From Duganella zoogloeoides (GTDB lineage Bacteria > Pseudomonadota > Gammaproteobacteria > Burkholderiales > Burkholderiaceae_D), in NCBI RefSeq assembly GCF_034479515.1, contig NZ_CP140152.1, forward strand, positions 2,046,001 through 2,110,000: 64,000 nucleotides of DNA, given 5' to 3'. Each line of letters begins with the position of its first letter. The stretch's first letter is position 1. The notes beneath the pieces are model-generated. The model had not been told where the DNA came from, searched no databases, and was given only the letters and a program-made list of their open reading frames with translations. Below are positions 1 to 64,000 of this stretch, in pieces. The position numbers were made by a program, and so were the translations under genes.

Positions 1-677
1 GCCGCGATGTCGGCCACGCCGGTGGCGCGCCAGAGCGTGACAAGGTCGGGCAGGGTGACCTGGAAGCACTCGACCGGCCCCTTGCCAAAGTCGAACTGGC
101 GGATCGTGGCGGCAGGCTGCGCCACCAGCTTGCCGCCGGCGCGCGCCAGCGTCGCGTTGGTCACGCCGGCCATGGCGCTGATGGCCGAACCGCGCGACAG
201 GCCGCCAGCGACATGCATGGCGACCGCGATGCGCACGGGATGGCTGGTTCGCGCCACGGCATGGCCGGCCAGGCAACCGAGCATGGCGACGCTGCCGCCG
301 CTGCCGGGCAACAGCATCACGTTGGCGGCACGGGCTTCGGCGTCGATTTCTTCGGCCAGCCGGTAGCCGTCCAGCTCCGCTGCCACGTCGAGGTAATGCA
401 CGCCATTGCGCATGCCGGCCCGCATCAGCACCCCAGCGGTGGCAGCAAATGGTCCCGCGCAGTTCAACAGCACACCGATGTCCGCCAGCGAGCGGTCGAT
501 CAAGGCATTGTCGTCCAGTGCGAATACCCGGTATTCCACGCCAAGGCTGGCGGCCAGCCCGGCGAGGTCCGGCTGGCTGCGTCCCGCCAGGATCAGCGGT
601 GTGCCTGCCGCTGCGGCGCTCTGCGCCGCCATGCGACCGGTGTAACCGGTCGCGCCATAGATCATCAGTTTTTTCAT
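1..677 (-). CDS. Saccharopine dehydrogenase-like NAD(P)-binding protein, C-terminus off the window
   Basis: The minus-strand frame is open from the ATG at 677 down to the left edge, so about 225 residues are visible and the 3-prime end is missing. The protein begins MKKLMIYGATGYTGRMAAQS, a Rossmann-fold dinucleotide-binding start (GATGYTG) typical of saccharopine dehydrogenase-like and trans-acting enoyl reductase families. It continues with an LNCAGPF motif near residue 72, also typical of these families. The substrate cannot be told from this half. Its ATG overlaps the TGA of the upstream VOC remnant (ATGA), so the two were probably one transcript. An AraC-type regulator is divergent and may have controlled them. 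Confidence 0.8.
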   Translation of the reverse strand, partial: MKKLMIYGATGYTGRMAAQSAAAAGTPLILAGRSQPDLAGLAASLGVEYRVFALDDNALIDRSLADIGVLLNCAGPFAATAGVLMRAGMRNGVHYLDVAAELDGYRLAEEIDAEARAANVMLLPGSGGSVAMLGCLAGHAVARTSHPVRIAVAMHVAGGLSRGSAISAMAGVTNATLARAGGKLVAQPAATIRQFDFGKGPVECFQVTLPDLVTLWRATGVADIA

Positions 678-835
678 GTCAGTGCTGCCATTCCTTGCAA
701 ATCGGGATGGCCGGCGGGGCCCAGTTTGCCGTCGTAGTCGAGCACATGGGCGATGCCCAGCGGGGCCAGTGCTGTTTCATAGAATGCGATCGAGCGAGCG
801 ATGTCGCTGACGGAGATGAAAACGTGGTCGAGCAT
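674..835 (-). pseudogene. Truncated VOC (glyoxalase-fold) protein, 53 codons
   Basis: From the ATG at 835 the frame reads MLDHVFISVSDIARSIAFYE and ends after 53 codons at a TGA that overlaps the next start. The opening is the classic first beta-alpha element of VOC-superfamily proteins, including the metal-ligand-position His at residue 4. VOC proteins normally have about 120 to 135 residues in two such modules, so more than half is missing. The last residues (HPDLQGMAALT) no longer resemble the family. A deletion that joined the N-terminal half to the downstream gene is the simplest explanation. A GGAG-type ribosome site lies just upstream, so the fragment may still be translated and couple the next gene. 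Confidence 0.6.
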
Positions 836-964
836 GGGTTCTCCTTGAATCAAAGGATTGATGATAGGGGCGGCGCTCCCCGCTCACTCACCTGAAGCTC
901 TTTCAAACTTGCCTATTTCTGCTTTTTGATTGCAGGGCAGGACGCCGCCTGTTAGTGTCGAAAC

Positions 965-1858
965 ATGGAAGATAAAATGAAAACACTGCGGGCGTTGGCC
1001 GCCGGTGCGCAAAACCGCCGTACCGACACCGGCATCCCGCGCGTGGCCATGGTGCAGGGCGCAATCCCGGAACACCTGCTGGCGGCCGTGTACGACCCGA
1101 TGATCAACCTGATCCTGACCGGCTCCAAGACCATGACGGTGGGCGACCGCACCTTGCACTAAGATCCGGCCACGTATTTTGTCATGTCGGTGGATCTGCC
1201 AGCGGTGGGGGCGGTGCATCCCGCCGCCACAGGGGAACCGTACCTGGCCGTGAGCCTGACGCTCGATCCGGCCATTGTCGCGGCGCTGATCCGCGACTTG
1301 CCGGTGCAGATATGCAGCACATTGTCCGGTTCCGGATTCTCGGTGGCGCCGGTGAACGACGACTTGCTCGATGCATGGATACGCATGCTGCGGCTGATGG
1401 AGCGGCCGAACGAGATTGCGGTGCTCGCTCCCGCCTACGAGCGCGAGATCCTGTTCCGCGTGCTGCAAGGGCCGCTGGGCTGGATGTTGCGCGACATCGC
1501 CGCGCCCGACACGGCGCTGTCGCGCATCGCTGTCGCCATCAACTGGATACGCAATAATTTTACCGAGCAGGTGAGGGTGGAGGCGCTGGCCGAGATGGCG
1601 GCATTCAGCGTGTCGGCTTTTCACCGGCATTTCAAGGCGGTGACGGCCTTGAGTCCGTTGCAGTATCAAAAACGGCTGCGGCTGCTGCATGCGCGTGCGC
1701 AGCTGATTGCCGGCCAGGGCAGCGCCACGTCGATCGCCTTCAGCGTGGGCTACGAGAGCCCCAACCAGTTCAGTCGCGAATATTCTCGCCTGTTCGGGCT
1801 GCCGCCTTCGCGCGACGTGGCGCAGGCATTGCGCTATGCGAGCAACAGCCAGGCGTAG
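965..1858 (+). pseudogene. AraC-family transcriptional regulator interrupted by an in-frame TAA
   Basis: The frame from ATG 965 reads 65 codons, stops at TAA 1160-1162 and continues open in the same frame to TAG 1858. Read through, it gives one protein of about 297 residues: an AraC_N-type effector domain (PRVAMVQGAIPEHLLAAVYD, then DPATYFVMSVDLPAVGAVHP after the stop) and two C-terminal helix-turn-helix motifs (residues about 195-285, AEMAAFSVSAFHRHFKAV and IAFSVGYESPNQFSREY). The stop falls where a conserved aromatic residue is expected before DPATYFV, so TAC or TAT to TAA is likely. Restart at ATG 1184 would give a 224-residue DNA-binding part with half an effector domain. It may be a true nonsense mutation or a base-call error. 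Confidence 0.8.
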
Positions 1859-1965
1859 CGTGCACGTTCACGGCTGAACTGCAAGGCGCATTGGTACCCA
1901 GCCTGAAAGGCGACCGGGGACGCGTCGTATCGCTCGAACCTGGCTTTCTGCTTGCCGACCTGCTG

Positions 1966-2661
1966 TTACCGCAATTTTTCAAGCGAGGAGACGATCTGGT
2001 CCAGCGCGCCCACTTCAAACGTGGGCACCGCCTGCGACGTATTGGGCAGCCGGTCGCGGTTGAACCAGCAGCTGTCGATGCCGTAGCGGTTGGCGCCGAG
2101 GATGTCGGCGTCGAGGCGGTCGCCGATGATGATGGCCTGGTCCTTGCTGAACGGCTTGGCCATCTTTGCCGCGTACTCGAAGAAGCGCACGTCGGGCTTG
2201 GCGTGGCCGGAGCCTTCCGAGGTGGCCACGAAGGAAATGTAATCCTGCAGGCCGGAGCTGGCGATGCGCAGCCGCTGGATATGTTCCGCGCCGTTGGTGA
2301 TGATGCCCACTTCGCCGATCGCGGCCAGCGTTTCGCATACCTGTTTGGCGCCGTCGATCAGCACCACCGAGTTGGCCAGCGACGCCAGGTAGATGTCACT
2401 GGCTTCCTTGGGATCGAGGTCCATCTGGTGCGCCAGGAAGGTCATGCGGAAGCGCTCGACCTTGAGAAACTCGGTGGTCACTTCACCGAGTTCCAGGCTG
2501 CGCCACAGCGCCACGTTGATGGCCTGGTATTGGCTGAACAGGCCGTCGGGGACGGTGTCCAGGCCCAGCACCTGCATGGTGTGCTGGAACGAGAGGTGTT
2601 CGGAGGCGCGGAAATCGAGCAGGGTATCGTCGAGGTCAAACAGAAATAGCCGGTGCTTCAT
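1966..2661 (-). CDS. yjjG: HAD-superfamily hydrolase, YjjG-type pyrimidine 5-prime-nucleotidase
   Basis: This 231-residue protein has the HAD motifs in order: DLDDTLLDF (motif I, residues 9-17), ITNGAEH (motif II, near 120), a lysine in GHAKPDVRFFEYA (motif III, near 150) and IIGDRLDADILGA (motif IV, near 175). The layout and length match the YjjG non-canonical pyrimidine nucleotidase family, which removes phosphate from nucleoside monophosphates and helps clear modified pyrimidines. The helical cap (residues 18-110) fits the same subfamily. It is a soluble cytoplasmic enzyme, transcribed alone or after the transporter gene 58 bp upstream. The exact substrate is inferred from family only. Confidence 0.85.
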   Translation of the reverse strand: MKHRLFLFDLDDTLLDFRASEHLSFQHTMQVLGLDTVPDGLFSQYQAINVALWRSLELGEVTTEFLKVERFRMTFLAHQMDLDPKEASDIYLASLANSVVLIDGAKQVCETLAAIGEVGIITNGAEHIQRLRIASSGLQDYISFVATSEGSGHAKPDVRFFEYAAKMAKPFSKDQAIIIGDRLDADILGANRYGIDSCWFNRDRLPNTSQAVPTFEVGALDQIVSSLEKLR

Positions 2662-2719
2662 GTCTGGTCAAGGCAAGAGTTTCTAATTGGCGATGTTAGC
2701 ACGCCCGGCGCTATCGTGG

Positions 2720-4309
2720 TCACGCTCCCCAGAGTCCGGCGATTTGCACCAGCACGATCTTTAGCACCGTCATCGACGGGAAGATCATGGCGTAGCCGAT
2801 GTCGGGCCGGTCGGTGGGCGCGATGCGGTTGGCAAACGCGAGGATCGCCGGGTTGCCGGTGGCGCCGGCGACGATGCCGGCCACGCTGTCGAACGGCAGG
2901 CGGAATACCAGCATCGCCATCAGCATGGTGACGGCCACCAGCGTCGCCACGATGGCGCTGCCCAGCAGCAGGTACAGCAGGCCGTTGTCGGCAAAGGTGG
3001 CGGCAAAGGTGGCGCCGGACGATATGCCCACCACCGCAAGGAACAGGGTCAGGCCGAAATTGCGCAGCACCAGGTTGGCCGACAGCGGCATCGCCCACTG
3101 CAATGGCCCGGTGCGGCGGCGCCAGCCGAGCAGCAGCGCCACCAGCAGCAAGCCGGCAAAGCCCAGCGACAAATGGCCCAGCAGCGGCAGCGGCCAGTGG
3201 ATGGCGCCAAACGCCAGGCCCAGCGTGACGCCCACGCCGATGCCGATGTAACTGATCTCGCCCGTGCCCCGGATCGAATCGCCGAACAGCACCCGCAGCG
3301 CATCGAAACTGGCGCGCGGCGCCATCACGCCGATGCGGTCGCCGTACTCGAGCAGCCGGTCCGGCCTGAGCGGCAGTTCCATGTCGCCCCGGCGCAGGTG
3401 CAGGATGCGCGCATTGAGCGCCGGCGGCAGTACCAGCGCCGCCAGCGGCCGGCCCGCCACGCTGGCGCTGGAAATGAAGAAGCGTTCGTAATCGAGGTCG
3501 CTGCGGTCGCGCAGCATGCGGCCGGGACGGGAGGGGCCGAAGCGGGTGGCGGCGTCGTGCAACTGGTCGCGGTCGGTGCCGGTCACCAGCAGCACGTCGT
3601 CGCGCTCGATGCGCATGGCATCGTCGGCCACCAGGTTGTGGTGGCCCCGGCGAATGGCGACGATCGCCACGCCCGCCGGCAGGTTGCGCGCGGCGTCCGC
3701 CAGCGTCATGCCGATCGCATAGAACTCGTCGACGGCGATTTCCTCGGCATGCAGCGCGGACGCGCCGCGCCTGGCCACCGTGGGTTTGAACACGGCGTTG
3801 TATACGCCGAGCAGCAGGATCGGCACGGCCACGCCGATCGGATAGGCCATTGAATAACTGGTGGCAGGCGCGGCGCCGAAGACGGCCAGCGCCGCCTGCA
3901 GCGCAGCGGTGCTGGTGCCGGCGCCGGCGTACGCGCCCAGCGCATGCGGCAAGTCGATGGCTGGCAGCCAGCGCGCGGCAGCGAGCGTGACCGCCAGTGC
4001 CGCGCCGACCGCGATCAGCGCCGCCAGGTTGGCCTTGAGGCCCTCGGCAGTGGTCAAGCCCCGGAAAAATTGTGCGCCATACGCAATGCCTACGCCGTAC
4101 AGAAACAGCAGCAGGCCCAGGTTGCCGAGGATGGCTGGCAGTACCAGCGTGGGCGCGAACGCCCCCACCGCCAACCCGATAAACAGCACCGCGCCGGACC
4201 CGAGCGACAAACCCCTGACACTGACCGCCCCCAGCAAGTAGCCGGCAGCGATGGTAAGAAACAAGGCCAGCAATGGCTGACCGGCAAGAAATGCGCCGAA
4301 TTCGAACAT
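2720..4309 (-). CDS. Aspartate:alanine exchanger-type transporter (AspT/YidE/YbjL family)
   Basis: This 529-residue inner-membrane protein has the AAE family architecture. Two hydrophobic repeats of about five helices each (residues 10-190 and 375-529) flank a cytoplasmic region with two TrkA_C-like domains (about 205-365). Glycine-rich repeat motifs are visible (GAYAGAGTSTAALQA in the first half, GIVAGATGNPAILAFANRI in the second). Family members exchange amino acids or dicarboxylates; the substrate here is unknown. The gene diverges from the Fur-controlled sigma factor gene; the 96 bp between them holds the promoter described at 4362. Confidence 0.85.
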   Translation of the reverse strand: MFEFGAFLAGQPLLALFLTIAAGYLLGAVSVRGLSLGSGAVLFIGLAVGAFAPTLVLPAILGNLGLLLFLYGVGIAYGAQFFRGLTTAEGLKANLAALIAVGAALAVTLAAARWLPAIDLPHALGAYAGAGTSTAALQAALAVFGAAPATSYSMAYPIGVAVPILLLGVYNAVFKPTVARRGASALHAEEIAVDEFYAIGMTLADAARNLPAGVAIVAIRRGHHNLVADDAMRIERDDVLLVTGTDRDQLHDAATRFGPSRPGRMLRDRSDLDYERFFISSASVAGRPLAALVLPPALNARILHLRRGDMELPLRPDRLLEYGDRIGVMAPRASFDALRVLFGDSIRGTGEISYIGIGVGVTLGLAFGAIHWPLPLLGHLSLGFAGLLLVALLLGWRRRTGPLQWAMPLSANLVLRNFGLTLFLAVVGISSGATFAATFADNGLLYLLLGSAIVATLVAVTMLMAMLVFRLPFDSVAGIVAGATGNPAILAFANRIAPTDRPDIGYAMIFPSMTVLKIVLVQIAGLWGA

Positions 4310-4361
4310 GACCCCGCCATCGTCGATGAAATTGCGCCAATGTTACGCTAACCGCAACTGG

Positions 4362-4404
4362 TTGACGGGAAATTTGGTCAATGTGATAATGAGAATTATT
4401 CTCA
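4362..4404 (+). promoter_or_regulatory. Sigma-70 promoter overlapped by a Fur box
   Basis: TTGACG (4362-4367) and GATAAT (4385-4390) are separated by 17 bp, a near-ideal sigma-70 promoter. GATAATGAGAATTATTCTCA (4385-4404) is a strong Fur-box match and contains the perfect 15-bp palindrome TGAGAATTATTCTCA (4390-4404). A Fur dimer here would cover the -10 element and start point, which is the expected way to repress the sigma-factor gene when iron is plentiful. Confidence 0.9.
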
Positions 4405-4405
4405 A

Positions 4406-4924
4406 ATGACTGGGTATTGTGTGAACGCCGCGCTATCTCCCCCTTCCATCGCCGACATCTATCTCCAGCACAACGGCTGGCTGCTGCGCTGGCTGAGGGG
4501 CAAGTTGTCGTGCGCGGACCAGGCGGCGGACCTGGCGCAGGAAACCTTTGTGCGCCTGCTCGCCGCGCCCGCCGATGCGCCATCGCTGCGCGAACCGCGC
4601 GCCTATCTGACCACCGTGGCCCGGCGGCTGGTGATCGACCATTACCGCCACCAGTCGCTGATGCAGGCGTGGCACGACACGCTGGCGCAACTGCCCGAGC
4701 CGCTGGCGCCGTCGCCGGAGGACCGGCTCGAACTGCTGCAAACGCTGGACCGCATCGACCGCATGCTCGATGGCATGGGCGCGAAGGTGCGCGCGGCGTT
4801 CCTGATGGCGCAGCTGGAAGGGCTGACCTATGCCGACATCGCCACCCGCCTGGGCACCAGCGAACGCACGATCAAACGCTACATGGTGCAGGCGTTCGCG
4901 CGCTGCATCGTGCTGATCGCATGA
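4406..4924 (+). CDS. fecI: FecI-like ECF sigma factor for iron uptake
   Basis: This is a 172-residue extracytoplasmic-function sigma factor. Region 2 (residues about 10-80) contains DQAADLAQETFVRLLA and PRAYLTTVARRLVIDHYRHQ. Region 4 (about 110-165) contains LEGLTYADIATRLGTSERTIKRYMVQA. The Fur box upstream, the anti-sigma gene overlapping its stop and the TonB receptor downstream make this a FecI-FecR-FecA-type surface-signalling unit. The start is uncertain. ATG 4406 lies only about 9 nt from the predicted transcription start and has no ribosome site, while GTG 4421 in the same frame leaves a more normal leader. Confidence 0.93.
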   Translation: MTGYCVNAALSPPSIADIYLQHNGWLLRWLRGKLSCADQAADLAQETFVRLLAAPADAPSLREPRAYLTTVARRLVIDHYRHQSLMQAWHDTLAQLPEPLAPSPEDRLELLQTLDRIDRMLDGMGAKVRAAFLMAQLEGLTYADIATRLGTSERTIKRYMVQAFARCIVLIA

Positions 4925-6024
4925 CCGGCTTCCTGGCCATGCCACAAGTCGACGCCCGCGCCGCGCGCGAGGCGGCGCAATGGCTGATCCGCCTGAACGG
5001 CCACAACGACCAGCACGGCCAGCACGGCCAGCAGGGCCAGCTACAGAGGCAGAGCGGCCAGCAACGGAGGCAGGGCGGCCAGGCCGGCCGGCACGGCGAC
5101 GAGGACCGGCAGACGGCCCGGCCCGACGCCGCCACCGTGCAGGCGTGGCAAGCCTGGCGCGCTGCCGACCCGGTCCACGAAGCGGCCTGGCAGCGCGCCG
5201 AGCTGGTACTCCGCACGCTGGGCATGGTGCCGCCGGCCATCGCCGCGCCCGTGCTGGGCCGCCCGGCAGTGGACCGGCGCGCCGCCACCCGTGTGCTGGC
5301 CGCACTGATCATCGCCGGCCCGGCGGCACTGGCCGGCTACGCCACGGTGCGCGCCGCGCCGTGGCAGGACTGGTTTGCCAATGTGCGCACGTCCACCGGC
5401 GAGATCCGCACCTTGATCCTCGACGACGGCACCAGCCTGGCCGTCAATACCGGCACCGCCGTCGATATCGCTTTCGACGCCACCACCCGTCTGCTGCGCC
5501 TGCACCACGGCGAAATCCACGTGGCGGCCGCGCCGGACCGCAACAACCGGGTACGGCCGCTGGTGGTGCAGTGCGCCAGCGGCAGTGTTTACGCGCTCGG
5601 CGCCCGGTTCTGCGTGCGCGCCAATCATGGCGTGCTGGCGCCATCCGCGCAGGTGGCGGCGCTCGAGGGCACCGTGGAACTGCGTCCGGCCAGGGCGCCG
5701 CTGCAAGCGACGGTGCTCGGCGCCGGCTGGCAGGCGGCAATGACCGAACACGCCATCGCCATGCCTGCCGCCGTGCGCGGCGGCGTGGCTGCGTGGGTCC
5801 ACGGCGTGTTGCTGGCCGACGACACGCCGCTGGCCGACTTCGTGGCCGAACTGGCGCGCTACCGGTCCGGCGTGCTGCGCTGCGATCCGGCGCTGGCCCG
5901 GTTGCGCGTGTCGGGCGCATTCCAGTTGCGCGATACCGACAACATCCTGCAGTTGCTACAACGCTCGCTGCCGGTGCGCATCCGCCAGCGCACCCGCTTC
6001 TGGGTCAGCCTCGAACCCGCATGA
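4921..6024 (+). CDS. fecR: FecR-like anti-sigma/sigma-regulator membrane protein
   Basis: The ATG at 4921 overlaps the sigma-factor stop (ATGA), giving 367 residues. The N-terminal DUF4880 segment starts at DARAAREAAQWLIRL (11-25) and resumes at VQAWQAWRAADPVHEAAWQRA (about 72-92). A membrane helix follows near residues 120-140. The periplasmic FecR domain (about 155-260) contains TGEIRTLILDDGTSLAVNTGTA, and the C-terminal part resembles the receptor-contacting domain. Its job is to hold the sigma factor and release it when the ligand-loaded receptor signals. Odd point: residues 26-68 are a Gln/Gly/Arg-rich low-complexity stretch placed inside DUF4880, where relatives have only a short linker. 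Confidence 0.9.
   Translation: MTGFLAMPQVDARAAREAAQWLIRLNGHNDQHGQHGQQGQLQRQSGQQRRQGGQAGRHGDEDRQTARPDAATVQAWQAWRAADPVHEAAWQRAELVLRTLGMVPPAIAAPVLGRPAVDRRAATRVLAALIIAGPAALAGYATVRAAPWQDWFANVRTSTGEIRTLILDDGTSLAVNTGTAVDIAFDATTRLLRLHHGEIHVAAAPDRNNRVRPLVVQCASGSVYALGARFCVRANHGVLAPSAQVAALEGTVELRPARAPLQATVLGAGWQAAMTEHAIAMPAAVRGGVAAWVHGVLLADDTPLADFVAELARYRSGVLRCDPALARLRVSGAFQLRDTDNILQLLQRSLPVRIRQRTRFWVSLEPA
5011..5037 (+). repeat. Three 9-bp tandem repeats inside fecR
   Basis: CAGCACGGC occurs twice (5011-5019, 5020-5028) and is followed by CAGCAGGGC (5029-5037). It encodes Gln-His-Gly and Gln-Gln-Gly repeats. The array is in frame, so slippage would lengthen or shorten the linker without breaking the gene. 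Confidence 0.8.
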
Positions 6025-6094
6025 ATAAAGTGTCCCTTTTTGCAGGCTGGCACGTCAGACCATATGACACCATCTGATCGACGAAAGGGAATTC

Positions 6095-8521
6095 ATGAAG
6101 CAGTCTCCACCCCGCCTCCAGTCCGCCGCGCTTGCCGTCCTCTCGGCATGGGCCATGCTGTTGGCTTTGCCCGCGCAACCGGCACTGGCCCAGGCCAGCA
6201 CCGCGCTCCAGAACTTTGCGATTCCAGCCGGTGCGCTGGGGCCGGCGCTGTCGCAGTTTGCCGTCGCGCTGGGCGCCAGCATCGCCATCGACAGCAACCT
6301 GGTTGCCGGCAAGACCACGCGCGGCCTCAATGGCAGCTACACGGCCGGCGACGGCTTCGCCCGCCTGCTGGACGGCACCGGCCTCGAACTGGTGGACCAG
6401 GGTAATCGCAGCTACACGCTGCGCAAGCCGGCCGTTGCCGACAACCCGGCGGCCCTGTCGGCCGTTACCGTGAGCGCCCAGGCCGATCCAGGCACCGAAG
6501 GCACCGGCTCGTACACGTCAGCCGCCATGAACACGGCCACCGGCCTGACCCTGTCGCAGCGGCAAACGCCGCAGTCGGTGAGCGTGGTGGGCCGCCAGCA
6601 AATGGACGATTTTCACCTGACCACGCTGCAGGACGTGGCGCAAGCGGTGCCCGGCATCTACAGCAAGGGACAAGCCGTCTCCGACCAGGAAACCACGTAT
6701 TACGCGCGCGGCTTTGCCGTGAGCCAGGTCAGCGTCGATGGCCTGGGGCTGGACGTGACCGGCTTTAACGAGCGCAACGTCTCGGCCGACATGGTGATGA
6801 TCGACCGGGTGGAGGTGGTGCGCGGCGCCACCGGCCTGATGCAGGGCGCCGGGGCGCCGGCCGGCAGCATCAACCTGATCCGCAAGCGTCCCACCGCTGT
6901 GCCGCTGTTCAACGCCTCGGCCAGCGTCGGCAGCTGGCATGACCGCCACGTGACCGCCGATGTCGGCGGCGCGCTCAACGAGACCGGCACGCTGCGCGCA
7001 CGCGTGGCCGGCAGCTGGCGCGACAGCGACAGCTTCGTGGACGTGGTCAACCACCAGAACGCCACGCTGTACGGCATCGTCGAAGGGGAGCTGGCGCCTG
7101 CTACCACGCTGGCCGTGGGCTTCTCCACCCAGCAAACCCGTACCAATGGCGTGTTCGTGGGCCTGCCCACGTTTGCCGACGGCCGCCACATGGACCTGCC
7201 GCGCTCCACGTACCTGAACAATGCCGATTCGTTCCAGGACCGCGACAACGACGTGCTGTTTGCCGACCTCGAGCACCAGCTGGCCAATGGCTGGCGCGCC
7301 CGCTTTGCCGCCACCCATATCGATGCCTCGTCCGACACCCGCAACACCACCAACAACCGCATCGACGGCCAGCCGTACCAGCTGAACCAGACCGAAACCG
7401 GCTGGAAGTACGGTACCCGGCAAAGCGTGGCGGACGCGCGCATCAGCGGCCCGGTCCAGTGGTTCGGCCGCCGCCATGAAGTGCTGGCCGGCGCCAGCTA
7501 CCGCAGCGACGCTTCCACCGCAGCCCAGTCGTGGGACAGCCTGTCCAGCCGCACGGTCGACATCGGCAACTGGAATCCGTACCAGTACCAGATGGTGGGC
7601 GGCGTGGTGGCGCCGTATAACTGGGGCCGCAAGACCCGCGAAAAGGGCCTGTATGCCGCCGCCAACCTGAGCCTGGCCGACCCGCTGCACCTGGTGCTGG
7701 GCGGGCGCTTCGGCTGGTACACCCAGGACGTGACGGGCTGGTACGAAACGGCCGCCACCTGGAAGCGCAGCCTCGATGAAAGCGCCAGATTCACGCCATA
7801 CGCCGGCGTGGTATATGACGTCAGCCGGCAGCATTCGCTGTACGCCAGCGCCACCAAAATCTTCCAGCCGCAAAGCGCGATGGACGTCAACGGCAACACC
7901 TTGCCGCCGCTGGCCGGCACCAACCTGGAGCTGGGGGTGAAGGGCGAGTACTTCGATCGCAAGCTCAACGCCAGCGCGGCCGTGTTCCACATCGACCAGA
8001 CCAACCGCGCCATGCGCGACGAAGTCAATTGCCCGACCGGTGGCCGGCTGTCGTGCTCGCGCGCGGCGGGCGAGGTCGAGAGCGAAGGCGTCGATCTGCA
8101 AGTCTCGGGCCAACTGGCGCCGGGGTGGCAACTGACCGGTGGCTACACCTATGTGCTGGCCAAGTACACGAAGGACAGCAACGCCGCCAACGTCGGCCAG
8201 CGCACCGCCACCGACGAGCCGCGCCACCTGTTCAAGCTGTTCAGCAGCTACCGGCTGGGACAGTGGAATCTCGGCGGCTCGGTGTATGCGCAGGACCGCA
8301 TTTACCGCAGCGAGACAGGCTACAACACCGCGCAGGGCGCGTATGCGATTGCCGGCTTGAGCGCCGGCTACCGCATCGACAGGAACTGGCAACTGCGCGT
8401 CAACGTCGATAATCTGTTCGATCGCAGGTACTACTCGGCGCTCGGCTATTCGTGGTCGGGTGGGCTGGACCGCTATGGTGCACCGCGTTCGGTTCTGGTA
8501 AGCCTCGACTACCGGATGTAA
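6095..8521 (+). CDS. TonB-dependent siderophore receptor with N-terminal signalling domain
   Basis: The 808-residue outer-membrane protein has a signal peptide (residues 1-32), a secretin/TonB short N-terminal (STN) signalling domain (about 38-105, FAIPAGALGPALSQFAVALG), a TonB-box and plug region (about 120-270, including TPQSVSVVGRQQMDD and IDRVEVVRGATGLMQGAGAPAG) and a 22-strand barrel to the C-terminus. The plug motifs are those of ferric-siderophore receptors of the FpvA/FecA type. The STN domain is what talks to FecR, so this receptor both imports the ferric complex and triggers transcription. The siderophore cannot be told from sequence. It lies 70 bp after fecR and is probably transcribed by the neighbouring sigma factor. 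Confidence 0.93.
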   Translation: MKQSPPRLQSAALAVLSAWAMLLALPAQPALAQASTALQNFAIPAGALGPALSQFAVALGASIAIDSNLVAGKTTRGLNGSYTAGDGFARLLDGTGLELVDQGNRSYTLRKPAVADNPAALSAVTVSAQADPGTEGTGSYTSAAMNTATGLTLSQRQTPQSVSVVGRQQMDDFHLTTLQDVAQAVPGIYSKGQAVSDQETTYYARGFAVSQVSVDGLGLDVTGFNERNVSADMVMIDRVEVVRGATGLMQGAGAPAGSINLIRKRPTAVPLFNASASVGSWHDRHVTADVGGALNETGTLRARVAGSWRDSDSFVDVVNHQNATLYGIVEGELAPATTLAVGFSTQQTRTNGVFVGLPTFADGRHMDLPRSTYLNNADSFQDRDNDVLFADLEHQLANGWRARFAATHIDASSDTRNTTNNRIDGQPYQLNQTETGWKYGTRQSVADARISGPVQWFGRRHEVLAGASYRSDASTAAQSWDSLSSRTVDIGNWNPYQYQMVGGVVAPYNWGRKTREKGLYAAANLSLADPLHLVLGGRFGWYTQDVTGWYETAATWKRSLDESARFTPYAGVVYDVSRQHSLYASATKIFQPQSAMDVNGNTLPPLAGTNLELGVKGEYFDRKLNASAAVFHIDQTNRAMRDEVNCPTGGRLSCSRAAGEVESEGVDLQVSGQLAPGWQLTGGYTYVLAKYTKDSNAANVGQRTATDEPRHLFKLFSSYRLGQWNLGGSVYAQDRIYRSETGYNTAQGAYAIAGLSAGYRIDRNWQLRVNVDNLFDRRYYSALGYSWSGGLDRYGAPRSVLVSLDYRM

Positions 8522-8592
8522 GCCGTCTCGGGTGTGACCACAAGCGATTGCTTGCGGTAGACTGTCGGTCCATCCTCCGCCAGGCTAGTCCA

Positions 8593-11463
8593 GTGAGCAA
8601 CATCGATCCGCCCGTTCCGCCCGCCGCATTTGCGCCCGATGCCGATTTCACGGCGCTGTTCGATGCCGTGCCCACGCCATGCCTGGCAGTCACGCCCGAC
8701 CTGGTGATTGTGGCAGTCAATGATGCCCACCTGCGCGCCACCGGCGGTCGGCGCGCGCAGCTGCTGGGCCGCCACCTGTTCGATGCGTTTCCCGATAATC
8801 CCGATCTCGACCAGCCCGACGGCTCTGCCAATATCGGCGCGGCGATTGCGCGCGTGATACAGACCAAGGCGCCCGACACCTTGCCGATCCAGCGCTACGA
8901 CGTGCCGGCCGAAGACGGGGTGGGCTTCGTGGAGCGCTACTGGAAGCCGGTGCACGTGCCGGTGCTGGGCGCCGACGGCGAGGTCAAATACGTGATCCAG
9001 CACGCCGAGGAAGTCACCCAGCGCGTGCGCGAGGCCGACCAGGCTGCCCAGATGCGCGCGGAACTCGTGGCGCAGGCGCAGACCATCCGCGACCATCATT
9101 CGATGGCCGAGCTGTTCCAGCAGGCACCCGTATTCATGGCCATGCTCGAGGGCCCCGCGCACCGCTTCACCTTCGTCAATGCCGGCTACCTGCAACTGAT
9201 CGGCCAGCGCGAGGTACTGGGACTGACCGTGGCGCAAGGTCTGCCCGAAGCGGCGGACCAGGGCTTTATCGTGCTGCTCGACGAGGTATACCGCAGCGGC
9301 AAACCATATGTCGCCAACGGCACCCGCTACCTGATGCCCGCCACGGCGCACAGCCCCGCCGCCGAGCGCCACATCGATTTCGTCTATCAGCCAGTGCGCG
9401 ACGGCGACGGCCTCGTTACCGGCATCCTGGTGCAGGGGATCGACGTGACCGATCGTGCACTGCGCGAACTGCGGCGCCATGCACTGGTGCGCCTGGGGGA
9501 CGCCGCGCGCCGCGTACGCCAACCCGACGATCTGCTGATCCAGGCCTGCGTGATCCTGGGCGAGACCCTGGGCGCCAGCCGGGTGGGGTACGGCAGCGTC
9601 GATCTCGATACGGAGACCTTTACCGTGGCGCGCGACTGGTCTGCGCCAGGCTTGCAGGCGCCGCCGGCCACGCTCAAGTTCAGCGACTACGGCAATTTTC
9701 TCGAAGAACTGAGCCAGGGCAGGCTGATCGCCATCGACGATGTCGATTTCGATCCGCGCACGCGCGACATGGCCGTCAAGCTCAAGTCCCGCCATGCCGG
9801 CGCTTTTGTCGATGTGCCGGTGATCGAGCGCGGCACGCTGGTGGCGATGATCTTCGTCACCAGCGACCAGCCACGCTGCTGGAGCGAGGACGACCTGGCC
9901 CTGATCCGCGAAGTGGCCGAACGCACCCGCTCCACCAGCGAACGACTGCGCAGCGAGAGCGCGCTGCGCGCCAGCGAGGCGCGGTTTCGCACCATCGCCA
10001 ACGCCATGCCGCAAATGGTGTGGTCCACGCTGCCCAACGGCATGCACGACTACTTCAACCAGCGCTGGTACGACTTTACCGGCGTGCCGCCCGGTTCCAC
10101 CCACGGCGAGGCCTGGAACGGTTTGCTGCACGCGGACGACCAGCCGCGCGCCTGGGCGCTGTGGCAGCAATGCCTGGCCACGGGCGACACCTACGAAATC
10201 CAGTACCGGCTGCGCCACGTCTCGGGGCGCTTTCACTGGGTGCTGGCGCGCGCCTTGCCGATTCGCGGCGACACCGGCCACATCATCCGCTGGATGGGCA
10301 CCTGCACCGACATCCACGAACAGAAACTGGCGGAAACCGAGTGGCGCCAGGCCAGCCAGCGCAAGGACGAATTTCTGGCCATGCTGGCGCACGAGCTGCG
10401 CAACCCGCTCGCGCCGATCAGCACCGCCGCCCAGCTGCTCAGGCTGCGCGGCAGCCACGACACACCGATCCAGCATGCCAGCGACATCATCATCCGCCAG
10501 GTCAAGCACATGACCGACCTGGTGGACGACCTGCTCGATGTGTCGCGCGTCACGCGCGGGCTGGTGCAGCTCGAACAGCAGGACCTCGAGCTGATGGCCA
10601 TCGTCAACGGCGCTGTCGAACAGTCGCGCCCCTTGCTCGAGGCGCGCCACCACGCGCTGGTGCTGCGCCTGCCGCCGGGCCAGCTGCACGTGCGCGGCGA
10701 CAGGACCAGGCTGGTGCAGGCGCTGGCTAACCTGCTCAACAACGCCGCCAAGTACACGCCGCAGGGCGGCGAAGTGGTGCTGGCGCTGGAAGCCCGCGCT
10801 GACAGTGGCGAAGTGGCCATGTCCGTGACCGACAACGGCATCGGCATGTCGGCCGAGCTGCTGCCGCGCGTGTTCGACCTGTTCGCCCAGGCCGAGCGCA
10901 CCCCGGACCGGGCCCAGGGCGGCCTCGGGCTGGGCCTGGCGCTGGTGAAAAGCATCGCCGTGCTGCACGGCGGCAGCGCGGCAGCCGCCAGCGATGGCGC
11001 GGGCAAGGGCAGTACCTTCACCATCCTGCTGCCGCTGCTGCCGCCAGCGGCGGTCGCCCCGCAGGCGCCGTCTGCCGCGCCGCTGCCGACCATGCTGCCC
11101 GAAGGCCGCAGCCTGCGCCTGATGGTGGTGGACGACAACCAGGACGCCGGCCGCACGCTCGGCGCGCTGCTCGAAGCGCAGGGCCACCAGGTACTGATTT
11201 TCGAGGACGCCGAAACCGCGCTGCGCGCCAGCGCCGCCCACGAAGTCGATGCATTCATCCTCGACATCGGCCTGCCCGACATGGACGGCTACGAACTGGC
11301 GCGCCGGCTGCGCGCGCAAGCTGGCACCGCCAGCAAGCTGCTGATCGCGCTGACCGGCTACGGCCAGGCGCATGACCGGTTGCTGTCGAAGGTCGCCGGC
11401 TTCGACCACCATTTCGTCAAGCCGGTGGACCACGCGGAGCTGGGCCGGGTGCTCGCGGGTTGA
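8593..11463 (+). CDS. Hybrid histidine kinase with PAS, GAF and receiver domains
   Basis: The GTG at 8593 is chosen because upstream in-frame starts overlap the receptor gene. It gives about 956 residues without membrane helices. Domains in order: PAS (about 15-150, DFTALFDAVPTPCLAV), PAS (about 165-290), GAF (about 300-445), PAS/PAC (about 460-590), HisKA (phospho-acceptor His in LAMLAHELRNPLAPIS), HATPase (NAAKYTPQGG, DNGIGM, GLGLGLALVKS) and a C-terminal receiver (VVDDNQDAGRTLG, FILDIGLPDMDG). It is a cytoplasmic sensor that could respond to light, redox or a small ligand. No output regulator is adjacent, so its partner lies elsewhere. Confidence 0.88.
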   Translation: MSNIDPPVPPAAFAPDADFTALFDAVPTPCLAVTPDLVIVAVNDAHLRATGGRRAQLLGRHLFDAFPDNPDLDQPDGSANIGAAIARVIQTKAPDTLPIQRYDVPAEDGVGFVERYWKPVHVPVLGADGEVKYVIQHAEEVTQRVREADQAAQMRAELVAQAQTIRDHHSMAELFQQAPVFMAMLEGPAHRFTFVNAGYLQLIGQREVLGLTVAQGLPEAADQGFIVLLDEVYRSGKPYVANGTRYLMPATAHSPAAERHIDFVYQPVRDGDGLVTGILVQGIDVTDRALRELRRHALVRLGDAARRVRQPDDLLIQACVILGETLGASRVGYGSVDLDTETFTVARDWSAPGLQAPPATLKFSDYGNFLEELSQGRLIAIDDVDFDPRTRDMAVKLKSRHAGAFVDVPVIERGTLVAMIFVTSDQPRCWSEDDLALIREVAERTRSTSERLRSESALRASEARFRTIANAMPQMVWSTLPNGMHDYFNQRWYDFTGVPPGSTHGEAWNGLLHADDQPRAWALWQQCLATGDTYEIQYRLRHVSGRFHWVLARALPIRGDTGHIIRWMGTCTDIHEQKLAETEWRQASQRKDEFLAMLAHELRNPLAPISTAAQLLRLRGSHDTPIQHASDIIIRQVKHMTDLVDDLLDVSRVTRGLVQLEQQDLELMAIVNGAVEQSRPLLEARHHALVLRLPPGQLHVRGDRTRLVQALANLLNNAAKYTPQGGEVVLALEARADSGEVAMSVTDNGIGMSAELLPRVFDLFAQAERTPDRAQGGLGLGLALVKSIAVLHGGSAAAASDGAGKGSTFTILLPLLPPAAVAPQAPSAAPLPTMLPEGRSLRLMVVDDNQDAGRTLGALLEAQGHQVLIFEDAETALRASAAHEVDAFILDIGLPDMDGYELARRLRAQAGTASKLLIALTGYGQAHDRLLSKVAGFDHHFVKPVDHAELGRVLAG

Positions 11464-11520
11464 CGTTTTAACTTGAGGTTTGCGGCAAAGCGGCCTATAA
11501 TTTTATTTCACGAATTAAAG

Positions 11521-11680
11521 TTCGCTATCCGAATAATTGCAGGGTGGTTTTAGCCGGCATTGGCCTGCTCTGCTCCCTGAATTTATCGAATAAAAGTTCG
11601 CATTCCGAATAACTAGCCCCAGTCTTTTGCCGGGGAGCCATCATTCGACCGCCGAACCAAACTATAATTCGCACTCCGAA
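11521..11680 (+). promoter_or_regulatory. Three operator-like palindromes upstream of the IclR gene
   Basis: The 13-mer TTCGCNNTCCGAA occurs three times: TTCGCTATCCGAA (11521-11533), TTCGCATTCCGAA (11597-11609) and TTCGCACTCCGAA (11668-11680). TTCG...CGAA is an inverted repeat. Copies 1 and 2 also share AAAG before and TAA after the core. The third copy lies just before the ribosome site of the regulator. Their form and position suggest autoregulation by the IclR protein and perhaps control of the transporter behind it; that is inference. Confidence 0.7.
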
Positions 11681-11696
11681 CTTGATGGAGTGCAGC

Positions 11697-12527
11697 ATGA
11701 CCCGACCGACAGAATCGACCAAAGCGGCGCCGGCCGATCCGAAAAACACGGTGCAGTCCCTGGCCAAGGGCTTCAAGGTACTGCAGGCGTTTACGGCGCA
11801 GGAGCCGGAGCTGACCATGGCCGAGGTGGCGCGCAAGGCGGGGCTCGACAACGCCACCGCGTTCCGCTTCCTCAACACGCTGGTGGGGCTCGGCTACGTG
11901 GACAAGGTGGACAACAGCCGGCTGTTCCGGCTGTCGTTGAATGTGCTGGACCTGGGCTTTCACGCGATCGCGCGGTCGGACTTGCGCACGCTGGCGCGGC
12001 CGGTCCTGCGCGGGCTGGTGGGCGAGGTGAACGAGGCGGCGTCGATCGGCGTGCTCGATGGCAGCAGCGTGGTGTACGTGGAGCGGGTGCAGGCGGGGCT
12101 CACGCAACTGGGCGTGGATGTGCGGATCGGCAGCAGGGTGGCGGCCTATTCGAGCGCGGTGGGGCAGGCGATCCTGGCCTGGCTGCCGCAGGACCAGCAA
12201 GTGAAGGTGCTGCGCGGCCAGCCGCTGGTCAAGCTGACGGAAACCACGCTGACCGACATCGACGCCCTGCTCGAGCGCCTGGCCCAGATCCGCGCGCTAG
12301 GGTATGCGGTGTCGAACCAGGAAACCGTGGCCGGCCTGTACGTGATGGCGGCGCCGGTGCTCGACATCGACGGGCTGCCGGTGGCGTCGCTGAGCGTGGC
12401 CGCGCCGGCGCACCGCAGCACCTTGCGCCAGTTCGAGGAAAACACGATTGCCGGCGTGGTGGCGGCAGCGGGGCAGTTATCGAAGTCCTTGCAGGCGACC
12501 GGCGGTTACGCCGGCCAGGGCCGCTAG
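11697..12527 (+). CDS. IclR-family transcriptional regulator
   Basis: The start at 11697 is preceded by GGAG with 6-bp spacing; upstream TTG and ATG candidates have no such site. The protein has 276 residues. An N-terminal winged helix-turn-helix (about 20-80, ELTMAEVARKAGLDNATAFRFLNTLVGLGYV) is followed by the IclR effector domain (about 95-265, including GSRVAAYSSAVGQAILAWLP and SNQETVAGLYVMAAPV). Family members control catabolic genes for sugars, aromatics and short acids. The symporter begins 9 bp after its stop and a porin plus two dehydrogenase modules follow, so it is the likely local regulator. Confidence 0.92.
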   Translation: MTRPTESTKAAPADPKNTVQSLAKGFKVLQAFTAQEPELTMAEVARKAGLDNATAFRFLNTLVGLGYVDKVDNSRLFRLSLNVLDLGFHAIARSDLRTLARPVLRGLVGEVNEAASIGVLDGSSVVYVERVQAGLTQLGVDVRIGSRVAAYSSAVGQAILAWLPQDQQVKVLRGQPLVKLTETTLTDIDALLERLAQIRALGYAVSNQETVAGLYVMAAPVLDIDGLPVASLSVAAPAHRSTLRQFEENTIAGVVAAAGQLSKSLQATGGYAGQGR

Positions 12528-12536
12528 GACGCGCCG

Positions 12537-13931
12537 ATGGTCATCCTGGGCGCCGCCGGATACACGGGCACCACCATCATCGTGGCGATGGTGGTGGCGT
12601 ACATCGCCCTGACGGGATGGCTGACCGCGCGCACGCGCAGCCGTACCGCCAGCGAATTCATGGTGGGCGCGCGCACCATGCCGGCGGTGGTGGTGGGCGT
12701 GTTGATGGTGTCCGAGTTCGTGGGCGCCAAGTCCACGGTGGGCACCGCGCAGGCGGCGTTCGAGTCGGGCATGGCGGCGTCGTGGGCGGTGCTGAGCGCG
12801 GCGATCGGCTTTCCGATCTTCGGGCTGCTGCTGGCGCGCAGGTTGTACAACTCGGGCGAGTACACGATCTCCGGTGCGATCTTCCAGCGCTACGGCCGCG
12901 CCACCCAGATGATCGTCTCGCTGATCATGATTTACGCGCTGCTGCTGGTCAACGTGGGCAATTACATCAGCGGCGCGGCGGCGATTGCGACGGTGTTGCA
13001 GGTGAGTTTGCCGATGGCGGCGTTCGTGATCGCGGCGGTCAGCACGTTCTATTTCGCCTTTGGCGGCATGAAGAGCGTGGCGTACGTGACGCTGCTGCAC
13101 AGCGCCGTCAAGTACCTCGGCGTGCTGGTGGTGCTGGCGGTGGCATTGAAATTGAGCGGCGGCGTGGCGCCGATGGTGGCGACGTTGCCGCCCTGGTATT
13201 TCACGTGGGACGGCGCCATCGGCGCGCCGACCATCGTGGCGTTTTTCATCGGGAATGTCGGCGCGATTTTCTCGACGCAGTACATCATCCAGGCGATTTC
13301 CTCGACCCGGAGCGCCAATGCGGCACGCCGCGCGACGTTTATCGCGGGCTGGCTGGCGCTGCCGGTCGGGATCGCGCTGGGGCTGATCGGCGTGGCCGCG
13401 CGGTACCTGTATCCGGACCTGCCGAGTTTATATGCGCTGCCGGTCTTCATGCAGAGCATGAATGTGTACCTGGCCGGGTTTGTGGCCGTGTCGCTGGTGG
13501 CGGCGATCTTCGCCGGCGTGAGCACCGTGTCGCTGGCGATCGCCTCGCTGGTGGTGCGTGATTTTTATGTGCCGTTGTGCCAGCCCTCGCCGGAGCGCGA
13601 ATTCCGCGCCACCCGGTGGATGGCCTTGGCAATCGGGCTGGTGCCGCTGGTGTTCGTGTTCTTTGCGCCCGGCCTGTTGCAGTTGTCGTTTTTTACGCGC
13701 GCCCTGCGCCTGTCGATTTCCGTGGTGGCCGTGATCGGCCTGTATTTGCCATGGTTCGGCGGCAGGCGTGGCGCCATGTGGGGGCTGCTGGCATCGAGCG
13801 TGGCCACCACCGTCTGGTACCTGCTGGGGGATCCCTGGGGTATCGACAATATGTATATCGCGCTGGTTACACCAGCGATCGTGATTCTGGTCGAGCGGGT
13901 GCTCGGTCCTGGGGGCGGCGTCAAACAATAG
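12537..13931 (+). CDS. Sodium:solute symporter (SSS family)
   Basis: This 464-residue inner-membrane protein has about 12 to 13 hydrophobic helices. It shows SSS-family features: a long first block ending in EFMVGARTMPA, then GAKSTVGTAQAAFESGMAASW, YTISGAIFQRYG and FAFGGMKSVAYVTLLHSAVKYLGV. Relatives import sugars, carboxylates, proline or pantothenate with sodium; the substrate is not readable here. It follows the IclR gene with a 9-bp gap and is closed by a strong terminator overlapping its own stop codon. It is therefore a two-gene unit separate from the porin. Confidence 0.87.
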   Translation: MVILGAAGYTGTTIIVAMVVAYIALTGWLTARTRSRTASEFMVGARTMPAVVVGVLMVSEFVGAKSTVGTAQAAFESGMAASWAVLSAAIGFPIFGLLLARRLYNSGEYTISGAIFQRYGRATQMIVSLIMIYALLLVNVGNYISGAAAIATVLQVSLPMAAFVIAAVSTFYFAFGGMKSVAYVTLLHSAVKYLGVLVVLAVALKLSGGVAPMVATLPPWYFTWDGAIGAPTIVAFFIGNVGAIFSTQYIIQAISSTRSANAARRATFIAGWLALPVGIALGLIGVAARYLYPDLPSLYALPVFMQSMNVYLAGFVAVSLVAAIFAGVSTVSLAIASLVVRDFYVPLCQPSPEREFRATRWMALAIGLVPLVFVFFAPGLLQLSFFTRALRLSISVVAVIGLYLPWFGGRRGAMWGLLASSVATTVWYLLGDPWGIDNMYIALVTPAIVILVERVLGPGGGVKQ

Positions 13932-13960
13932 GCGCTGCCTATTTTTTGTCGCTCTGCGAC
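13927..13960 (+). terminator. Rho-independent terminator, doubled
   Basis: AATAGGC (13927-13933), loop GCT, GCCTATT (13937-13943), then a run of T to 13947. A second short hairpin GTCGC-TCT-GCGAC (13948-13960) is followed by CCTTTT. The first stem includes the symporter stop codon, so transcription should end there before the porin gene. Confidence 0.85.
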
Positions 13961-14028
13961 CCTTTTGGAGATGATGCAACCGTGGTTCCGCCTGGAAGCC
14001 GGGCCAGGAATCGCGGTTGCCAATACGT

Positions 14029-15207
14029 ATGAAGCAAACTCACAACCTGATCCTGGGCGGCATGCTGCTGTCCGGCGCCTGCGGCATCGCAGCGGCCCAA
14101 ACCGGCAATTCGAACGTCAGCATCTACGGCATCGTCGACGTCGCCGTCACCCGCGTGGACCACCTGCCGGGCGGCGCCAAGACCTATATGCGCTCCGGTC
14201 CCAAGGACGGCAACCGCATCGGCTTCCAGGGCAGCGAAGACCTGGGCGGTGGCACCAAGGCCATCTTCAAGCTCGAAGCGGGCCTCAATACCGACGACGG
14301 CACCGCCGGCCAGGCGGGCAGCCTGTTCAACCGCGCCGCGTTCATCGGCCTGACCAACAACAAGCTCGGTACGCTGACCATGGGCCGCCAGTACTCGTCG
14401 TACTTCGACGCCCTGAACGCACTGGGTCCGGTACCGATTGTGACCGGTTCTGCCGGCGACCACCCGGGCGATATCGACGGCTTCGACATCACGATCCGCC
14501 ACAACAACTCGATCAAGTACACGTCGCCGACCATGCACGGCTTCACCGGCAGTGCGATGGTCGCGTCGGGCGAGCAGGCCGGCCACACGGGCAGCGGCGG
14601 TTCGGCTGCCGCATCGGTCAAGTTCGACGGCAGCCAGTGGCACCACGCGCTCGGCTACCAGCTGCTGAAAAACGGCCCCAACCAGTTGAACTGGGACGCC
14701 ACCACGGCGGGCAGCTTCAGCAAGTCGCCGGTCAACGCCGGCTACCTGTCGGCGCGCGACATCCAGTTCCTGGCCGCCGGCACCCGTTACCAGATGGGCG
14801 CAGTGAGCCTCGGCGGCTCGGTAAGCAATGTGCAGTACACGCCGAATGCCACTTCCGTGTTCCGCGACAAGGCCATTTTCAACACCGGCGCGCTGCTGGC
14901 GCAATGGCAAACGTCCACTCCGTGGCTGCTGGGCGCGGGCTACACTTACACCCAGGCCAACCGCGCCAATGGTATCACCGATGGCGCCCGTTACCGCCAG
15001 TTCGCGCTGCAGCAGGCGTACTGGTTCACCAAGCGTACCTCGGTGTACTTCCTGGAAGCGGTGCAGCGCGCCAGCGGCCAGACCCTGGCTGCCAACGGCC
15101 GCACCGTGATCGATGCGGACGCCGTGATCGGCACGTCGCAGGCCGGCCTGGTTGGCGATGGCGCCCATCAAACCATGTTCTCCATTGGCCTGCGCCATTC
15201 GTTCTAA
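14029..15207 (+). CDS. Gram-negative porin, betaproteobacterial type
   Basis: From ATG 14029 the protein has 392 residues: a signal peptide ending near AAAQ (residue 24), then NVSIYGIVDVAVTRVD, the usual first strand of betaproteobacterial 16-strand general porins. Typical motifs follow (RIGFQGSEDLGGGTKAIFKLEAGLN, FNRAAFIGLTNNKLGTLTMGRQYS), and it ends in LRHSF with a C-terminal Phe for outer-membrane insertion. It sits between the symporter and the periplasmic dehydrogenase genes, so it probably admits their substrate into the periplasm. It is 64 bp ahead of the first dehydrogenase subunit. Confidence 0.93.
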   Translation: MKQTHNLILGGMLLSGACGIAAAQTGNSNVSIYGIVDVAVTRVDHLPGGAKTYMRSGPKDGNRIGFQGSEDLGGGTKAIFKLEAGLNTDDGTAGQAGSLFNRAAFIGLTNNKLGTLTMGRQYSSYFDALNALGPVPIVTGSAGDHPGDIDGFDITIRHNNSIKYTSPTMHGFTGSAMVASGEQAGHTGSGGSAAASVKFDGSQWHHALGYQLLKNGPNQLNWDATTAGSFSKSPVNAGYLSARDIQFLAAGTRYQMGAVSLGGSVSNVQYTPNATSVFRDKAIFNTGALLAQWQTSTPWLLGAGYTYTQANRANGITDGARYRQFALQQAYWFTKRTSVYFLEAVQRASGQTLAANGRTVIDADAVIGTSQAGLVGDGAHQTMFSIGLRHSF

Positions 15208-15270
15208 GTCTCCCGCCTGACCCGTGCCGCCTGTGTGCGGCGCGGGCATCGACCGCATAGAGGTAACACA

Positions 15271-15771
15271 ATGGCACTATCTAGACGCAAATTTTTGCTG
15301 GGCGCGACCGTAACCGGCGCCTGGGTGACCTGGGGCGCGCTGCCCGCCTGGGGCGTGGGCGCCACCGCCTCGTCGGCACAATTCATGGAAGTATCGAAGC
15401 TGCTGATCAACCACCAGCTCGACGAGACGGTAGGCGCGCGCATTGCCGCCGCTGCCGCAAAAAAATACCCGCAATGCGCGCAGATGCTGACGTCCATCGC
15501 CGCGCTGGCGCAGGCCAAGCAGGCCAAGCAAGTGGAAGACTTCTTCGGCGACATCCCGGAAGGACCGCTGCAGGAATTCGCCCACTGGGTGATCTTTGCC
15601 TGGTACTCGGGCTGCTCGTCGCCGAAAAAAGATGCGCAGCTGTTCACGTTCGAACACGCGCTCACGTACAAGACCACGGCCGATACCGTGGCAATGCCGT
15701 CGTACGGCTTCTCCGGTCCCAACCTGTGGAGCCGTCCGATCGTGCCGCTGTCCAACATGCCGATCTTCTGA
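15271..15771 (+). CDS. Small (gamma) subunit of FAD-dependent sugar/polyol dehydrogenase, module 1
   Basis: This 166-residue protein starts MALSRRKFLLGATVTGAW, a twin-arginine signal (SRRKFLLG) for folded export. The remainder matches the sorbitol/glucose dehydrogenase small-subunit family (PF12318 type), including FLQ-like helices and the C-terminal NLWSRPIVPLSNMPIF. In characterised complexes this subunit carries the catalytic flavoprotein through the Tat system as a hitchhiker and is needed for its maturation. The catalytic gene follows 15 bp downstream. An AGAGG ribosome site precedes the start. Confidence 0.88.
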   Translation: MALSRRKFLLGATVTGAWVTWGALPAWGVGATASSAQFMEVSKLLINHQLDETVGARIAAAAAKKYPQCAQMLTSIAALAQAKQAKQVEDFFGDIPEGPLQEFAHWVIFAWYSGCSSPKKDAQLFTFEHALTYKTTADTVAMPSYGFSGPNLWSRPIVPLSNMPIF

Positions 15772-15786
15772 TCGAAGGAACACACA

Positions 15787-17433
15787 ATGTCCAACCCAAC
15801 TAGCGCCGACGTGGTCATCGTCGGCACCGGCGTCGTCGGTGTATCAATTGCCGAAACCCTGCTCGACGCCGGCCTGTCCGTGCTGATGCTCGAAGCCGGG
15901 CCGCGCGTCTCGCGCGCCGAAGTGGTCGAAAACTTCCGCAACCTGCCGCTGGCCCTGAAAGGCGATCCGTCGTCGTGCTACCCGCCAGCCGCCTGGGCGC
16001 CGCACCCGATGGCATCCATCGAAACCAAGGAAGACGCGTACCTGCAACTGTCGGGCCCCGACCGCTACGCGCAAAGCTATATCCGCTACGCGGGCGGCTC
16101 CACCTGGCACTGGGCCGGCACCTGCTGGCGCCTGACGCCCGAAGACATGCGCCTGAAAACCCTGTACGGCGTGGGCCGCGACTGGGCCATCGATTACCAG
16201 ACGCTGGAACCGTACTACACCCGCACCGAATACGCGCTGGGCATTTGCGGTCCGTCCGAACCTGCCGAACAATGGCCGCCGCTGTCGGAAGGCGCCGCGC
16301 GCTCGAAGCCGTACCCGATGCCGCCGCTGCCGTTCGGCCCCGGCGAGCAGCGTTTTACCGACGTGGTGAAAACCCTCGGCTACAGCAATATCCCGACCGC
16401 GCAAGCCCGTAACAGCGGCACGTCGTACGACGATCGCCCAGCCTGCTGCGCCAACAACAACTGCGTGCCCGTGTGCCCGGTGGGCGCCAAGTACGACGCC
16501 GCCACTGCGCTCTCGCGCATCGAAGCCAAGGGCGCGAAAATCACGGCCAATGCCGTGGCCTATCGCCTGGAAACCGATGGCGCCAACCGCGTCATCGCTG
16601 TCAATTACTTCGACCAGAACAAGGCCAGCCACCGCGTGACGGGCAAGCTGTTCGTGCTGGCCTGTAACGGCATCGAGACGCCGAAGCTGCTCTTGATGTC
16701 GGCCAATGCGCGCAACCCCAACGGCCTGGCCAACAGCTCCGACCAGGTGGGGCGCAACATGATGGACCACCCGCAGCTGACCATGACCCTGACTTTGGCC
16801 GAGCCTTACTGGGCCGGCGTGGGACCGGTGGTCAACAGCGGCATCATGGAGACGTCGCAGGGCGCGTTCCGCAGCGAACACGCGGGTGCGTACTTCCGCT
16901 TCAATAACTTTGCGCGCAACCGCTTCGTGACGTTCGGCGCGCTGAAAAAAGGCCTGGTGGGCAAGGCGCTCGACGCCGAAATCCGCCGCATGACCGCCTG
17001 CACCGCCGACGTGGTGCTGGCGCACGAAGTGCTGCCCGACCCGAACAACCGCCTGACGCTGTCCGACAAGAAGGACTGGCTCGGCCTGCCGAAACCGGCG
17101 ATCCATTACGACGTCGGTGACTACACGCGCAAATCGGCCGAAGTGTATTCGGTCCCGATCGGCAAGCGCATCGCCCAGGCCATGGGCGCGACCGACATCA
17201 AGCTCAGTCCCCAGTTCAACCAGAGCAAGCACATCATGGGCGGCACCATCATGGGCCTCGATCACAAGGATTCCGTGGTCGATGCCGATTGCCGCGCGTA
17301 CGACCATGACAACCTGTTCCTGCCCGGTGGCGGCGCCATGGCCAGCACGGCCTGCGGCAACAGCACCATCACCATGGTGTCGCTGGCCTTCAAGGCTGCC
17401 GACGCGATGGTGCGCCAGATGAAGGGGGCGTGA
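15787..17433 (+). CDS. GMC-family FAD dehydrogenase catalytic subunit, module 1
   Basis: This 548-residue flavoprotein has an N-terminal FAD-binding motif (VIVGTGVVGVSIAETL, residues 10-24), the GMC sequence GGSTWHWAGTCWR (103-115) and a C-terminal substrate region ending in GGAMASTACGNSTITM with the catalytic-position Asn. Cys220, Cys221, Cys226 and Cys230 form CC-x4-C-x3-C, the pattern that binds the [3Fe-4S] cluster in FAD glucose dehydrogenase and relatives (gluconate, sorbitol, fructose dehydrogenases). It has no signal peptide of its own, fitting hitchhiker export. It oxidises a sugar or polyol in the periplasm and passes electrons to the cytochrome encoded next. The exact substrate is open. 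Confidence 0.9.
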   Translation: MSNPTSADVVIVGTGVVGVSIAETLLDAGLSVLMLEAGPRVSRAEVVENFRNLPLALKGDPSSCYPPAAWAPHPMASIETKEDAYLQLSGPDRYAQSYIRYAGGSTWHWAGTCWRLTPEDMRLKTLYGVGRDWAIDYQTLEPYYTRTEYALGICGPSEPAEQWPPLSEGAARSKPYPMPPLPFGPGEQRFTDVVKTLGYSNIPTAQARNSGTSYDDRPACCANNNCVPVCPVGAKYDAATALSRIEAKGAKITANAVAYRLETDGANRVIAVNYFDQNKASHRVTGKLFVLACNGIETPKLLLMSANARNPNGLANSSDQVGRNMMDHPQLTMTLTLAEPYWAGVGPVVNSGIMETSQGAFRSEHAGAYFRFNNFARNRFVTFGALKKGLVGKALDAEIRRMTACTADVVLAHEVLPDPNNRLTLSDKKDWLGLPKPAIHYDVGDYTRKSAEVYSVPIGKRIAQAMGATDIKLSPQFNQSKHIMGGTIMGLDHKDSVVDADCRAYDHDNLFLPGGGAMASTACGNSTITMVSLAFKAADAMVRQMKGA

Positions 17434-18866
17434 TGAAAGCACTGTTCAATACCTTGCGCGTGGCTGTCGTCATTGCGTCGGCGTTATGGTCCGTCGCCGC
17501 GCTGGCCCAGGCGCCGGTCCCACAATTCGACGCGGCCACCATCGCGCGCGGCAAATACCTGGCTGCGGCCTCGGACTGCATGGCGTGCCACACGGCGCAC
17601 CATGGCCAGCCGATGGCCGGTGGCCTGGTGATGTCGTCGCCGGTGGGCGATATCGTCTCCACCAACATCACGCCATCGAAGCAATACGGCATCGGCAAGT
17701 ACACCGCACAGCAGTTCAGCGACGCAGTGCGCAAGGGCGTGCGCGCCGATGGCCGGATGCTGTACCCGGCCATGCCGTACACCGCGTACGTTAAGATGAC
17801 GGACGCCGACGTCAACGCCATGTACGCGTACTTCATGCAGGGCGTGCCGGCGGTGGACAAGGCCACGACCGAGACCAGCCTGCCGTTCCCGATGAATGTC
17901 CGACAGTCGATGAAAGTGTGGAACGCGCTGTTCCTCGACGACCAGCCGTTGAAGGTGAATCCCGAGCGCTCGGCGCAATGGCTGCGCGGCCAGTACCTGG
18001 CCGAAGGCGCCGCCCACTGCACCACCTGCCACACGCCGCGCGGCATGCTGATGCAGGAGGATAAGTCGCGCCACCTCGCCGGCGCGCAAGTGGGACCGTG
18101 GTATGCACCGAATATCACCTCGCACCCGGTGGCCGGCATCGGCGCCTGGACCGAGGACGAAGTGGTGCAGTACCTGCAAACAGGCCGGGTGGCCGGCAAG
18201 GCGCAGGCGGCGGGCAGCATGGCCGAGGCGATCAGCCTCAGTTTCAGCCACCTGGAGCCAGCCGACCTGCGGGCGATTGCCGTGTACATCAAGTCGCTGC
18301 CGGCGGCGGTTGGCGATGCGGACCAGGCCATTGGCGCCTCGCGCTTCGAGCAGGGCAAGGCAGGCAATGCGCTGGACAAGATCCGTGGCGTGAGCTATGG
18401 CGAAAATATCAAAGGCGCCAACCTGGGCGCGCAGATCTTCTCGGCCAACTGCGCCTCGTGCCACGGCTTCAATGGCCAAGGCACCAAGGATGGCTACTAT
18501 CCTAGCCTGTTCCACAACTCGGCTACCGTCAACACCAGCAACCTGCTGGCAACGATCCTGCTGGGCGTGGACCGCAAAACGCTTGAGGGCCACGTGTTCA
18601 TGCCGCCGTTCGGCGACCAGGTCAACGCTGTCAACCACCTGTCGGATACCGAGGTGGCAGCGCTGGCCAACTACATGCTGGCGCAATTCGGTCCCGGCCA
18701 GGCTGCCGCCACCATCACGACCAAGGCCGTGGCGGAAATCCGCCAGGGTGGTCCGCAATCGCACCTGTTGATGATGGCCCGTGCCGGCGCCGTGCTGGGC
18801 GTGCTGGCCCTGGCCCTGGTGATCGTCTTTGTCCTGCGCCGCCGCAAGCGCGCTGCCTCCGTTTAA
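17433..18866 (+). CDS. Triheme cytochrome c subunit, module 1
   Basis: The ATG at 17433 overlaps the previous TGA (TGATG). The 477-residue protein has a Sec signal peptide (1-26, ending ALAQ) and three CxxCH heme sites (CMACH near 49, CTTCH near 196, CASCH near 340), each in its own cytochrome c domain. A C-terminal membrane helix (about 445-467) is followed by RRRKRAASV. This is the electron-transfer subunit of membrane-bound FAD dehydrogenases and of alcohol dehydrogenases; it anchors the complex and reduces ubiquinone. The next small-subunit gene begins 9 bp later, so both modules form one operon. Confidence 0.92.
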   Translation: MKALFNTLRVAVVIASALWSVAALAQAPVPQFDAATIARGKYLAAASDCMACHTAHHGQPMAGGLVMSSPVGDIVSTNITPSKQYGIGKYTAQQFSDAVRKGVRADGRMLYPAMPYTAYVKMTDADVNAMYAYFMQGVPAVDKATTETSLPFPMNVRQSMKVWNALFLDDQPLKVNPERSAQWLRGQYLAEGAAHCTTCHTPRGMLMQEDKSRHLAGAQVGPWYAPNITSHPVAGIGAWTEDEVVQYLQTGRVAGKAQAAGSMAEAISLSFSHLEPADLRAIAVYIKSLPAAVGDADQAIGASRFEQGKAGNALDKIRGVSYGENIKGANLGAQIFSANCASCHGFNGQGTKDGYYPSLFHNSATVNTSNLLATILLGVDRKTLEGHVFMPPFGDQVNAVNHLSDTEVAALANYMLAQFGPGQAAATITTKAVAEIRQGGPQSHLLMMARAGAVLGVLALALVIVFVLRRRKRAASV

Positions 18867-18875
18867 GGAACCGAT

Positions 18876-19382
18876 ATGCATAGCATTCTCACTTCGCGGC
18901 GCGGCGCGCTCAAGGCGCTGGGCGCGCTGGCGCTGTCCGGCGTGGCCAGCCAGCTGCTGCTGTCCACTCGCGCCAGCGCCGCCCTGGCGCCGGCAGGACA
19001 AGGCTTGATTGATTTCATCGACGTCTCGCGCACCTTGACCGGCAAGGCCGAGATCAACCCAACGCTGGCGCTGGCCTTGTACCAGGCCTTCGCCAGGAAC
19101 TCGGCGGAGATCGATACCGCGCTGGCCGGACTGAAAGCCACGCTGGGCACGGGCGAGGTGCTGGCGCACGACGACAAGACCACGTTCGCGGAAGCGCAAA
19201 AGGCCGAACAGGCACTGGCGCAGGCCATCCTCCAGGGCTGGTACCTGGGCGTGGTCGGCAAGGGGAAGAAATCGGTGTGCGTGGCCTACGTCGAGACCTT
19301 GTCCAACCGGGCCGTGGCCGACGTCCTCGTGCCGCCGAGCTTTTCGTACGGCCCTTGCGGCAGCTGGTCCGCGAAACCGTGA
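18876..19382 (+). CDS. Small (gamma) subunit of FAD-dependent dehydrogenase, module 2
   Basis: This 168-residue protein has a twin-arginine start (TSRRGALKALGALALSGVAS) and the same subunit family signature as the gene at 15271, including QGWYLGVVGKGKKSVCVAYVETL and the C-terminal FSYGPCGSW. Its overall sequence is quite different from module 1, so the duplication is old. It follows the first cytochrome gene by 9 bp and precedes the second flavoprotein gene by 22 bp, keeping the same gene order. Confidence 0.86.
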   Translation: MHSILTSRRGALKALGALALSGVASQLLLSTRASAALAPAGQGLIDFIDVSRTLTGKAEINPTLALALYQAFARNSAEIDTALAGLKATLGTGEVLAHDDKTTFAEAQKAEQALAQAILQGWYLGVVGKGKKSVCVAYVETLSNRAVADVLVPPSFSYGPCGSWSAKP

Positions 19383-19404
19383 TCACCTCATTTAAATAAT
19401 CTCT

Positions 19405-21009
19405 ATGAACACTATCAATTCTGCCGACATCTGCGTGATCGGTGGCGGTATATGCGGCGCGCTGCTGGCGCGCAAGCTGGCGCTGGCCGGCAGCTCGGTG
19501 CTGATGCTCGAATCGGGTCCGCGCGTGGGTCGCGGCGAGCTGGTGGAGCGCTATCGCCATTCCGCCTTCAAGTCCGACTTCATGGCGCCGTATCCGTTTT
19601 CCGAAATGTCGCCGCACCCGGTGTTCACACCGGAAGCGAACAAGTACATCGAGCAGGTGGGACCGCACGCGTTCCAGGCCCAGTACATCCGCATGCTGGG
19701 CGGTACCAGCTGGCACTGGGCGGCGCAGATGTGGCGCTACCTGCCGTCCGACTTCAAGACCCAGTCGCTGTACGGCGTGGGCAAGGACTGGCCGATCAGC
19801 TACGAGGAACTGGAACCTTATTACTACGAGGCGGAAGTGATTTCCGGCGTCGGTGGCTCGCTTGAAACCGGTTCGCCGCGCTCGCAGCCGTTCCCGATGG
19901 AGCCGGTGCCGGCATCGTACTTCCAGCAGCGCGTGACCGAGCGCCTGGCGCCGGACTTCAAGGTGCTCGACGACTGCACCGCGCGCAACAGCCGCAGCTT
20001 CGACGGCCGCCCGGCCTGCTGCGGCAACAACAACTGCATGCCGGTATGCCCGATCGACGCCCAATACCACGGCGGCATCGCCGCCACCAGCGCCGAAAAG
20101 GCCGGCGTGCACACCATCACCGAAGCGGTGGTGTACAAGCTCGAACATGACGACCAGGGCGCCATCACGGCGGTGAACTACTACGACTGGAACAAGACCA
20201 GCCACCGCGTCACCGCCAAGACCTTCGTTATCGCCGCCAACGCCATCGAATCGGTGAAGCTGCTCTTGATGTCGGCCAGCCCGAAATTCCCGAACGGCCT
20301 GGCCAACCGCAGCGACCAGATGGGCCGCAACCTGTGCGACCATCCCGCCATCGGCGTCACGTTCGATGTCGATGAACCGATCTGGCCGGGCCGTGGCCCG
20401 GTGAGCCCGTGCTCGATCGGCCAGTTCCGCGACGGCGACTTCCGCCGCGAACACGCGCCGTTCCGCATCGATATCTCGAATTCGTCGCAGGTGGCGTCGG
20501 TGACCAAGGAGCTGATCGGCGCCGGCTACTACGGCGTCAAGCTCGAAGGCTCGATCCGCGACCGCGCCTCGCGCCGCATGAGCATCAAGAACGCGCTCGA
20601 ACAGCTGCCAGACCCGGACAACCGCGTGACCCTGAGCGACAAGAAGGACGCGCTGGGCCTGCCCACGCCGCGCATCTACTGGGACATCGACGACTACGTC
20701 AAGAAGGGCACGGTGGAGACGCGCAAGCGCTACGACGAGATCGCCAAACAACTGGGGGCGACCAATATCAAGCATAGCAAGGAGGGGGCGTTCAGCAACC
20801 GCCAGCACATCACCGGTACGCTCTCCATGGGCAAGGACGAAAAGAACAGCGTGACCGATCCGTTCGGCCGCGCGCACGATCATCCGAACCTGTACATGGT
20901 CGGCACCGGCGTGATGCCCACGGTGGGCACGTGCAATGTCACGCTCACCGCCGTGGCGCTGGCACTGCGCACTGCGGACAAGATTCTGTCGGAGGCGCGC
21001 CATGCTTAA
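19405..21009 (+). CDS. GMC-family FAD dehydrogenase catalytic subunit, module 2
   Basis: This 534-residue flavoprotein shows the FAD-binding motif CVIGGGICGALLARKLALAG (10-29), GGTSWHWAAQMWR (99-111) and the Fe-S cysteines Cys205, Cys206, Cys211 and Cys215 (CC-x4-C-x3-C), as in module 1. The C-terminal region has QHITGTLSMGKDEKNSV and GVMPTVGTCNVTLTAV with the family His and Asn positions. It has no signal peptide. The active-site lid and substrate loops differ from module 1 (for example the segment 150-190), which suggests a different substrate or stereochemistry. The gene ends 8 bp inside the next one. Confidence 0.9.
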   Translation: MNTINSADICVIGGGICGALLARKLALAGSSVLMLESGPRVGRGELVERYRHSAFKSDFMAPYPFSEMSPHPVFTPEANKYIEQVGPHAFQAQYIRMLGGTSWHWAAQMWRYLPSDFKTQSLYGVGKDWPISYEELEPYYYEAEVISGVGGSLETGSPRSQPFPMEPVPASYFQQRVTERLAPDFKVLDDCTARNSRSFDGRPACCGNNNCMPVCPIDAQYHGGIAATSAEKAGVHTITEAVVYKLEHDDQGAITAVNYYDWNKTSHRVTAKTFVIAANAIESVKLLLMSASPKFPNGLANRSDQMGRNLCDHPAIGVTFDVDEPIWPGRGPVSPCSIGQFRDGDFRREHAPFRIDISNSSQVASVTKELIGAGYYGVKLEGSIRDRASRRMSIKNALEQLPDPDNRVTLSDKKDALGLPTPRIYWDIDDYVKKGTVETRKRYDEIAKQLGATNIKHSKEGAFSNRQHITGTLSMGKDEKNSVTDPFGRAHDHPNLYMVGTGVMPTVGTCNVTLTAVALALRTADKILSEARHA

Positions 21010-22375
21010 GCTCTGTCGTTATGTTCTTCGTGCCGGCGTGGCCGCTGCCGCCGGCCTGGTGCTCGCTGCCACCGGCGCGTCGTACGCCCATGCCGCCGAC
21101 GGCGCCACCCCGGCGCTGATCGAACGCGGCAAGAACCTGGCCGTGGCCGGCGACTGCATCGCCTGTCACAGCGCTGCCGGCCGGCCCGAGTACACGGGCG
21201 GACTGGCAATCGCCAGCCCGCTTGGAACCATCTATTCGACCAACATCACGCCGTCCGTCAAAGCCGGCATCGGCGGATACACGCTCGAGCAGTTCAGCCG
21301 CGCGGTGCGCACGGGGGTGCGCGCCGATGGCAGCCACTTGTATCCGGCCATGCCGTATACCGCGTATGCCAAGCTGACCGATGACGATACCGCCGCCCTG
21401 TACGCGTACTTCATGCATGGCGTGGCTGCCAACGACACGCAGGCGCCAGTCACCAAGCTGCCATTCCCGTTCAATATCCGCCTGTCGATGGCGGTGTGGA
21501 ATGCGCTGTACCTGGACGACAAGCCGTACGTGGCCGACAAGTCAAAATCGGTGGAGTGGAACCGCGGCGCCTACCTGGCGCAAGGACTGGCCCATTGCGC
21601 CACGTGCCATACGCCGCGCAATTTCCTGATGGCGGAAGACGCTGGGCAGTACCTGCGCGGCGGCTCGCTCGGCACCTGGTATGCACCCGATATCAGCCCG
21701 GGCGCGTTGTCCGATGGCGGCTGGGACCAGGCCGCGCTGCAAGCGTACCTGGCGACCGGTCACGCACCGAACGGCGCCACCGCCGGCGGCCCGATGCTCG
21801 AAGCGATCGACAAGAGCTTTTCGAAGATGGATGCGCAGGACATCAAGGCAATCTCGGTGTACCTGACCGACTCGCCGGGTACCGCACGCAAGGCCGCCAC
21901 GCCGGCCAACGTGCCGGTGCTGCCGTCGAGCGACATTGCCGAGATGGCCGGCAAGATCGGCGCCGGCGAACGCCTGTACCGCAATAACTGCGCCGCGTGC
22001 CACCAGGTGAACGGCGACGGCGTGCGCGGTTTGCCGGCGCTGCGCAACCACCCGTCGCTGCGCCACCCGAACGCCGACAACGTGGGCATGGCCGTCCTGG
22101 AAGGCGTGTGGCCCGAACATCGGCAGGGCATGCCCGGCTTCGAGGACGAGCTGACCGACCGCGAAGTGGCCGAACTGACCAACTACGTGATGGCCACCTT
22201 CGGCGGAAGCCGCGTGACCATCGATGAGCAGCGCGTGCGCACGCTGCGCGCCGGCGGGGCAACTTCGTCGCTGTTGCTGCTGGCCCGTGCCGGCATGGCG
22301 CTGGGCGTACTGGTTGTGCTGGCCGCGCTGCTGTGGTGGCGCCGCCGGCGCCGGTCCGGCCCTTCAACGATTTGA
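21002..22375 (+). CDS. Triheme cytochrome c subunit, module 2
   Basis: The start at 21002 lies inside the end of the flavoprotein gene (8-bp overlap), giving 457 residues. It has a signal peptide (about 1-34, ending SYAHAA), three heme motifs (CIACH near 52, CATCH near 199, CAACH near 329) and a C-terminal membrane helix (about 425-445) followed by WWRRRRRSG. The layout matches the module 1 cytochrome. It should take electrons from the second flavoprotein to the quinone pool. Confidence 0.92.
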   Translation: MLKLCRYVLRAGVAAAAGLVLAATGASYAHAADGATPALIERGKNLAVAGDCIACHSAAGRPEYTGGLAIASPLGTIYSTNITPSVKAGIGGYTLEQFSRAVRTGVRADGSHLYPAMPYTAYAKLTDDDTAALYAYFMHGVAANDTQAPVTKLPFPFNIRLSMAVWNALYLDDKPYVADKSKSVEWNRGAYLAQGLAHCATCHTPRNFLMAEDAGQYLRGGSLGTWYAPDISPGALSDGGWDQAALQAYLATGHAPNGATAGGPMLEAIDKSFSKMDAQDIKAISVYLTDSPGTARKAATPANVPVLPSSDIAEMAGKIGAGERLYRNNCAACHQVNGDGVRGLPALRNHPSLRHPNADNVGMAVLEGVWPEHRQGMPGFEDELTDREVAELTNYVMATFGGSRVTIDEQRVRTLRAGGATSSLLLLARAGMALGVLVVLAALLWWRRRRRSGPSTI

Positions 22376-22387
22376 ACGGACATTATC

Positions 22388-23986
22388 ATGCAATGGTTTT
22401 ACGATCTGAAAATCAGTAAAAAGCTATTCCTGTCGTTCGGCGCAGTGCTGGCGCTGACGCTGCTGCTGGGCGTGGTGACGATCGCCAGCATGGGCCGGCT
22501 CAACGCGGCGTCCAACCAGCTCTCGTCGCAGTCGCTGCCAAGCATGCGGTTCATCCTGGCGCTCAAGTCGGCGCTCAATACCACGCGCCGCTACGAGATG
22601 GAGCAGTTGCTGGCGACCGATCCGGCGCGCGTGGACAAGTACGACGAGATGATCGCGCGCATGGTGGCCAAGGTGGACAAGCTGCAAGGCCAGTTCCAGG
22701 GCACCATCACCAACGGCGAAGACCGTCAGTTGCTGGCGCAACTGGTGGCCGTGCGCGCCGACTACGCGGTGGAGCGGGCCAGGATGGTCGAGCTGCGCAA
22801 GCAGGGGCGCCGCGATGAAGTGCTGGCGATTGCCGAAGGCCGCTCGTTCAAGCTGATCAACCAGAGCGCCGACGTGATCGACAAGATCGCCCAGCGCACG
22901 CAAGACCAGGGCGATGCCAACAGCGATGCGGCCGAAGCGCAGTACCTCTCCGCGCGCAACCAGGCTATCGCGCTGCTGGCCGCCAGCATCGTCATCGGCA
23001 TGCTGCTGGCGGCGTGGGTGGCCCGCATCGTCTCGCGTCCGCTGCAGCACGCAGTGGACGTGGCGCGCCGGGTAGCCGACGGCGACCTCACCGCCAACGT
23101 GCGCGTGACCTCGCGCGACGAAAGCGGCCAGCTGATGGCAGCGCTCAGGCACATGAACGACAGCCTGCAACGGCTGGTGGGCCAGGTGCGCGGCAGCACC
23201 GACACCATCGCCACCGCCTCGAGCCAGATCGCCGCCGGCAACCAGGACCTGTCCTCGCGCACCGAGCAGCAAGCCAGTTCGCTGGAAGAAACCGCGTCGT
23301 CGATGGAAGAGCTGACGGCCACCGTCAAGCAGAACGCCGACAACGCGCGCCAGGCCAAGGGGCTGGCGCTCTCCGCTTCGCAGATTGCGGTCAAGGGTGG
23401 CGACGTGGTGGGGCAGGTGGTGGGCACCATGGCGTCGATCAACGCATCGTCGAAAAAGATCGTGGACATCATCGCGGTCATCGACGGCATCGCCTTCCAG
23501 ACCAACATCCTGGCGCTGAATGCGGCGGTGGAGGCGGCGCGCGCCGGCGAGCAGGGACGCGGCTTTGCCGTGGTGGCGTCCGAGGTGCGCAACCTGGCGC
23601 AACGCTCGGCTGCCGCCGCCAAGGACATCAAGGTGCTGATCGACGACTCGGTGGCGACCGTGGGCGCCGGCACCGCGCTGGTGGACCAGGCCGGCGCCAC
23701 GATGGGCGACATCGTCGCCAGCATCACGCGGGTGGCGGACATCGTCAGCGAAATCACCGCCGCCAGCCAGGAGCAAAGCGCCGGCATCGAGCAGGTCAAC
23801 CAGGCCATCACGCAGATGGACCAGGTCACCCAGCAGAATGCGGCGCTGGTGGAGGAGGCCGCGGCTGCGGCCGAATCGATGCAGGAGCAGGCGGCCGCGC
23901 TCAGTGAACGGATGGCGGTGTTCAAGTTGGCCGGGCAGGCGTCGCCAGCCGCATCGCGTAGCGCCTTGCGGCTGGGCGCCCGGTAA
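22388..23986 (+). CDS. Methyl-accepting chemotaxis protein
   Basis: This 532-residue chemoreceptor has a first membrane helix (about 12-32), a periplasmic four-helix-bundle sensor (about 35-190), a second helix (about 192-212), a HAMP domain (about 213-265, [22 protein letters not shown]) and a signalling domain with the conserved hairpin tip [21 protein letters not shown]. It begins only 12 bp after the second cytochrome gene, so it is probably co-expressed with the dehydrogenases. That suggests it senses the same nutrient or its oxidation product, which is an inference. No C-terminal CheR-binding pentapeptide is obvious. Confidence 0.93.
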
Positions 23987-24014
23987 GCCGGTCATGCGGA
24001 TCGCCACCGGCGGC

Positions 24015-24278
24015 TCAACCGCGTCCGGTGGTGGAAACAGTCGACATGAGCGTGGCGCCGCAAGTGGTCTTGTGGCCCTCGAACGCCACCGGCACGCCAT
24101 CGATCAGCACTTTCGGATCGCCCTCGGCGATCTTGCAGTTGTTGTGCCCCTTGATCGGGCAGATGCACTGGTCGCCCTGGCGTGCGACTGCAATGCCCAG
24201 CACTGTGCTGTTCGGGGCGGCGGAGATGACTTTGCCGCCGTGGGTGGTGGGGTCGCCGAGGCGGATGACGCCTTTCAT
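24015..24278 (-). CDS. PAAR-domain protein (type VI secretion spike tip)
   Basis: The start MKGVIRLGDPTTHGGKVI at 24278 gives 87 residues covering one PAAR domain and nothing else. Repeated Gly-Asp/His motifs are seen (GDPTTHGG, GDQCICPIKGHNNC, EGHKTTCGATL), with the His and Cys residues that bind zinc at the tip. PAAR proteins sharpen the VgrG spike and help load effectors. Its ATG overlaps the stop of the Tla3-like gene (ATGA), so it is the last gene of the six-gene operon starting at tssF. Confidence 0.93.
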   Translation of the reverse strand: MKGVIRLGDPTTHGGKVISAAPNSTVLGIAVARQGDQCICPIKGHNNCKIAEGDPKVLIDGVPVAFEGHKTTCGATLMSTVSTTGRG

Positions 24279-25606
24279 TTCGAATAGCCCTGGATGTACT
24301 TCGGCGCATCGTCGCGCAATCCCCACCAGGGCAGGTAGGCGTCGGCCATGCTGCGCGCGCGAAACCAGGGTTTGTCGGGATCGATGGGACGCACCACTGC
24401 CGGCGGTGAGACAACGACGGCGGTTGGCTGCTCCGGGTCGGTCGTTCCCGCCACCACTACATGTTTGCCGAAGTGATTGGCATAGCCAATGGCGAGCGCA
24501 ACGTTGGTCAACGCCGAACCGGCGCCCATTTCTCCCAGCAGTGCAGGGGTGTTGAACGACTGCTCCAATAAATCGAGATCCGGCGCTTCCGTGGTGAGGG
24601 TTTGGGCCAGCGGCCCAAGCCGGCGCGATGAATCGGGGTGGGAGTTGTTGGCGTCGTGGATCACGTAGCCGACCTGGTTCGGTTTGATGGCGGCGTTGTC
24701 GCTGACTTTATCCAGCGTTGCCTTCCATGCCTGGACTATGCGTGGCGTCGCACCCCCGTCACCGATATCCGAGAGCTTGGTGGTTTCCGGGCGCGCGATC
24801 CAGGCCAATGCCTTGCGGCCGGTCTTGTAGGTGGGGCCGGCCAGTACCAGCACGACCAGGTTTTCGTTGATTTGATGGTCGAGCGGCCGGCTGGGGGCAT
24901 CCCAGCTCATCGCCCATGCGGTGCGGTCGGGATGGACTTCGAGGTAATCGATGGCGGCTTGCAGGGAGGTGAAGCCGGCGTTGGGGCCGCCGGCGGTGAC
25001 GCGCACGTCGGGAGGGTCGGGGCGGGTCCATAAGGTGGGCCGACTTGGATTACCCATGGCGAAGGTGTTTTGAAGAATCTGCTGCGTCTTCTTGCCTGCT
25101 GCCTCGGCGTCGAAGTCCTTGCTCGGTAACGCATATTCAACGCGTATGCCAGCGAGTTCACGCCAATACTTTTTTCTTTTGATGTTGTTGACGTTGTAGA
25201 AGTAATCGGGGTCGCCGTAGTAGTTGTCGTGTAGTAGTCCAATAAGCTCGTATTGATATCCACGATGGTAATTGAGTTTGGATGTTTGTCCTGCATTCCC
25301 GTCGGCTATCAGTGATACATATTTTACCGTGGAATAGTTGAAGGGTTTTTTGCGCAACATATCGTCATCTGCGTTCGGCTTGGCGATGCCCATAACCCAT
25401 AACGTCTGCCATTCTGTTGGGTAGTCCTTGCGGTGAAGTGGATTTAGCCAGATTAATCCCACGACTTGTACACCAGATTTTTTTATCGGGTTCATACTAA
25501 GAGTTTCTTTCATTGCTAAATTTTGTTCATGCAGGGGAGAGTTTTTGCACCCGGTTAGTAAAGCGAAAATTATTAGAAGCGTGCTGCCCATGATTTTCAT
25601 AAACAT
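24275..25606 (-). CDS. Tla3-like T6SS lipase adaptor (DUF2875 family) with lipoprotein-like N-terminus
   Basis: This 443-residue protein resembles the DUF2875/Tla3 family, which in characterised systems binds the Tle3 phospholipase and delivers it to VgrG. Recognisable stretches are VGLIWLNPLHRKDYPTEWQ (about 48-66), GGPNAGFTSLQAAIDYLEVHP (near 210), LAQTLTTEAPDLDLLEQSFNTP (near 340) and PWFRARSMADAYLPWWG (near 415). Its first 20 residues form a hydrophobic helix ending LLTGC, a plausible lipobox with Cys20. That would place it in the periplasm or at a membrane, whereas the studied adaptor is cytoplasmic. The 5-prime half is clearly more AT-rich than its surroundings. It could act as adaptor, immunity or both. 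Confidence 0.82.
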   Translation of the reverse strand: MFMKIMGSTLLIIFALLTGCKNSPLHEQNLAMKETLSMNPIKKSGVQVVGLIWLNPLHRKDYPTEWQTLWVMGIAKPNADDDMLRKKPFNYSTVKYVSLIADGNAGQTSKLNYHRGYQYELIGLLHDNYYGDPDYFYNVNNIKRKKYWRELAGIRVEYALPSKDFDAEAAGKKTQQILQNTFAMGNPSRPTLWTRPDPPDVRVTAGGPNAGFTSLQAAIDYLEVHPDRTAWAMSWDAPSRPLDHQINENLVVLVLAGPTYKTGRKALAWIARPETTKLSDIGDGGATPRIVQAWKATLDKVSDNAAIKPNQVGYVIHDANNSHPDSSRRLGPLAQTLTTEAPDLDLLEQSFNTPALLGEMGAGSALTNVALAIGYANHFGKHVVVAGTTDPEQPTAVVVSPPAVVRPIDPDKPWFRARSMADAYLPWWGLRDDAPKYIQGYSK

Positions 25607-25635
25607 TTATTTGCTCCGTCGTCTTGATGAAATTT

Positions 25636-27756
25636 CTACGTGCGGTTGTCAACAATTTTTTTCGGGATAAGTAAGTTATTTTCCTTCTTCGATATCCATA
25701 TGCTTATAGGTAGCCCATTGATGCTTCCCGATTTGAAATGATCCGACTCGGCACTGTTTTCGATGTCTTTTACATCCTGCAGATATCGCCAATCTGAAAA
25801 TTTCAAGAATCGACTCATATCCTTCTCCGATATCTGGCAAATCCCCACCGCAACGTCATAAGCCAATGCCCGCTCCGAATGCATCGGATTAGTAAAAATC
25901 GTCGAATGATCAGTCGCTGCCGCATCGACGGTCTCCGCCAGGCTGACCTTGATGTGCTCAGTTCTCCAGGCCGTGTATTTCGCACTTGCCTTTGACGGGT
26001 CATCCTCCTCGACCACCTTCGCATCGGCCGCATACAACTTTTCCCGCTTGGCCCGCAAGCGCAGCATCGCGTGCTGCTCGTATCGCAGCGATGCCTCGTC
26101 GCGGTCGTTGCCCAGTGCCACATCCGTGCTGCCGTCGGGTGCTTGGTGGACATTCGCGTAAGGGTCGCCAGCCTGCCGGACCCGGTTGCCGTCGCGCGAA
26201 GCGCCTGGCGGGTCATAACCCTGATCGAACGCGGCGCTGGGCTGGCCGAAGCGCATGCCTTGCGGTAGAAAGGGCGGATAAAGCGCCGGCGCGTCAGCGG
26301 GAACTTGCCAGTCGGCCTCTGGCAGTGCATTGACGCGCTGCCTGGAAAGGGCGGTGACCAACGTCCCCAACGGCGCCAGGACGACGGTGAAAAAGCGTCC
26401 AAGGAAAGAATCGCTCGCCTCCAGCCCTTTCTTGATCGAATATCGCGCGATCTTGGAGTGCGGCAGCCAGAAGTCCTTGCTGCCGCTTTTCGGTTTGCGC
26501 CAGTGGTTATCCCAATAATGGTAGGTTTCCTTTTCGCCCACCTTGAACCCCTGGGCAAACACGCGCTGCACCAGCACGCCCTGCGCCCTGGTTGCGTCGA
26601 TCTCGTTAAAACTATCGCGATTTGTGATCCCAAGCCAGCCGATGCCGCGCACCGTTACCGCAGAGATGACCTGGTCATGGGGATTGGAATATAAGGTCAC
26701 GCGGCCATAAGTCGATCCTTGAACACCGTATTTCCCGCGATCGGTCTGGGCATCGAAACCTCCGGTGCGGTTGGCCATGCGGCGGTCGATCCGCTCTGTG
26801 GTTTGCAAGGCATCGAGCGCTTTGCGAGTGCGCACGATGTCAAAGAACGCGGCCAGCGTGGCGATGCGGGCTGCGTGGGTCTGCCGCCCGGTATTGCCAT
26901 TCGGGTCGACCAGGTTGCCCTGGGTCCAGTCTTCAGCGAGATTGTCCTTGACCAGGCTGTAAGGCGGATTGGCCAGAACGTAATTGTCGGCCACGCACGG
27001 CCCGCTTTTGCCGTCGGCGTCCGTCACGTGCGGCATGCGGTCGCCGAGGAAGGCGGCCGCCATGCCGATCATATTGCCCTGGCTATGGCAGACGATGGTG
27101 ATCGGCACATCGGCTTGCGCCTTGCGGATCGCTTCGACCAGCTTGGCCAGGCGGTACGCGGCCAATACAAAGTAGCCGCGTGGCGGGCACGCATAGACGT
27201 CACGTTCGTTGACCGGATTGAGGTGCTGGACCTGCATCCACAGGAACAGCTTCTCCGACAGCCCTTCGTTCCACAGGTCGGGTAGCGAGGTGCAGCCGTT
27301 GGCAAACGGGCCGCCGCCCCAGTAGTTTTGTTCGTTGAGATAAATCTTGTCGCCGAAGGCCTGCAACTCTTCGCCGCCGGCCTTATAGCCCCACCTGAAG
27401 CGGATCACGGGCGAGCAGGCGTTGCCCATGTCGAAGAAGTTGTTGGAATTGAGTTCGGGATTGATGAAGCCGTCGTCGGTCAACTCCTGCGCGTAGGTGA
27501 TGGCCTTGAGCTGACCCGATGCCGGGCCCGGATACTTCATCTGGTCGCTCCGGCGCGCCAGCCGGGTGTTCAAGCCGTCGCACAGGCCTTGTTCGCAAGC
27601 GTCGTACCACTCGCCATCCGAGTTGACGCCGTGGACCAGGATCACGATGCCCGGCAAAGGCAGGGCGTGCGGGATGTCGTAGTGGGTTGCATCGAAGTCG
27701 GTGTGGACGCTGCCCCGGGCGAAGGCCACGCAGTCGTTATCGGGTTTCAGCGCCAT
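25636..27756 (-). CDS. Tle3-family phospholipase effector of type VI secretion
   Basis: The start MALKPDNDCVAF at 27756 is 17 bp after vgrG and gives 706 residues. The N-terminal alpha/beta-hydrolase part shows GIVILVHGVNSDGEWYDACE (oxyanion-hole region, 36-54), the nucleophile elbow ITIVCHSQGNMIG with Ser225, and YSNPHDQVIS with the likely acid Asp361. The long C-terminal extension has no clear motif. Tle3 enzymes are delivered into rival bacteria and break down membrane phospholipids. Odd points: the elbow is C-H-S-Q-G rather than GxSxG, and the last 60 or so codons are AT-rich. The neighbours (vgrG, Tla3-like, PAAR) support the call. Confidence 0.88.
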   Translation of the reverse strand: MALKPDNDCVAFARGSVHTDFDATHYDIPHALPLPGIVILVHGVNSDGEWYDACEQGLCDGLNTRLARRSDQMKYPGPASGQLKAITYAQELTDDGFINPELNSNNFFDMGNACSPVIRFRWGYKAGGEELQAFGDKIYLNEQNYWGGGPFANGCTSLPDLWNEGLSEKLFLWMQVQHLNPVNERDVYACPPRGYFVLAAYRLAKLVEAIRKAQADVPITIVCHSQGNMIGMAAAFLGDRMPHVTDADGKSGPCVADNYVLANPPYSLVKDNLAEDWTQGNLVDPNGNTGRQTHAARIATLAAFFDIVRTRKALDALQTTERIDRRMANRTGGFDAQTDRGKYGVQGSTYGRVTLYSNPHDQVISAVTVRGIGWLGITNRDSFNEIDATRAQGVLVQRVFAQGFKVGEKETYHYWDNHWRKPKSGSKDFWLPHSKIARYSIKKGLEASDSFLGRFFTVVLAPLGTLVTALSRQRVNALPEADWQVPADAPALYPPFLPQGMRFGQPSAAFDQGYDPPGASRDGNRVRQAGDPYANVHQAPDGSTDVALGNDRDEASLRYEQHAMLRLRAKREKLYAADAKVVEEDDPSKASAKYTAWRTEHIKVSLAETVDAAATDHSTIFTNPMHSERALAYDVAVGICQISEKDMSRFLKFSDWRYLQDVKDIENSAESDHFKSGSINGLPISIWISKKENNLLIPKKIVDNRT

Positions 27757-27773
27757 GGCATCTCCGTGTCCGT

Positions 27774-30485
27774 TCAATCGCGCGGGATGAAAAAGGTGGC
27801 GGTCAGCTGTTGCAGCTGGTCGCCGGTGATGGTCGGGCCTTTGCCGTCCGCATCGGTAACGCCGGAGACGACCTTGCCGTCCTCGGTTGCCACCGACACC
27901 TGCACGCCTTCGCACGGCGCGCCGTCGAGGGGGCTGACCAGGCGCGGCGTGCGTCCCAGTTGGCCTTCGCCGAAGGTGGGCAGTTCGCCGCGCTGGCTGG
28001 CCGGGCCGTTCCAGTGGTGGCCATCGGTCTTGATGGTGAGCGCGCCGGGACCGCCCAGTTCCACGGTACCGCCGGAGAGCTTGAGGTAGGCGCCGCCCTG
28101 GGTCATCAGGGTGATTTCGTCTTGCGCCACGCCGACGATGCGGGTGGCGGAGGTGAGCCGCAGGTCGCGTGCGGCGTCCAGTTGCATCAGGTCGTGCTGG
28201 CTTTGCATCCGGTACTTGCCGTGGTGGGCGATCTGGGTAATGCCTTGCTGGTGGGAGAACAATGAAATGCCCTGGCCTGCGTTGATGTTGCAGCACTTCG
28301 CGGCACTGAACTGCAGGTGTCGTAGGGCTACCTGGTCGATATTGCCCACGGCGTAGTGGACCATGGTTTTTCGCGTGCCCAGCGCGATGCCTTCAGGTGC
28401 GGTGACGGCGATGGTCGGCAGGTCGGCCGGCTTGACCGCGCTGGCGCTCGAGAGCTGTTGATGCAGTTCGCTGGCGCCGGCAGCGTCAAGCGCCAGCGCC
28501 TGGTGCTGCGCCGCGTACGTGCCCAGCGACTTGAACAAATCGAGGCAGTCCTGCATCAGCGCCAGGTGCTCTTGTTGGTCCAGCTGCGTGCCGGCGGCGT
28601 CTAACCGCTGCCATGCCGAGATCAGCAGCGAGCGGGCCGTGCGCAGGCTGCCACTGCCGTCGGTGCGCAGCTCGAAGCCGTCGCCGCGCTGGTCAGCACT
28701 ACCGGCCTGGCGCGGGGTGGTCAGATAGCCGAGATTTAAGGCGCTGGTGGCGTGGTCGCTGGCCAGTTGAGCGCTGATCTGGCCGGTGGTGTCGTCGAAG
28801 CGCAGCTGGCTTTTGCGCTGGCCTCGAATTTCCTTGCTGCGCATGCCGGACAGGTAGCGGTTGCCGGGCAGGCCGCCGCCGTTGCCAAGTTCCGGCGGCA
28901 CGCCGACGCCGTTGAACAGCTGGCCCACGATCACCGGCCGGTCGGGATCACCGCCGAGGAAGTCGATCAGCACCTCGCTGCCCACGCGCGGCAAGCTCAC
29001 TGTACCCGCTTGCTGCCGGGCAGGCCCCGCGCCGGCCCATGACGTGGCCACGCGGATCCAGGCGCTGTCGGTCTCGGTAGTGGAGGCGCCGGCGCCGCTC
29101 GCATGCTGGTGATCCTGCGCCCGGGTGGCAGGAAAGCGTACCTTGACCCGGCCCAGCGCATCGCAATGGACTTCCTCTCCGGCGGGGCCGACGACGATGG
29201 CGCTTTGCGACCGGGCGCCCGGCACGTCGATGCGCGGATCGTAGGCCGGCACGAGGTGCACATCCTTGCGCACGCACGTAAAGCGGTTGCGATAGCGGTC
29301 GCTGTGCGCGTGGGCGACGGCGCGCCAGCCGCTCTGCGCGTACAGGCCTTCGAGACGCGCATCGAGCGCTTGCGGGAAGTTGTTGCGGGCTTCGATTTCC
29401 AGCGCGGTGATCACGAAAGCGCGTTCGGCTGGCGGGTGCTGGTCGATCTCCGGGTGACCGGATAGTGTGAACCACTCGCCGGTCCGTAAATCGCGCACAC
29501 CGCTCTCGCCATAAAAGCACTTGGTCTCCAGATCGAACCGCGCCATCCGCAGAGCGCCCAGTTGGCGCAGGTCGTCGTTGTCGCTGCCGGCGTGCGGCGT
29601 CTCGGCCAGGTAGTCGGTGAGCGTGGCGGCAAAGCGGTTGCCGTGGCTACCCTGGTCGGCCAATGCCTCGCTGCCGGTTTGCATGAACTCGACGCCTTTC
29701 GGCCGCTTGTAGTCCCAGCTGAAGCGCTTGACGGCGCCCGGGCGCAACTGACGCGCGGCGGTCCAGGAGGTGATGGCGTCGCGCTCCTCGGTGGCGTGGT
29801 TGCGGTGAAAGCGGATGGTTTCCGCGGCGCTCACGGGCAGGCGCGCGGCGTCGTCGAACAGCACCAGCGTGTGGGTAGGGTGGTCGGCATCCGCTGCGCC
29901 GTGCCGTACGTACCACGAGATGCCCCGACGCTTGAGCAGCCGGCGCAGGAACTGCGCATCCGACTCGTTGTACTGCATGGTGAATTCACGCCCGGGGAAC
30001 GCGCGCTGCGCCAGTGCGGCGTCGATCTCGTAGTGGAACGTGGTGACCATCACCGGGTTGGTTTGGCGCCACTCGGACATCAGGATAGCGGCGATATCCA
30101 GCTCGTTCTGGTTGCGGAAGATACGGGTGTTGGTGCGGTGCTCCATTAGCGCCAGTGCGTCGCGCAGCACCAGCTGATAGGTGGCAAGCCCGCCATCGCT
30201 CATGCCGGCACAGGCTTCGGCGACGATGCCGCATACCGCGTGCAGGTCGCCGCGATCGGTGACCAGTTGCAGCTCGGCTGGCACGGCGATGAACTGCTTC
30301 AGCGGCAGCGTGGCGTCGGTGGCCACGCACAGCACGCGGTACTCGATGCCGCCGCACACGGTTTCCGTGCCGGAGATGCGGTGCGGCAGCAGCAGGTCGT
30401 CGCTGTTGCCATCGTCAAAAGCCAGCCGCAGCCGCAATGGACGGTTGCTGGTGTTGAGCAGCGCTAGCGCTCTGTCGGTGGCCAT
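27774..30485 (-). CDS. vgrG: VgrG (TssI) spike protein with C-terminal extension
   Basis: This 903-residue protein has the gp27-like part (about 1-390; QYNESDAQFLRRLLKRRGISWYVRHG near 170), the gp5/OB-fold and needle part (about 410-600; WIRVATSWAGAGPARQQAGTVSLPRVGSEVLIDFLGGDPDRPVIVGQ), the DUF2345 extension (about 680-820; YAVGNIDQVALRHLQFSAAKC) and a C-terminal beta-rich tail (about 820-903, VSPLDGAPCEGVQVSVATEDG) resembling transthyretin-like domains known to bind Tle effectors. It forms the puncturing spike and carries the Tle3 effector encoded next. Confidence 0.95.
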   Translation of the reverse strand: MATDRALALLNTSNRPLRLRLAFDDGNSDDLLLPHRISGTETVCGGIEYRVLCVATDATLPLKQFIAVPAELQLVTDRGDLHAVCGIVAEACAGMSDGGLATYQLVLRDALALMEHRTNTRIFRNQNELDIAAILMSEWRQTNPVMVTTFHYEIDAALAQRAFPGREFTMQYNESDAQFLRRLLKRRGISWYVRHGAADADHPTHTLVLFDDAARLPVSAAETIRFHRNHATEERDAITSWTAARQLRPGAVKRFSWDYKRPKGVEFMQTGSEALADQGSHGNRFAATLTDYLAETPHAGSDNDDLRQLGALRMARFDLETKCFYGESGVRDLRTGEWFTLSGHPEIDQHPPAERAFVITALEIEARNNFPQALDARLEGLYAQSGWRAVAHAHSDRYRNRFTCVRKDVHLVPAYDPRIDVPGARSQSAIVVGPAGEEVHCDALGRVKVRFPATRAQDHQHASGAGASTTETDSAWIRVATSWAGAGPARQQAGTVSLPRVGSEVLIDFLGGDPDRPVIVGQLFNGVGVPPELGNGGGLPGNRYLSGMRSKEIRGQRKSQLRFDDTTGQISAQLASDHATSALNLGYLTTPRQAGSADQRGDGFELRTDGSGSLRTARSLLISAWQRLDAAGTQLDQQEHLALMQDCLDLFKSLGTYAAQHQALALDAAGASELHQQLSSASAVKPADLPTIAVTAPEGIALGTRKTMVHYAVGNIDQVALRHLQFSAAKCCNINAGQGISLFSHQQGITQIAHHGKYRMQSQHDLMQLDAARDLRLTSATRIVGVAQDEITLMTQGGAYLKLSGGTVELGGPGALTIKTDGHHWNGPASQRGELPTFGEGQLGRTPRLVSPLDGAPCEGVQVSVATEDGKVVSGVTDADGKGPTITGDQLQQLTATFFIPRD

Positions 30486-30554
30486 GTGTGCTCCTGTGCG
30501 GTCAGTTGCCCAGTATCACTGTTCCTATCGGCAAGTTATTGCGGAGGCGCAACT

Positions 30555-31601
30555 TCAGGATGCGGTGCGTACTGTCCCGGAATGGACGATGTCATAGCAA
30601 AAATCGTCGCTGTCACCGCTGCGGCCGTGCAGGAATACGCCGTGGCCGAGGCCCACGGTGGCGGACAACTGGCAGGGTTCGATATCGGCTGCGTGCAAGA
30701 CCAGCCGCACCCGGTAGCGGACATTGACCACGCCGAACATGGCCAGGATGTCCGCCAGTTCTTGCGCCCCCTTTGCGCCGGGCAGAAATTGCTCGTACCG
30801 TTCGCGGCGTAGTGGACCGATTTTTATCTCGGCAGCCAGGTCGGCGCGATGACAGTGCTCACCCAGCATGGCGCCCTGGCCCAGCGTGCAATGTTCGACC
30901 CCCAGGTGCAGCCGGTCCTCGCGCAGGTACCAGCCGCCGACGAACGGCTGAAACGTCACCGGCACAGCGAAATAATCCGTGATGACAGCGGTGATGGCCG
31001 CTGCCGTCACCGGTCGCTGGCGGAACAGCGCGGCATGGTGGGCCAGCGCTTGCGGTGGCAATCCAGTCCCTGCAGGCGGGGTGCCCGCCAGCGCCAGTTG
31101 CAGCGCCAGGAACTGGTCGCGCCCTGGCGGCTGGCTATCGATGCGGTGGGCCGCCCAGGCCTGGTAAAACTGCATGGTAGCGCGCGTGCCCAGCAAGTCG
31201 AGGAAGGCGCGCGGGCCGGCGTCATGGTGCTGGCGTTCGGCCTCTGCGATGGCTTGCGTGTAATGGGCGGGCAGGGCGCTGCTGTTACCGAGCAGGCTGA
31301 ATGATGCGGGGGTGAGGTGGATGACTTGCGCGGGATCGTTCTCGAGCAGGTCCAGCAACTGCTCACCGGTGCGCACTTCGCGGTTGTCGTGCGTGCGCGC
31401 CCACAGCGCCGCCAGCTCGCTGGGCGGGAAGCTGCTGGGCATGCGGCTGTGAAAGCGCAGGCGTGCCGGCGGATCCGCGGTGCCGGATTGTTCGAGCCAG
31501 CGCAGCAGCAGGCGCACAGCCTGGAACAGCTCGAACCGCGTCGGGTCGGCCAGCAGTTGCTCGATCAAACCAGGGCCTGGTGGCCGCTTCGGGGCGGGCA
31601 T
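30555..31601 (-). CDS. tssG: Type VI secretion baseplate subunit TssG
   Basis: This 348-residue protein opens with LIEQLLADPTRFELFQAVRLLLRWLEQ, the usual TssG N-terminus (F-x-Q-A-VRLL). It continues with HSRMPSSFPPSELAALW, then LLGNSSALPAHYTQAI (family: GxxGPLPxHYTE) and DILAMFGVVNVRYRVRLVLHA near the C-terminus. TssG works with TssF and TssK to build the baseplate on which the sheath assembles. Its start overlaps the end of tssF by 37 bp and vgrG starts 69 bp downstream. Confidence 0.93.
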   Translation of the reverse strand: MPAPKRPPGPGLIEQLLADPTRFELFQAVRLLLRWLEQSGTADPPARLRFHSRMPSSFPPSELAALWARTHDNREVRTGEQLLDLLENDPAQVIHLTPASFSLLGNSSALPAHYTQAIAEAERQHHDAGPRAFLDLLGTRATMQFYQAWAAHRIDSQPPGRDQFLALQLALAGTPPAGTGLPPQALAHHAALFRQRPVTAAAITAVITDYFAVPVTFQPFVGGWYLREDRLHLGVEHCTLGQGAMLGEHCHRADLAAEIKIGPLRRERYEQFLPGAKGAQELADILAMFGVVNVRYRVRLVLHAADIEPCQLSATVGLGHGVFLHGRSGDSDDFCYDIVHSGTVRTAS

Positions 31602-33385
31602 CGCAGCAATTCCTTTCCGGAGTTCGACAGCACGATCAGGCGGGTGAAACTGTTAAATTGGACGGTCATGGCCAGCACATGATCGATCACCTGGGCAAAC
31701 ACCGACAGCCCGATGCCCGCGAATGCGTGGTCGTCCACGGTGAGCATGATATCGATGCCGTACACCAGGCTGCCACCACTGCTGTCACTGCGCCAGACGC
31801 TGGCGCTGCGGTGCTGCAAGGCGGTGATGCCGTCGATTTGCCGCTGCGTCACGTCGGAAGCGGCCAGGTCGTGCAGCGCCAGCATCTCCTTCAATACCGG
31901 CAGGCCGTCGCGGGTCAGGCTCTGGTGGTTGAGATTGAGGAGCGACACCAGGCGCCACTGGGTACTCTGGTTGATGGCGAAACGCCGTGGTCGGGTTGGC
32001 CGGCGCAGCAGCAGCACCGGCACGTCGCTGGCCGATCCTTCGTGGTGCAGGTCGCCGGTTGTTTTGCCAGAGGGGAGCCGGCACGGCATCTCGCCATTGC
32101 TGCAGGTGAGATTGATGGAAGCGGATGCGGTGGTGGCTGCGGTGTGGGCTGCGGTGGTGGCTGTCAAGGGCTGCATGGCGCTGTCGGTGAAAGCGATCTT
32201 CATGGCGTGGCCGGGCGAAGAGATGGCCAGCGCCTCATCGCGGCGGACGGTCCAGTAACGGCCACCGGCTTCGCCATGGCGCATCGCGTATAACGGATGC
32301 AGGTCCGCGACCCGGCTGCGGGCGCCGTCGTGGCGCAGCATGCTCACCTGGTCCACGCTGAAGATCTCGAACGTGTGCGCGCGCGGGTTTTCCACTGTCA
32401 GCGAGTATTCCGCGCACGTGTGATCGAGTTCGATCGGGCGTGCCGGGTGGCGGAACAGGTTGACGACCGGTGCACAGCTGGTGAGCAAATGCCTGGCGTC
32501 GAGCGACTTCAGGCGCGCCATGGTGTCGTCGCGGTTGGCATCGGCCAGTACCAGGTGCAGGGTAAAGCTGCGGCAGTCGCGCGGCAGTGCGGCGCCGATG
32601 GCGTGCATGTCGAGATCGACGAAATTGAATTTTTCGGGAAAGCAGAAATACTCGGTGAGCAGGCGATAGGGCGACGGGTGGTTGCCGGTGGGGAGCAGCG
32701 CCTGGTCCGGCCGCAAGCCTACCGCCAGCAGCGGCGCCTGCACCAGCAGCGACCATGGTCCGTCGCCGCTTTCCACCAGCGCGCAGGCGGTGCGCAGGAA
32801 CAGCGCGTCGCGCAGCGCGGCGGCCAGGCCGGCATCGGCGTTGATGTACAGACGCAGCGCATGGTCCGTGCAGGCAGCGCTGGCGGTGAGCGCGATGCTG
32901 ATGGCCGGCCCTGCGTTGGCAGGCAGGCGCACGCTGCGCGGCACTTCGAGCGCGGATTGCAGCCGCACGCTGTCGATCCTGAGCGGTTGCAGGACCAGGT
33001 CGTCGGTGGTGGTGAACTTGCACAATATGCCATCGTGTTCGGCAGCGCTCATGACGGTGCCGCGCGGGATCACGGCGGTGTGATCGAACGGATCATCGGT
33101 AACCGCATGCACGATCGAGCAGGAAGGAAAGGGGCGCAGGTAATGCGGAAAATTGTTGTGTAAAACCGATTCGACGAACTGCACATGCGAGTCGTCGAGG
33201 CGCTTGGCGGTGCGCGCGTTGAGCAGGGCGCAAGCTTGTACCAGGCGCTCGACGTGCGGATCGTTGCAGCCTTCGCCGCTGATGCCCAACCGGCCGGCAA
33301 CCGCCGGATAGCGCGTGCAAAAATCGCCAGCCAGCGCGTTGAACAGCGCCAGCTCCGCCTCGTAGTATTTCAGCAGGTCGTTCAT
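31565..33385 (-). CDS. tssF: Type VI secretion baseplate subunit TssF
   Basis: MNDLLKYYEAELALFNALAGDF at 33385 is the normal TssF start; longer in-frame starts exist at 33403 and 33424 but add unrelated residues. The protein has 606 residues. Family features include FCTRYPAVAGRLGISGEGCNDPHVERLVQACALLNARTAKRLDD (about 21-64), LLTEYFCFPEKFNFVDLD (near 235) and VFAQVIDHVLAMTVQFNSFTRL near the C-terminus. TssF is the wedge protein of the baseplate. It heads the minus-strand operon. No tssE, tssB, tssC or tssH is beside it. Confidence 0.93.
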   Translation of the reverse strand: MNDLLKYYEAELALFNALAGDFCTRYPAVAGRLGISGEGCNDPHVERLVQACALLNARTAKRLDDSHVQFVESVLHNNFPHYLRPFPSCSIVHAVTDDPFDHTAVIPRGTVMSAAEHDGILCKFTTTDDLVLQPLRIDSVRLQSALEVPRSVRLPANAGPAISIALTASAACTDHALRLYINADAGLAAALRDALFLRTACALVESGDGPWSLLVQAPLLAVGLRPDQALLPTGNHPSPYRLLTEYFCFPEKFNFVDLDMHAIGAALPRDCRSFTLHLVLADANRDDTMARLKSLDARHLLTSCAPVVNLFRHPARPIELDHTCAEYSLTVENPRAHTFEIFSVDQVSMLRHDGARSRVADLHPLYAMRHGEAGGRYWTVRRDEALAISSPGHAMKIAFTDSAMQPLTATTAAHTAATTASASINLTCSNGEMPCRLPSGKTTGDLHHEGSASDVPVLLLRRPTRPRRFAINQSTQWRLVSLLNLNHQSLTRDGLPVLKEMLALHDLAASDVTQRQIDGITALQHRSASVWRSDSSGGSLVYGIDIMLTVDDHAFAGIGLSVFAQVIDHVLAMTVQFNSFTRLIVLSNSGKELLRCPPRSGHQALV

Positions 33386-33487
33386 TGTCGTTTTGGTCCC
33401 CATAGCCGCGCTGGCGAACGGCAATTATTGAGGAAAACAACAAATTAATACTGAGATGCAACAATGTAAGGTCAGCCGATCGAAGTT

Positions 33488-34480
33488 TTAGAACCGCGTC
33501 TCGCGCGCCACCCGCAAAAACTGGTCAAGAATACCCGTGCAGTCGAGCAGCTCCACGCCACCGGCGCGGTGGAATTCGGGGTGCCATTGCAGGCCCATGA
33601 CGAACGGCGCCTTGCGGTAGCGGATCGCTTCCACCATGTTGTCGGGCACCGACAACGCTTCCACCATCATGTCGCGGCCCAGGGTTTTGACGGCCTGGTG
33701 GTGGATCGAGTTGACCGTGCCGCTGGCCTGGCCCTTGAACATGCGCGACAACGACGAACCGGCCGGGAAGGTGATGTCGTGGCGATTGCGGTCGTAGTCG
33801 TCGTTGACGTGGGCCAGCGAATCGGGCACGTCGGAAGCAATGTCCTGGTACAGCGTACCGCCGAACGCCACGTTGATCAGCTGGCAGCCGCGGCAGATGC
33901 CCAGTACCGGCTTGCCCGCTTCCACGAACTCGTGCAGCAGTTCCAGTTCGTACATATCGCGCGCGCGGTCGCCGCTCCACTCGGGGCGGGTGGGCGTTTC
34001 GGCATAGCTTTGCGGCGAGACATCGGCGCCGCCTTGCAGCACCAGGCCGTCGAGGTGGCGCGCGTAGTCGCGCAGGCGGATGTTCGATGGATGCAGCAGG
34101 CCGTCGGTGTTCACGGTCGGGATCATGAAGACCAATACGTCTCGCGACATCACCCACTGGGCGATCGATTCTTCGAGATATTGCAGATTCTTGCTGCGCA
34201 GGCCGGTGGAGCCGGCTTCGGGATGGAAGATGCGCGCCGAGATGCCGATGTGGAGCGGGCGCTGCACGATGTGGCGGGTGACCGAGGCGGCCACGCGCCG
34301 GTAGCGCGCCATCAGCACCCGGCCCCACAGGCTGAACACGGTGTCGCCGGGGTCGAGGTAGCGCGGCGTGGCGGTGTTGATCTTGCTGTCACCGCGCGCC
34401 GGCCGGCGTTCCTGGTCGGAGGCGCGACGGTGCGGTGTGCTGTCCTTGTCGTCAGGGCCGTCAGTCATGCTGTTCCTCAT
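33488..34480 (-). CDS. Gamma-glutamyl-GABA hydrolase-like class I glutamine amidotransferase (peptidase C26)
   Basis: This 330-residue protein (318 from the second Met at 34468) has a charged, probably flexible first 40 residues. The C26 domain follows: LVLQGGADVSPQSYAE, the nucleophile elbow GKPVLGICRGCQLINVAFGGTLYQDI with the catalytic Cys in GICRG, and the His-Glu pair in GLQWHPEF. This matches PuuD-like enzymes that cleave gamma-glutamyl amide bonds, for example in putrescine breakdown. No other polyamine gene lies nearby, so the pathway is uncertain. Confidence 0.87.
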   Translation of the reverse strand: MRNSMTDGPDDKDSTPHRRASDQERRPARGDSKINTATPRYLDPGDTVFSLWGRVLMARYRRVAASVTRHIVQRPLHIGISARIFHPEAGSTGLRSKNLQYLEESIAQWVMSRDVLVFMIPTVNTDGLLHPSNIRLRDYARHLDGLVLQGGADVSPQSYAETPTRPEWSGDRARDMYELELLHEFVEAGKPVLGICRGCQLINVAFGGTLYQDIASDVPDSLAHVNDDYDRNRHDITFPAGSSLSRMFKGQASGTVNSIHHQAVKTLGRDMMVEALSVPDNMVEAIRYRKAPFVMGLQWHPEFHRAGGVELLDCTGILDQFLRVARETRF

Positions 34481-34605
34481 TTACGGTAACGTGTTGTTAG
34501 TGTGCCACAAGCCAGCGTCGGCAGTCGCCCGGTTCACAATTCCTTACATGTCAGCCGGTATCAATCGGAAAGCCCGGTCCGCCTGGGCGGCCCTATAATC
34601 GGGCC

Positions 34606-35601
34606 ATGAGAAAACTATGGAAAACCATCGGCCGCGTGGTCGCCTCGATTGCGATTGGCGTTGCTACCGCCTGGGGTGCGCTGGCGCTGTGGTACCAGCC
34701 GCCGTTGCAGGTAGAGGCGCTGCGCGTGCCGGCCATGGGCCTGTGGGTGTCGATTGCGCCGGTCACGCTCTTCTGGTGGTGGCGCCTGCACCGCGCGCGC
34801 GTGCTGCTGCCGTGGGGCGCGGCCATGGTGGCGCTACTGGTGTGGTGGGGCACTTTGCAACCGAGCCACGAGCGCGTATGGGCCGACGACGTGGCGCGCA
34901 TGGTCACCGGCGACGTGCAGGGCAGCGTGGTCACGCTCGACCAGGTGCGCAACTTCGACTGGCGCAGCGACGACGACTACACGCCGCGCTGGGAGCGCCG
35001 CAGCTACGATCTCGATCAACTGCGCTCGGTGGATGTGGCGCTGTCGTACTGGATGGGCCCTGCGATTGCCCACACGCTGGTGTCGTTCGGTTTTGCCGAC
35101 GGCCGCTACCTCACATTTTCCATCGAAATCCGCAAGGAGCGCGGCGAAAGTTTTGACGCCATCGCCGGCTTTTTCAAACGCTACGAAACGGTGCTCATCG
35201 CCGCCGACGAGCGCGACATCCTGCGCGTGCGCACCAATGCGCGCGGCGAGGATATGTATTTATATCGTTTGAACATTCCGCAGAAAACCATGCGTTCGCT
35301 GTTCCTGTCGTACCTGGACGAAGGCGCGCAGCTCAAACGCACACCGCGCTTCTACAACACGCTCACCGCCAACTGCACCACCATCGTGTTCGAGATGGCG
35401 CGCCGGATCGATACCGCGCTGCCGCTCGACTGGCGCCTGCTCGCTTCCGGCTACCTCGACCGCTACCTGTTCGATCTGGGCGCGCTGGCCGGCCCGCAGC
35501 ATTTCGACACGCTGCGCCAGGCTGCCCACATCACGGCGCGCGCGCGGGCGGCGGACCAGGCTCCCGACTACTCTGCTGCCATCCGCCAGCCGGCGCCCTG
35601 A
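34606..35601 (+). CDS. DUF4105 (Lnb N-terminal periplasmic domain) membrane protein
   Basis: This 331-residue protein has three hydrophobic helices in the first 85 residues (about 8-30, 43-59, 66-85), then a soluble periplasmic domain. That domain contains SYWMGPAIAHTLVSFGFADGRYLTFSIEIRKERGESFD and RFYNTLTANCTTIVFEMAR, the signature of DUF4105/Lnb N-terminal domains, with a conserved Cys in TANCTT. The N-C-T motif and preceding Ser/His suggest a cysteine-peptidase-like or NlpC-like fold, but no activity is established here. It stands alone, divergent from the amidotransferase gene. Confidence 0.82.
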   Translation: MRKLWKTIGRVVASIAIGVATAWGALALWYQPPLQVEALRVPAMGLWVSIAPVTLFWWWRLHRARVLLPWGAAMVALLVWWGTLQPSHERVWADDVARMVTGDVQGSVVTLDQVRNFDWRSDDDYTPRWERRSYDLDQLRSVDVALSYWMGPAIAHTLVSFGFADGRYLTFSIEIRKERGESFDAIAGFFKRYETVLIAADERDILRVRTNARGEDMYLYRLNIPQKTMRSLFLSYLDEGAQLKRTPRFYNTLTANCTTIVFEMARRIDTALPLDWRLLASGYLDRYLFDLGALAGPQHFDTLRQAAHITARARAADQAPDYSAAIRQPAP

Positions 35602-35605
35602 AAGA

Positions 35606-35731
35606 TCAGTGATGGAACCAGGACTGGCGGGACAGCGTCGGCGCGCGGAAGAAGCCGGGCTGGCCATGCGCTGGCGGGTAATACAGCGGCGGCAGCGCCC
35701 GCGCCGCTGCCGGGGTGCGCAAGCCGCGCAT
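35606..35731 (-). CDS. Possible 41-residue protein coupled to the ligase gene
   Basis: An ATG at 35731-35729 overlaps the ligase TGA (TGATG on the minus strand) and opens 41 codons starting MRGLRTPAAARALPPLYYPP and ending QSWFHH. The Pro/Tyr/Phe-rich sequence is not one I recognise. The stop-start overlap is the usual form of translational coupling, but short open frames are common in DNA this GC-rich. It may be chance. Confidence 0.3.
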   Translation of the reverse strand: MRGLRTPAAARALPPLYYPPAHGQPGFFRAPTLSRQSWFHH

Positions 35732-37296
35732 CACTCCTTGCCGGTGCAGGTTCTTAGCCGCCCCTTGAGGATCTTGCCGGTGGCTGCCGCCGGCAGGGCC
35801 GCCATCACGATGATCTCGGCCGGCCGTTTATAAGGCGCCAGGTGCTGCGCCAGCCAGGCGTGCAGGTCTTCCAGCGCCACGGGATGGCGGGCGTCCAGCT
35901 CGATGTAAGCGACCACGTCCTCGTCGCCATGCCCACCGGGGCGTCCTACCACCGCCGATTGCGTCACGCCCGGGTGGGCGTTGAGCACCGTTTCCACTTC
36001 CAGCGGGTAGACGTTGAAGCCGGCGCGGATAATCAATTCCTTGGTGCGGCCGACGATGAACAGCGCGCCGTCCGCGTCGCTGCGCGCGACGTCACCGGTA
36101 TCGAGCCAGCCGCCGTCACGCATGCTGGCGGCAGTGAGTTCCGCATCGCGGTAATAGCCGAGCATGACGTTCGGGCCGCGCACCCACAGCTGGCCATCGA
36201 CGCCGGGTGCGACCGGCACGCCATGCGCGTCCACCACGCGCACCGCCACGCCGGGGATGGCATGGCCGACCGACGTGTCGGTGCGCGGCTGGTCCAGGCG
36301 CGTCTGGCTGACGGTGGGCGAGGTCTCGGTGAGGCCGTAGCCGTTATGCAGCGGCACGCCCAATACCCGCTCCACGCGCGCCTTCAGGCTGGGCGCGAGC
36401 GGCGAACCGCCCGCGTAGGCGAAGCGCAAATGATTCGGCAAAGAGTCGTCAACGCTGCCGAGCCTTTCCAGCAGCTTCGCATACATGGCCGGCACGCCCT
36501 GGACGATGGTGAGTGCGTGCTCGCGCAGCGCGGCCAGCAGCGCAGCGGGCGTGAAGCGTGGGCACAGGTACAGGCAGGCGCCCGCGTAGAGGGTGCCCAG
36601 CATCACCGATGTCAGGCCATAGACGTGGGTGATCGGCAGCACGCCGTATGCGCGGTCGGATGGCACGAGGCCGCGCAGGCGGCTCGAGACTGCCGCGACG
36701 AAGAGCAGGTTGCGGTGGCTGAGCATCACGCCCTTGGGCGCGCCGGTGGCGCTGGTGGTGCCGGTGGTGTACACCAGCGCCGCCACCTGGTATTCGGACG
36801 CCGCGTGCACCGGTTCGGGTACGCGGCCGGTATGCAAGGCGCCGACCATCCAGGCGCCGAACGGCGAATCGGCAACGATGGCCGCGTGGCGCAGGCCGTG
36901 GGCGGCAGTCTCGGGCGAGGTGCTGGAGCCAGGCGCGCTGGTATAGATCACGCGGCGCGCGCCGCAATGGTCGCGGATCTGGTCCACCTCGTGCGCGGAG
37001 AGGCGGCCGTTGACGTGGACGATCCAGGCGTCGAGATCGGCGGCGGCAAAGGTGAGTGCCACTTGCGCTGCGCAGTTTTCGCCGACTACCATCAGGCGGT
37101 CGCCGGCGCGCACATCCAGCGCGCGCAAGTTGGCGGCAGTAGCGTCGATGGCGGCAGCCAGCTGGGCGTAGGTCCAGTGGCGGCAGCCGTCGTGCAGGGC
37201 GGGGGCGTGCGGGGTGTCGTGCGACCAGCGGCGCACGATGGCGCCGAGCCGCGCCGGCAAGGATGCCAGCAGGGTATGGAGATCGAAGTCGTTCAT
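35731..37296 (-). CDS. Class I adenylate-forming enzyme (acyl-CoA synthetase/ligase)
   Basis: Starting at MNDFDLHTLLASLPA (37296; a longer in-frame start exists at 37341) the protein has 521 residues. It shows the AMP-binding P-loop TTGTTSATGAPKGVMLSH (about 175-192), the A5 motif NGYGLTETSP, the A7 motif DGGWLDTGDVARSDADGALFIVGRTKELI and the C-terminal catalytic Lys in AATGKILKGRLR. This is the fatty- or aryl-acid CoA ligase pattern, like 4-coumarate or medium-chain ligases. The acid substrate is unknown and no beta-oxidation genes are adjacent. The P-loop carries a two-residue insertion (TSATGAPKG) compared with the usual TSGTTGxPKG. Confidence 0.88.
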   Translation of the reverse strand: MNDFDLHTLLASLPARLGAIVRRWSHDTPHAPALHDGCRHWTYAQLAAAIDATAANLRALDVRAGDRLMVVGENCAAQVALTFAAADLDAWIVHVNGRLSAHEVDQIRDHCGARRVIYTSAPGSSTSPETAAHGLRHAAIVADSPFGAWMVGALHTGRVPEPVHAASEYQVAALVYTTGTTSATGAPKGVMLSHRNLLFVAAVSSRLRGLVPSDRAYGVLPITHVYGLTSVMLGTLYAGACLYLCPRFTPAALLAALREHALTIVQGVPAMYAKLLERLGSVDDSLPNHLRFAYAGGSPLAPSLKARVERVLGVPLHNGYGLTETSPTVSQTRLDQPRTDTSVGHAIPGVAVRVVDAHGVPVAPGVDGQLWVRGPNVMLGYYRDAELTAASMRDGGWLDTGDVARSDADGALFIVGRTKELIIRAGFNVYPLEVETVLNAHPGVTQSAVVGRPGGHGDEDVVAYIELDARHPVALEDLHAWLAQHLAPYKRPAEIIVMAALPAAATGKILKGRLRTCTGKE

Positions 37297-37353
37297 CTGG
37301 CCGGGACCGTCGTTGGCGAAAAGCGGCCAATGTGACGGCACCGCGCGCCAGTG

Positions 37354-37680
37354 TCAAGCCTTGATGTCGAGCAGCGAGCCCAGCGTTTCGTCGGAGGTCT
37401 TGATCACCGACAGCGATGCTTGCGTCTGCGCCTTGTACACCAGCGAATTGGTGATGTCGGCGGCCAGGTCGGTGGCGCTGGGTTGACCGCCTGCGGCCAG
37501 TTGCTGTCCTTGCAAGGAAATCGATACCCCACCGCCGGCCGGGGTCGACTCGCGGAAATTCACCTGCGCCGGCTGGAAGCCTTGCGTGGATGCATTCGCG
37601 ATCGAGTGGGCGCTGTTGGACAGCGCGCTGAGGCCGGCGGTAACGCCGCTGGCGCCGATGTGTAGGGCTGAAATGGCCAT
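37354..37680 (-). CDS. Small flagellar rod/hook-like protein
   Basis: The 108-residue protein has the N-terminal helix of flagellar axial proteins (ALSNSAHSIANASTQGFQPAQVNF, about 19-42) and the matching C-terminal coiled segment (DLAADITNSLVYKAQTQASLSVIKTSDETLGSLLDIKA, 71-108). Only a short linker lies between, so the central domain of FlgB/FlgC/FlgG-type proteins is missing. No flagellar gene is adjacent. It may be a minimal rod-like protein, as seen singly in other Oxalobacteraceae, or a reduced duplicate. The clean reading frame and intact ends argue that it is functional. Confidence 0.75.
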   Translation of the reverse strand: MAISALHIGASGVTAGLSALSNSAHSIANASTQGFQPAQVNFRESTPAGGGVSISLQGQQLAAGGQPSATDLAADITNSLVYKAQTQASLSVIKTSDETLGSLLDIKA

Positions 37681-37720
37681 GATGAAATTCCCCTAGGGCA
37701 ATACCCCCGATTGTACACCT

Positions 37721-37734
37721 TTGATCCAGATCAT
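37721..37734 (+). promoter_or_regulatory. FNR/CRP-type half-palindrome upstream of the phasin gene
   Basis: TTGATCCAGATCAT matches the FNR consensus TTGATNNNNATCAA at 9 of 10 positions. It lies 113 bp before the phasin ATG. If it acted as a class II activator site, transcription would start near 37769. Control of a polyhydroxybutyrate granule protein by an oxygen-sensing regulator would be reasonable, but this is inference from one site. Confidence 0.5.
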
Positions 37735-37846
37735 GCTTGGTGCGAAATGCTCATTTAGGCTTGCAGTTCGACCTGCGCTGGCGCAATGTGCCCGGTTCGC
37801 TTTCCAGGTTGATCAACCCGCAATCCTGTTCGTGGAGGACTATCCA

Positions 37847-38452
37847 ATGTTTCCATATTCCCAATCCGTCACGCCCGCCGTCAAATCGCATCTCGACGCC
37901 CAGATGGCATTTTTCAACGACATGTCACGTTCGATGTTTCGTACCGCCCAGCAGTTCAGCGACCTCAATCTGCAGATGGCGCAAACCATGCTGGAAGATG
38001 TCGCGCACACCGGCTGCGATTGCCTCACCGCCAACCGCGCCACCGACATGATGTCGGCCGCTGCCAGCCGCGCGCAGCCGGCCACCGACAAGCTGCGCGC
38101 GTACCAGCAGCACCTGTCGCGCATCGCCGCCGACACCCAGGTGGAAATGTCCAAGGTCGCCGGCGAACACGTGGAATCGACTACCCGCACCGCCAAGGTG
38201 CTGGCCGACGAGGTGGCCCGCACCGCCCAGGAAGAAGCCCAGCGTGCGCTGCAACAGCAGGAATCGGCCATGGAGCGTGCCGCCGATCCGTTCCGGCAAA
38301 ACGGTGCGCGGCGCATGGCCGATGGCCAGGATCACCAGCCCTACGGTAGTAGCACCGGTACCCAGGCGTCCGGCCAGGCCACGGCAGCGCAAACCGCAGC
38401 GCAAGCCGCCGCCCAAAGTGGCAAGCAAAGCGGCGCCCGCAAGGAGGCATGA
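37847..38452 (+). CDS. Phasin family protein
   Basis: The start MFPYSQSVTPAVKSHLDAQ at 37847 follows GTGGAGGAC with good spacing; upstream in-frame codons lack a ribosome site. The 201-residue protein is almost all amphipathic helix, with FFNDMSRSMFRTAQQFSDLNLQMAQTMLEDVAHTG (about 24-58) typical of phasins that coat polyhydroxyalkanoate granules. A Gln/Ala-rich tail (about 150-201, with GQATAAQTAAQAAAQSGKQSG) is disordered. It stands alone; the FNR-like site upstream may regulate it. Confidence 0.85.
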   Translation: MFPYSQSVTPAVKSHLDAQMAFFNDMSRSMFRTAQQFSDLNLQMAQTMLEDVAHTGCDCLTANRATDMMSAAASRAQPATDKLRAYQQHLSRIAADTQVEMSKVAGEHVESTTRTAKVLADEVARTAQEEAQRALQQQESAMERAADPFRQNGARRMADGQDHQPYGSSTGTQASGQATAAQTAAQAAAQSGKQSGARKEA

Positions 38453-38536
38453 GCACCGGATTGCCCCTCCTGAGGCAGACGGCACCATCGTCAACGATGG
38501 TTTATCATCGGGGCCTGTTGCCCTGGAGATAAAGAT

Positions 38537-38992
38537 ATGACGAATGCCACCGCCCAACCCGATTCATTGCACATTGTTTGCCCCCACTGCGACGCCGTCA
38601 ACCGGCTCCCCGCCGCCAAGCTGGCGGCGCAGCCGGTGTGCGGCAAGTGCCAGAAACCGCTGTTTACCGGCCAGCCGGTCGATCTGACCAGCGCGCGGTT
38701 TTTAAAGCATATCGAGCGCAGCGACATTCCGGTGCTGGTGGACTTTTGGGCGCCGTGGTGCGGGCCGTGCCGGACGATGGCGCCGTTTTACGCGCAGGCC
38801 GCCGCCAGGCTGGAGCCGCACTTCCGCGTGGTCAAGGTCGATACCGAGCAGGCCCAGGACCTGGCCACCCGCTACGCGATCCGCAGCATTCCCACGCTGG
38901 CGCTGTTCAAGGGCGGCCGCGAAGTCGCGCGCCAGCCGGGCGCCATGGATGCGACCAATATTATTGCTTGGGCCAATCAAAACAATCGCTAA
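38537..38992 (+). CDS. trxC: Thioredoxin 2 (TrxC), zinc-binding
   Basis: This 151-residue protein has an N-terminal zinc ribbon (CPHC at 15-18 and CGKC at 35-38) and a thioredoxin domain with the active site WCGPC (Cys75, Cys78) and the cis-Pro in RSIPTLALFKGG. This arrangement defines TrxC, an oxidative-stress-linked disulfide reductase of the cytoplasm. An AGAT/GGAGATAAAG ribosome region precedes the ATG. A hexanucleotide repeat begins 1 nt after its stop. Confidence 0.95.
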   Translation: MTNATAQPDSLHIVCPHCDAVNRLPAAKLAAQPVCGKCQKPLFTGQPVDLTSARFLKHIERSDIPVLVDFWAPWCGPCRTMAPFYAQAAARLEPHFRVVKVDTEQAQDLATRYAIRSIPTLALFKGGREVARQPGAMDATNIIAWANQNNR

Positions 38993-38993
38993 A

Positions 38994-39034
38994 ATCGCCA
39001 TCGCCATCGCCATCGCCATCGCCATCGCCATCGC
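38994..39034 (+). repeat. Hexanucleotide microsatellite (ATCGCC)6
   Basis: Six perfect copies of ATCGCC run from 38994 to 39029, followed by a partial ATCGC. The array begins just after the trxC stop codon and lies between trxC and the convergent regulator gene. It has no obvious coding role. Confidence 0.95.
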
Positions 39035-39095
39035 TGCGTTGCAGCGCCGCGCCGTAAGTTAGACCGTCATGCGCCGAAGGTTTTATCAGGCGCTG

Positions 39096-39554
39096 TTAAT
39101 GGCTGGCCGCGTTGCGCATGATGCGTACCGGCTTGCTGCCGGACTCGGCCGGCTGCGCGGGCAGCATGTCGGCCAGCGTCTGTTGGTCGAGCACAGCGAG
39201 AAATGCCCTGGTGGCATCGTTGAGCGTGTGTTTGAGCTTGCAGTCGTTGGTGAGCGGACAGGTGTCGTGGGCGCGGTCGAAGCATTCGGCCATGAAGAAA
39301 TCGGTCTCGGTAGTGCGCACCAGCTGGCCGATATTGATGTCGGCCGGTTCCTTCGCCAGCCGCAGGCCGCCGTTGCGGCCGCGCACCGTCTCCACCAGCC
39401 CGGTTTGCCCCAGCTGGTACACCACCTTCATCAGGTGGTTTTTCGATATCCCGTGCAGGTCCGCGATGTCCTGGATGGTCACCAGGCGGTCGCGGTTGGC
39501 GCTCAGGAATAGCAGCGTGCGCAGCGAGAAATCTGTAAATTGGGTGAGGCGCAT
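39096..39554 (-). CDS. nsrR: Rrf2-family regulator, NsrR-like
   Basis: This 152-residue protein starts MRLTQFTDFSLRTLLFLSAN, close to NsrR, followed by a winged helix (TIQDIADLHGISKNHLMKVVYQLGQTGLVETVRGRNGGLRLA). Cys91, Cys99 and Cys105 (ECFDRAHDTCPLTNDCKL) sit where Rrf2 regulators bind an Fe-S cluster. NsrR senses nitric oxide and represses detoxification genes. No NO-related gene is adjacent here, so the targets lie elsewhere. It converges on trxC. Confidence 0.85.
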   Translation of the reverse strand: MRLTQFTDFSLRTLLFLSANRDRLVTIQDIADLHGISKNHLMKVVYQLGQTGLVETVRGRNGGLRLAKEPADINIGQLVRTTETDFFMAECFDRAHDTCPLTNDCKLKHTLNDATRAFLAVLDQQTLADMLPAQPAESGSKPVRIMRNAASH

Positions 39555-39671
39555 CGGCGGGGATTCAGGTAGATTGAGGCGCTATTTTAACCGGGGACAG
39601 GGTTTTGTGCGGATGCGCACCGACGCCTTGGCGGCACCGGCCGACACTACCCGAAATACCTAGGAGGAAAC

Positions 39672-39923
39672 ATGATCGACGACCAGGCACGCCGAGAGTT
39701 CATCAACGAATTGTGGGAACGCTTCGAACAACTGCAACAATGGGCCGAAGCCAACTGGCCAGACCAGGAAAACCCGCTCACCAGCGCCGACTTCGTGGAA
39801 GCGCGCAAGGAAATCCTGGGCTTGCGCAACCCGGCGCAAGCACCGGGCAAAGTGCCCGAGGCGCGCGAGCCAGAGCAGGGCGGCGCCCAGTACGAAAACC
39901 TCAATCCTGCCCCATGGCCGTGA
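39672..39923 (+). CDS. Small conserved-looking protein of unknown function
   Basis: This 83-residue, acidic, Trp- and Glu-rich protein (INELWERFEQLQQWAEANWP) is predicted to be helical for the first 55 residues, then Pro-rich and disordered. It is preceded by a very strong AGGAGG ribosome site with good spacing, which supports expression. I do not recognise a family. It stands between the NsrR-like gene and REP-like palindromes that probably end its transcript. Confidence 0.65.
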   Translation: MIDDQARREFINELWERFEQLQQWAEANWPDQENPLTSADFVEARKEILGLRNPAQAPGKVPEAREPEQGGAQYENLNPAPWP

Positions 39924-39945
39924 GTGATCAGGCTTAAAAACCGTC

Positions 39946-40029
39946 ATCCCCGCGTACGCGGGGATCCACAGAACGCTTGGACTGCGCAACCGCTCGCATC
40001 GCCCACGGATTCCCGCCTTTGCAGGAATC
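39946..40029. repeat. Pair of REP-like palindromes
   Basis: ATCCCCGCGTACGCGGGGAT (39946-39965) is a perfect 20-bp palindrome. GATTCC...GGAATC (40008-40029) is a second, with GC-rich core CGCCTTTGCA. Both match the common form of betaproteobacterial REP units (tcatcCCCGCG...CGGGGatcca and gattcCCGC...GGaatc). They fill the space between two convergent genes and could also act as a terminator. Confidence 0.75.
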
Positions 40030-40048
40030 ATAGCTCAAGCTTGCTCGC

Positions 40049-41230
40049 TCAGTGCACCACCGGCTTGCCGACCTGCGCCAGCAACCACGCCAGCACCGCC
40101 ACCACCAGGCTCCCCAGCACACCCCACGCCAGGTTGAGCGCGCTGTCGAACAGCAGCGGCGCCACCAGTCCAGACACCAGCGCAAACAGCAGCATCTGCA
40201 CGAACGACTGCATCGACGACGCCAGTCCGCTATTGTTCGGGAAGTACTCGAGCGCCATCAGGGTGATCGGTGTCATCATCAGCGACAGGCCGAACGAATA
40301 GATAAACAGCGGCAGCACCGCCCACGGCACGGCAGCGGTGAAATACAGGTTGTAGCCGACGTTGATCACGCCGGCCAGGATCATCACCGCAAAGCCCATC
40401 CAGGCCTGCGCCTTGCGCGCAAACTTGTGGGCGAATTTGCCCGACAGCGCCGAACCCACCACCATGCCGCCGATCAGCGGCACGAACATCCAGGCAAACG
40501 CGGTTTCCGGCAGGTGCAGGATGTTCATGACGAAGTACGCGGCCGAGCCGATGTACAGCGCCACGCCGGCAAAGCTCATGCCCACGGCAATGGCCAGCAG
40601 CAGGAAATGGTGGTGGCACAGCACCTTCCAATAATTGCGCGCGATGACTCCGAGGTGGAACGGGTGGCGATCTTTTACGGCCAGGCTCTCCGGCAGCAGG
40701 CGCGTGACGGCAACGTACATCACGATGCCGAAGGCGGCAAGGAACCAGAAGATCGAACGCCAGCCAAAGCTCACTTGCAGCCAGCCGCCCAGTACCGGCG
40801 CGATTGCGGGCGCCAGGCCGAACACCATCATGATGTGGGCCAGGATTTTTTGTGCGGCGGCGCCGGTAAAGCGGTCCTGCACGATGGCGCGGCCGACGAC
40901 GGAACCGGCGCCCGCCGCCAGGCCCTGCACGATGCGGCAGGCCAGCAGCACGCCGATCGACGGCGCCAGCGCGGCCCCGATCGACGCGGCGATGTACAGC
41001 ACCAGCGACACCAGGATCACCGGGCGGCGGCCGAACGAATCGGACAGGGTGCCGTAAAACAGCATCATGAAGGCAAAGCAGAACAGGAACATGCTCAGGG
41101 TTTGCTGCACCATGATCGGGCTGGCGTCGAACGCCACGCCGATGGCGGGGAACGATGGCAAATAGGTATCGATAGCGAGCGGGCCGACCATGGTCAGGCC
41201 GGCCAGCAGGATGGTCAGCAGAATATTCAT
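40049..41230 (-). CDS. Bcr/CflA-family drug resistance MFS transporter
   Basis: From MNILLTILLAGLTMVGPLAIDTYLPSFPAIG (41230) the protein has 393 residues and 12 predicted helices. Family marks are the DTYLPSFP motif in helix 1, GTLSDSFGRRPVILVSLVLY (motif A, about 55-75) and RIVQGLAAGAGSVVGRAIVQDRF (about 100-122). It is an inner-membrane exporter of drugs or small metabolites using the proton gradient. A start 30 bp further upstream (41260) is also possible; neither has a clear ribosome site. It diverges from the serine acetyltransferase gene. Confidence 0.88.
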   Translation of the reverse strand: MNILLTILLAGLTMVGPLAIDTYLPSFPAIGVAFDASPIMVQQTLSMFLFCFAFMMLFYGTLSDSFGRRPVILVSLVLYIAASIGAALAPSIGVLLACRIVQGLAAGAGSVVGRAIVQDRFTGAAAQKILAHIMMVFGLAPAIAPVLGGWLQVSFGWRSIFWFLAAFGIVMYVAVTRLLPESLAVKDRHPFHLGVIARNYWKVLCHHHFLLLAIAVGMSFAGVALYIGSAAYFVMNILHLPETAFAWMFVPLIGGMVVGSALSGKFAHKFARKAQAWMGFAVMILAGVINVGYNLYFTAAVPWAVLPLFIYSFGLSLMMTPITLMALEYFPNNSGLASSMQSFVQMLLFALVSGLVAPLLFDSALNLAWGVLGSLVVAVLAWLLAQVGKPVVH

Positions 41231-41391
41231 TAAAGGCGTATTGTTCGTTGGACCCGGCATTTTACGCGATATGCGGCCAGCGCATATCGGGCGACATTTT
41301 GATTCGTTCACCTGGCGGCGTGGTGCGCGTATGCTTGATCATCGGCGTACTATAGCCAGAATTATCGCCAAAAATTTTAGATTTTCGAGAC

Positions 41392-42315
41392 ATGACTATT
41401 GATACCTTCGACGCCACCGGCGTCAAACCATCGCACTGGAACCTGGCCAGTGTGATCGAACAGCTGCGCGTGTCGCGCGAGGCCACCCATAATATCCGCC
41501 ACCAGGGCCGGGTGCGCGAGCTGCCGTCGCGCGAGGCGCTGCAAATCATCGTCAACGGCCTGTCGGCGGTGCTGTTCCCCACCCATTACGGCCGGCCCAA
41601 CCTGACCGACGAAAGTATCGATTACTTTGTCGGCGACACCCTTAACACCACGCTCAACCGCCTGACCGAACAGGTGCGGCGCGGCTTGCAATTCTCGGCC
41701 ACCGAAGAAGTGCCCGACGACGCCGTGCTCACCCAGCAGGCCCACGCCATCACCCGCGAATTTGCCGCCAACCTGCCGGGCATCCGCGCGCTGCTGGTCT
41801 CCGACGTGCACGCGGCGTTTTCCGGCGACCCGGCCGCCACCTCGGTGGCCGAGATCATGCTGTGCTACCCCGGCACCATCGCCATCCTGTACTACCGCCT
41901 GGCGCACTGCCTGCACCGCCTGGGCTCGCCGTTCCTGGCGCGGCTGATATCGGACATCGGCCACTCGCTCACCGGCATCGACATCCACCCCGGCGCTCAG
42001 ATCGGCGGCAGCTTCTTCATCGACCATGGCACGGGCGTGGTGATCGGCGAGACCGCCATTCTCGGCCAGCGGGTGCGCCTGTACCAGCACGTCACGCTGG
42101 GCGCCAAACGCTTCCCGGCCGATGACCAGGGCGTGTTGATCAAGGGCGTGCCGCGCCACCCGGTGGTCGAAGACGACGTGGTGATCTACGCCGGCGCCAC
42201 CATCCTGGGCCGCATTACCATCGGCGCTGGATCAACCATCGGCGGCAATGTGTGGCTTACCCAGAGTGTGGCGCCTAACAGCAATGTCTCCCAGGCCCAG
42301 ATGCGCAACGACTAG
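41392..42315 (+). CDS. cysE: Serine O-acetyltransferase, EpsC/CysE type
   Basis: This 307-residue enzyme has an N-terminal helical domain (about 1-185) and a left-handed beta-helix of hexapeptide repeats (about 190-300). It contains GIDIHPGAQIGGSFFIDHGTGVVIGETAILGQ with the catalytic Asp/His pair, then LGAKRFPADDQG. It makes O-acetylserine, the carbon skeleton for cysteine. The long N-terminal domain places it in the EpsC/SatA group rather than the short E. coli type. It is close to two organosulfur uptake operons, which would feed sulfide or sulfite into the same pathway. Confidence 0.92.
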   Translation: MTIDTFDATGVKPSHWNLASVIEQLRVSREATHNIRHQGRVRELPSREALQIIVNGLSAVLFPTHYGRPNLTDESIDYFVGDTLNTTLNRLTEQVRRGLQFSATEEVPDDAVLTQQAHAITREFAANLPGIRALLVSDVHAAFSGDPAATSVAEIMLCYPGTIAILYYRLAHCLHRLGSPFLARLISDIGHSLTGIDIHPGAQIGGSFFIDHGTGVVIGETAILGQRVRLYQHVTLGAKRFPADDQGVLIKGVPRHPVVEDDVVIYAGATILGRITIGAGSTIGGNVWLTQSVAPNSNVSQAQMRND

Positions 42316-42324
42316 AGCAAGCCT

Positions 42325-42945
42325 TCAGCGGGCCAGCAGCGTGTAGCAGATGGAGCCCGAAAACCCCATCAGCACCACTGACGCGATCCGGTGCACCATC
42401 GGCTGGCGCGGGGTGGCGCTGGGGTAGGCCAGTACGGCAGCGCCCATCGAAATCCACAGTGCGGCGATCGGCAGCAGCAGGGCGCTGAAGATCAGGTAAG
42501 CCTCGAGCAGCGCTGCTGGACCGGCCGCCAGCGGCGGGAAGACCACGGTCGCAAAAAAGAACGCCTTGGGGTTGAGCAGCGTGACCGTGAACAGGTCGCG
42601 TGGACCGATGCCCTTGCTGCCGGCTGCCCCGGCCTGCGGCGCGGTGCGCCACAGCTTGATGGCCGACCAGGCGATGTACACGGCCGCACAGGCGCGCGCC
42701 ACTGGCGGCGCCCATGGCGCCACGGCAGCAGCCAGCGCCAGGAACACGCACCACACCCCGATCGAGATCAGGTAGCCGACCCACTCGGCCGCGATCAGCG
42801 GCAGCGAACGGCGAATGCCGTCGCGGCTGCCCGCCAGGAACAGCAGCGTGTTGGTGGGGCCGGGCGTGAGCAGCACGGCGGCTATGGTCAGCGCAACGAA
42901 CGTGGTGCCGTGCGGCGCGAGCTCCGACAGGGAAGGAAAAGCCAT
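42325..42945 (-). CDS. LysE-family exporter
   Basis: This 206-residue protein has six hydrophobic segments. Near the N-terminus it shows LTPGPTNTLLFLAGSRDGIRRSLPLIAAEWVGY (about 27-59), the LysE/RhtB family motif, and TVLLNPKAFFFATVVFPP (about 124-141). Members export amino acids such as lysine, threonine, homoserine or cysteine derivatives. The position between cysE and an organosulfur operon suggests, weakly, an O-acetylserine or cysteine exporter. Ten base pairs separate it from the convergent cysE. Confidence 0.88.
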   Translation of the reverse strand: MAFPSLSELAPHGTTFVALTIAAVLLTPGPTNTLLFLAGSRDGIRRSLPLIAAEWVGYLISIGVWCVFLALAAAVAPWAPPVARACAAVYIAWSAIKLWRTAPQAGAAGSKGIGPRDLFTVTLLNPKAFFFATVVFPPLAAGPAALLEAYLIFSALLLPIAALWISMGAAVLAYPSATPRQPMVHRIASVVLMGFSGSICYTLLAR

Positions 42946-43011
42946 GGATGCTCCCGAAAAAATGCAGACGCCAGTGTGCGGCAGTTTTGATGCTTTGGCA
43001 ATCTTTCAGTA

Positions 43012-44373
43012 TCAGAGCCGTACCGCGTGCGCCACGTGACCGGCAGCGAGCCGCGCGCCGCCACCGAGCACCTGTCCGCGCAAGGTACCGCCGTCGTACG
43101 CCGTGCGATACCGCCCGCGCCGCTGCAATTCCGGCACGATCAGCTCCACCACGTCGCGCATGCTGTCGTGGGCCACGGCAAAGGCGAGGTTGAAACCGTC
43201 GATGCCGGTGTCGTCCTGCCATGCTTCCAGCTGGTCCGCCACCTGGCGCGGATCGCCTACCAGCACCGGGCCGCGGCCACCGAGGCCGATGAACAGTGCG
43301 GCCTCGCGCACGGTCCAGGTGCGGTCGGGATCGGCCTGGGTGAACGACGCCAGCGCCGAGCGGCCCGCGTCCGATTCGATGTACTCGACGGTGGCGTCGA
43401 GCGGAAACTGGCTGAAGTCGATGCCGGTCCAGCCGGATAGCAGGGCCAGCGCCGCCTCGATATCGACGTGGTTGCGGTAGTCCGCGTACCTGGCCCATGC
43501 TTCGGCCTCGGTGGGGGCGGTGACGATCAGCGCCTGGGCGTAAATTTTGAGGTCGTCGCCGTCCCGGCCGGCCGCGCGCACTGCGGTGCGCAGGTCATCG
43601 GCGTACTTGCGCACCACGGTCTTGCTGGGACCACTGACGAATGTGCACTCGGCATGGCGCGCGGCAAAGGCCGTGCCGCGCGGCGACGTGCCGGCCTGGT
43701 ACAGCAACGGCGTGCGCTGCGGTGACGGCTCGCACAGGTGAAAGCCCGGCACCTTGTAAAAGCGGCCTTCGTGGTTGATAGCGTGGATGCGCGACGGCTC
43801 GGCATACACGCCGCGCGCCTTGTCGTTGACCACGGCGTCGTCGTCCCAGCTTTTCTCCCACAGTTTATAGACTACGTCCATGTATTCGTCGGCCAGGTCG
43901 TAGCGCTCGTCGTGGCCCAGTTGCCGGTCCAGGCCCAGGTTGCGCGCTGCGCTGTCGAGATACCCGGTGACGATATTCCAGCCGATGCGCCCACGCGTCA
44001 GATGGTCGAGCGTGGAGATGCGCCGCGCGAACGTATAAGGATGCTCGTAGGTGAGGGCGCAGGTTACGCCGAAGCCCAGGTGGTTAGTCACTTGCGCCAT
44101 CAGCGGCACCAGCGCCAGCGGATCGTTCAATGGCGCCTGCACCGCGTGGCGCAGCGCGGCGTCGGCGCTGCCCTGGTACACATCGTAGGCGCCCAGCACG
44201 TCGGCCAGGAACACGGCGTCGAACAGGCCCACCTCCAGCAGGCGCGCCAGGTCGGTCCAGTGGTCAGGATCGGTGTAGCGGTGGCCGGTGTCGCGCGGAT
44301 GCGTCCACAGGCCCGGCGACTGGTGGCTCACCGTGTTCATCTGGAAGGCGTTGAAGCGGATTTGCTTGCTCAT
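43012..44373 (-). CDS. FMNH2-dependent monooxygenase, NtaA/SnaA/DszA family
   Basis: The start MSKQIRFNAFQMNTVSHQSPG (44373) gives 453 residues of luciferase-like TIM-barrel fold. Family stretches include WTDLARLLEVGLFDAVFLADVLG, GFGVTCALTYEHPYTFARRISTLDHLTRGRIGWNIVTGYLDSAARN and PLLYQAGTSPRGTAFAARHAECTFVSG. Such enzymes use reduced FMN from a partner reductase to cleave C-S or C-N bonds (for example sulfones or nitrilotriacetate). The gene begins 1 bp after metQ ends, so it is part of the importer operon and probably acts on the imported compound. Reduced flavin could come from SsuE across the divergent promoter. Confidence 0.88.
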   Translation of the reverse strand: MSKQIRFNAFQMNTVSHQSPGLWTHPRDTGHRYTDPDHWTDLARLLEVGLFDAVFLADVLGAYDVYQGSADAALRHAVQAPLNDPLALVPLMAQVTNHLGFGVTCALTYEHPYTFARRISTLDHLTRGRIGWNIVTGYLDSAARNLGLDRQLGHDERYDLADEYMDVVYKLWEKSWDDDAVVNDKARGVYAEPSRIHAINHEGRFYKVPGFHLCEPSPQRTPLLYQAGTSPRGTAFAARHAECTFVSGPSKTVVRKYADDLRTAVRAAGRDGDDLKIYAQALIVTAPTEAEAWARYADYRNHVDIEAALALLSGWTGIDFSQFPLDATVEYIESDAGRSALASFTQADPDRTWTVREAALFIGLGGRGPVLVGDPRQVADQLEAWQDDTGIDGFNLAFAVAHDSMRDVVELIVPELQRRGRYRTAYDGGTLRGQVLGGGARLAAGHVAHAVRL

Positions 44374-44374
44374 G

Positions 44375-45235
44375 TCACTTGGCCGGCTTGGCTGCCACCT
44401 CTTTGGCCAGTGCCACCTGGTAGTCGGTCCTGGAGTAGTCAGCGAATTGCTTGTTGGTGATGTCGAGGAATTCGCGCGAGCGGTAGGCGGCCGCGATGTC
44501 CCTGGCAAACGGCTTGTCCTTGTCGGCCGTGCGCACTGCCACCAGGTTGACGTAGTTGTCCGAGATTTTCTCGGTCTTTAACGCGTCCTTGAGTTTCAGG
44601 CCCGAGGCCAGCGCGTAGTTGCCGTTGACGAAAGAGTAGTCGGTGTCTTGCAGCGAGCGGGGAAGCTGCGCAGCTTCGAGCGGGATCAGCTTGATCTTTT
44701 TGAGGTTAGCGGCGATGTCGCGCTCGGACGCGCGCACCGGGTCGTACTTGTCGCGCAGCTTGATCCAGCCCAACTGGTCGAGCAGCACCAGTGCACGCGC
44801 CTGGTTGGTCGGATCGTTGGGCAGCGCCACCGTCGTGCCGTCCTTCACCTCCGCCAGTGTCTTGTGGCGCTTGCTGTAGATGGCGATCGGCGCGGTGGGC
44901 ACTTTCACCAGTTCGGTGATGGGCAGCTTGTTCTCGGTGGCGAACTTGTTCAGGTACACGATGTGCTGGAACACGTTGGCGTCGAGCGAACCTTCGGCCA
45001 GCGCGAAGTTGGGCTGGATGTAGTCGTTGAACTCCACCAGCTTGACTTTATATCCCTTCTTTTCGAGCAGCGGCTTGATGCCCAGTTTGATCTGGTCCGC
45101 GTACGGACCGGCGCTGGTGCCGATAACGATTTCTTTCGGATCTTTGGCGTGAACCGGCGCGTTGGCGCCGAGCGCCAGTGCCAGTGCTGCCAGTATCGTG
45201 GTCAATGCGGCATGGCGGCGGATCGGATTGATCAT
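44375..45235 (-). CDS. metQ: MetQ/NlpA-family substrate-binding protein of an ABC importer
   Basis: This 286-residue protein has a signal peptide (1-30, ending PVHAK) without a lipobox Cys. The NlpA/MetQ domain follows: IVIGTSAGPYADQIKLGIKPLLEKKGYKVKLVEFNDYIQPNFALAEGSLDANVFQHIVYLNKF and ALPNDPTNQARALVLLDQLGWI. Family members bind methionine or related sulfur compounds. Missing the lipid anchor is common in the duplicated, non-methionine versions. It is placed between the permease and an FMN monooxygenase, so an organosulfur substrate other than methionine is likely. Confidence 0.9.
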   Translation of the reverse strand: MINPIRRHAALTTILAALALALGANAPVHAKDPKEIVIGTSAGPYADQIKLGIKPLLEKKGYKVKLVEFNDYIQPNFALAEGSLDANVFQHIVYLNKFATENKLPITELVKVPTAPIAIYSKRHKTLAEVKDGTTVALPNDPTNQARALVLLDQLGWIKLRDKYDPVRASERDIAANLKKIKLIPLEAAQLPRSLQDTDYSFVNGNYALASGLKLKDALKTEKISDNYVNLVAVRTADKDKPFARDIAAAYRSREFLDITNKQFADYSRTDYQVALAKEVAAKPAK

Positions 45236-45244
45236 GGTTATTCC

Positions 45245-45937
45245 TTAACGTTTGTCGATGCGTTTTGCAATGCGGTTGCCGGTGAACTGGATCAGTTGCA
45301 CCATGATGATCAGGATGGCGACAGTGGCCACCATGATGTCGGTCTCGAAGCGGTAATAGCCGTAGCGGATCGCCAGGTCGCCGATGCCGCCGCCGCCCAC
45401 CACGCCGGCCACAGCGGAATACGACAGGAAGCTGATCGCCAGCACGGTCAATGCCAGCACCAGGCCGGAGCGCGCCTCCACCAGCAGCACGCGCAGCACG
45501 ATCTGCAGTTCCGACGCGCCCATGGCGTGCGCCGCCTCGATCACGCCGCGCGGCACTTCGCGCAGGTTCTGCTCGACCATGCGGGCGAAATACGGAATGG
45601 CGGCAAACGACAGCGGCACCGCGGCCGCCAGCGGCCCGATCGACGTGCCGGCAATCAGGCGCGTCAACGGCACCAGGGCGACCAGCAAAATGATGAACGG
45701 GAACGAGCGCACCGTGTTGACCAGCCAGCCCAGCACCAGCGCGGCCGGGCGGTTTTGCAGCGACTGGCCATCGGCCACCAGGAACAGCACGATGCCGAGC
45801 GGCCCGCCGATCAGCACTGCTGCCGACAGGCCGATGCCGAGCATGGTGAGCGTTTGGCCGACGGCAGTGCCCATCTCGGGCAGCATGGCGACGATGGCGT
45901 TGAACGACACGCCCAGCGTGGAAAACAGTTCAGACAT
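45245..45937 (-). CDS. metI: MetI-family ABC permease
   Basis: The start MSELFSTLGVSFNAIVAMLPE at 45937 gives 230 residues with five or six membrane helices. It contains the BPD_transp_1 EAA loop (EAAHAMGASELQIVLRVLLVEARSGLVLALT) that contacts the ATPase. It overlaps metN by 8 bp and ends 9 bp before metQ. A much longer in-frame extension exists but reads as Pro/Arg-rich sequence inside metN. Confidence 0.92.
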   Translation of the reverse strand: MSELFSTLGVSFNAIVAMLPEMGTAVGQTLTMLGIGLSAAVLIGGPLGIVLFLVADGQSLQNRPAALVLGWLVNTVRSFPFIILLVALVPLTRLIAGTSIGPLAAAVPLSFAAIPYFARMVEQNLREVPRGVIEAAHAMGASELQIVLRVLLVEARSGLVLALTVLAISFLSYSAVAGVVGGGGIGDLAIRYGYYRFETDIMVATVAILIIMVQLIQFTGNRIAKRIDKR

Positions 45938-46814
45938 GGGCCGGCTCCCGGTAGGCAGCGATGGCGGCAACATCGGCTGTGCGAGGGTCGGTGGCAGCAT
46001 CGGCGGCGTTCGCGGGGCTGGCGAGATCGGCGACATTCGCCCTATTGGCGGTATTGAACGCAGCAAGCTCGCGGCCCAGTGCGGTCTTGCGCGGTGCGGT
46101 GTCGTGGCCTGCCGGTTCGTTCAGCGCGAATTCCTCGGCAATCGCGCCATCCTCGATCACCGCCACGCGGTTGCAGATTTCGGCCAGCACGGAAAGCTCG
46201 TGGCTGACGATGACGATGGTGACCCCCAGCCGGCGGTTGATGTCGCGCAGCGTGGCCAGCAGCGCGCGCGTGGTCTCGGCGTCGAGCGCGGACGTGGGTT
46301 CATCGCACAGCAGCACGGCGGGGCCGCTGGCCAGTGCGCGGGCAATCGCCACGCGCTGTTTCTGGCCGCCCGACAGCTGGGCCGGATAGCTGTCGGCCTT
46401 GACGCCCAGTTCCACCAGTTCCAGGCACTGGTTCACGCGCGCGGCGATCTGTTCCGGTTTCTGGCCGCCGTGGATGCGCAGCGGGAAGGCGACGTTGTCG
46501 AACACCGTGGCGTTTTGCAGCAGGTTGAACTGCTGGAAAATCATGCCGATATTGCGGCGCGCATCGCGCAGGTCGCGCTTCGACAGCGACGTCAGCTCGC
46601 GGCCGGCGACGGTAATCGCCCCGGCGTCGGGCCGCTCCAGCAAATTGAACAGGCGCAGCAAGGTCGATTTGCCGGCGCCGCTTTTGCCGATCAGGCCATA
46701 GATGTCGCCCTGGCGCACGTCGAGCGACACGTCGCGCACGGCGTCGAAGCGCCCGCCGTCGGGCAGGGTAAAGGTCTTGCTCGCATGTTCGATGCGGATC
46801 AGTGGAATAGTCAT
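45930..46814 (-). CDS. metN: MetN-family ABC ATPase lacking the C-terminal NIL domain
   Basis: This 294-residue ATPase has Walker A (GKSGAGKST, near 43), the Q-loop, the signature LSGGQKQRVAIARAL (near 145), Walker B (AVLLCDEPTSALD) and the switch His (IVIVSHE). MetN proteins usually have about 340 residues, with a C-terminal ACT-like NIL domain that binds methionine and shuts transport off. Here the last 55 residues are an Ala/Asn/Asp-rich low-complexity tail (ELAAFNTANRANVADLAS). The transporter should therefore not be inhibited by methionine. The 3-prime end overlaps metI. Confidence 0.9.
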   Translation of the reverse strand: MTIPLIRIEHASKTFTLPDGGRFDAVRDVSLDVRQGDIYGLIGKSGAGKSTLLRLFNLLERPDAGAITVAGRELTSLSKRDLRDARRNIGMIFQQFNLLQNATVFDNVAFPLRIHGGQKPEQIAARVNQCLELVELGVKADSYPAQLSGGQKQRVAIARALASGPAVLLCDEPTSALDAETTRALLATLRDINRRLGVTIVIVSHELSVLAEICNRVAVIEDGAIAEEFALNEPAGHDTAPRKTALGRELAAFNTANRANVADLASPANAADAATDPRTADVAAIAAYREPAHV

Positions 46815-46822
46815 CGGGTACT

Positions 46823-48031
46823 TCAGGAGTAGGCGGTGGGTTCGGGCAGCGAGCCATCGAGCGCATGGCGTCCGAGGTCGCGGATCTTGTAGTCAACCGG
46901 GTCGTGCAGGGTATGCACGCGGACGTTGCGCCAGAAACGGTCGTAGCCATAGCGGACCGACGTTGACCGGGCGCCGGTCAGTTCGAACATCTGGTTGCTG
47001 ATGTCGATGCCGGCGGTATGGGCCAGCACCTTGGCTTCCGCCACGGCGATTGCCAGGTCGCCGCGCTGGCGGGCGGTAACTTGCGGGCCGAGACGGAACA
47101 ACCGTTCGAGTTCGCGTGCCGCATGGTCGGCCAGCACGGCGGCCGGCCGCAGCTTGAGCCACAACTGGCCGAAGCGGTGCTGCACCAGCGGATCGGCGGC
47201 AGCCGATTGGGCGCCGGACGCAAACCACGGCCGCGCCTCGTCCACCGTGTAGGCGCGCGCCGCTTCGAAGGCACCTTCGCCGATGCCCAGGTACAGGTTC
47301 GTCATGATCAGTTGCGCCACCTGCGAGCGCAGCGTCGATTGCGGCGTGGCCGCCACGCCTGGCGCCTGCAGCACCTGCGTGGCCGGCAGCGCCACGCCGG
47401 TAAAGTGGACGTTGCCGCTGTCGGTCTGCTTCTGGCCGAAGGCATCCCAGTCGGCCTGCACCTCCACGCCCGGCTGGCGGGTGGGCAGCACGCCGATCAG
47501 CGCGGTGCCGGTGGGCTCGTGCCAGGCCGAAACCGTCAGCCAGTCCGAGCCCACGGAGCCGGACGAAAAGCTCTTGATGCCATCGAGCGTGTAGCCGTAG
47601 TCCGCATCCACGGCCGCCGTGCGGCGGTCGAGCGGATTGAGGGCATTGCCCCAGAACAGATTCTGTTCGACAGTGAGCGTCAGGAAGCGGCGCTGCTGCT
47701 GCGGTGTGCCATACAGCTGGATGCCCGCCAGTTGCAGGTGGTGGAAACCGAAGATATGGGCCAATGCGCTGTCAGCGCGCGCCAGGATGCGCACCACTTG
47801 CAGCACCGTGGGCCAGTCGGCGCCCTGGCCGCCGAATTCGGCCGGTATCGACAGCGTGAGCAGGCCCGAGGCGCGAATTGCGCCGCGTTCCTGCGCCGCA
47901 TGGCCGCCGGCCTGGTCGCGGGCGTTGGCGGTTTCGCCCAGGCGGCGCGCCAGGTCGGCGGCCACCTCGAGCGGATCGGGAGTAGTCGGCGGCGCCGGAT
48001 CGGGCGCCGCTGTTCTGAGTGCGTTAGACAT
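46823..48031 (-). CDS. Acyl-CoA dehydrogenase-fold monooxygenase (SfnB/DszC-like)
   Basis: The start MSNALRTAAPDPAPP at 48031 gives 402 residues. The acyl-CoA dehydrogenase fold is visible (GLLTLSIPAEFGGQGADWPTVLQVVRILARADSALAHIFGFHHLQLAGIQLYG, then LFWGNALNPLDRRTAA and FSSGSVGSDWLTVSAW). The C-terminal GARSTSVRYGYDRFWRNVRVHTLHDPVDYKIRDLG is characteristic of the sulfur-acquisition oxidoreductase SfnB and DszC groups, which use reduced flavin to oxidise sulfur or nitrogen compounds rather than acyl-CoA. It heads the minus-strand operon with metN 8 bp downstream. Confidence 0.85.
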   Translation of the reverse strand: MSNALRTAAPDPAPPTTPDPLEVAADLARRLGETANARDQAGGHAAQERGAIRASGLLTLSIPAEFGGQGADWPTVLQVVRILARADSALAHIFGFHHLQLAGIQLYGTPQQQRRFLTLTVEQNLFWGNALNPLDRRTAAVDADYGYTLDGIKSFSSGSVGSDWLTVSAWHEPTGTALIGVLPTRQPGVEVQADWDAFGQKQTDSGNVHFTGVALPATQVLQAPGVAATPQSTLRSQVAQLIMTNLYLGIGEGAFEAARAYTVDEARPWFASGAQSAAADPLVQHRFGQLWLKLRPAAVLADHAARELERLFRLGPQVTARQRGDLAIAVAEAKVLAHTAGIDISNQMFELTGARSTSVRYGYDRFWRNVRVHTLHDPVDYKIRDLGRHALDGSLPEPTAYS

Positions 48032-48224
48032 GGTATGTCCGTTGTATAGGTTCGGTGGCGCAGTATTGCACCGTGCTCCAAACCTCGTACACGAAGAATT
48101 CCGGCTATTTATATGCAAAAAAGTCATGTGTCGTAAACCGCATATGGATGCGCAAAACTATTCGTTCTGATTTCAACCAGACGGCTCTATTCTGGCCGGC
48201 ACAAACAATTGACGGGGATCGATC
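48032..48224. promoter_or_regulatory. Divergent promoter region between two organosulfur operons
   Basis: This 193-bp gap separates the leftward SfnB-metNIQ operon from the rightward ssu operon. It is AT-rich near 48105-48170, where promoters and activator sites are expected. CysB- or SsuR-type LysR activators normally act at such sites, but I can not point to a convincing operator. Confidence 0.5.
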
Positions 48225-48830
48225 ATGAGCATTCTTCTATTAGGCGGCAGCCCGGCTGCGGTATCGAGCACTGGCCGCTTGCTGGACCATGTCGCTGAAA
48301 AACTGGCTGAGCGCAGTACCGGACACCGCTACACCAAGGTGCAAGTGCGCGAACTGCCGGCCCATGCGCTGCTGCACGCCGAAACCTCGGACCTGGCCAT
48401 CAAGCGCACGCTGGCGGCAGTTAGCGAAGCAGATGCCGTGATCATCGCCACCCCGGTGTACAAAGCCTCTTATACCGGTTTGCTGAAAGCCTTCCTCGAC
48501 CTGCTGCCGCAGGACGGCCTGGCCGGCAAGCTGGTGCTGCCGCTGGCCACCGGCGGCAGCCAGTCGCACATGCTGGCGCTCGACTATGCGCTGCGTCCGG
48601 TGCTGCACGCGCTCGACGCGCGCCACGTGCTGGCGGGCATTTACGCCACCTCGTCGCAACTGGTGTGGAACGAGGGCAGCGGCCTGGCTGTCGATCAAGC
48701 CATCGCCTGGCGCGTGCAGGCTGGCGTGGAAGGCCTGGCTGCGGCACTGCATGGCCACAAATCTTGGCAAGCCCAGCAAGCACAGGCGCCGTTCGTCGCG
48801 CCGGTGGAACCGATCCGCCTGGCGCGCTGA
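48225..48830 (+). CDS. ssuE: NAD(P)H-dependent FMN reductase SsuE
   Basis: This 201-residue flavodoxin-fold enzyme begins MSILLLGGSPAAVSSTGRLLDHV and contains DAVIIATPVYKASYTGLLKAFLDLLPQDGLAGKLVLPLATGGSQSHMLALDYALRPVL, the SsuE family signature. It supplies FMNH2 to the SsuD monooxygenase. A GGGGATC ribosome region precedes the ATG. It is the first gene of the ssuEADCB operon, which it leads by 14 bp. Confidence 0.95.
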   Translation: MSILLLGGSPAAVSSTGRLLDHVAEKLAERSTGHRYTKVQVRELPAHALLHAETSDLAIKRTLAAVSEADAVIIATPVYKASYTGLLKAFLDLLPQDGLAGKLVLPLATGGSQSHMLALDYALRPVLHALDARHVLAGIYATSSQLVWNEGSGLAVDQAIAWRVQAGVEGLAAALHGHKSWQAQQAQAPFVAPVEPIRLAR

Positions 48831-48844
48831 GTGGAGACTCGCAC

Positions 48845-49879
48845 ATGACCATCGAAACCATCAACACATCCGCGCCTGCCGACACTCGGGCGCAGCAACG
48901 CACCGCGCGGCGCCATACCCTGGGACTGCTGTTTGCCGTTGGCGTGCTGGGCGTCACCGCCCACGCGCCGACGCTGGCCCAAGCCAACGCTGCCCAGGGC
49001 AAGCAGGAAATCCGCATCGGCTACCAGAAATACGGCACGCTCACCCTGCTCAAGGGCCGGGGCACGCTGGAACAGCGGCTGGCAAGTAAAAACATTACCG
49101 TCAAATGGACCGAATTCCCGGCCGGGCCGCAGCTGCTCGAGGGACTTAACGTGGGCAGTGTCGATTTCGGCACCGTGGGCGAGGCGCCGCCGATCTTTGC
49201 GCAAGCCGCCGGCGCCAACCTGGTCTATGTCGGCAATGAGCCGCCGTCGCCGGCCAGCGAGGCGATCGTCGTGCCCAAGTCGTCCACCGTGCGTAGCGTG
49301 GCTGACCTCAAGGGCAAGAAGATCGTCCTGAACAAGGGTTCCAACGTCCACTACCTGCTGGTGAAAGCGCTGGAAAAAGCCGGCGTCGCTTACAAGGACG
49401 TGCAGGTGATCTACCTGCCGCCGGCCGATGCGCGCGCCGCGTTCGAGCGTGGCAGCGTCGATGCGTGGGTGATCTGGGACCCGTTCCTGGCCGCCGCCGA
49501 AAAGCAGATCGGCGCGCGCGTGCTGGCCGACGGCAAGGGCCTGGTCAACAACTACCAGTTCTACCTGGCCGCCCGGCCGTACGCCGAAAAGAATCAGGAC
49601 ACGGTGCGCATCGTGCTTGAAGAAATTGCCAAGGTCGATGAGTGGGGTGCGGCCCATCCGAAGGACGTCGCCGCCATCCTCGCGACGCAAACCGGACTGG
49701 AAACCGAAGTCGTGGCGCTGGCCGCCTCGCGCTATGCCTACGGCGTCAAACCGATCAGTGCCGGCGTGCTGGCACAGCAGCAGCAGGTGGCCGACGCTTT
49801 CGCCAGCCTCAAGCTGATTCCGAAGCCGATCGCGGTCAAGGATGCGCAACTTGGCGCCAGTCAGCTGGCCAGGAAATAA
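48845..49879 (+). CDS. ssuA: Aliphatic sulfonate-binding protein SsuA
   Basis: This 344-residue periplasmic binding protein has an unusually long N-terminal leader; the hydrophobic signal core [22 protein letters not shown] lies at residues 26-47. The mature part reads [58 protein letters not shown] and [22 protein letters not shown], all typical of SsuA. It captures alkanesulfonates for the SsuBC importer. Confidence 0.94.
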
Positions 49880-49890
49880 AGGATTACATC

Positions 49891-51039
49891 ATGTCGTTGA
49901 ATATCTTCTGGTTCATCCCCACCCACGGCGACAGCCGCTACCTTGGCACCACCAAGGGCGCGCGCCCGGTCGATGCCGATTACCTCAGGCAGTGCGCGGT
50001 TGCCGCCGATACCCTCGGCTACGACGGCGTGCTGCTGCCCACCGGGCGTTCGTGCGAGGATGCGTGGGTGGTGGCGTCGTCGCTGATTTCGGTCACGCAA
50101 AAGCTCAAGTTCCTCGTCGCGATCCGTCCCGGCCTCACCACGCCGGGTTTGGCCGTGCGCATGGCCGCCACGTTCGACCGCCTGTCCAACGGCCGTCTGC
50201 TGATCAACGTGGTCACCGGCGGCGACCAGGGCGAGCTGGAAGCGGACGGCCTGTTTGCCGACCACGCCAAGCGCTACGAAATTTCCGATGAATTCATCCG
50301 CGTGTGGCGCGCGTCGCTGGCGGGCGAGGGCGGCGATGCCGGCTACGATTTCGAGGGCAAGCATATCCAGGTCAAGGGTTCGAAAACCTTGTACCCGGCC
50401 GTGCAAAAGCCGTATCCGCCGCTGTACTTCGGCGGCTCGTCCGAACCGGCGCACGCGCTGGCGGCCGAGCAGATGGACGTATACCTCACCTGGGGCGAGC
50501 CACCGGCAGCGGTGGCCGAAAAAATCGCCGACATCCGCGCGCGCGCCGCCAAGCATGGCCGCACCGTCAAATTCGGCATCCGCCTGCACGTGATCGTGCG
50601 CGACACCAACGAGGAAGCATGGCGCGCGGCCGATGAGCTGATCAGCCACCTCGACGACGACACCATCGCCAAGGCCCAAAAGGCATTCGGCAAGATGGAT
50701 TCGGTGGGCCAGCAGCGCATGGCGGCCCTGCACGGCGGCCGCCGCGACAAGCTCGAAGTCTCGCCCAACCTGTGGGCCGGCGTGGGCCTGGTGCGCGGCG
50801 GCGCCGGCACCGCATTGGTGGGCGATGCCGAGACGGTGGTGGCCCGCATCCGCGAATACGCGGACCTCGGCATCGAGACCTTCATTTTCTCCGGCTACCC
50901 GCACCTGGAAGAATCGTACCGCTTCGCCGAGCTGGTATTACCATTGCTGGGCAAAGGCAAAGCGGCGGGTACCCAGTCGCTGAGCGGTCCGTTCGGCGAG
51001 ATCATGGCCAGCGATATCGTTCCCAAGAAGGCGGCGTAA
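49891..51039 (+). CDS. ssuD: FMNH2-dependent alkanesulfonate monooxygenase SsuD
   Basis: This 382-residue luciferase-fold enzyme starts [20 protein letters not shown]. It has the SsuD motifs [80 protein letters not shown] and [23 protein letters not shown], with the active-site Cys and Arg residues of the family. It splits alkanesulfonates into an aldehyde and sulfite. An AAAGGA ribosome site precedes the ATG; its stop overlaps the ssuC start (TAATG). Confidence 0.97.
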
Positions 51040-51812
51040 TGGCTCAGGCAAAGAATAAAACGCCAAGCGCGCTGGCGCCGTGGATATTGCCGGTCACGCT
51101 GATCGTGCTGTGGCAGGTAGCGTCGCAGGCCGGCTGGCTGTCGAGCCGCATCCTGCCCGAACCGTGGGCCGTGGCCAAGGCCTTCTGGGCGCTGGCCGCG
51201 TCGGGCGAGCTGTGGGTGCACTTGCGCACCAGCCTGTGGCGCGCGGCATCGGGCTTTGCCATCGGCGCCGGCCTCGGTTTGCTGCTTGGCCTGTTGACGG
51301 GCAGCTTCCGCCGCGCCGAAACGCTGCTTGACACCACGCTGCAAATGGTGCGCAACATCCCGGCGCTGGCGCTGATCCCGCTGGTGATCCTGTGGTTCGG
51401 CATCGATGAAACGGCCAAGCTGTTCCTGCTGGCGGTCGGCGTGTTCTTCCCCGTGTACCTGAACACGTTCCACGGCATCCGCTCGGCCGACCAGGGCCTG
51501 ATCGAGATGGCGCGCAGCTATGGCCTGTCCGGCTGGCCTTTGTATCGCGACGTGATCCTGCCGGCGGCGCTGCCGGCTATCCTGGTGGGCGTGCGGTTTT
51601 CTCTGGGGCTGGTATGGGTGCTGCTGATCGTGGCCGAGACCATTTCGGCGCAGGCCGGCATCGGCTACATGACCATGAATGCCCGCGAGTTCCTGCAAAC
51701 GGACGTGGTGCTGGTGGGGATTTTGCTGTACGCGCTGCTGGGCAAGGCTGCCGACCTGGCGTCGCGCGGGATGGAAAAGCGCTTCCTGCGCTGGAATCCG
51801 GCCTACCGCTAA
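51039..51812 (+). CDS. ssuC: Alkanesulfonate ABC permease SsuC
   Basis: This 257-residue protein has six membrane helices and the EAA-type loop QGLIEMARSYGLSGWPLYRDVILPAALPAILVGVRFSLGLVWVLLIVAETI. Length and motif fit SsuC. It starts inside the ssuD stop (TAATG). It is the inner-membrane channel for sulfonates. Confidence 0.95.
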   Translation: MAQAKNKTPSALAPWILPVTLIVLWQVASQAGWLSSRILPEPWAVAKAFWALAASGELWVHLRTSLWRAASGFAIGAGLGLLLGLLTGSFRRAETLLDTTLQMVRNIPALALIPLVILWFGIDETAKLFLLAVGVFFPVYLNTFHGIRSADQGLIEMARSYGLSGWPLYRDVILPAALPAILVGVRFSLGLVWVLLIVAETISAQAGIGYMTMNAREFLQTDVVLVGILLYALLGKAADLASRGMEKRFLRWNPAYR

Positions 51813-51836
51813 TCGATCTGAATTGGAGTAAACCGT

Positions 51837-52676
51837 ATGAATATTTCCACCACCTTGTTCGATGTCGGCGGCCTGGCCCGCGAGAACCTGTCGTCGCTGT
51901 CGGCGGCCGATGTCAACCGGCCGCCGGCGCGGCGCCAGGGCGTGTCGCTGTCGCTCGAGGGTTTAAGTAAATCGTTCGGCGAGCGCGCGGTGTTGCACGA
52001 CATCGAACTGCAACTGCAGCCGGGCGAATTTGTCGCGGTGGTGGGCCGCAGCGGCTGCGGCAAGAGCACGCTGCTGCGCGCCATCGCCGGGCTGGAGACG
52101 GTGGAGCAGGGCACCATCGCAGTGGGCAAGGGCGCCATCGGCAGCAGCATCCGCATCATGTTCCAGGAAGCGCGCCTGCTGCCGTGGAAGACGGTGCTGG
52201 AAAACGTGGCGCTGGGCCTGCCCCGGTCGCTGAACGCGGCGGCCGCCACCTTGAACACCGTGGGCCTGGGCGAACGCGCCAACGACTGGCCGGCCGAACT
52301 GTCGGGCGGCCAGCGCCAGCGCGTGGCCTTGGCGCGCGCGCTGCTGCACGAACCGCAATTGCTGCTGCTCGACGAACCACTGGGCGCGCTCGATGCGTTG
52401 ACCCGCATCGAGATGCAGCAACTGATCGAAAGCCTGTGGCTGGCGCGCGGCTTCACGGCAGTGCTGGTCACGCACGACGTGCAGGAAGCGCTGGCGCTGG
52501 CCGACCGCGTGGTGCTGATCGAGGAGGGGCGCATCACGCTGGACCTGAAAGTGGACCTGTCCCGCCCGCGTGCGCGCGGCAATGCGGCGTTTGCGGCGCT
52601 GGAGCAGCAACTGCTGGAAAGCATCCTGCACCCGGCGCCAGCCAGGCAAGCTGGCAAGATCGCGGCTGCTGCCTGA
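51837..52676 (+). CDS. ssuB: Alkanesulfonate ABC ATPase SsuB
   Basis: This 279-residue ATPase has Walker A ([17 protein letters not shown], near 68), [20 protein letters not shown], the signature [20 protein letters not shown], Walker B ([12 protein letters not shown]) and the switch region [11 protein letters not shown]. The first 38 residues are an extra leader typical of betaproteobacterial SsuB. It powers sulfonate uptake and is the last gene of the operon. Confidence 0.95.
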
Positions 52677-52677
52677 G

Positions 52678-52727
52678 CCTTGAGTCCCGTTGCGCCATCC
52701 TCCATCCGGAGGGTGGCAGGCTCAAGG
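52678..52727 (+). terminator. Nested hairpin after the ssu operon
   Basis: CCTTGAG (52678-52684) pairs with CTCAAGG (52721-52727), enclosing CCATCCTCC (52695-52703) and GGAGGGTGG (52708-52716). There is no T-run, so it may be a factor-dependent terminator or an mRNA-stabilising structure. The remaining gap to 52971 shows pyrimidine-rich sequence and no gene. Confidence 0.5.
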
Positions 52728-52971
52728 TTATCCCATCCTCACCCTTCCGACAGATTCCTCTCCTCCCCCTCACCCGGTATGATTCCCACCTGTGCACGAG
52801 ATTGAACTTAACCGCCGGTTATGATCGATTTTCTCGATAGTAACGAGGCAAATTTTTCGTTTTACAACGTCAATTGTGCAGAGCATAATCATTGCCACCC
52901 GAGACATGGACTTCGCCGGAACCCCGGACCGGTCGCATGTCTCACTGTTCCCAACACACAGGAGTCTGACA

Positions 52972-53538
52972 ATGAAAAAAATCTTTGCCCTGCTGGTCGC
53001 CGCCGGTATCTCGATGTCCGCATTTGCCGCACCGGAAACCTTCACTTCCGATGCCAACCACACCTTCTCGAGCTTCAGCTACAGCCACTTCGGCTACTCG
53101 ATCCAGACCAGCCGCTTCAACACCACCACCGCCAAGTTCACGGTGGACCGCGCTGCCAAGACCGGCTCGGTGGAAGCGACCATCGACACCAAGTCGGTCG
53201 ATACCGGCTCGAAACTGTTCGACGGCCACATCCAGGGCGAAGATTTCCTGGACACCGGCAAGTTCCCGACCATCACCTACAAGTCGACCAAGGTCAACTT
53301 CAAGGGCGACGTGCCTTCCACCATCGACGGCAACCTGACCATCAAGGGCATCACCAAGCCAGTGACCCTGACCGTCACGCACTTCCAGTGCGCCGATCAC
53401 CCGATGATGAAGAAACTGGCTTGCGGCGCCAACGCCACGGCCAAAATCAAGCGTACCGAGTTCAACGCCGGTAAATACGCACCGAATGTTGGCGATGAAG
53501 TCACCCTGACCCTCGCCATCGAAGCCATCAAGGAGTAA
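52972..53538 (+). CDS. YceI-family periplasmic lipocalin-like protein
   Basis: With an AGGAG ribosome site, ATG 52972 gives 188 residues. The signal peptide is MKKIFALLVAAGISMSAFAA. The YceI domain follows: ETFTSDANHTFSSFSYSHFGYS, KTGSVEATIDTKSVDTGSKLFDGHIQGEDFLDTGKFPTITYKST and KPVTLTVTHFQCADHPMMKKLACGANATAKIKRTEF. YceI proteins bind polyisoprenoids or amphiphiles in the periplasm; the physiological role is unknown. It stands alone, probably with its own promoter in the AT-rich stretch 52810-52890. Confidence 0.92.
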   Translation: MKKIFALLVAAGISMSAFAAPETFTSDANHTFSSFSYSHFGYSIQTSRFNTTTAKFTVDRAAKTGSVEATIDTKSVDTGSKLFDGHIQGEDFLDTGKFPTITYKSTKVNFKGDVPSTIDGNLTIKGITKPVTLTVTHFQCADHPMMKKLACGANATAKIKRTEFNAGKYAPNVGDEVTLTLAIEAIKE

Positions 53539-53638
53539 TTGAAACGGGCCGGTCCGTTGGGCTGGCTTCATTTCATTGCACTGACCTGGACTGTTGCGAC
53601 ATCGTGTCGCAGCAGTCCATTTTTTTAGGAGCAAGACA

Positions 53639-55399
53639 ATGAAAATGACGCAGCTCGCGTTTGCTATAACCGTATTGGCCGCCACGTCGGCGCACGCCAC
53701 CGACCTGATCATCACCAACGGCAAGGTCGCCACCATGACCAAAGAGGGCGCGTTCGCCCAGGCCGTTGCTATGAAAGACGGCAAGATCACCGCCGTGGGC
53801 AGCAATGCCAGCGTATTGAAACTCAAGACCGCCGCCACGCAAGTGATCGACGCCGATGGCAAGACCGTGATTCCCGGCCTGAACGACTCGCACCTGCACA
53901 TCATCCGCGAAGGTCTCAACTACAACGCCGAGCTGCGCTGGGACGGCGTGACATCGCTGAAAAAAGCGATGCAGATGCTCAAGGAGCAAGCCGCGCGCAC
54001 GCCGGACGGCGCCTGGATCAAGGTCGTCGGCGGCTGGAACGAATTCCAGTTCGAGGAAAAGCGCCTGCCGACCCTGGAAGAGATCAACGAAGCAGTGCCG
54101 GACAAGCCGGTATTCCTGCTGTACCTGTACGGCCTGGGCTTCCTGAATAAGAAAGGCATAGCAACGCTGGGTTACACCGCCGAGACCAGGTTCAAGGATG
54201 GCGTGGTGGAACTGGGCGCCGACGGCAAGCCCACCGGCAAGCTGATCGCCAAACCGAACGCCATGATCCTGTACACCACGCTGGCCAAGACCACCGTGCT
54301 GCCGCGTGATGAACAGCTCAATTCCACCATCCAGTACTACCGCGATCTCAACCGCCTGGGCCTGACCAGCGCGATCGATGCCGGCGGTGGCGGCCAGGCC
54401 TATCCCGATGATTACGCCGTGAGCCTGGAACTGGCCAAGGATGGCAAGCTGACCGTGCGTACGTCGTATTACCTGTTCGCGCAAAAGCCGGGCAAGGAGC
54501 TCGAAGATTATCAGCGCTGGCTCACCCAGACCAAGCCTGACAAGAACGAACACCTGTTCTATGCGAATGGCTACAACACCGAGGGTGGCGGCGAAAACCT
54601 GGTGTGGAGCGCGGCCGACTTCGAGAACTTCCTCGAGCCGCGCCCGGACATGCCGCACGAGATGGAAGGCGAGCTCGAACCCGTGCTGCGCCTGTTGATC
54701 AAGAACCGCTGGCCGTTCCGCATCCACGCCACGTACGACGAGAGCATTGACCGTGACCTGGCCGTGATCGAAAAGGTCAACAAGGACTTGCCGCTGAACG
54801 GCCTGCGCTGGTTCTTCGACCATGCCGAAACCATCAGCGACAAGCAACTCAAACGCGTGAAAGCGCTTGGTGGCGGCATCGCCGTGCAAAACCGCATGTA
54901 TTTCCAGGGTGAGCACTACTGGAAACAATACGGCGCCCAGACCCGCCAGATGCCGCCGATCAAGAAAATGCTGGAGATGAACATCCCGGTGGGCCTCGGC
55001 ACCGACGGCACCCGCGTCAGCAGCTACGGTCCGTGGCCGTCGATCTACTGGGCGGTGACCGGTAAAACCGCCGGCGGCCTCAAGCTGTGGCAACCGCAGG
55101 ACGTGCTGAGCCGCTACCAGGCCCTGAAGCTGATGACTCAGGGCAGCGCCTGGATGAGCGGCGAGGAAAAGCTCAAGGGTACGCTGGCCAAGGGCCAGTA
55201 CGCCGACGTGGTGATCCTGCCGCAAGATTATTTCAGCATGGACGTCGAGCAGATCAAGAACCTGGAAAGCGCGCTGACCATCGTCAACGGCAAGGTGGTC
55301 TACGCCGGCGAGCAATTCAAGCAACTGGCGCCGCCAGCGCTCGAAGTCAAACCCGAATGGAGTCCCGTCAAGCACTACGGCGGCTACCAGAACCAGTAA
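53639..55399 (+). CDS. Exported amidohydrolase (YtcJ-like amidohydrolase 3 family)
   Basis: ATG 53639, after AGGAGCAAGACA, gives 586 residues with a signal peptide (1-20, ending AHAT). The metallo-dependent hydrolase features include DLIITNGKVATMTKEGAF, the metal-binding IPGLNDSHLHIIREG (near 82), GLRWFFDHAETI (near 395) and LGTDGTRVSSYGPWPSIYWAVTG (near 455). It ends with the composite beta domain KGQYADVVILPQDYFSMDVEQIKNLESALTIVNGKVVYAG. Such enzymes hydrolyse amide bonds, often in formamide- or N-acyl-type compounds; the substrate is unknown. Confidence 0.88.
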   Translation: MKMTQLAFAITVLAATSAHATDLIITNGKVATMTKEGAFAQAVAMKDGKITAVGSNASVLKLKTAATQVIDADGKTVIPGLNDSHLHIIREGLNYNAELRWDGVTSLKKAMQMLKEQAARTPDGAWIKVVGGWNEFQFEEKRLPTLEEINEAVPDKPVFLLYLYGLGFLNKKGIATLGYTAETRFKDGVVELGADGKPTGKLIAKPNAMILYTTLAKTTVLPRDEQLNSTIQYYRDLNRLGLTSAIDAGGGGQAYPDDYAVSLELAKDGKLTVRTSYYLFAQKPGKELEDYQRWLTQTKPDKNEHLFYANGYNTEGGGENLVWSAADFENFLEPRPDMPHEMEGELEPVLRLLIKNRWPFRIHATYDESIDRDLAVIEKVNKDLPLNGLRWFFDHAETISDKQLKRVKALGGGIAVQNRMYFQGEHYWKQYGAQTRQMPPIKKMLEMNIPVGLGTDGTRVSSYGPWPSIYWAVTGKTAGGLKLWQPQDVLSRYQALKLMTQGSAWMSGEEKLKGTLAKGQYADVVILPQDYFSMDVEQIKNLESALTIVNGKVVYAGEQFKQLAPPALEVKPEWSPVKHYGGYQNQ

Positions 55400-55404
55400 G
55401 CCTT

Positions 55405-55490
55405 ACTTCGGGGTCAGTGCCGACATTTGGACACAAACTCGACAGTAAATGGTTGAGGCCGTGTCTAAATGTCGGCACTGACCCCGAAGT
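55405..55490. repeat. MITE/REP-like element with 30-bp inverted repeats
   Basis: The left arm (55405-55434, starting ACTTCGGGGTCAGTGCCGAC) and right arm (55461-55490) are inverted repeats matching at 29 of 30 positions around a 26-bp centre. It lies between the convergent amidohydrolase and chromate transporter genes. The core GGGGTCAGTGCCGACATT resembles dispersed repeats of Oxalobacteraceae; that origin is from memory, not from a search. It could form a strong terminator for both genes. Confidence 0.85.
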
Positions 55491-55498
55491 GGGAAGCG

Positions 55499-56086
55499 TC
55501 AGACCAGCTGGAACCATCCCAATACGGCGCCTGCCGCCAGCAGCCACAGCAGGTGGATGCGGGTGCGCCAGATCAGTATCCCGGCCACCACTGACAGCAG
55601 CCACAGCGGCCAGTCGAGGGCGAAGTCGCGGTGGGCGCTGCCGAGGGTAATGCCCACCGATACCATCAGCCCCACCACCACCGGCGCCATCCCCTGCTTG
55701 AAGGCGCGCACGCCCAGCTTGTCGCGGTGCAGGCGCGCCCAGCGCGCGGCCATGTAGGTCAGGCAGGTGCTGGGGATCAGGATGCCGCACATGGCCACAA
55801 CCACGCCGGCGAACGCGGCGGCATAGCTGCCCGCGTTGAGGCCCACGTTCCAGCCCATCAATGCCACAAACAGCACGTTCGGCCCCGGCGACGCCTGGGC
55901 GATGGCCACCGAGTCGTTGAATTGCGATTGCGTCAGCCAGCCTTGTTCGAGTACCAGGTAGCGGTGCATCTCGGTCGTGGTGGAAATCGCGCCGCCCACC
56001 GACAACAGCGACAACAGCAGGTAATGGCCGAACAGGCTGCACCAGTCCGCCATGCTGAGCACGATGTGGATCGGTGCGCCGCTCAT
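55499..56086 (-). CDS. chrA: Chromate transporter half-protein (ChrA), second of pair
   Basis: The start MSGAPIHIVLSMADWCSLFGHYL at 56086 overlaps the stop of the first half (ATGA) and gives 195 residues with about six helices. The ChrA domain motif is SVGGAISTTTEMHRYLVLEQGWLTQSQFNDSVAIAQASPGPNVLFVALMGWNVG. Short ChrA proteins act as pairs with opposite membrane orientation and expel chromate or take up sulfate-like ions. Confidence 0.9.
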   Translation of the reverse strand: MSGAPIHIVLSMADWCSLFGHYLLLSLLSVGGAISTTTEMHRYLVLEQGWLTQSQFNDSVAIAQASPGPNVLFVALMGWNVGLNAGSYAAAFAGVVVAMCGILIPSTCLTYMAARWARLHRDKLGVRAFKQGMAPVVVGLMVSVGITLGSAHRDFALDWPLWLLSVVAGILIWRTRIHLLWLLAAGAVLGWFQLV

Positions 56087-56670
56087 GGCGTTGCCGCTTC
56101 CAGGCTGCGCGTTTTCAAGATCCGGTACGTCAGGCCGACGCACGTGCCGCCGAGCAGCAGCAGGGTCCAGGCCAGCGGCACCTTGAAGACTACCAGCATC
56201 GCCACGCACAGCACGGCGGCGGCGCCGCTGAACCAGCCGGGCAGCGGATGGTTGCGCAGTGCCGAGGCGAGCTTGATGCCGGTGGCGGCGATCAGCCCGG
56301 CCGCCACCGCCGCCATGCCGCGCAGCGCGCCGGCCACGCCCGGGTGGTTGGCGTAATGCGAGTGCAGCACGGCCAGGCACAACACCAGCAGCAGCGGCAC
56401 GGTCAGGATGCCGGCCAGCGCCGTCATGGCGCCGCGCAGGCCAAAATAACGGTCGCCGATCATCAGCGACAGGTTGACTACGTTGGGACCGGGCATCACT
56501 TGCGCCACGGCCCAGTCTTCGATGAATTCTTTCTGGGTGAGCCAGCGCTTGCGTTCGACCATTTCGCGCTGGACCACGGCCAGCACGCCGCCGAAGCCCT
56601 GCAGCGCCAGCAAGGTGAATGACATAAACAGGTCAGCGAGGGAGGCGGGGCGGGGATGGTCTTCGGTCAT
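56083..56670 (-). CDS. chrA: Chromate transporter half-protein (ChrA), first of pair
   Basis: This 195-residue protein contains LALQGFGGVLAVVQREMVERKRWLTQKEFIEDWAVAQVMPGPNVVNLSLMIGDRYFG, the conserved ChrA N-terminal motif with PGPN, and about six hydrophobic segments. It is the first gene of the two-gene chr unit. No ChrB-type regulator is visible. The ion moved in this strain is unproven. Confidence 0.9.
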   Translation of the reverse strand: MTEDHPRPASLADLFMSFTLLALQGFGGVLAVVQREMVERKRWLTQKEFIEDWAVAQVMPGPNVVNLSLMIGDRYFGLRGAMTALAGILTVPLLLVLCLAVLHSHYANHPGVAGALRGMAAVAAGLIAATGIKLASALRNHPLPGWFSGAAAVLCVAMLVVFKVPLAWTLLLLGGTCVGLTYRILKTRSLEAATP

Positions 56671-56802
56671 CTTGGCATTATGACCCTGCTCATTGCTTCG
56701 TGTCCACGCCCATCAAATTTACGCAATATTTTAATTGCGAAATGATAGGAGCCTGACATTGACTTTACAAAACGGTCGCGCATACTGCCGTTGCATATCT
56801 GC

Positions 56803-56816
56803 TTGATCCGGATCAA
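56803..56816 (+). promoter_or_regulatory. Perfect FNR box
   Basis: TTGATCCGGATCAA matches TTGATNNNNATCAA exactly and is itself a full palindrome. It is 24 bp before the first ATG of the next gene. A TTGACT (56759-56764) and CATACT (56781-56786) pair with 16-bp spacing would start transcription near 56793, placing the box just downstream of the start, a repressing position. A TATGAT at 56840-56845 would instead fit activation. Confidence 0.8.
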
Positions 56817-56840
56817 AACCCCTGTTTTTTAGCGAGGCTT

Positions 56841-57053
56841 ATGATGAACGATTTGCATTTACTACGTACCATGCAAGAGCACTACCAACGCAGCGACAGC
56901 CACAGCAGTGCCATCGTCGAGCGCGGCATCATCGTGCAGTCCACCTTCAATACCGTGTGCGCCATTGAATACCTGCGTTCGCACAACGTCCAGCCGCACA
57001 TCATCGAACGGGTACTGCTCCATCCCGAGCAAAGACGCCAGCTGGTGCACTAG
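56841..57053 (+). CDS. Small protein of unknown function near an FNR box
   Basis: This 70-residue protein (MMNDLHLLRTMQEHYQRSDS...) is helical, rich in His and Arg, with one Cys (NTVCAIEYLRSHNVQPHIIERVLLHPEQRR). GAGG lies 3 to 6 nt before the tandem ATG codons, favouring the second (56844). I do not recognise a family with known function. The perfect FNR box suggests oxygen-dependent expression. It is followed by the first 198-bp element. Confidence 0.7.
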   Translation: MMNDLHLLRTMQEHYQRSDSHSSAIVERGIIVQSTFNTVCAIEYLRSHNVQPHIIERVLLHPEQRRQLVH

Positions 57054-57092
57054 CCATCCATAAGCTTTACCTCATGCAAGTGCCGGGTTTAC

Positions 57093-57290
57093 TTATGCAC
57101 ACATCATGATGGCAAGAATGAATTTGAAAATTTTTCGTGTCGAAAAATATATCAATGTAAGTGCTTGATTTATAAGGCGATAAAAACTGCCTGTTGGATG
57201 GGCAGTTTGTTGAACCCCGCGCCGTTACAGGCGCGCTTCGTTGTCAATGGGGAGATATCCACATAGATATCCACAGAGCTTGTGGATATC
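57093..57290 (+). repeat. 198-bp structured element, copy A, with DnaA-box-like sites
   Basis: The element carries TTATGCACA (57093-57101), a variable hairpin ATTTTTCG-TGT-CGAAAAAT (57130-57148), the block TGTAAGT-N2-TTGATTT (57156-57171), hairpin AAACTGCC-N9-GGCAGTTT (57184-57208), hairpin CGCGCC-GTTACA-GGCGCG (57218-57235), TGTCAA (57242-57247), two GATATCCACA boxes (57254-57263, 57266-57275) and TGTGGATATC (57281-57290). The last two boxes form a perfect 10-bp stem with a 5-nt loop. On the minus strand the first GC hairpin followed by T-run could terminate the response regulator transcript. No protein is encoded in 57054-57336. Confidence 0.75.
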
Positions 57291-57336
57291 GTAAAAAACG
57301 CTTGAAAATCCTGTACTTAGCGTTGTATGCGCCGGA

Positions 57337-58239
57337 TCAAAGCGGTTTCTTCAAAGGCTGCATCACGCTGCCCACCACGACGTAGGGCGCGGATGGGTCG
57401 TCCACCACGCTGGCGGTTACCCTCAGCCGCAGTTCCTGACCGTCGCGGCGCCAGCCGGTGACCACGTCGGTCCAGGTTTCGCCGGCGCCCAGTGCACCCA
57501 GGGCGTCGGCCAGCTGGTCGGGCGGGTAGGGTGGCGTGTGCAGCAGGCGCAGGTCGGCGCCGACCAGTTCCTGGCGCGAAAACTGGAATTTGGTGCAAAA
57601 CTTGTCATTAACGCTGGCAATGCGGCCGCGTGCGTCAAACGTGGCGATGACGGCGTGCTGGTCCACGGCGTCGAGCAACCGTCTGGCTTGGTCGAGCTGG
57701 GTTTGCAGGACGGCGGCGCGTTCCTGCGCCTCCTGCAGGCCGGCATAGGCGCGCAGCGACGAGATTACGGTCGTGAACAGCTTGCGCGTGGTGAGGTCGG
57801 TCTTGCACCAGAAATCGTTGATATCGTAGTCGAGAATGATGCTGTGCTCGAGCGCCTGGCCCGGCTGTCCCGTGCGCAGCACGATGCGCACCAGGCTGTT
57901 GTGCAGATTGTCACGGATTTGCCGCGCCACGTTGAGGCCGGCATCGCTGGTTTCCATGATCACGTCCAGCAGCACCAGTGCGATGTCGGGCGTGTTGCGC
58001 AGCGTGGTCAGCGCTTCTTCGCCGCTGTAGGCATGCAGGAAACTCAGGCGCCGTCCACGGAAGCAAACATTGCTAAGTGAAAATTTTGTCACAACGTGGA
58101 CATCGACGTCGTCGTCCACGATCAATACCCGCCACGGCGGTGGCGCGGCAGCGGCCGCCTTGCCGCCCGACTGCGCTTCGGCGGCGACAGCATCGTCGTC
58201 GTCGATCATCCAGTCTGTGTCGTCATCATTCTGATTCAT
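57337..58239 (-). CDS. Response regulator with REC and PAS domains, no DNA-binding output
   Basis: This 300-residue protein has an acidic, Ala-rich N-terminus (1-36). An atypical receiver follows (about 37-165: VLIVDDDVDVHVVTKFSL, phosphoacceptor Asp in ALVLLDVIMETSDAG, LRTGQPGQALEHSIILDYDINDFWCKTDLT). The family resembles REC-DUF3369-type regulators. A helical linker (170-200) leads to a PAS domain (about 203-295, DQHAVIATFDARGRIASVNDKFC). No effector domain is present, so it may relay signals by protein contact. Both 198-bp elements flank the gene. Confidence 0.8.
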   Translation of the reverse strand: MNQNDDDTDWMIDDDDAVAAEAQSGGKAAAAAPPPWRVLIVDDDVDVHVVTKFSLSNVCFRGRRLSFLHAYSGEEALTTLRNTPDIALVLLDVIMETSDAGLNVARQIRDNLHNSLVRIVLRTGQPGQALEHSIILDYDINDFWCKTDLTTRKLFTTVISSLRAYAGLQEAQERAAVLQTQLDQARRLLDAVDQHAVIATFDARGRIASVNDKFCTKFQFSRQELVGADLRLLHTPPYPPDQLADALGALGAGETWTDVVTGWRRDGQELRLRVTASVVDDPSAPYVVVGSVMQPLKKPL

Positions 58240-58352
58240 GCATTGATCCCGAAACGAGTTCTTGGAAGAAAATAGCGAAACTCTGGAGTTACACTATTCC
58301 TCGTATGCGGATTTGTCAAAGAATTCGCTGTCCGATATTCCATGGACCGTAT

Positions 58353-58550
58353 TTATGCACACAAAAATATTTTTCAAGCCGGCTCAAAAACACGCGAGGG
58401 CCTTTCGGCCCGCGCTGTAAGTCATTGATTTTATTCCCCTAAAATTTTGCCTTCCGATTGGGCATTTTGTTGAAACGCCCGCCATTAAAGGCGGTCCCGG
58501 CTGTCAAGTGGCGGTTATTCACAACCTTATCCACAATTCGTGTGGATATC
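58353..58550 (+). repeat. 198-bp structured element, copy B, with DnaA-box-like sites
   Basis: Copy B repeats the order and spacing of copy A at a constant 1,260-bp offset: TTATGCACA (58353-58361), a hairpin with core GGGCC-TTTC-GGCCC (58398-58411), TGTAAGT-N2-TTGATTT (58416-58431), TGCC-N9-GGCA (58448-58464), CCGCC-ATTAAA-GGCGG (58479-58494), TGTCAA (58502-58507), TTATTCACA (58515-58523), TTATCCACA (58527-58535) and TGTGGATATC (58541-58550). TATCCACA and TGTGGATA form an 8-bp stem with a 5-nt loop. Three of the boxes fit TTATNCACA exactly. The element fills most of the 312-bp gene-free stretch 58240-58551; nothing else is visible there except the likely regulator promoter. Confidence 0.75.
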
Positions 58551-58551
58551 T

Positions 58552-58953
58552 TTAAATCGCTACAATTTCGGACAATTGCTTGCGTACGGCACCGTGCGCC
58601 ATCACCAGTTCCGGGCCGTCGTGCAACATGGCGTTATACTTGGCACGGAACTCGAGGTCGCCCTGTTCGGACGGGCCGATCAGCGCTTCGATGGCGCGGC
58701 GGAAGGTCACCGCCTCAGCGGCTGTGACCGGTTCTTCTTCGTCCAGGCGTTCGTCCATCTGCGCCATCAGGCCCGACAGTTTTTGCAGCCAGGCAAAGTT
58801 AGGATGGTTGGTCACCAGTTGCAGCAGTTCCAGCGGACTGCCCACGGCGCCGAAATACTGGCTCTCGATGTGGATCAATTGCTTGTGCAGGTCGCGCAGG
58901 GCGCGGCCCAGGCTGGTCAGTTTGGCGCGTTGCGCGGTGTCGTCATTGTTCAT
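58552..58953 (-). CDS. Conserved-looking cytoplasmic protein of unknown function
   Basis: The 133-residue, mostly helical protein contains LHKQLIHIESQYFGAVGSPLELLQLVTNHPNFAWLQKLSGLMAQMDE (about 23-69) and AEAVTFRRAIEALIGPSEQGDLEFRAKYNAMLHDGPELVMAHGAVRKQL (79-127). I do not recognise a characterised family; the regular His and Glu spacing recalls four-helix bundles, without a metal-site pattern I can defend. The stop is directly at the edge of copy B of the 198-bp element. Confidence 0.7.
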   Translation of the reverse strand: MNNDDTAQRAKLTSLGRALRDLHKQLIHIESQYFGAVGSPLELLQLVTNHPNFAWLQKLSGLMAQMDERLDEEEPVTAAEAVTFRRAIEALIGPSEQGDLEFRAKYNAMLHDGPELVMAHGAVRKQLSEIVAI

Positions 58954-59082
58954 GGCTCTTCCTGATCATGGGGATGGCCGCAGCTTAGCAGAGTCCCCCC
59001 TATGGCGGAGCCTATCTTATTGCAGTGGTGGAGGGTCGTTGCGCGCCCTACCATGAGGGTTCCTTTACACCACTCTGGAAGC

Positions 59083-59772
59083 ATGATGATGAACCCAAAA
59101 CTCGAAGTCCTGACCCCGCAAAACTCGCAGCTGATCTTCATCGACCAGCAGCCGCAAATGGCGTTCGGCGTGCAGTCGATCGATCGCCAGGTTCTGAAAA
59201 ACAATACCGTTGCGCTGGCCAAGGCCGCCAAGGTATTCAATATTCCGACCACCATCACCACCGTCGAAACCGAATCGTTCTCGGGCCACACCTACCCTGA
59301 ACTGCTGGACGTGTTCCCAGGCAAGGACATCCTCGAGCGCACCTCGATGAACTCGTGGGACGACCAGAAAGTGCGCGATGCGCTGGCCGCCAACGGCAAG
59401 AAAAAAGTGATCGTGTCGGGCCTGTGGACGGAAGTGTGCAACACCACGTTCGCCCTGTGCGCGATGCTCGAAGGCGGCTACGAAATCTACATGGTGTCCG
59501 ATGCGTCGGGCGGCACCTCGAAAGAAGCGCACGACATGGCCATGCTGCGCATGGTGCAAGCCGGCGTGATCCCGGTGACCTGGCAGCAAGTACTGCTGGA
59601 ATGGCAGCGTGACTGGGCCCACAAGGAGACCTATAACGACGTGATGGCCATCGTCAAGGAACACTCGGGCGCCTACGGCATGGGCGTGGACTACGCTTAC
59701 ACCATGGTGCACAAGGCCGCTTCGCGCGCCAACCCGGACCACAAGACCCTGGCCCCAGTCCCGGCGAAATAA
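59083..59772 (+). CDS. Isochorismatase-like (YcaC-type) hydrolase
   Basis: Three ATG codons in a row (59083, 59086, 59089) follow GGAA; the middle one has the best spacing. The protein has about 229 residues. The cysteine-hydrolase triad is visible: Asp in LIFIDQQPQMAFG (near 21), Lys in NGKKKVIVSGLW and the nucleophile Cys119 in GLWTEVCNTTFALCAMLEGG. YcaC-like enzymes are cytoplasmic hydrolases of unclear substrate. It converges with the NarL-type regulator gene. Confidence 0.9.
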   Translation: MMMNPKLEVLTPQNSQLIFIDQQPQMAFGVQSIDRQVLKNNTVALAKAAKVFNIPTTITTVETESFSGHTYPELLDVFPGKDILERTSMNSWDDQKVRDALAANGKKKVIVSGLWTEVCNTTFALCAMLEGGYEIYMVSDASGGTSKEAHDMAMLRMVQAGVIPVTWQQVLLEWQRDWAHKETYNDVMAIVKEHSGAYGMGVDYAYTMVHKAASRANPDHKTLAPVPAK

Positions 59773-60408
59773 TTAAAACGCGCTGAGCAAGCCGCGCCGG
59801 GACGCCACTGTGGCGGCTTCGGTGCGGCTTCCGACGTTGAGCTTGGCAAGAATATTGTTGACATGGAATTTGACCGTGCCCACCTCGATCGCTGCGCTGC
59901 GCGCGATCATCTTGTTGCTCTTGCCGGTAGCCAAGTGCGCCAGGATTTCCAGCTCGCGCGGCGACAGCCGTGCAACTTCCGTGTGTGCGGCCAGCTTGCT
60001 GGCCACTTCCGGCGGCAGGAATTTGCGGCCCTCGGCCACGGCGTGGATGCACGCGACCAGTTGTTCCGGGCTGCTGTCCTTGAGCAGATAGCCGCGCGCA
60101 CCTGCGCGCATGCCCCGGTGCACGTCTTCGTCGCCCTGGTATGTGGTGAGGATGACGATGCGGGCGTCGGGATCGAAGGCCAGGATCTGGCCGATCGCCT
60201 CGAGCCCGTGCATGACCGGCATGCTCAGGTCCATGATGGTTACCTGGGGACGACGCTGGCGGTACAGTTCCACCGCGCGGGCGCCGTTGTCGGCCTGTCC
60301 CGCCAGGGTGAGGCCGGGCAGGGCGTCGATCAGGGCGGCCAGGCCGGCCAGGATCAGCGGGTGGTCGTCGGCAATGAGGACGGAAATGGTGTCGTCGGGC
60401 GTGTTCAT
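59773..60408 (-). CDS. NarL/FixJ-family response regulator
   Basis: This 211-residue protein has a receiver domain (ISVLIADDHPLILAGL, phospho-Asp in VTIMDLSMPVMHG, Lys in GYLLKDSSPEQLV) and a C-terminal LuxR-type helix-turn-helix (LSPRELEILAHLATGKSNKMIARSAAIEVGTVKFHVNNILAKLNV). Its start overlaps the kinase stop (ATGA), so the two form a cognate pair. Confidence 0.95.
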   Translation of the reverse strand: MNTPDDTISVLIADDHPLILAGLAALIDALPGLTLAGQADNGARAVELYRQRRPQVTIMDLSMPVMHGLEAIGQILAFDPDARIVILTTYQGDEDVHRGMRAGARGYLLKDSSPEQLVACIHAVAEGRKFLPPEVASKLAAHTEVARLSPRELEILAHLATGKSNKMIARSAAIEVGTVKFHVNNILAKLNVGSRTEAATVASRRGLLSAF

Positions 60409-61229
60409 CCGGGATGTCCTTTGAGGCTGATGTGGAAGGCGGCGCCGTGCGGCTGGCGCGAGGTGGACCAGATGCGCCCGTTATGCGCCTGGACGATGGT
60501 GCGGCAAATCGCCAGCCCCAGTCCGGTGCCGCCGGGCTTGGTGGAAAACAGCGGATCGTACAGGCGCTCGGCCAGCTTGGCCGGCACGCCCACGCCATTG
60601 TCTTCCACGCTGATGCGGACCGTGCCGGCAATATCGGCCAGCACCGAGCGCACGTGCAGCTGGCGCGGGCGGGTGTGCACGTCTTTCATCGCTTCGATGG
60701 CGTTCAGGACCAGGTTCATCATTACTTGCTGCAATTGCACGCGGTCGGCGCGCAACTGGTGGCCGTTCAGCGCCAGCGCGTCGTGGACAGCGATGCCCTG
60801 CTTGTGGAATTCGGCGCGCAACATGCGCAGCACTTCGCGCAGCGCTTCATCGATATCGAAAGTGGTGGGTTCGGGACTGGTACGGCAGGACATGCCGCGG
60901 ATGCTGCGCACCACGTCGGCGGCGGTGGCGCCCGCGTGGCGGATCAGCTGGAGTGCATCGCGCACGCGCTCGGTGTTATCGGATTGCAGGGACATCAGGC
61001 CCACTTCGGCCTGCAGCACGATGGCCGCCAGCGGCTGGCTGACTTCGTGCGCCAGCGAGGCGGCAAACTCGCCCATGGACGAGATGCGCGCCAGTCTTGC
61101 CAATTCTTCCTCGGCTTCCCGCAGCGCCTCTTCCGCCTGCAGGCGGCGGGCTTTTTCGGCCAGGTAGCGACGGTACAACTGCTCGTTGTCGAGCGACTTG
61201 TCCGTCGCGAGGTCTGCGGGTGCGGGCAT
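60405..61229 (-). CDS. Soluble sensor histidine kinase
   Basis: This 274-residue kinase has a coiled-coil N-terminus (LYRRYLAEKARRLQAEEALREAEEELARL, 19-47), the HisKA box SSMGEFAASLAHEVSQPLAAIVLQAE with the phospho-acceptor His, and HATPase motifs (LVLNAIEAM, DNGVGVP, GGTGLGLAICRTIV). No membrane helix or sensor domain is present, so the input must come through the coiled coil or a partner. It lies 5 bp after dps and overlaps the NarL-type regulator. Confidence 0.92.
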   Translation of the reverse strand: MPAPADLATDKSLDNEQLYRRYLAEKARRLQAEEALREAEEELARLARISSMGEFAASLAHEVSQPLAAIVLQAEVGLMSLQSDNTERVRDALQLIRHAGATAADVVRSIRGMSCRTSPEPTTFDIDEALREVLRMLRAEFHKQGIAVHDALALNGHQLRADRVQLQQVMMNLVLNAIEAMKDVHTRPRQLHVRSVLADIAGTVRISVEDNGVGVPAKLAERLYDPLFSTKPGGTGLGLAICRTIVQAHNGRIWSTSRQPHGAAFHISLKGHPG

Positions 61230-61234
61230 CTTGC

Positions 61235-61780
61235 CTACTTGGCGGCCTGGGTTTGCGCGGCCAGGTGTTCGCCGATGAACCAGCTGTGCAGCTCGTTGCT
61301 GCGCACCACCTGGCTGACGATCAGGTCGTTGGTGCCGTCGTCGCCGTTGTCGGCAGCGGCGCGTGCCAGCGGACGGGCTTCGATCAGGATGGTTTCATGC
61401 GCATCGAGCAGGCCGGACAGCTGGGCTGCCGCCGTCTCGCGACCACGCGGGGCGCTGCGCGAAATGGTCGATTCTTCCATGACGTCCTGCGCCAGCGCGA
61501 AGGTGACGCCGCCCAGGGTTTGCACGCGCTCGGCGATGGCATCCATGATGGTGACCTGCTCGTTGTAGTGCTGGTCGAACAGCAGGTGCAATTGATGGAA
61601 GGTGGCGCCCGACACCTGCCAGTGGGCTTTCTTGTAGGCGTCGCGGATGGCCATGGTGTGGGCCAGCAGGCGGTTCAGCGCCTGCACGCTGTGGGTGCGC
61701 ACTTCGGCCGACAGGCCGATACGCACGTCGGCCAACGAACCGAAATCTTGCAGCACTTGTTTGGTATTTGCTTTGCTCAT
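61235..61780 (-). CDS. dps: Dps ferritin-like DNA-protection protein
   Basis: The start MSKANTKQVLQDFGSLADVR at 61780 gives 181 residues. The Dps ferroxidase site is conserved: KKAHWQVSGATFHQLHLLFDQHYNEQVTIMDAIAERVQTLGG supplies the His, His, Asp and Glu ligands shared between subunits. Dps dodecamers oxidise iron with peroxide and compact DNA. The two-component genes follow 5 bp downstream, so kinase and regulator probably are expressed under the same stress. Confidence 0.93.
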   Translation of the reverse strand: MSKANTKQVLQDFGSLADVRIGLSAEVRTHSVQALNRLLAHTMAIRDAYKKAHWQVSGATFHQLHLLFDQHYNEQVTIMDAIAERVQTLGGVTFALAQDVMEESTISRSAPRGRETAAAQLSGLLDAHETILIEARPLARAAADNGDDGTNDLIVSQVVRSNELHSWFIGEHLAAQTQAAK

Positions 61781-61911
61781 GATGTATTTCCTTTGAAAGT
61801 GCCTTCTTGCCCACCGATTCATTATGGACCGTGATCGCCATGGCGTTTAGCTCCGAAAGAGTGAGGCAGAAGATTGAACAGGGGAGGGATTTGACTCACC
61901 CTATCGGGTGA

Positions 61912-62754
61912 TCAGGATTGCAGGAATTCCAGCAAGCCCGCGTTGAGCTTGTCCTTGTGGGTGGTTGGCAAGCCGTGCGGCGCGCCTTCGTAAATGACCA
62001 GTTTGGCGTTCCTGATGATCTTGGCCGAGGCCTTGCCGGCGGCGTCGATCGGCACGATCTGGTCGTCGCTGCCGTGCACGACCAGCACCGGTACGTCGAT
62101 CTTTTTCAGGTCTTCGGTAAAGTCCACTTCCGAGAACTGCTTGATACAGTCATAGGCGTTCTTGATGCCGCACTGCATGCCTTGGGCCCAGAACGTGTCG
62201 CGCACGCCTTCGGACACCTTGGCGCCGGGGCGGTTGTAGCCATAGAACGGCAAGGTCAGGTCCTTGAAGAACTGCGAGCGGTCGGCCAGCACGCCGGCGC
62301 GGATGCCGTCGAACACTTCCATCGGCAAGCCGCCCGGGTTGGTTGCGGACTTGACCATTTGCGGCGGCACCGCGCCCACCAGCACGGCCTTCTTGACGCG
62401 GGCGCTGCCATGGCGGCCGATATAGCGCGCCACTTCGCCGCCACCGGTGGAGTGACCCACCAGCGTGGCTTCCTTGACGTCGAGTGCGTTCAGCAGCGTG
62501 GCCAGGTCGTCGGCATAGGTGTCCATGTCGTTGCCGCCCCAGGGCTGGCTCGACAGGCCGTGGCCGCGGCGGTCATGGGCGATCACGCGGTAGCCGTGGC
62601 TGGCCAGGAAGATCATCTGGTCTTCCCAGGCATCGCCTTGCAGCGGCCAGCCATGGCTGAACACCACGGCCGGGCCGGTGCCCCAGTCCTTGAAGTGGAT
62701 GCGGGTGCCATCTTCGGTGATGACGCTGTCGACTGAGAGATTGCTGTTTGCCAT
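61912..62754 (-). CDS. Alpha/beta hydrolase, haloperoxidase/arylesterase type
   Basis: This 280-residue enzyme starts [25 protein letters not shown]. It contains [21 protein letters not shown] (oxyanion region), the nucleophile elbow [22 protein letters not shown], the acid in [17 protein letters not shown] and the His in [17 protein letters not shown]. This matches the cofactor-free haloperoxidase/perhydrolase family. No signal peptide is present. It lies upstream of dps in the same orientation with its own gap. Confidence 0.92.
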
Positions 62755-62845
62755 GTTGTTGCTCCTTGGTGTGTGAGGGGTGACTACCTACCCAGTGTAG
62801 TCAGCGCACCGTTGAAAAGCTCCTGCCAAAAGTGCAGGGCCATGG

Positions 62846-63031
62846 CTAACGTTTGGGCGGGGCTTCCCTGGTCACGGTGATGGCGACCGGGTCGCTCGAT
62901 GGAAACGACTCGGCCAGGGCCTCGTCGAGCGCGTCCTGCTCGTGCTGCGACGGCGCGACTGGCGTGACTGGTACGACTGGCGCGGTGTTCGGTGCCTGCG
63001 GTGGCACCGGGGCTTTGCTGGGCTGTTTCAT
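62846..63031 (-). CDS. Small Pro-rich protein with an ESFPSSDP motif
   Basis: The 61-residue protein (MKQPSKAPVPPQAPNTAPVV...) has a Pro/Val-rich disordered first half and a C-terminal motif LDEALAESFPSSDPVAITV. That motif (ESFPASDP type) recurs in many short proteobacterial proteins of unknown function. An AGGAAAGG ribosome site precedes the start. It lies between the MBL-fold and alpha/beta-hydrolase genes in the same orientation. Confidence 0.8.
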   Translation of the reverse strand: MKQPSKAPVPPQAPNTAPVVPVTPVAPSQHEQDALDEALAESFPSSDPVAITVTREAPPKR

Positions 63032-63048
63032 GGCGGACCTTTCCTAGA

Positions 63049-64000
63049 TTAATTGACGGTGCCGGGCGTGCCGTCGTAGTTGAGCGGCAGCCAGTCATAG
63101 GTTTTGCCGTCCTGGCGGATGCGGCCCAGGCCCGGGAAGGCGATATGCGCGGCGCCGACCATGGTGTGGTCCTTGGCTAGCGACTGCAACAGCCGCGCGC
63201 GGGTGGCTGCAGCGTCGGCTTCGCTGCTGTCGTACTTGACGGTGGCCTCCGGGTGTTCGAGCTGGATCGCGGTCACGTGCACGATGTCGCCCCAGATCAG
63301 CAGCGTCTGGCCGGCGCTCTGCACGCGGTACATGGCGTGGCCCGGGGTGTGGCCCGGCGCCGGCAGCGCTTCGATGCCAGCGTCGAGCTGGCCGAACTGT
63401 TGGTACGGTTGATAGTGGTTGGCGGCCTGGTATGGCGCCACGGCGGCCCTGGCCGCATCAAAAAAGGTCGAGAGGAAGTCGGGCGCCTTGACTTGATTGG
63501 CGGCGGACAGCCAGTAGTCGGCCTCCAGCTGCGACAGGCGCAGCACGGCGTTCGGGAACACGGCCCTGCCCTGCGCCATGATGCCGCCCGCGTGGTCCTT
63601 GTGCAGGTGGGTGAGCAGCACCTCGTCGACCTGCTCCGGCCGGTAGCCGGCAGCGCGCAGGTTGGTCAAGAGCTTGTTGCAGCAGTCGCCATACAGCACG
63701 CCAGCGCCGGCATCGACCAGGATCAGCTTCTTGCCGGTGTTGATCAGGAAGGCGTTGATCGAACCTTGCACCGGCTGCGCCAGTTCGGCCTTGGCCAGGT
63801 CCTGCTTGATCAGCGCGGCTTCGATATGGGTCATCACCGTATCGATGGGGAATGGATGGCTGCCGTCGGACAGGGCGGTGATTTCGAACTCACCCAGCAT
63901 GGTGCGGTAGTAGCCGGGCGCCTGGGTCTTGACCAGCGGCGCGGCGGCCTGGCTGGCCACGGCGATGAGCAGGGCGCACGCTGCGAGCAGGGGCAGCAGC
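63049..64000 (-). CDS. Exported MBL-fold metallo-hydrolase, start off the window
   Basis: The minus-strand frame is open from the right edge to TAA 63049, giving about 316 visible residues. The edge end reads LLPLLAACALLIAVASQAAA, a signal-peptide core, so the start lies just outside. The metallo-beta-lactamase motifs are VDAGAG, THLHKDHAGG (HxHxDH), PAPGHTPGHAMY and WGDIVHV, with a late His in GAAHIAFPG. The layout fits quorum-quenching lactonase-like and related periplasmic hydrolases. The substrate is unknown. Confidence 0.9.
   Translation of the reverse strand, partial: LLPLLAACALLIAVASQAAAPLVKTQAPGYYRTMLGEFEITALSDGSHPFPIDTVMTHIEAALIKQDLAKAELAQPVQGSINAFLINTGKKLILVDAGAGVLYGDCCNKLLTNLRAAGYRPEQVDEVLLTHLHKDHAGGIMAQGRAVFPNAVLRLSQLEADYWLSAANQVKAPDFLSTFFDAARAAVAPYQAANHYQPYQQFGQLDAGIEALPAPGHTPGHAMYRVQSAGQTLLIWGDIVHVTAIQLEHPEATVKYDSSEADAAATRARLLQSLAKDHTMVGAAHIAFPGLGRIRQDGKTYDWLPLNYDGTPGTVN

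What the first reader, a model, noticed from the sequence alone, without database searches (positions are those of the whole stretch)
57093..58550. Two colinear 198-bp elements with DnaA-box clusters and covarying hairpins
57,093-57,290 and 58,353-58,550 align without a gap over 198 bp at a constant 1,260-bp offset. By hand count about 113 of 198 positions match overall, and 75 of 110 in the second half, with islands of near identity separated by diverged stretches. Shared parts in order: TTATGCACA, a hairpin of different sequence at the same place, TGTAAGT-N2-TTGATTT, TGCC-N9-GGCA, a GC hairpin with 6-nt loop whose stem differs but still pairs (GCGCC/GGCGC versus CCGCC/GGCGG), TGTCAA, and three TATCCACA-type boxes, the last two as an inverted pair with a 5-nt loop. 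Conserved structure with changed sequence means selection. Possible roles are a DnaA-titrating or reactivating locus (datA/DARS-like), a structured RNA, or a multicopy element.
Basis: partly seen in the sequence, partly recalled or inferred. Interest (0 to 1): 0.78.

Follow-up and report, generated by a model that had tools for sequence, protein, structure and literature searches.

The report
Tandem pair of DnaA-reactivating DNA sites
Two copies of an intergenic DNA element in a bacterium of the Duganella group have the layout of the E. coli DARS sites, which recharge the replication starter protein DnaA, and similar elements occur in many related bacteria, so this layer of replication-timing control can be tested beyond E. 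coli.

Summary
In detail: 113 of 198 positions identical at offset 1,260, no gap. The last three boxes of each copy, read on the minus strand, are box I(+)-5 bp-box II(-)-3 bp-box III(-), the core geometry of E. coli DARS1 and DARS2. A perfect IHF site lies 84 bp past the core in both; the conserved TGCC-N9-GGCA palindrome sits at +51, where 20 of 66 core matches in other taxa carry a perfect Fis site; a fourth DnaA box follows at +153. Both copies occur in 29 of 30 loci read in the genus, the 30th being cut by its contig end, and form two lineages older than the Duganella/Janthinobacterium/Massilia split. The genome has two more such loci. A model built without E. coli recognises DARS1 and DARS2 over full length and matches 287 of 396 Pseudomonadota genomes. 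Hairpin covariation is not supported. Best reading: a tandem pair of IHF/Fis-type DARS elements that reactivate ADP-DnaA. Activity is untested. DARS-like sequences in proteobacteria were already reported; the news is the tandem organisation and the fixed core-Fis-IHF-box layout.

The parts
57093..57101 (+). Element A: distal DnaA box TTATGCACA (at +153 from the core when read on the minus strand)
57158..57170 (-). Element A: perfect IHF consensus AATCAAGCACTTA, +84 from the core
57189..57203 (.). Element A: core of the TGCC-N9-GGCA palindrome, at the +51 Fis position (one mismatch to GnnYAnnnnnTRnnC)
   Evidence: position of Fis sites in other taxa; conserved palindrome; letters:
57204..57253 (.). 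Element A: stretch conserved in the genus and partly in the family (TTTGTTGAA, GC-rich inverted repeat, TGTCAA) between the Fis position and the core; role unknown
57255..57263 (+). Element A: core DnaA box III, ATATCCACA
57267..57275 (+). Element A: core DnaA box II, ATATCCACA (3 bp from box III)
57281..57289 (-). Element A: core DnaA box I, ATATCCACA, opposite orientation (5 bp from box II)
58353..58361 (+). Element B: distal DnaA box TTATGCACA
58418..58430 (-). Element B: perfect IHF consensus AATCAATGACTTA, +84 from the core
58449..58463 (.). Element B: core of the TGCC-N9-GGCA palindrome at the +51 Fis position (one mismatch to the Fis consensus)
58464..58513 (.). Element B: stretch conserved in the genus and partly in the family between the Fis position and the core; role unknown
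58515..58523 (+). Element B: core DnaA box III, TTATTCACA
58527..58535 (+). Element B: core DnaA box II, TTATCCACA
58541..58549 (-). Element B: core DnaA box I, ATATCCACA
57337..58239 (-). Gene between the two elements: PAS protein with a receiver-domain match below the Pfam cut-off; not thought to be part of the mechanism

Best explanation
A and B are two tandem DARS-type (DnaA-reactivating sequence) elements of the IHF/Fis-assisted kind. Shown from sequence: a three-box core with DARS geometry (I+ 5 bp II- 3 bp III-), an IHF site at a fixed 84 bp, a Fis-like palindrome at +51, a distal DnaA box at +153, and long-term conservation of both copies. Inferred from E. coli DARS biochemistry: ADP-DnaA binds boxes I and II head to head with box III alongside; IHF bends the DNA and, with the factor at +51 (probably Fis), brings the distal box region towards the core; the strained complex lets go of ADP, and the released apo-DnaA takes up ATP. 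A locus late on one chromosome arm would thus help restore ATP-DnaA before the next initiation. Why there are two copies is inferred only: each is maintained as its own lineage, so they are probably not redundant.
For: Core geometry identical to E. coli DARS1 and DARS2. With both gaps free from 0 to 30 bp, 24 of 30 perfect-box matches in 370 genomes of the class have exactly 5 and 3 bp (gaps counted by eye); 0 reversed-pattern controls. Core-only pattern at up to 3 mismatches in 13 one-contig genomes of the genus: matches at three places in each, plus one stray in G030 and one in G044, 0 controls. At 66 core matches outside Oxalobacteraceae, found without IHF or Fis in the pattern, 41 have an IHF site with at most 1 mismatch at +84..86 (background 0.12 per position and strand), 20 a perfect Fis site at +50/51, 12 both. 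Model R2, built without E. coli, finds DARS1 (27.8 bits) and DARS2 (23.5) over full length, against partial matches of at most 15.5 bits at datA and 11.1 at oriC. Both elements kept in 29 of 30 loci read; A/B split 17+17. The genome has DnaA, IHF-alpha over cut-off and a Fis homolog just under cut-off.
Against: No binding or nucleotide-exchange data. The +51 site in A and B departs from the Fis consensus at one base; no perfect Fis site lies at +51 in the 21 Oxalobacteraceae matches, and only 10 of 21 have one within one mismatch. 25 of 66 matches in other taxa lack the IHF site at +84..86. In E. coli DARS2 the Fis consensus lies beyond IHF (+110) and the IHF sites are at +58 and +74, so the layout is not identical; DARS1 has no IHF site within one mismatch. 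R1's matches to the E. coli cores are weak (16.6 and 13.9 bits; another partial match in this genome has 12.5). DnaA-box clusters can also merely titrate DnaA.
Confidence: 0.8

Rival explanations
1. A datA-type locus or plain DnaA sink: the boxes with IHF capture ATP-DnaA and titrate it or promote its hydrolysis, lowering initiation.
For: Four DnaA boxes per element and an IHF site with boxes on both sides; E. coli datA has boxes and one IHF site (passages of PMC4585315).
Against: The E. coli datA region has the 5/3 core only at 6 mismatches, DARS1 and DARS2 at 2 and 3; R2 matches datA only partially. The head-to-head core is the feature tied to ADP release in the literature (passages of PMC8682772).
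Confidence: 0.1
2. DnaA-controlled regulatory region for the neighbouring PAS/receiver gene.
For: Element B lies just upstream of that minus-strand gene; the gene is found in 29 of 29 loci L003-L031.
Against: Element A lies between two converging 3' ends (genes 56841-57053 + and 57337-58239 -), where no promoter is expected; no sigma-70-like promoter was found inside either element. In one relative (L237) the pair stands 346 bp apart beside the same chrA-type neighbours with no such gene between.
Confidence: 0.05
3. A structured RNA or terminator-bearing transcript family.
For: Conserved inverted repeats; two terminator-like hits inside the elements (57218 and 58448), the 2-kb stretch having 6 against 2.8 (sd 1.7) in shuffles.
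Against: No covariation, no Rfam match at gathering score; the conserved positions are protein-binding consensus sites with fixed spacing.
Confidence: 0.02
4. An auxiliary or former replication origin.
For: DnaA boxes plus IHF also make up E. coli oriC (passage of PMC4245941).
Against: The locus sits at 0.66-0.84 of the arm from the origin candidate in 13 of 13 genomes; the E. coli oriC region lacks the core geometry.
Confidence: 0.02

Closest known systems
E. coli DARS2 (rppH-mutH intergenic region)
   Same: Core boxes I-III with identical orientation and 5/3 bp gaps; an IHF site on the same side of the core and same strand (+74 in E. coli, +84 here, 10 bp or about one helical turn apart); a Fis consensus and further DnaA boxes in the regulatory region. 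The core I used is exactly the stretch that published primers remove as DARS2 boxes I-III (passage of PMC4585315).
   Different: Fis position between core and IHF (+51) here, beyond IHF in E. coli (+110); one IHF site, not two; distal box on the opposite strand at +153 (E. coli +176, plus strand); two copies in tandem
E. coli DARS1 (bioD-uvrB intergenic region; location recalled)
   Same: Same core geometry; matched over full length by model R2
   Different: No IHF site within one mismatch; single core
E. coli datA (downstream of glyVXY; passages of PMC10950094)
   Same: DnaA boxes plus one IHF site
   Different: 5/3 core only at 6 mismatches; only partial R2 matches

Membership tests
DARS | Core of three DnaA boxes I-III, I and II in opposing orientation | tested here: met
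   feature described in passages of PMC8682772
DARS | Box gaps 5 and 3 bp as in DARS1/DARS2 | tested here: met
DARS | Sequence similarity to E. coli DARS recognised by a profile | tested here: met
   R2 full length, E 4.1e-7 (DARS1) and 9.2e-6 (DARS2); R1, made of copies from the genus only, hits both cores weakly, E 0.0011 and 0.0073
DARS (DARS2 type) | IHF site in the regulatory region | tested here: met
   perfect consensus at +84 in A and B
DARS (DARS2 type) | Fis site in the regulatory region | tested here: inconclusive
   Palindrome at the +51 Fis position, one mismatch to consensus in A and B; perfect Fis site at +50/51 in 20 of 66 matches of other taxa
DARS | Stimulates ADP release from ADP-DnaA | not testable with these tools
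   biochemical assay needed
datA | DnaA boxes flanking an IHF site with datA spacing, activity in DnaA-ATP hydrolysis | tested here: inconclusive
   Boxes do flank the IHF site, but datA gives only partial R2 matches (15.5 and 11.2 bits) and the 5/3 core only at 6 mismatches; datA spacing not compared; activity not testable
Structured RNA | Compensatory changes in stems | tested here: not met
oriC | Location at the replication origin | tested here: not met
   0.66-0.84 of the arm from the origin candidate in 13 of 13 genomes; the origin itself is inferred

The most novel reading that the evidence does not exclude
The arrangement core - Fis (+51) - IHF (+84..86) - distal DnaA box is the ancestral DARS of Beta- and Gammaproteobacteria; E. 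coli DARS1 (IHF site decayed) and DARS2 (sites rearranged) are derived outliers. Oxalobacteraceae multiplied it: in this genome three loci and about nine units, including an old tandem pair whose two members have kept separate identities, which implies that reactivation of DnaA is shared between specialised units.
Probability: 0.45. Interest if true: 0.75.

Novelty: new variant of a known kind. Interest (0 to 1): 0.6.

Why it matters
The DARS mechanism has been worked out in E. coli. A model that matches 287 of 396 sampled Pseudomonadota genomes, with fixed IHF and often Fis spacing in the taxa looked at, gives exact sites to delete or footprint in other bacteria, and asks whether the E. coli layout is the exception. 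The tandem pair offers a natural test of why a chromosome keeps several reactivation sites.

Tried and rejected
Covarying hairpins: tested on 58 copies and rejected; folding z-scores weak. Structured RNA: Rfam at gathering score 0 hits; a permissive scan of 2 kb gave 6 hits at E 1.4-4.3, far under their gathering scores. Origin at dnaA: one search placed the elements relative to dnaA; dropped after an oriC-like region was found about 0.33 Mb away, whose homologs balance the arms to within 2.1% in 13 of 13 genomes against 8-14% for dnaA (8 of the 13 lengths known only to 0.1 Mb). GC skew is noisy and gave no clear answer there. My guess that the gene beside it was mnmG was wrong: it is a GGDEF protein. 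Equal orientation relative to the fork in 13 of 13 genomes and opposite arms for the pair and the exbB-xseA cluster in 13 of 13 are not used as evidence, since inversions symmetric about origin or terminus preserve both. Literature: seven searches. 'DnaA-reactivating' with 'betaproteobacteria' and 'DnaA-reactivating sequence' with 'alphaproteobacteria' gave 0 papers; 'DARS1, DARS2, homologous, Burkholderia' gave 2, seen as a listing, not opened. A review passage (PMC10380432) says DARS-like sequences are conserved in many proteobacteria, citing a paper that I take from recall to be Fujimitsu 2009; that paper is not held. So I do not claim first sight of DARS outside E. coli relatives. Rows dropped: R2's alignment A6 uses 40 of the 42 non-Oxalobacteraceae matches with an IHF site at +83..86 (two of three near-identical L170 copies left out) and 7 of 21 Oxalobacteraceae matches, so its IHF part is there by selection; L026 was left out of the pair alignment, and a 50-bit filter dropped weak overlapping hits.

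Full report
What is there. Two 198-bp intergenic stretches align without a gap at offset 1,260 with 113 of 198 identities; 20,000 shuffles reached at most 74. The window lies at 2,046,001-2,110,000 of a one-contig 6,321,842-base genome.

Anatomy. Each copy, read on the minus strand, starts with three DnaA boxes: I (+), 5 bp, II (-), 3 bp, III (-). E. coli DARS1 and DARS2 have the same order, orientation and gaps. After box III come, at +51, the palindrome TGCC-N9-GGCA; at +84 a perfect IHF consensus; at +153 a box TTATGCACA. E. coli DARS2 has one-mismatch IHF sites at +58 and +74, 3 bp apart as the literature says of IBS1 and IBS2 (passage of PMC4245941); the second is on the same strand as here, 10 bp nearer. 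The 35-bp core used for DARS2 is exactly what published deletion primers bracket as boxes I-III (passage of PMC4585315). The place of DARS1 (bioD-uvrB) is recalled.

Is the geometry special? With perfect boxes and both gaps free from 0 to 30 bp, 27 of 370 genomes of the class gave 30 matches, 24 with exactly 5 and 3 bp (counted by eye), none in the reversed control (this genome itself has none, as its box I reads ATAT). In E. coli the core occurs at 2 mismatches in DARS1, 3 in DARS2, 6 in the datA region, and not within 6 in the oriC region.

Is the rest conserved? Of the 66, 41 carry an IHF site with at most one mismatch at +84 to +86, 20 a perfect Fis site at +50/+51, 12 both; background is 0.12 IHF sites per position and strand, and 20 of all 46 perfect Fis sites within about 300 bp are those at +50/51. 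Perfect boxes on the minus strand number 23 at +160 to +179 in other taxa; in Oxalobacteraceae all 17 perfect non-core boxes lie at +152 to +154. In the 21 Oxalobacteraceae matches no perfect Fis site lies at +51; 10 have one within a mismatch. By tblastn at E 1e-8, DnaA is encoded in none of the 80 loci (some are short), PriA in 7, HemE in 2, XseA in 1.

Spread. A search with copy B hit 59 of 60 genomes of the genus, the window's own included; G052 had none. The 30 best-scoring loci of that search (L002-L031, own included) were read: 29 hold both copies; L026 ends inside one. Model R1 matches 115 of 116 genomes of the family and 159 of 200 of the order at E <= 0.01, own included. The listed family rows, a capped list that I copied by hand, name 96 genomes; 50 have a same-strand pair within 5 kb, 0.35-3.6 kb apart, and 46 show no pair among the listed rows; which of these pairs are this locus was checked only for the loci. 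R2, made from 47 sequences without E. coli, matches 287 of 396 genomes of the phylum at E <= 0.001. By my hand count of that listing, 168 of 171 are of the same class or nearer and 119 of 225 of other classes, taking the 89 unlisted misses to be of other classes, as the sort order suggests; hits outside the class were not examined. E-values of both models are rough (short calibration).

R2 on E. coli. In one search of the four E. coli regions DARS1 scores 27.8 bits and DARS2 23.5, both full length; a second place in the DARS2 region 16.1, datA 15.5 and 11.2, oriC 11.1, all weaker and none over the core end to end.

Two lineages. In a FastTree tree of 17 pairs (10 of the 29 pairs of the genus, 4 Janthinobacterium, 2 Massilia, 1 other), labelled by position, all 17 A copies and all 17 B copies separate, support 0.87. 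The duplication therefore predates these genera and both copies were kept. The PAS/receiver gene was found in 29 of 29 loci L003-L031 and in named Janthinobacterium and Massilia loci, but not between the copies in L237.

Other loci in this genome. A pair lies between hemE and priA with the same anatomy, and a cluster of five between an exbB-like gene and xseA. R2 finds nine such units in the fetched loci, the weakest at E 0.0022; some reverse-strand overlaps of the same cores score similarly, and the oriC-like region gives partial matches at 0.01. Genome-wide 7 pass E <= 0.001. Relative to the oriC-like region at 5.960-5.963 Mb, the window pair lies at 0.66-0.84 of an arm, and the matches that I take for the hemE-priA and exbB-xseA loci at 0.058-0.082 and 0.447-0.558, in 13 of 13 one-contig genomes; the flanking genes were checked only in the own genome. 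The pair and the second cluster are on opposite arms in 13 of 13; in E. coli DARS2 also lies on the other replichore from DARS1 (passage of PMC4585315).

Machinery. The genome encodes DnaA, IHF-alpha (155 bits, cut-off 120) and a 77-aa Fis homolog (117.6 bits against a cut-off of 122). The gene just before it looks like dusB (recalled, not searched).

The stems do not covary, and no Rfam family reaches its gathering score in the window. Element A lies between converging genes, which speaks against a promoter role.

Mechanism. From E. coli work (passages of PMC8682772, PMC4245941, PMC5742627), ADP-DnaA on boxes I and II meets head to head and, helped by IHF and Fis at DARS2, releases ADP. I infer the same here. 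Shown: sites, spacing, conservation. Inferred: binding, ADP release, timing, and the reason for two copies.

Novelty. A review passage mentions DARS-like sequences in many proteobacteria (PMC10380432), while a passage of PMC4245941 places the DARS2 core and Fis among gamma-proteobacteria related to E. coli. Two searches of the held library pairing DARS with Beta- or Alphaproteobacteria gave 0 papers; one with Burkholderia gave 2, not opened. I therefore file it as a new variant: DARS in an old tandem pair, with a fixed IHF and Fis-position layout that differs from E. coli DARS2.

Noticed in passing
L044:380-760 and L044:2630-3060 (G000:C1 about 5,960,400 and 5,962,700): oriC-like region in two copies flanking a GGDEF gene: DnaA boxes, TACTACTACTATT repeats like DnaA-trios (recalled name) and AT-rich tracts, about 0.33 Mb from dnaA. 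Homologs in 13 of 13 one-contig congeneric genomes balance the two arms to within 2.1%.
   Followed up: partly
L053:9109-9680 (G000:C1 about 6,149,110-6,149,680): hemE-priA intergenic pair of DARS-type units; priA also lies in 7 of 80 core-pattern loci, so this may be an old DARS site.
   Followed up: partly
L063:8600-9540 (G000:C1 about 4,492,600-4,493,540): Five DARS-type cores in under 1 kb between an exbB-like gene and xseA, several with an IHF site close to the core, a layout unlike the window pair.
   Followed up: partly
Other classes of the phylum: R2 also matches 119 of about 225 genomes outside the class (hand count), some strongly (one family, f230, down to E 1e-14); not examined.
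   Followed up: no
window 57204-57253 and 58464-58513: TTTGTTGAA, a GC inverted repeat and TGTCAA are conserved in the Oxalobacteraceae copies aligned but not in the wider set; function unknown.
   Followed up: no
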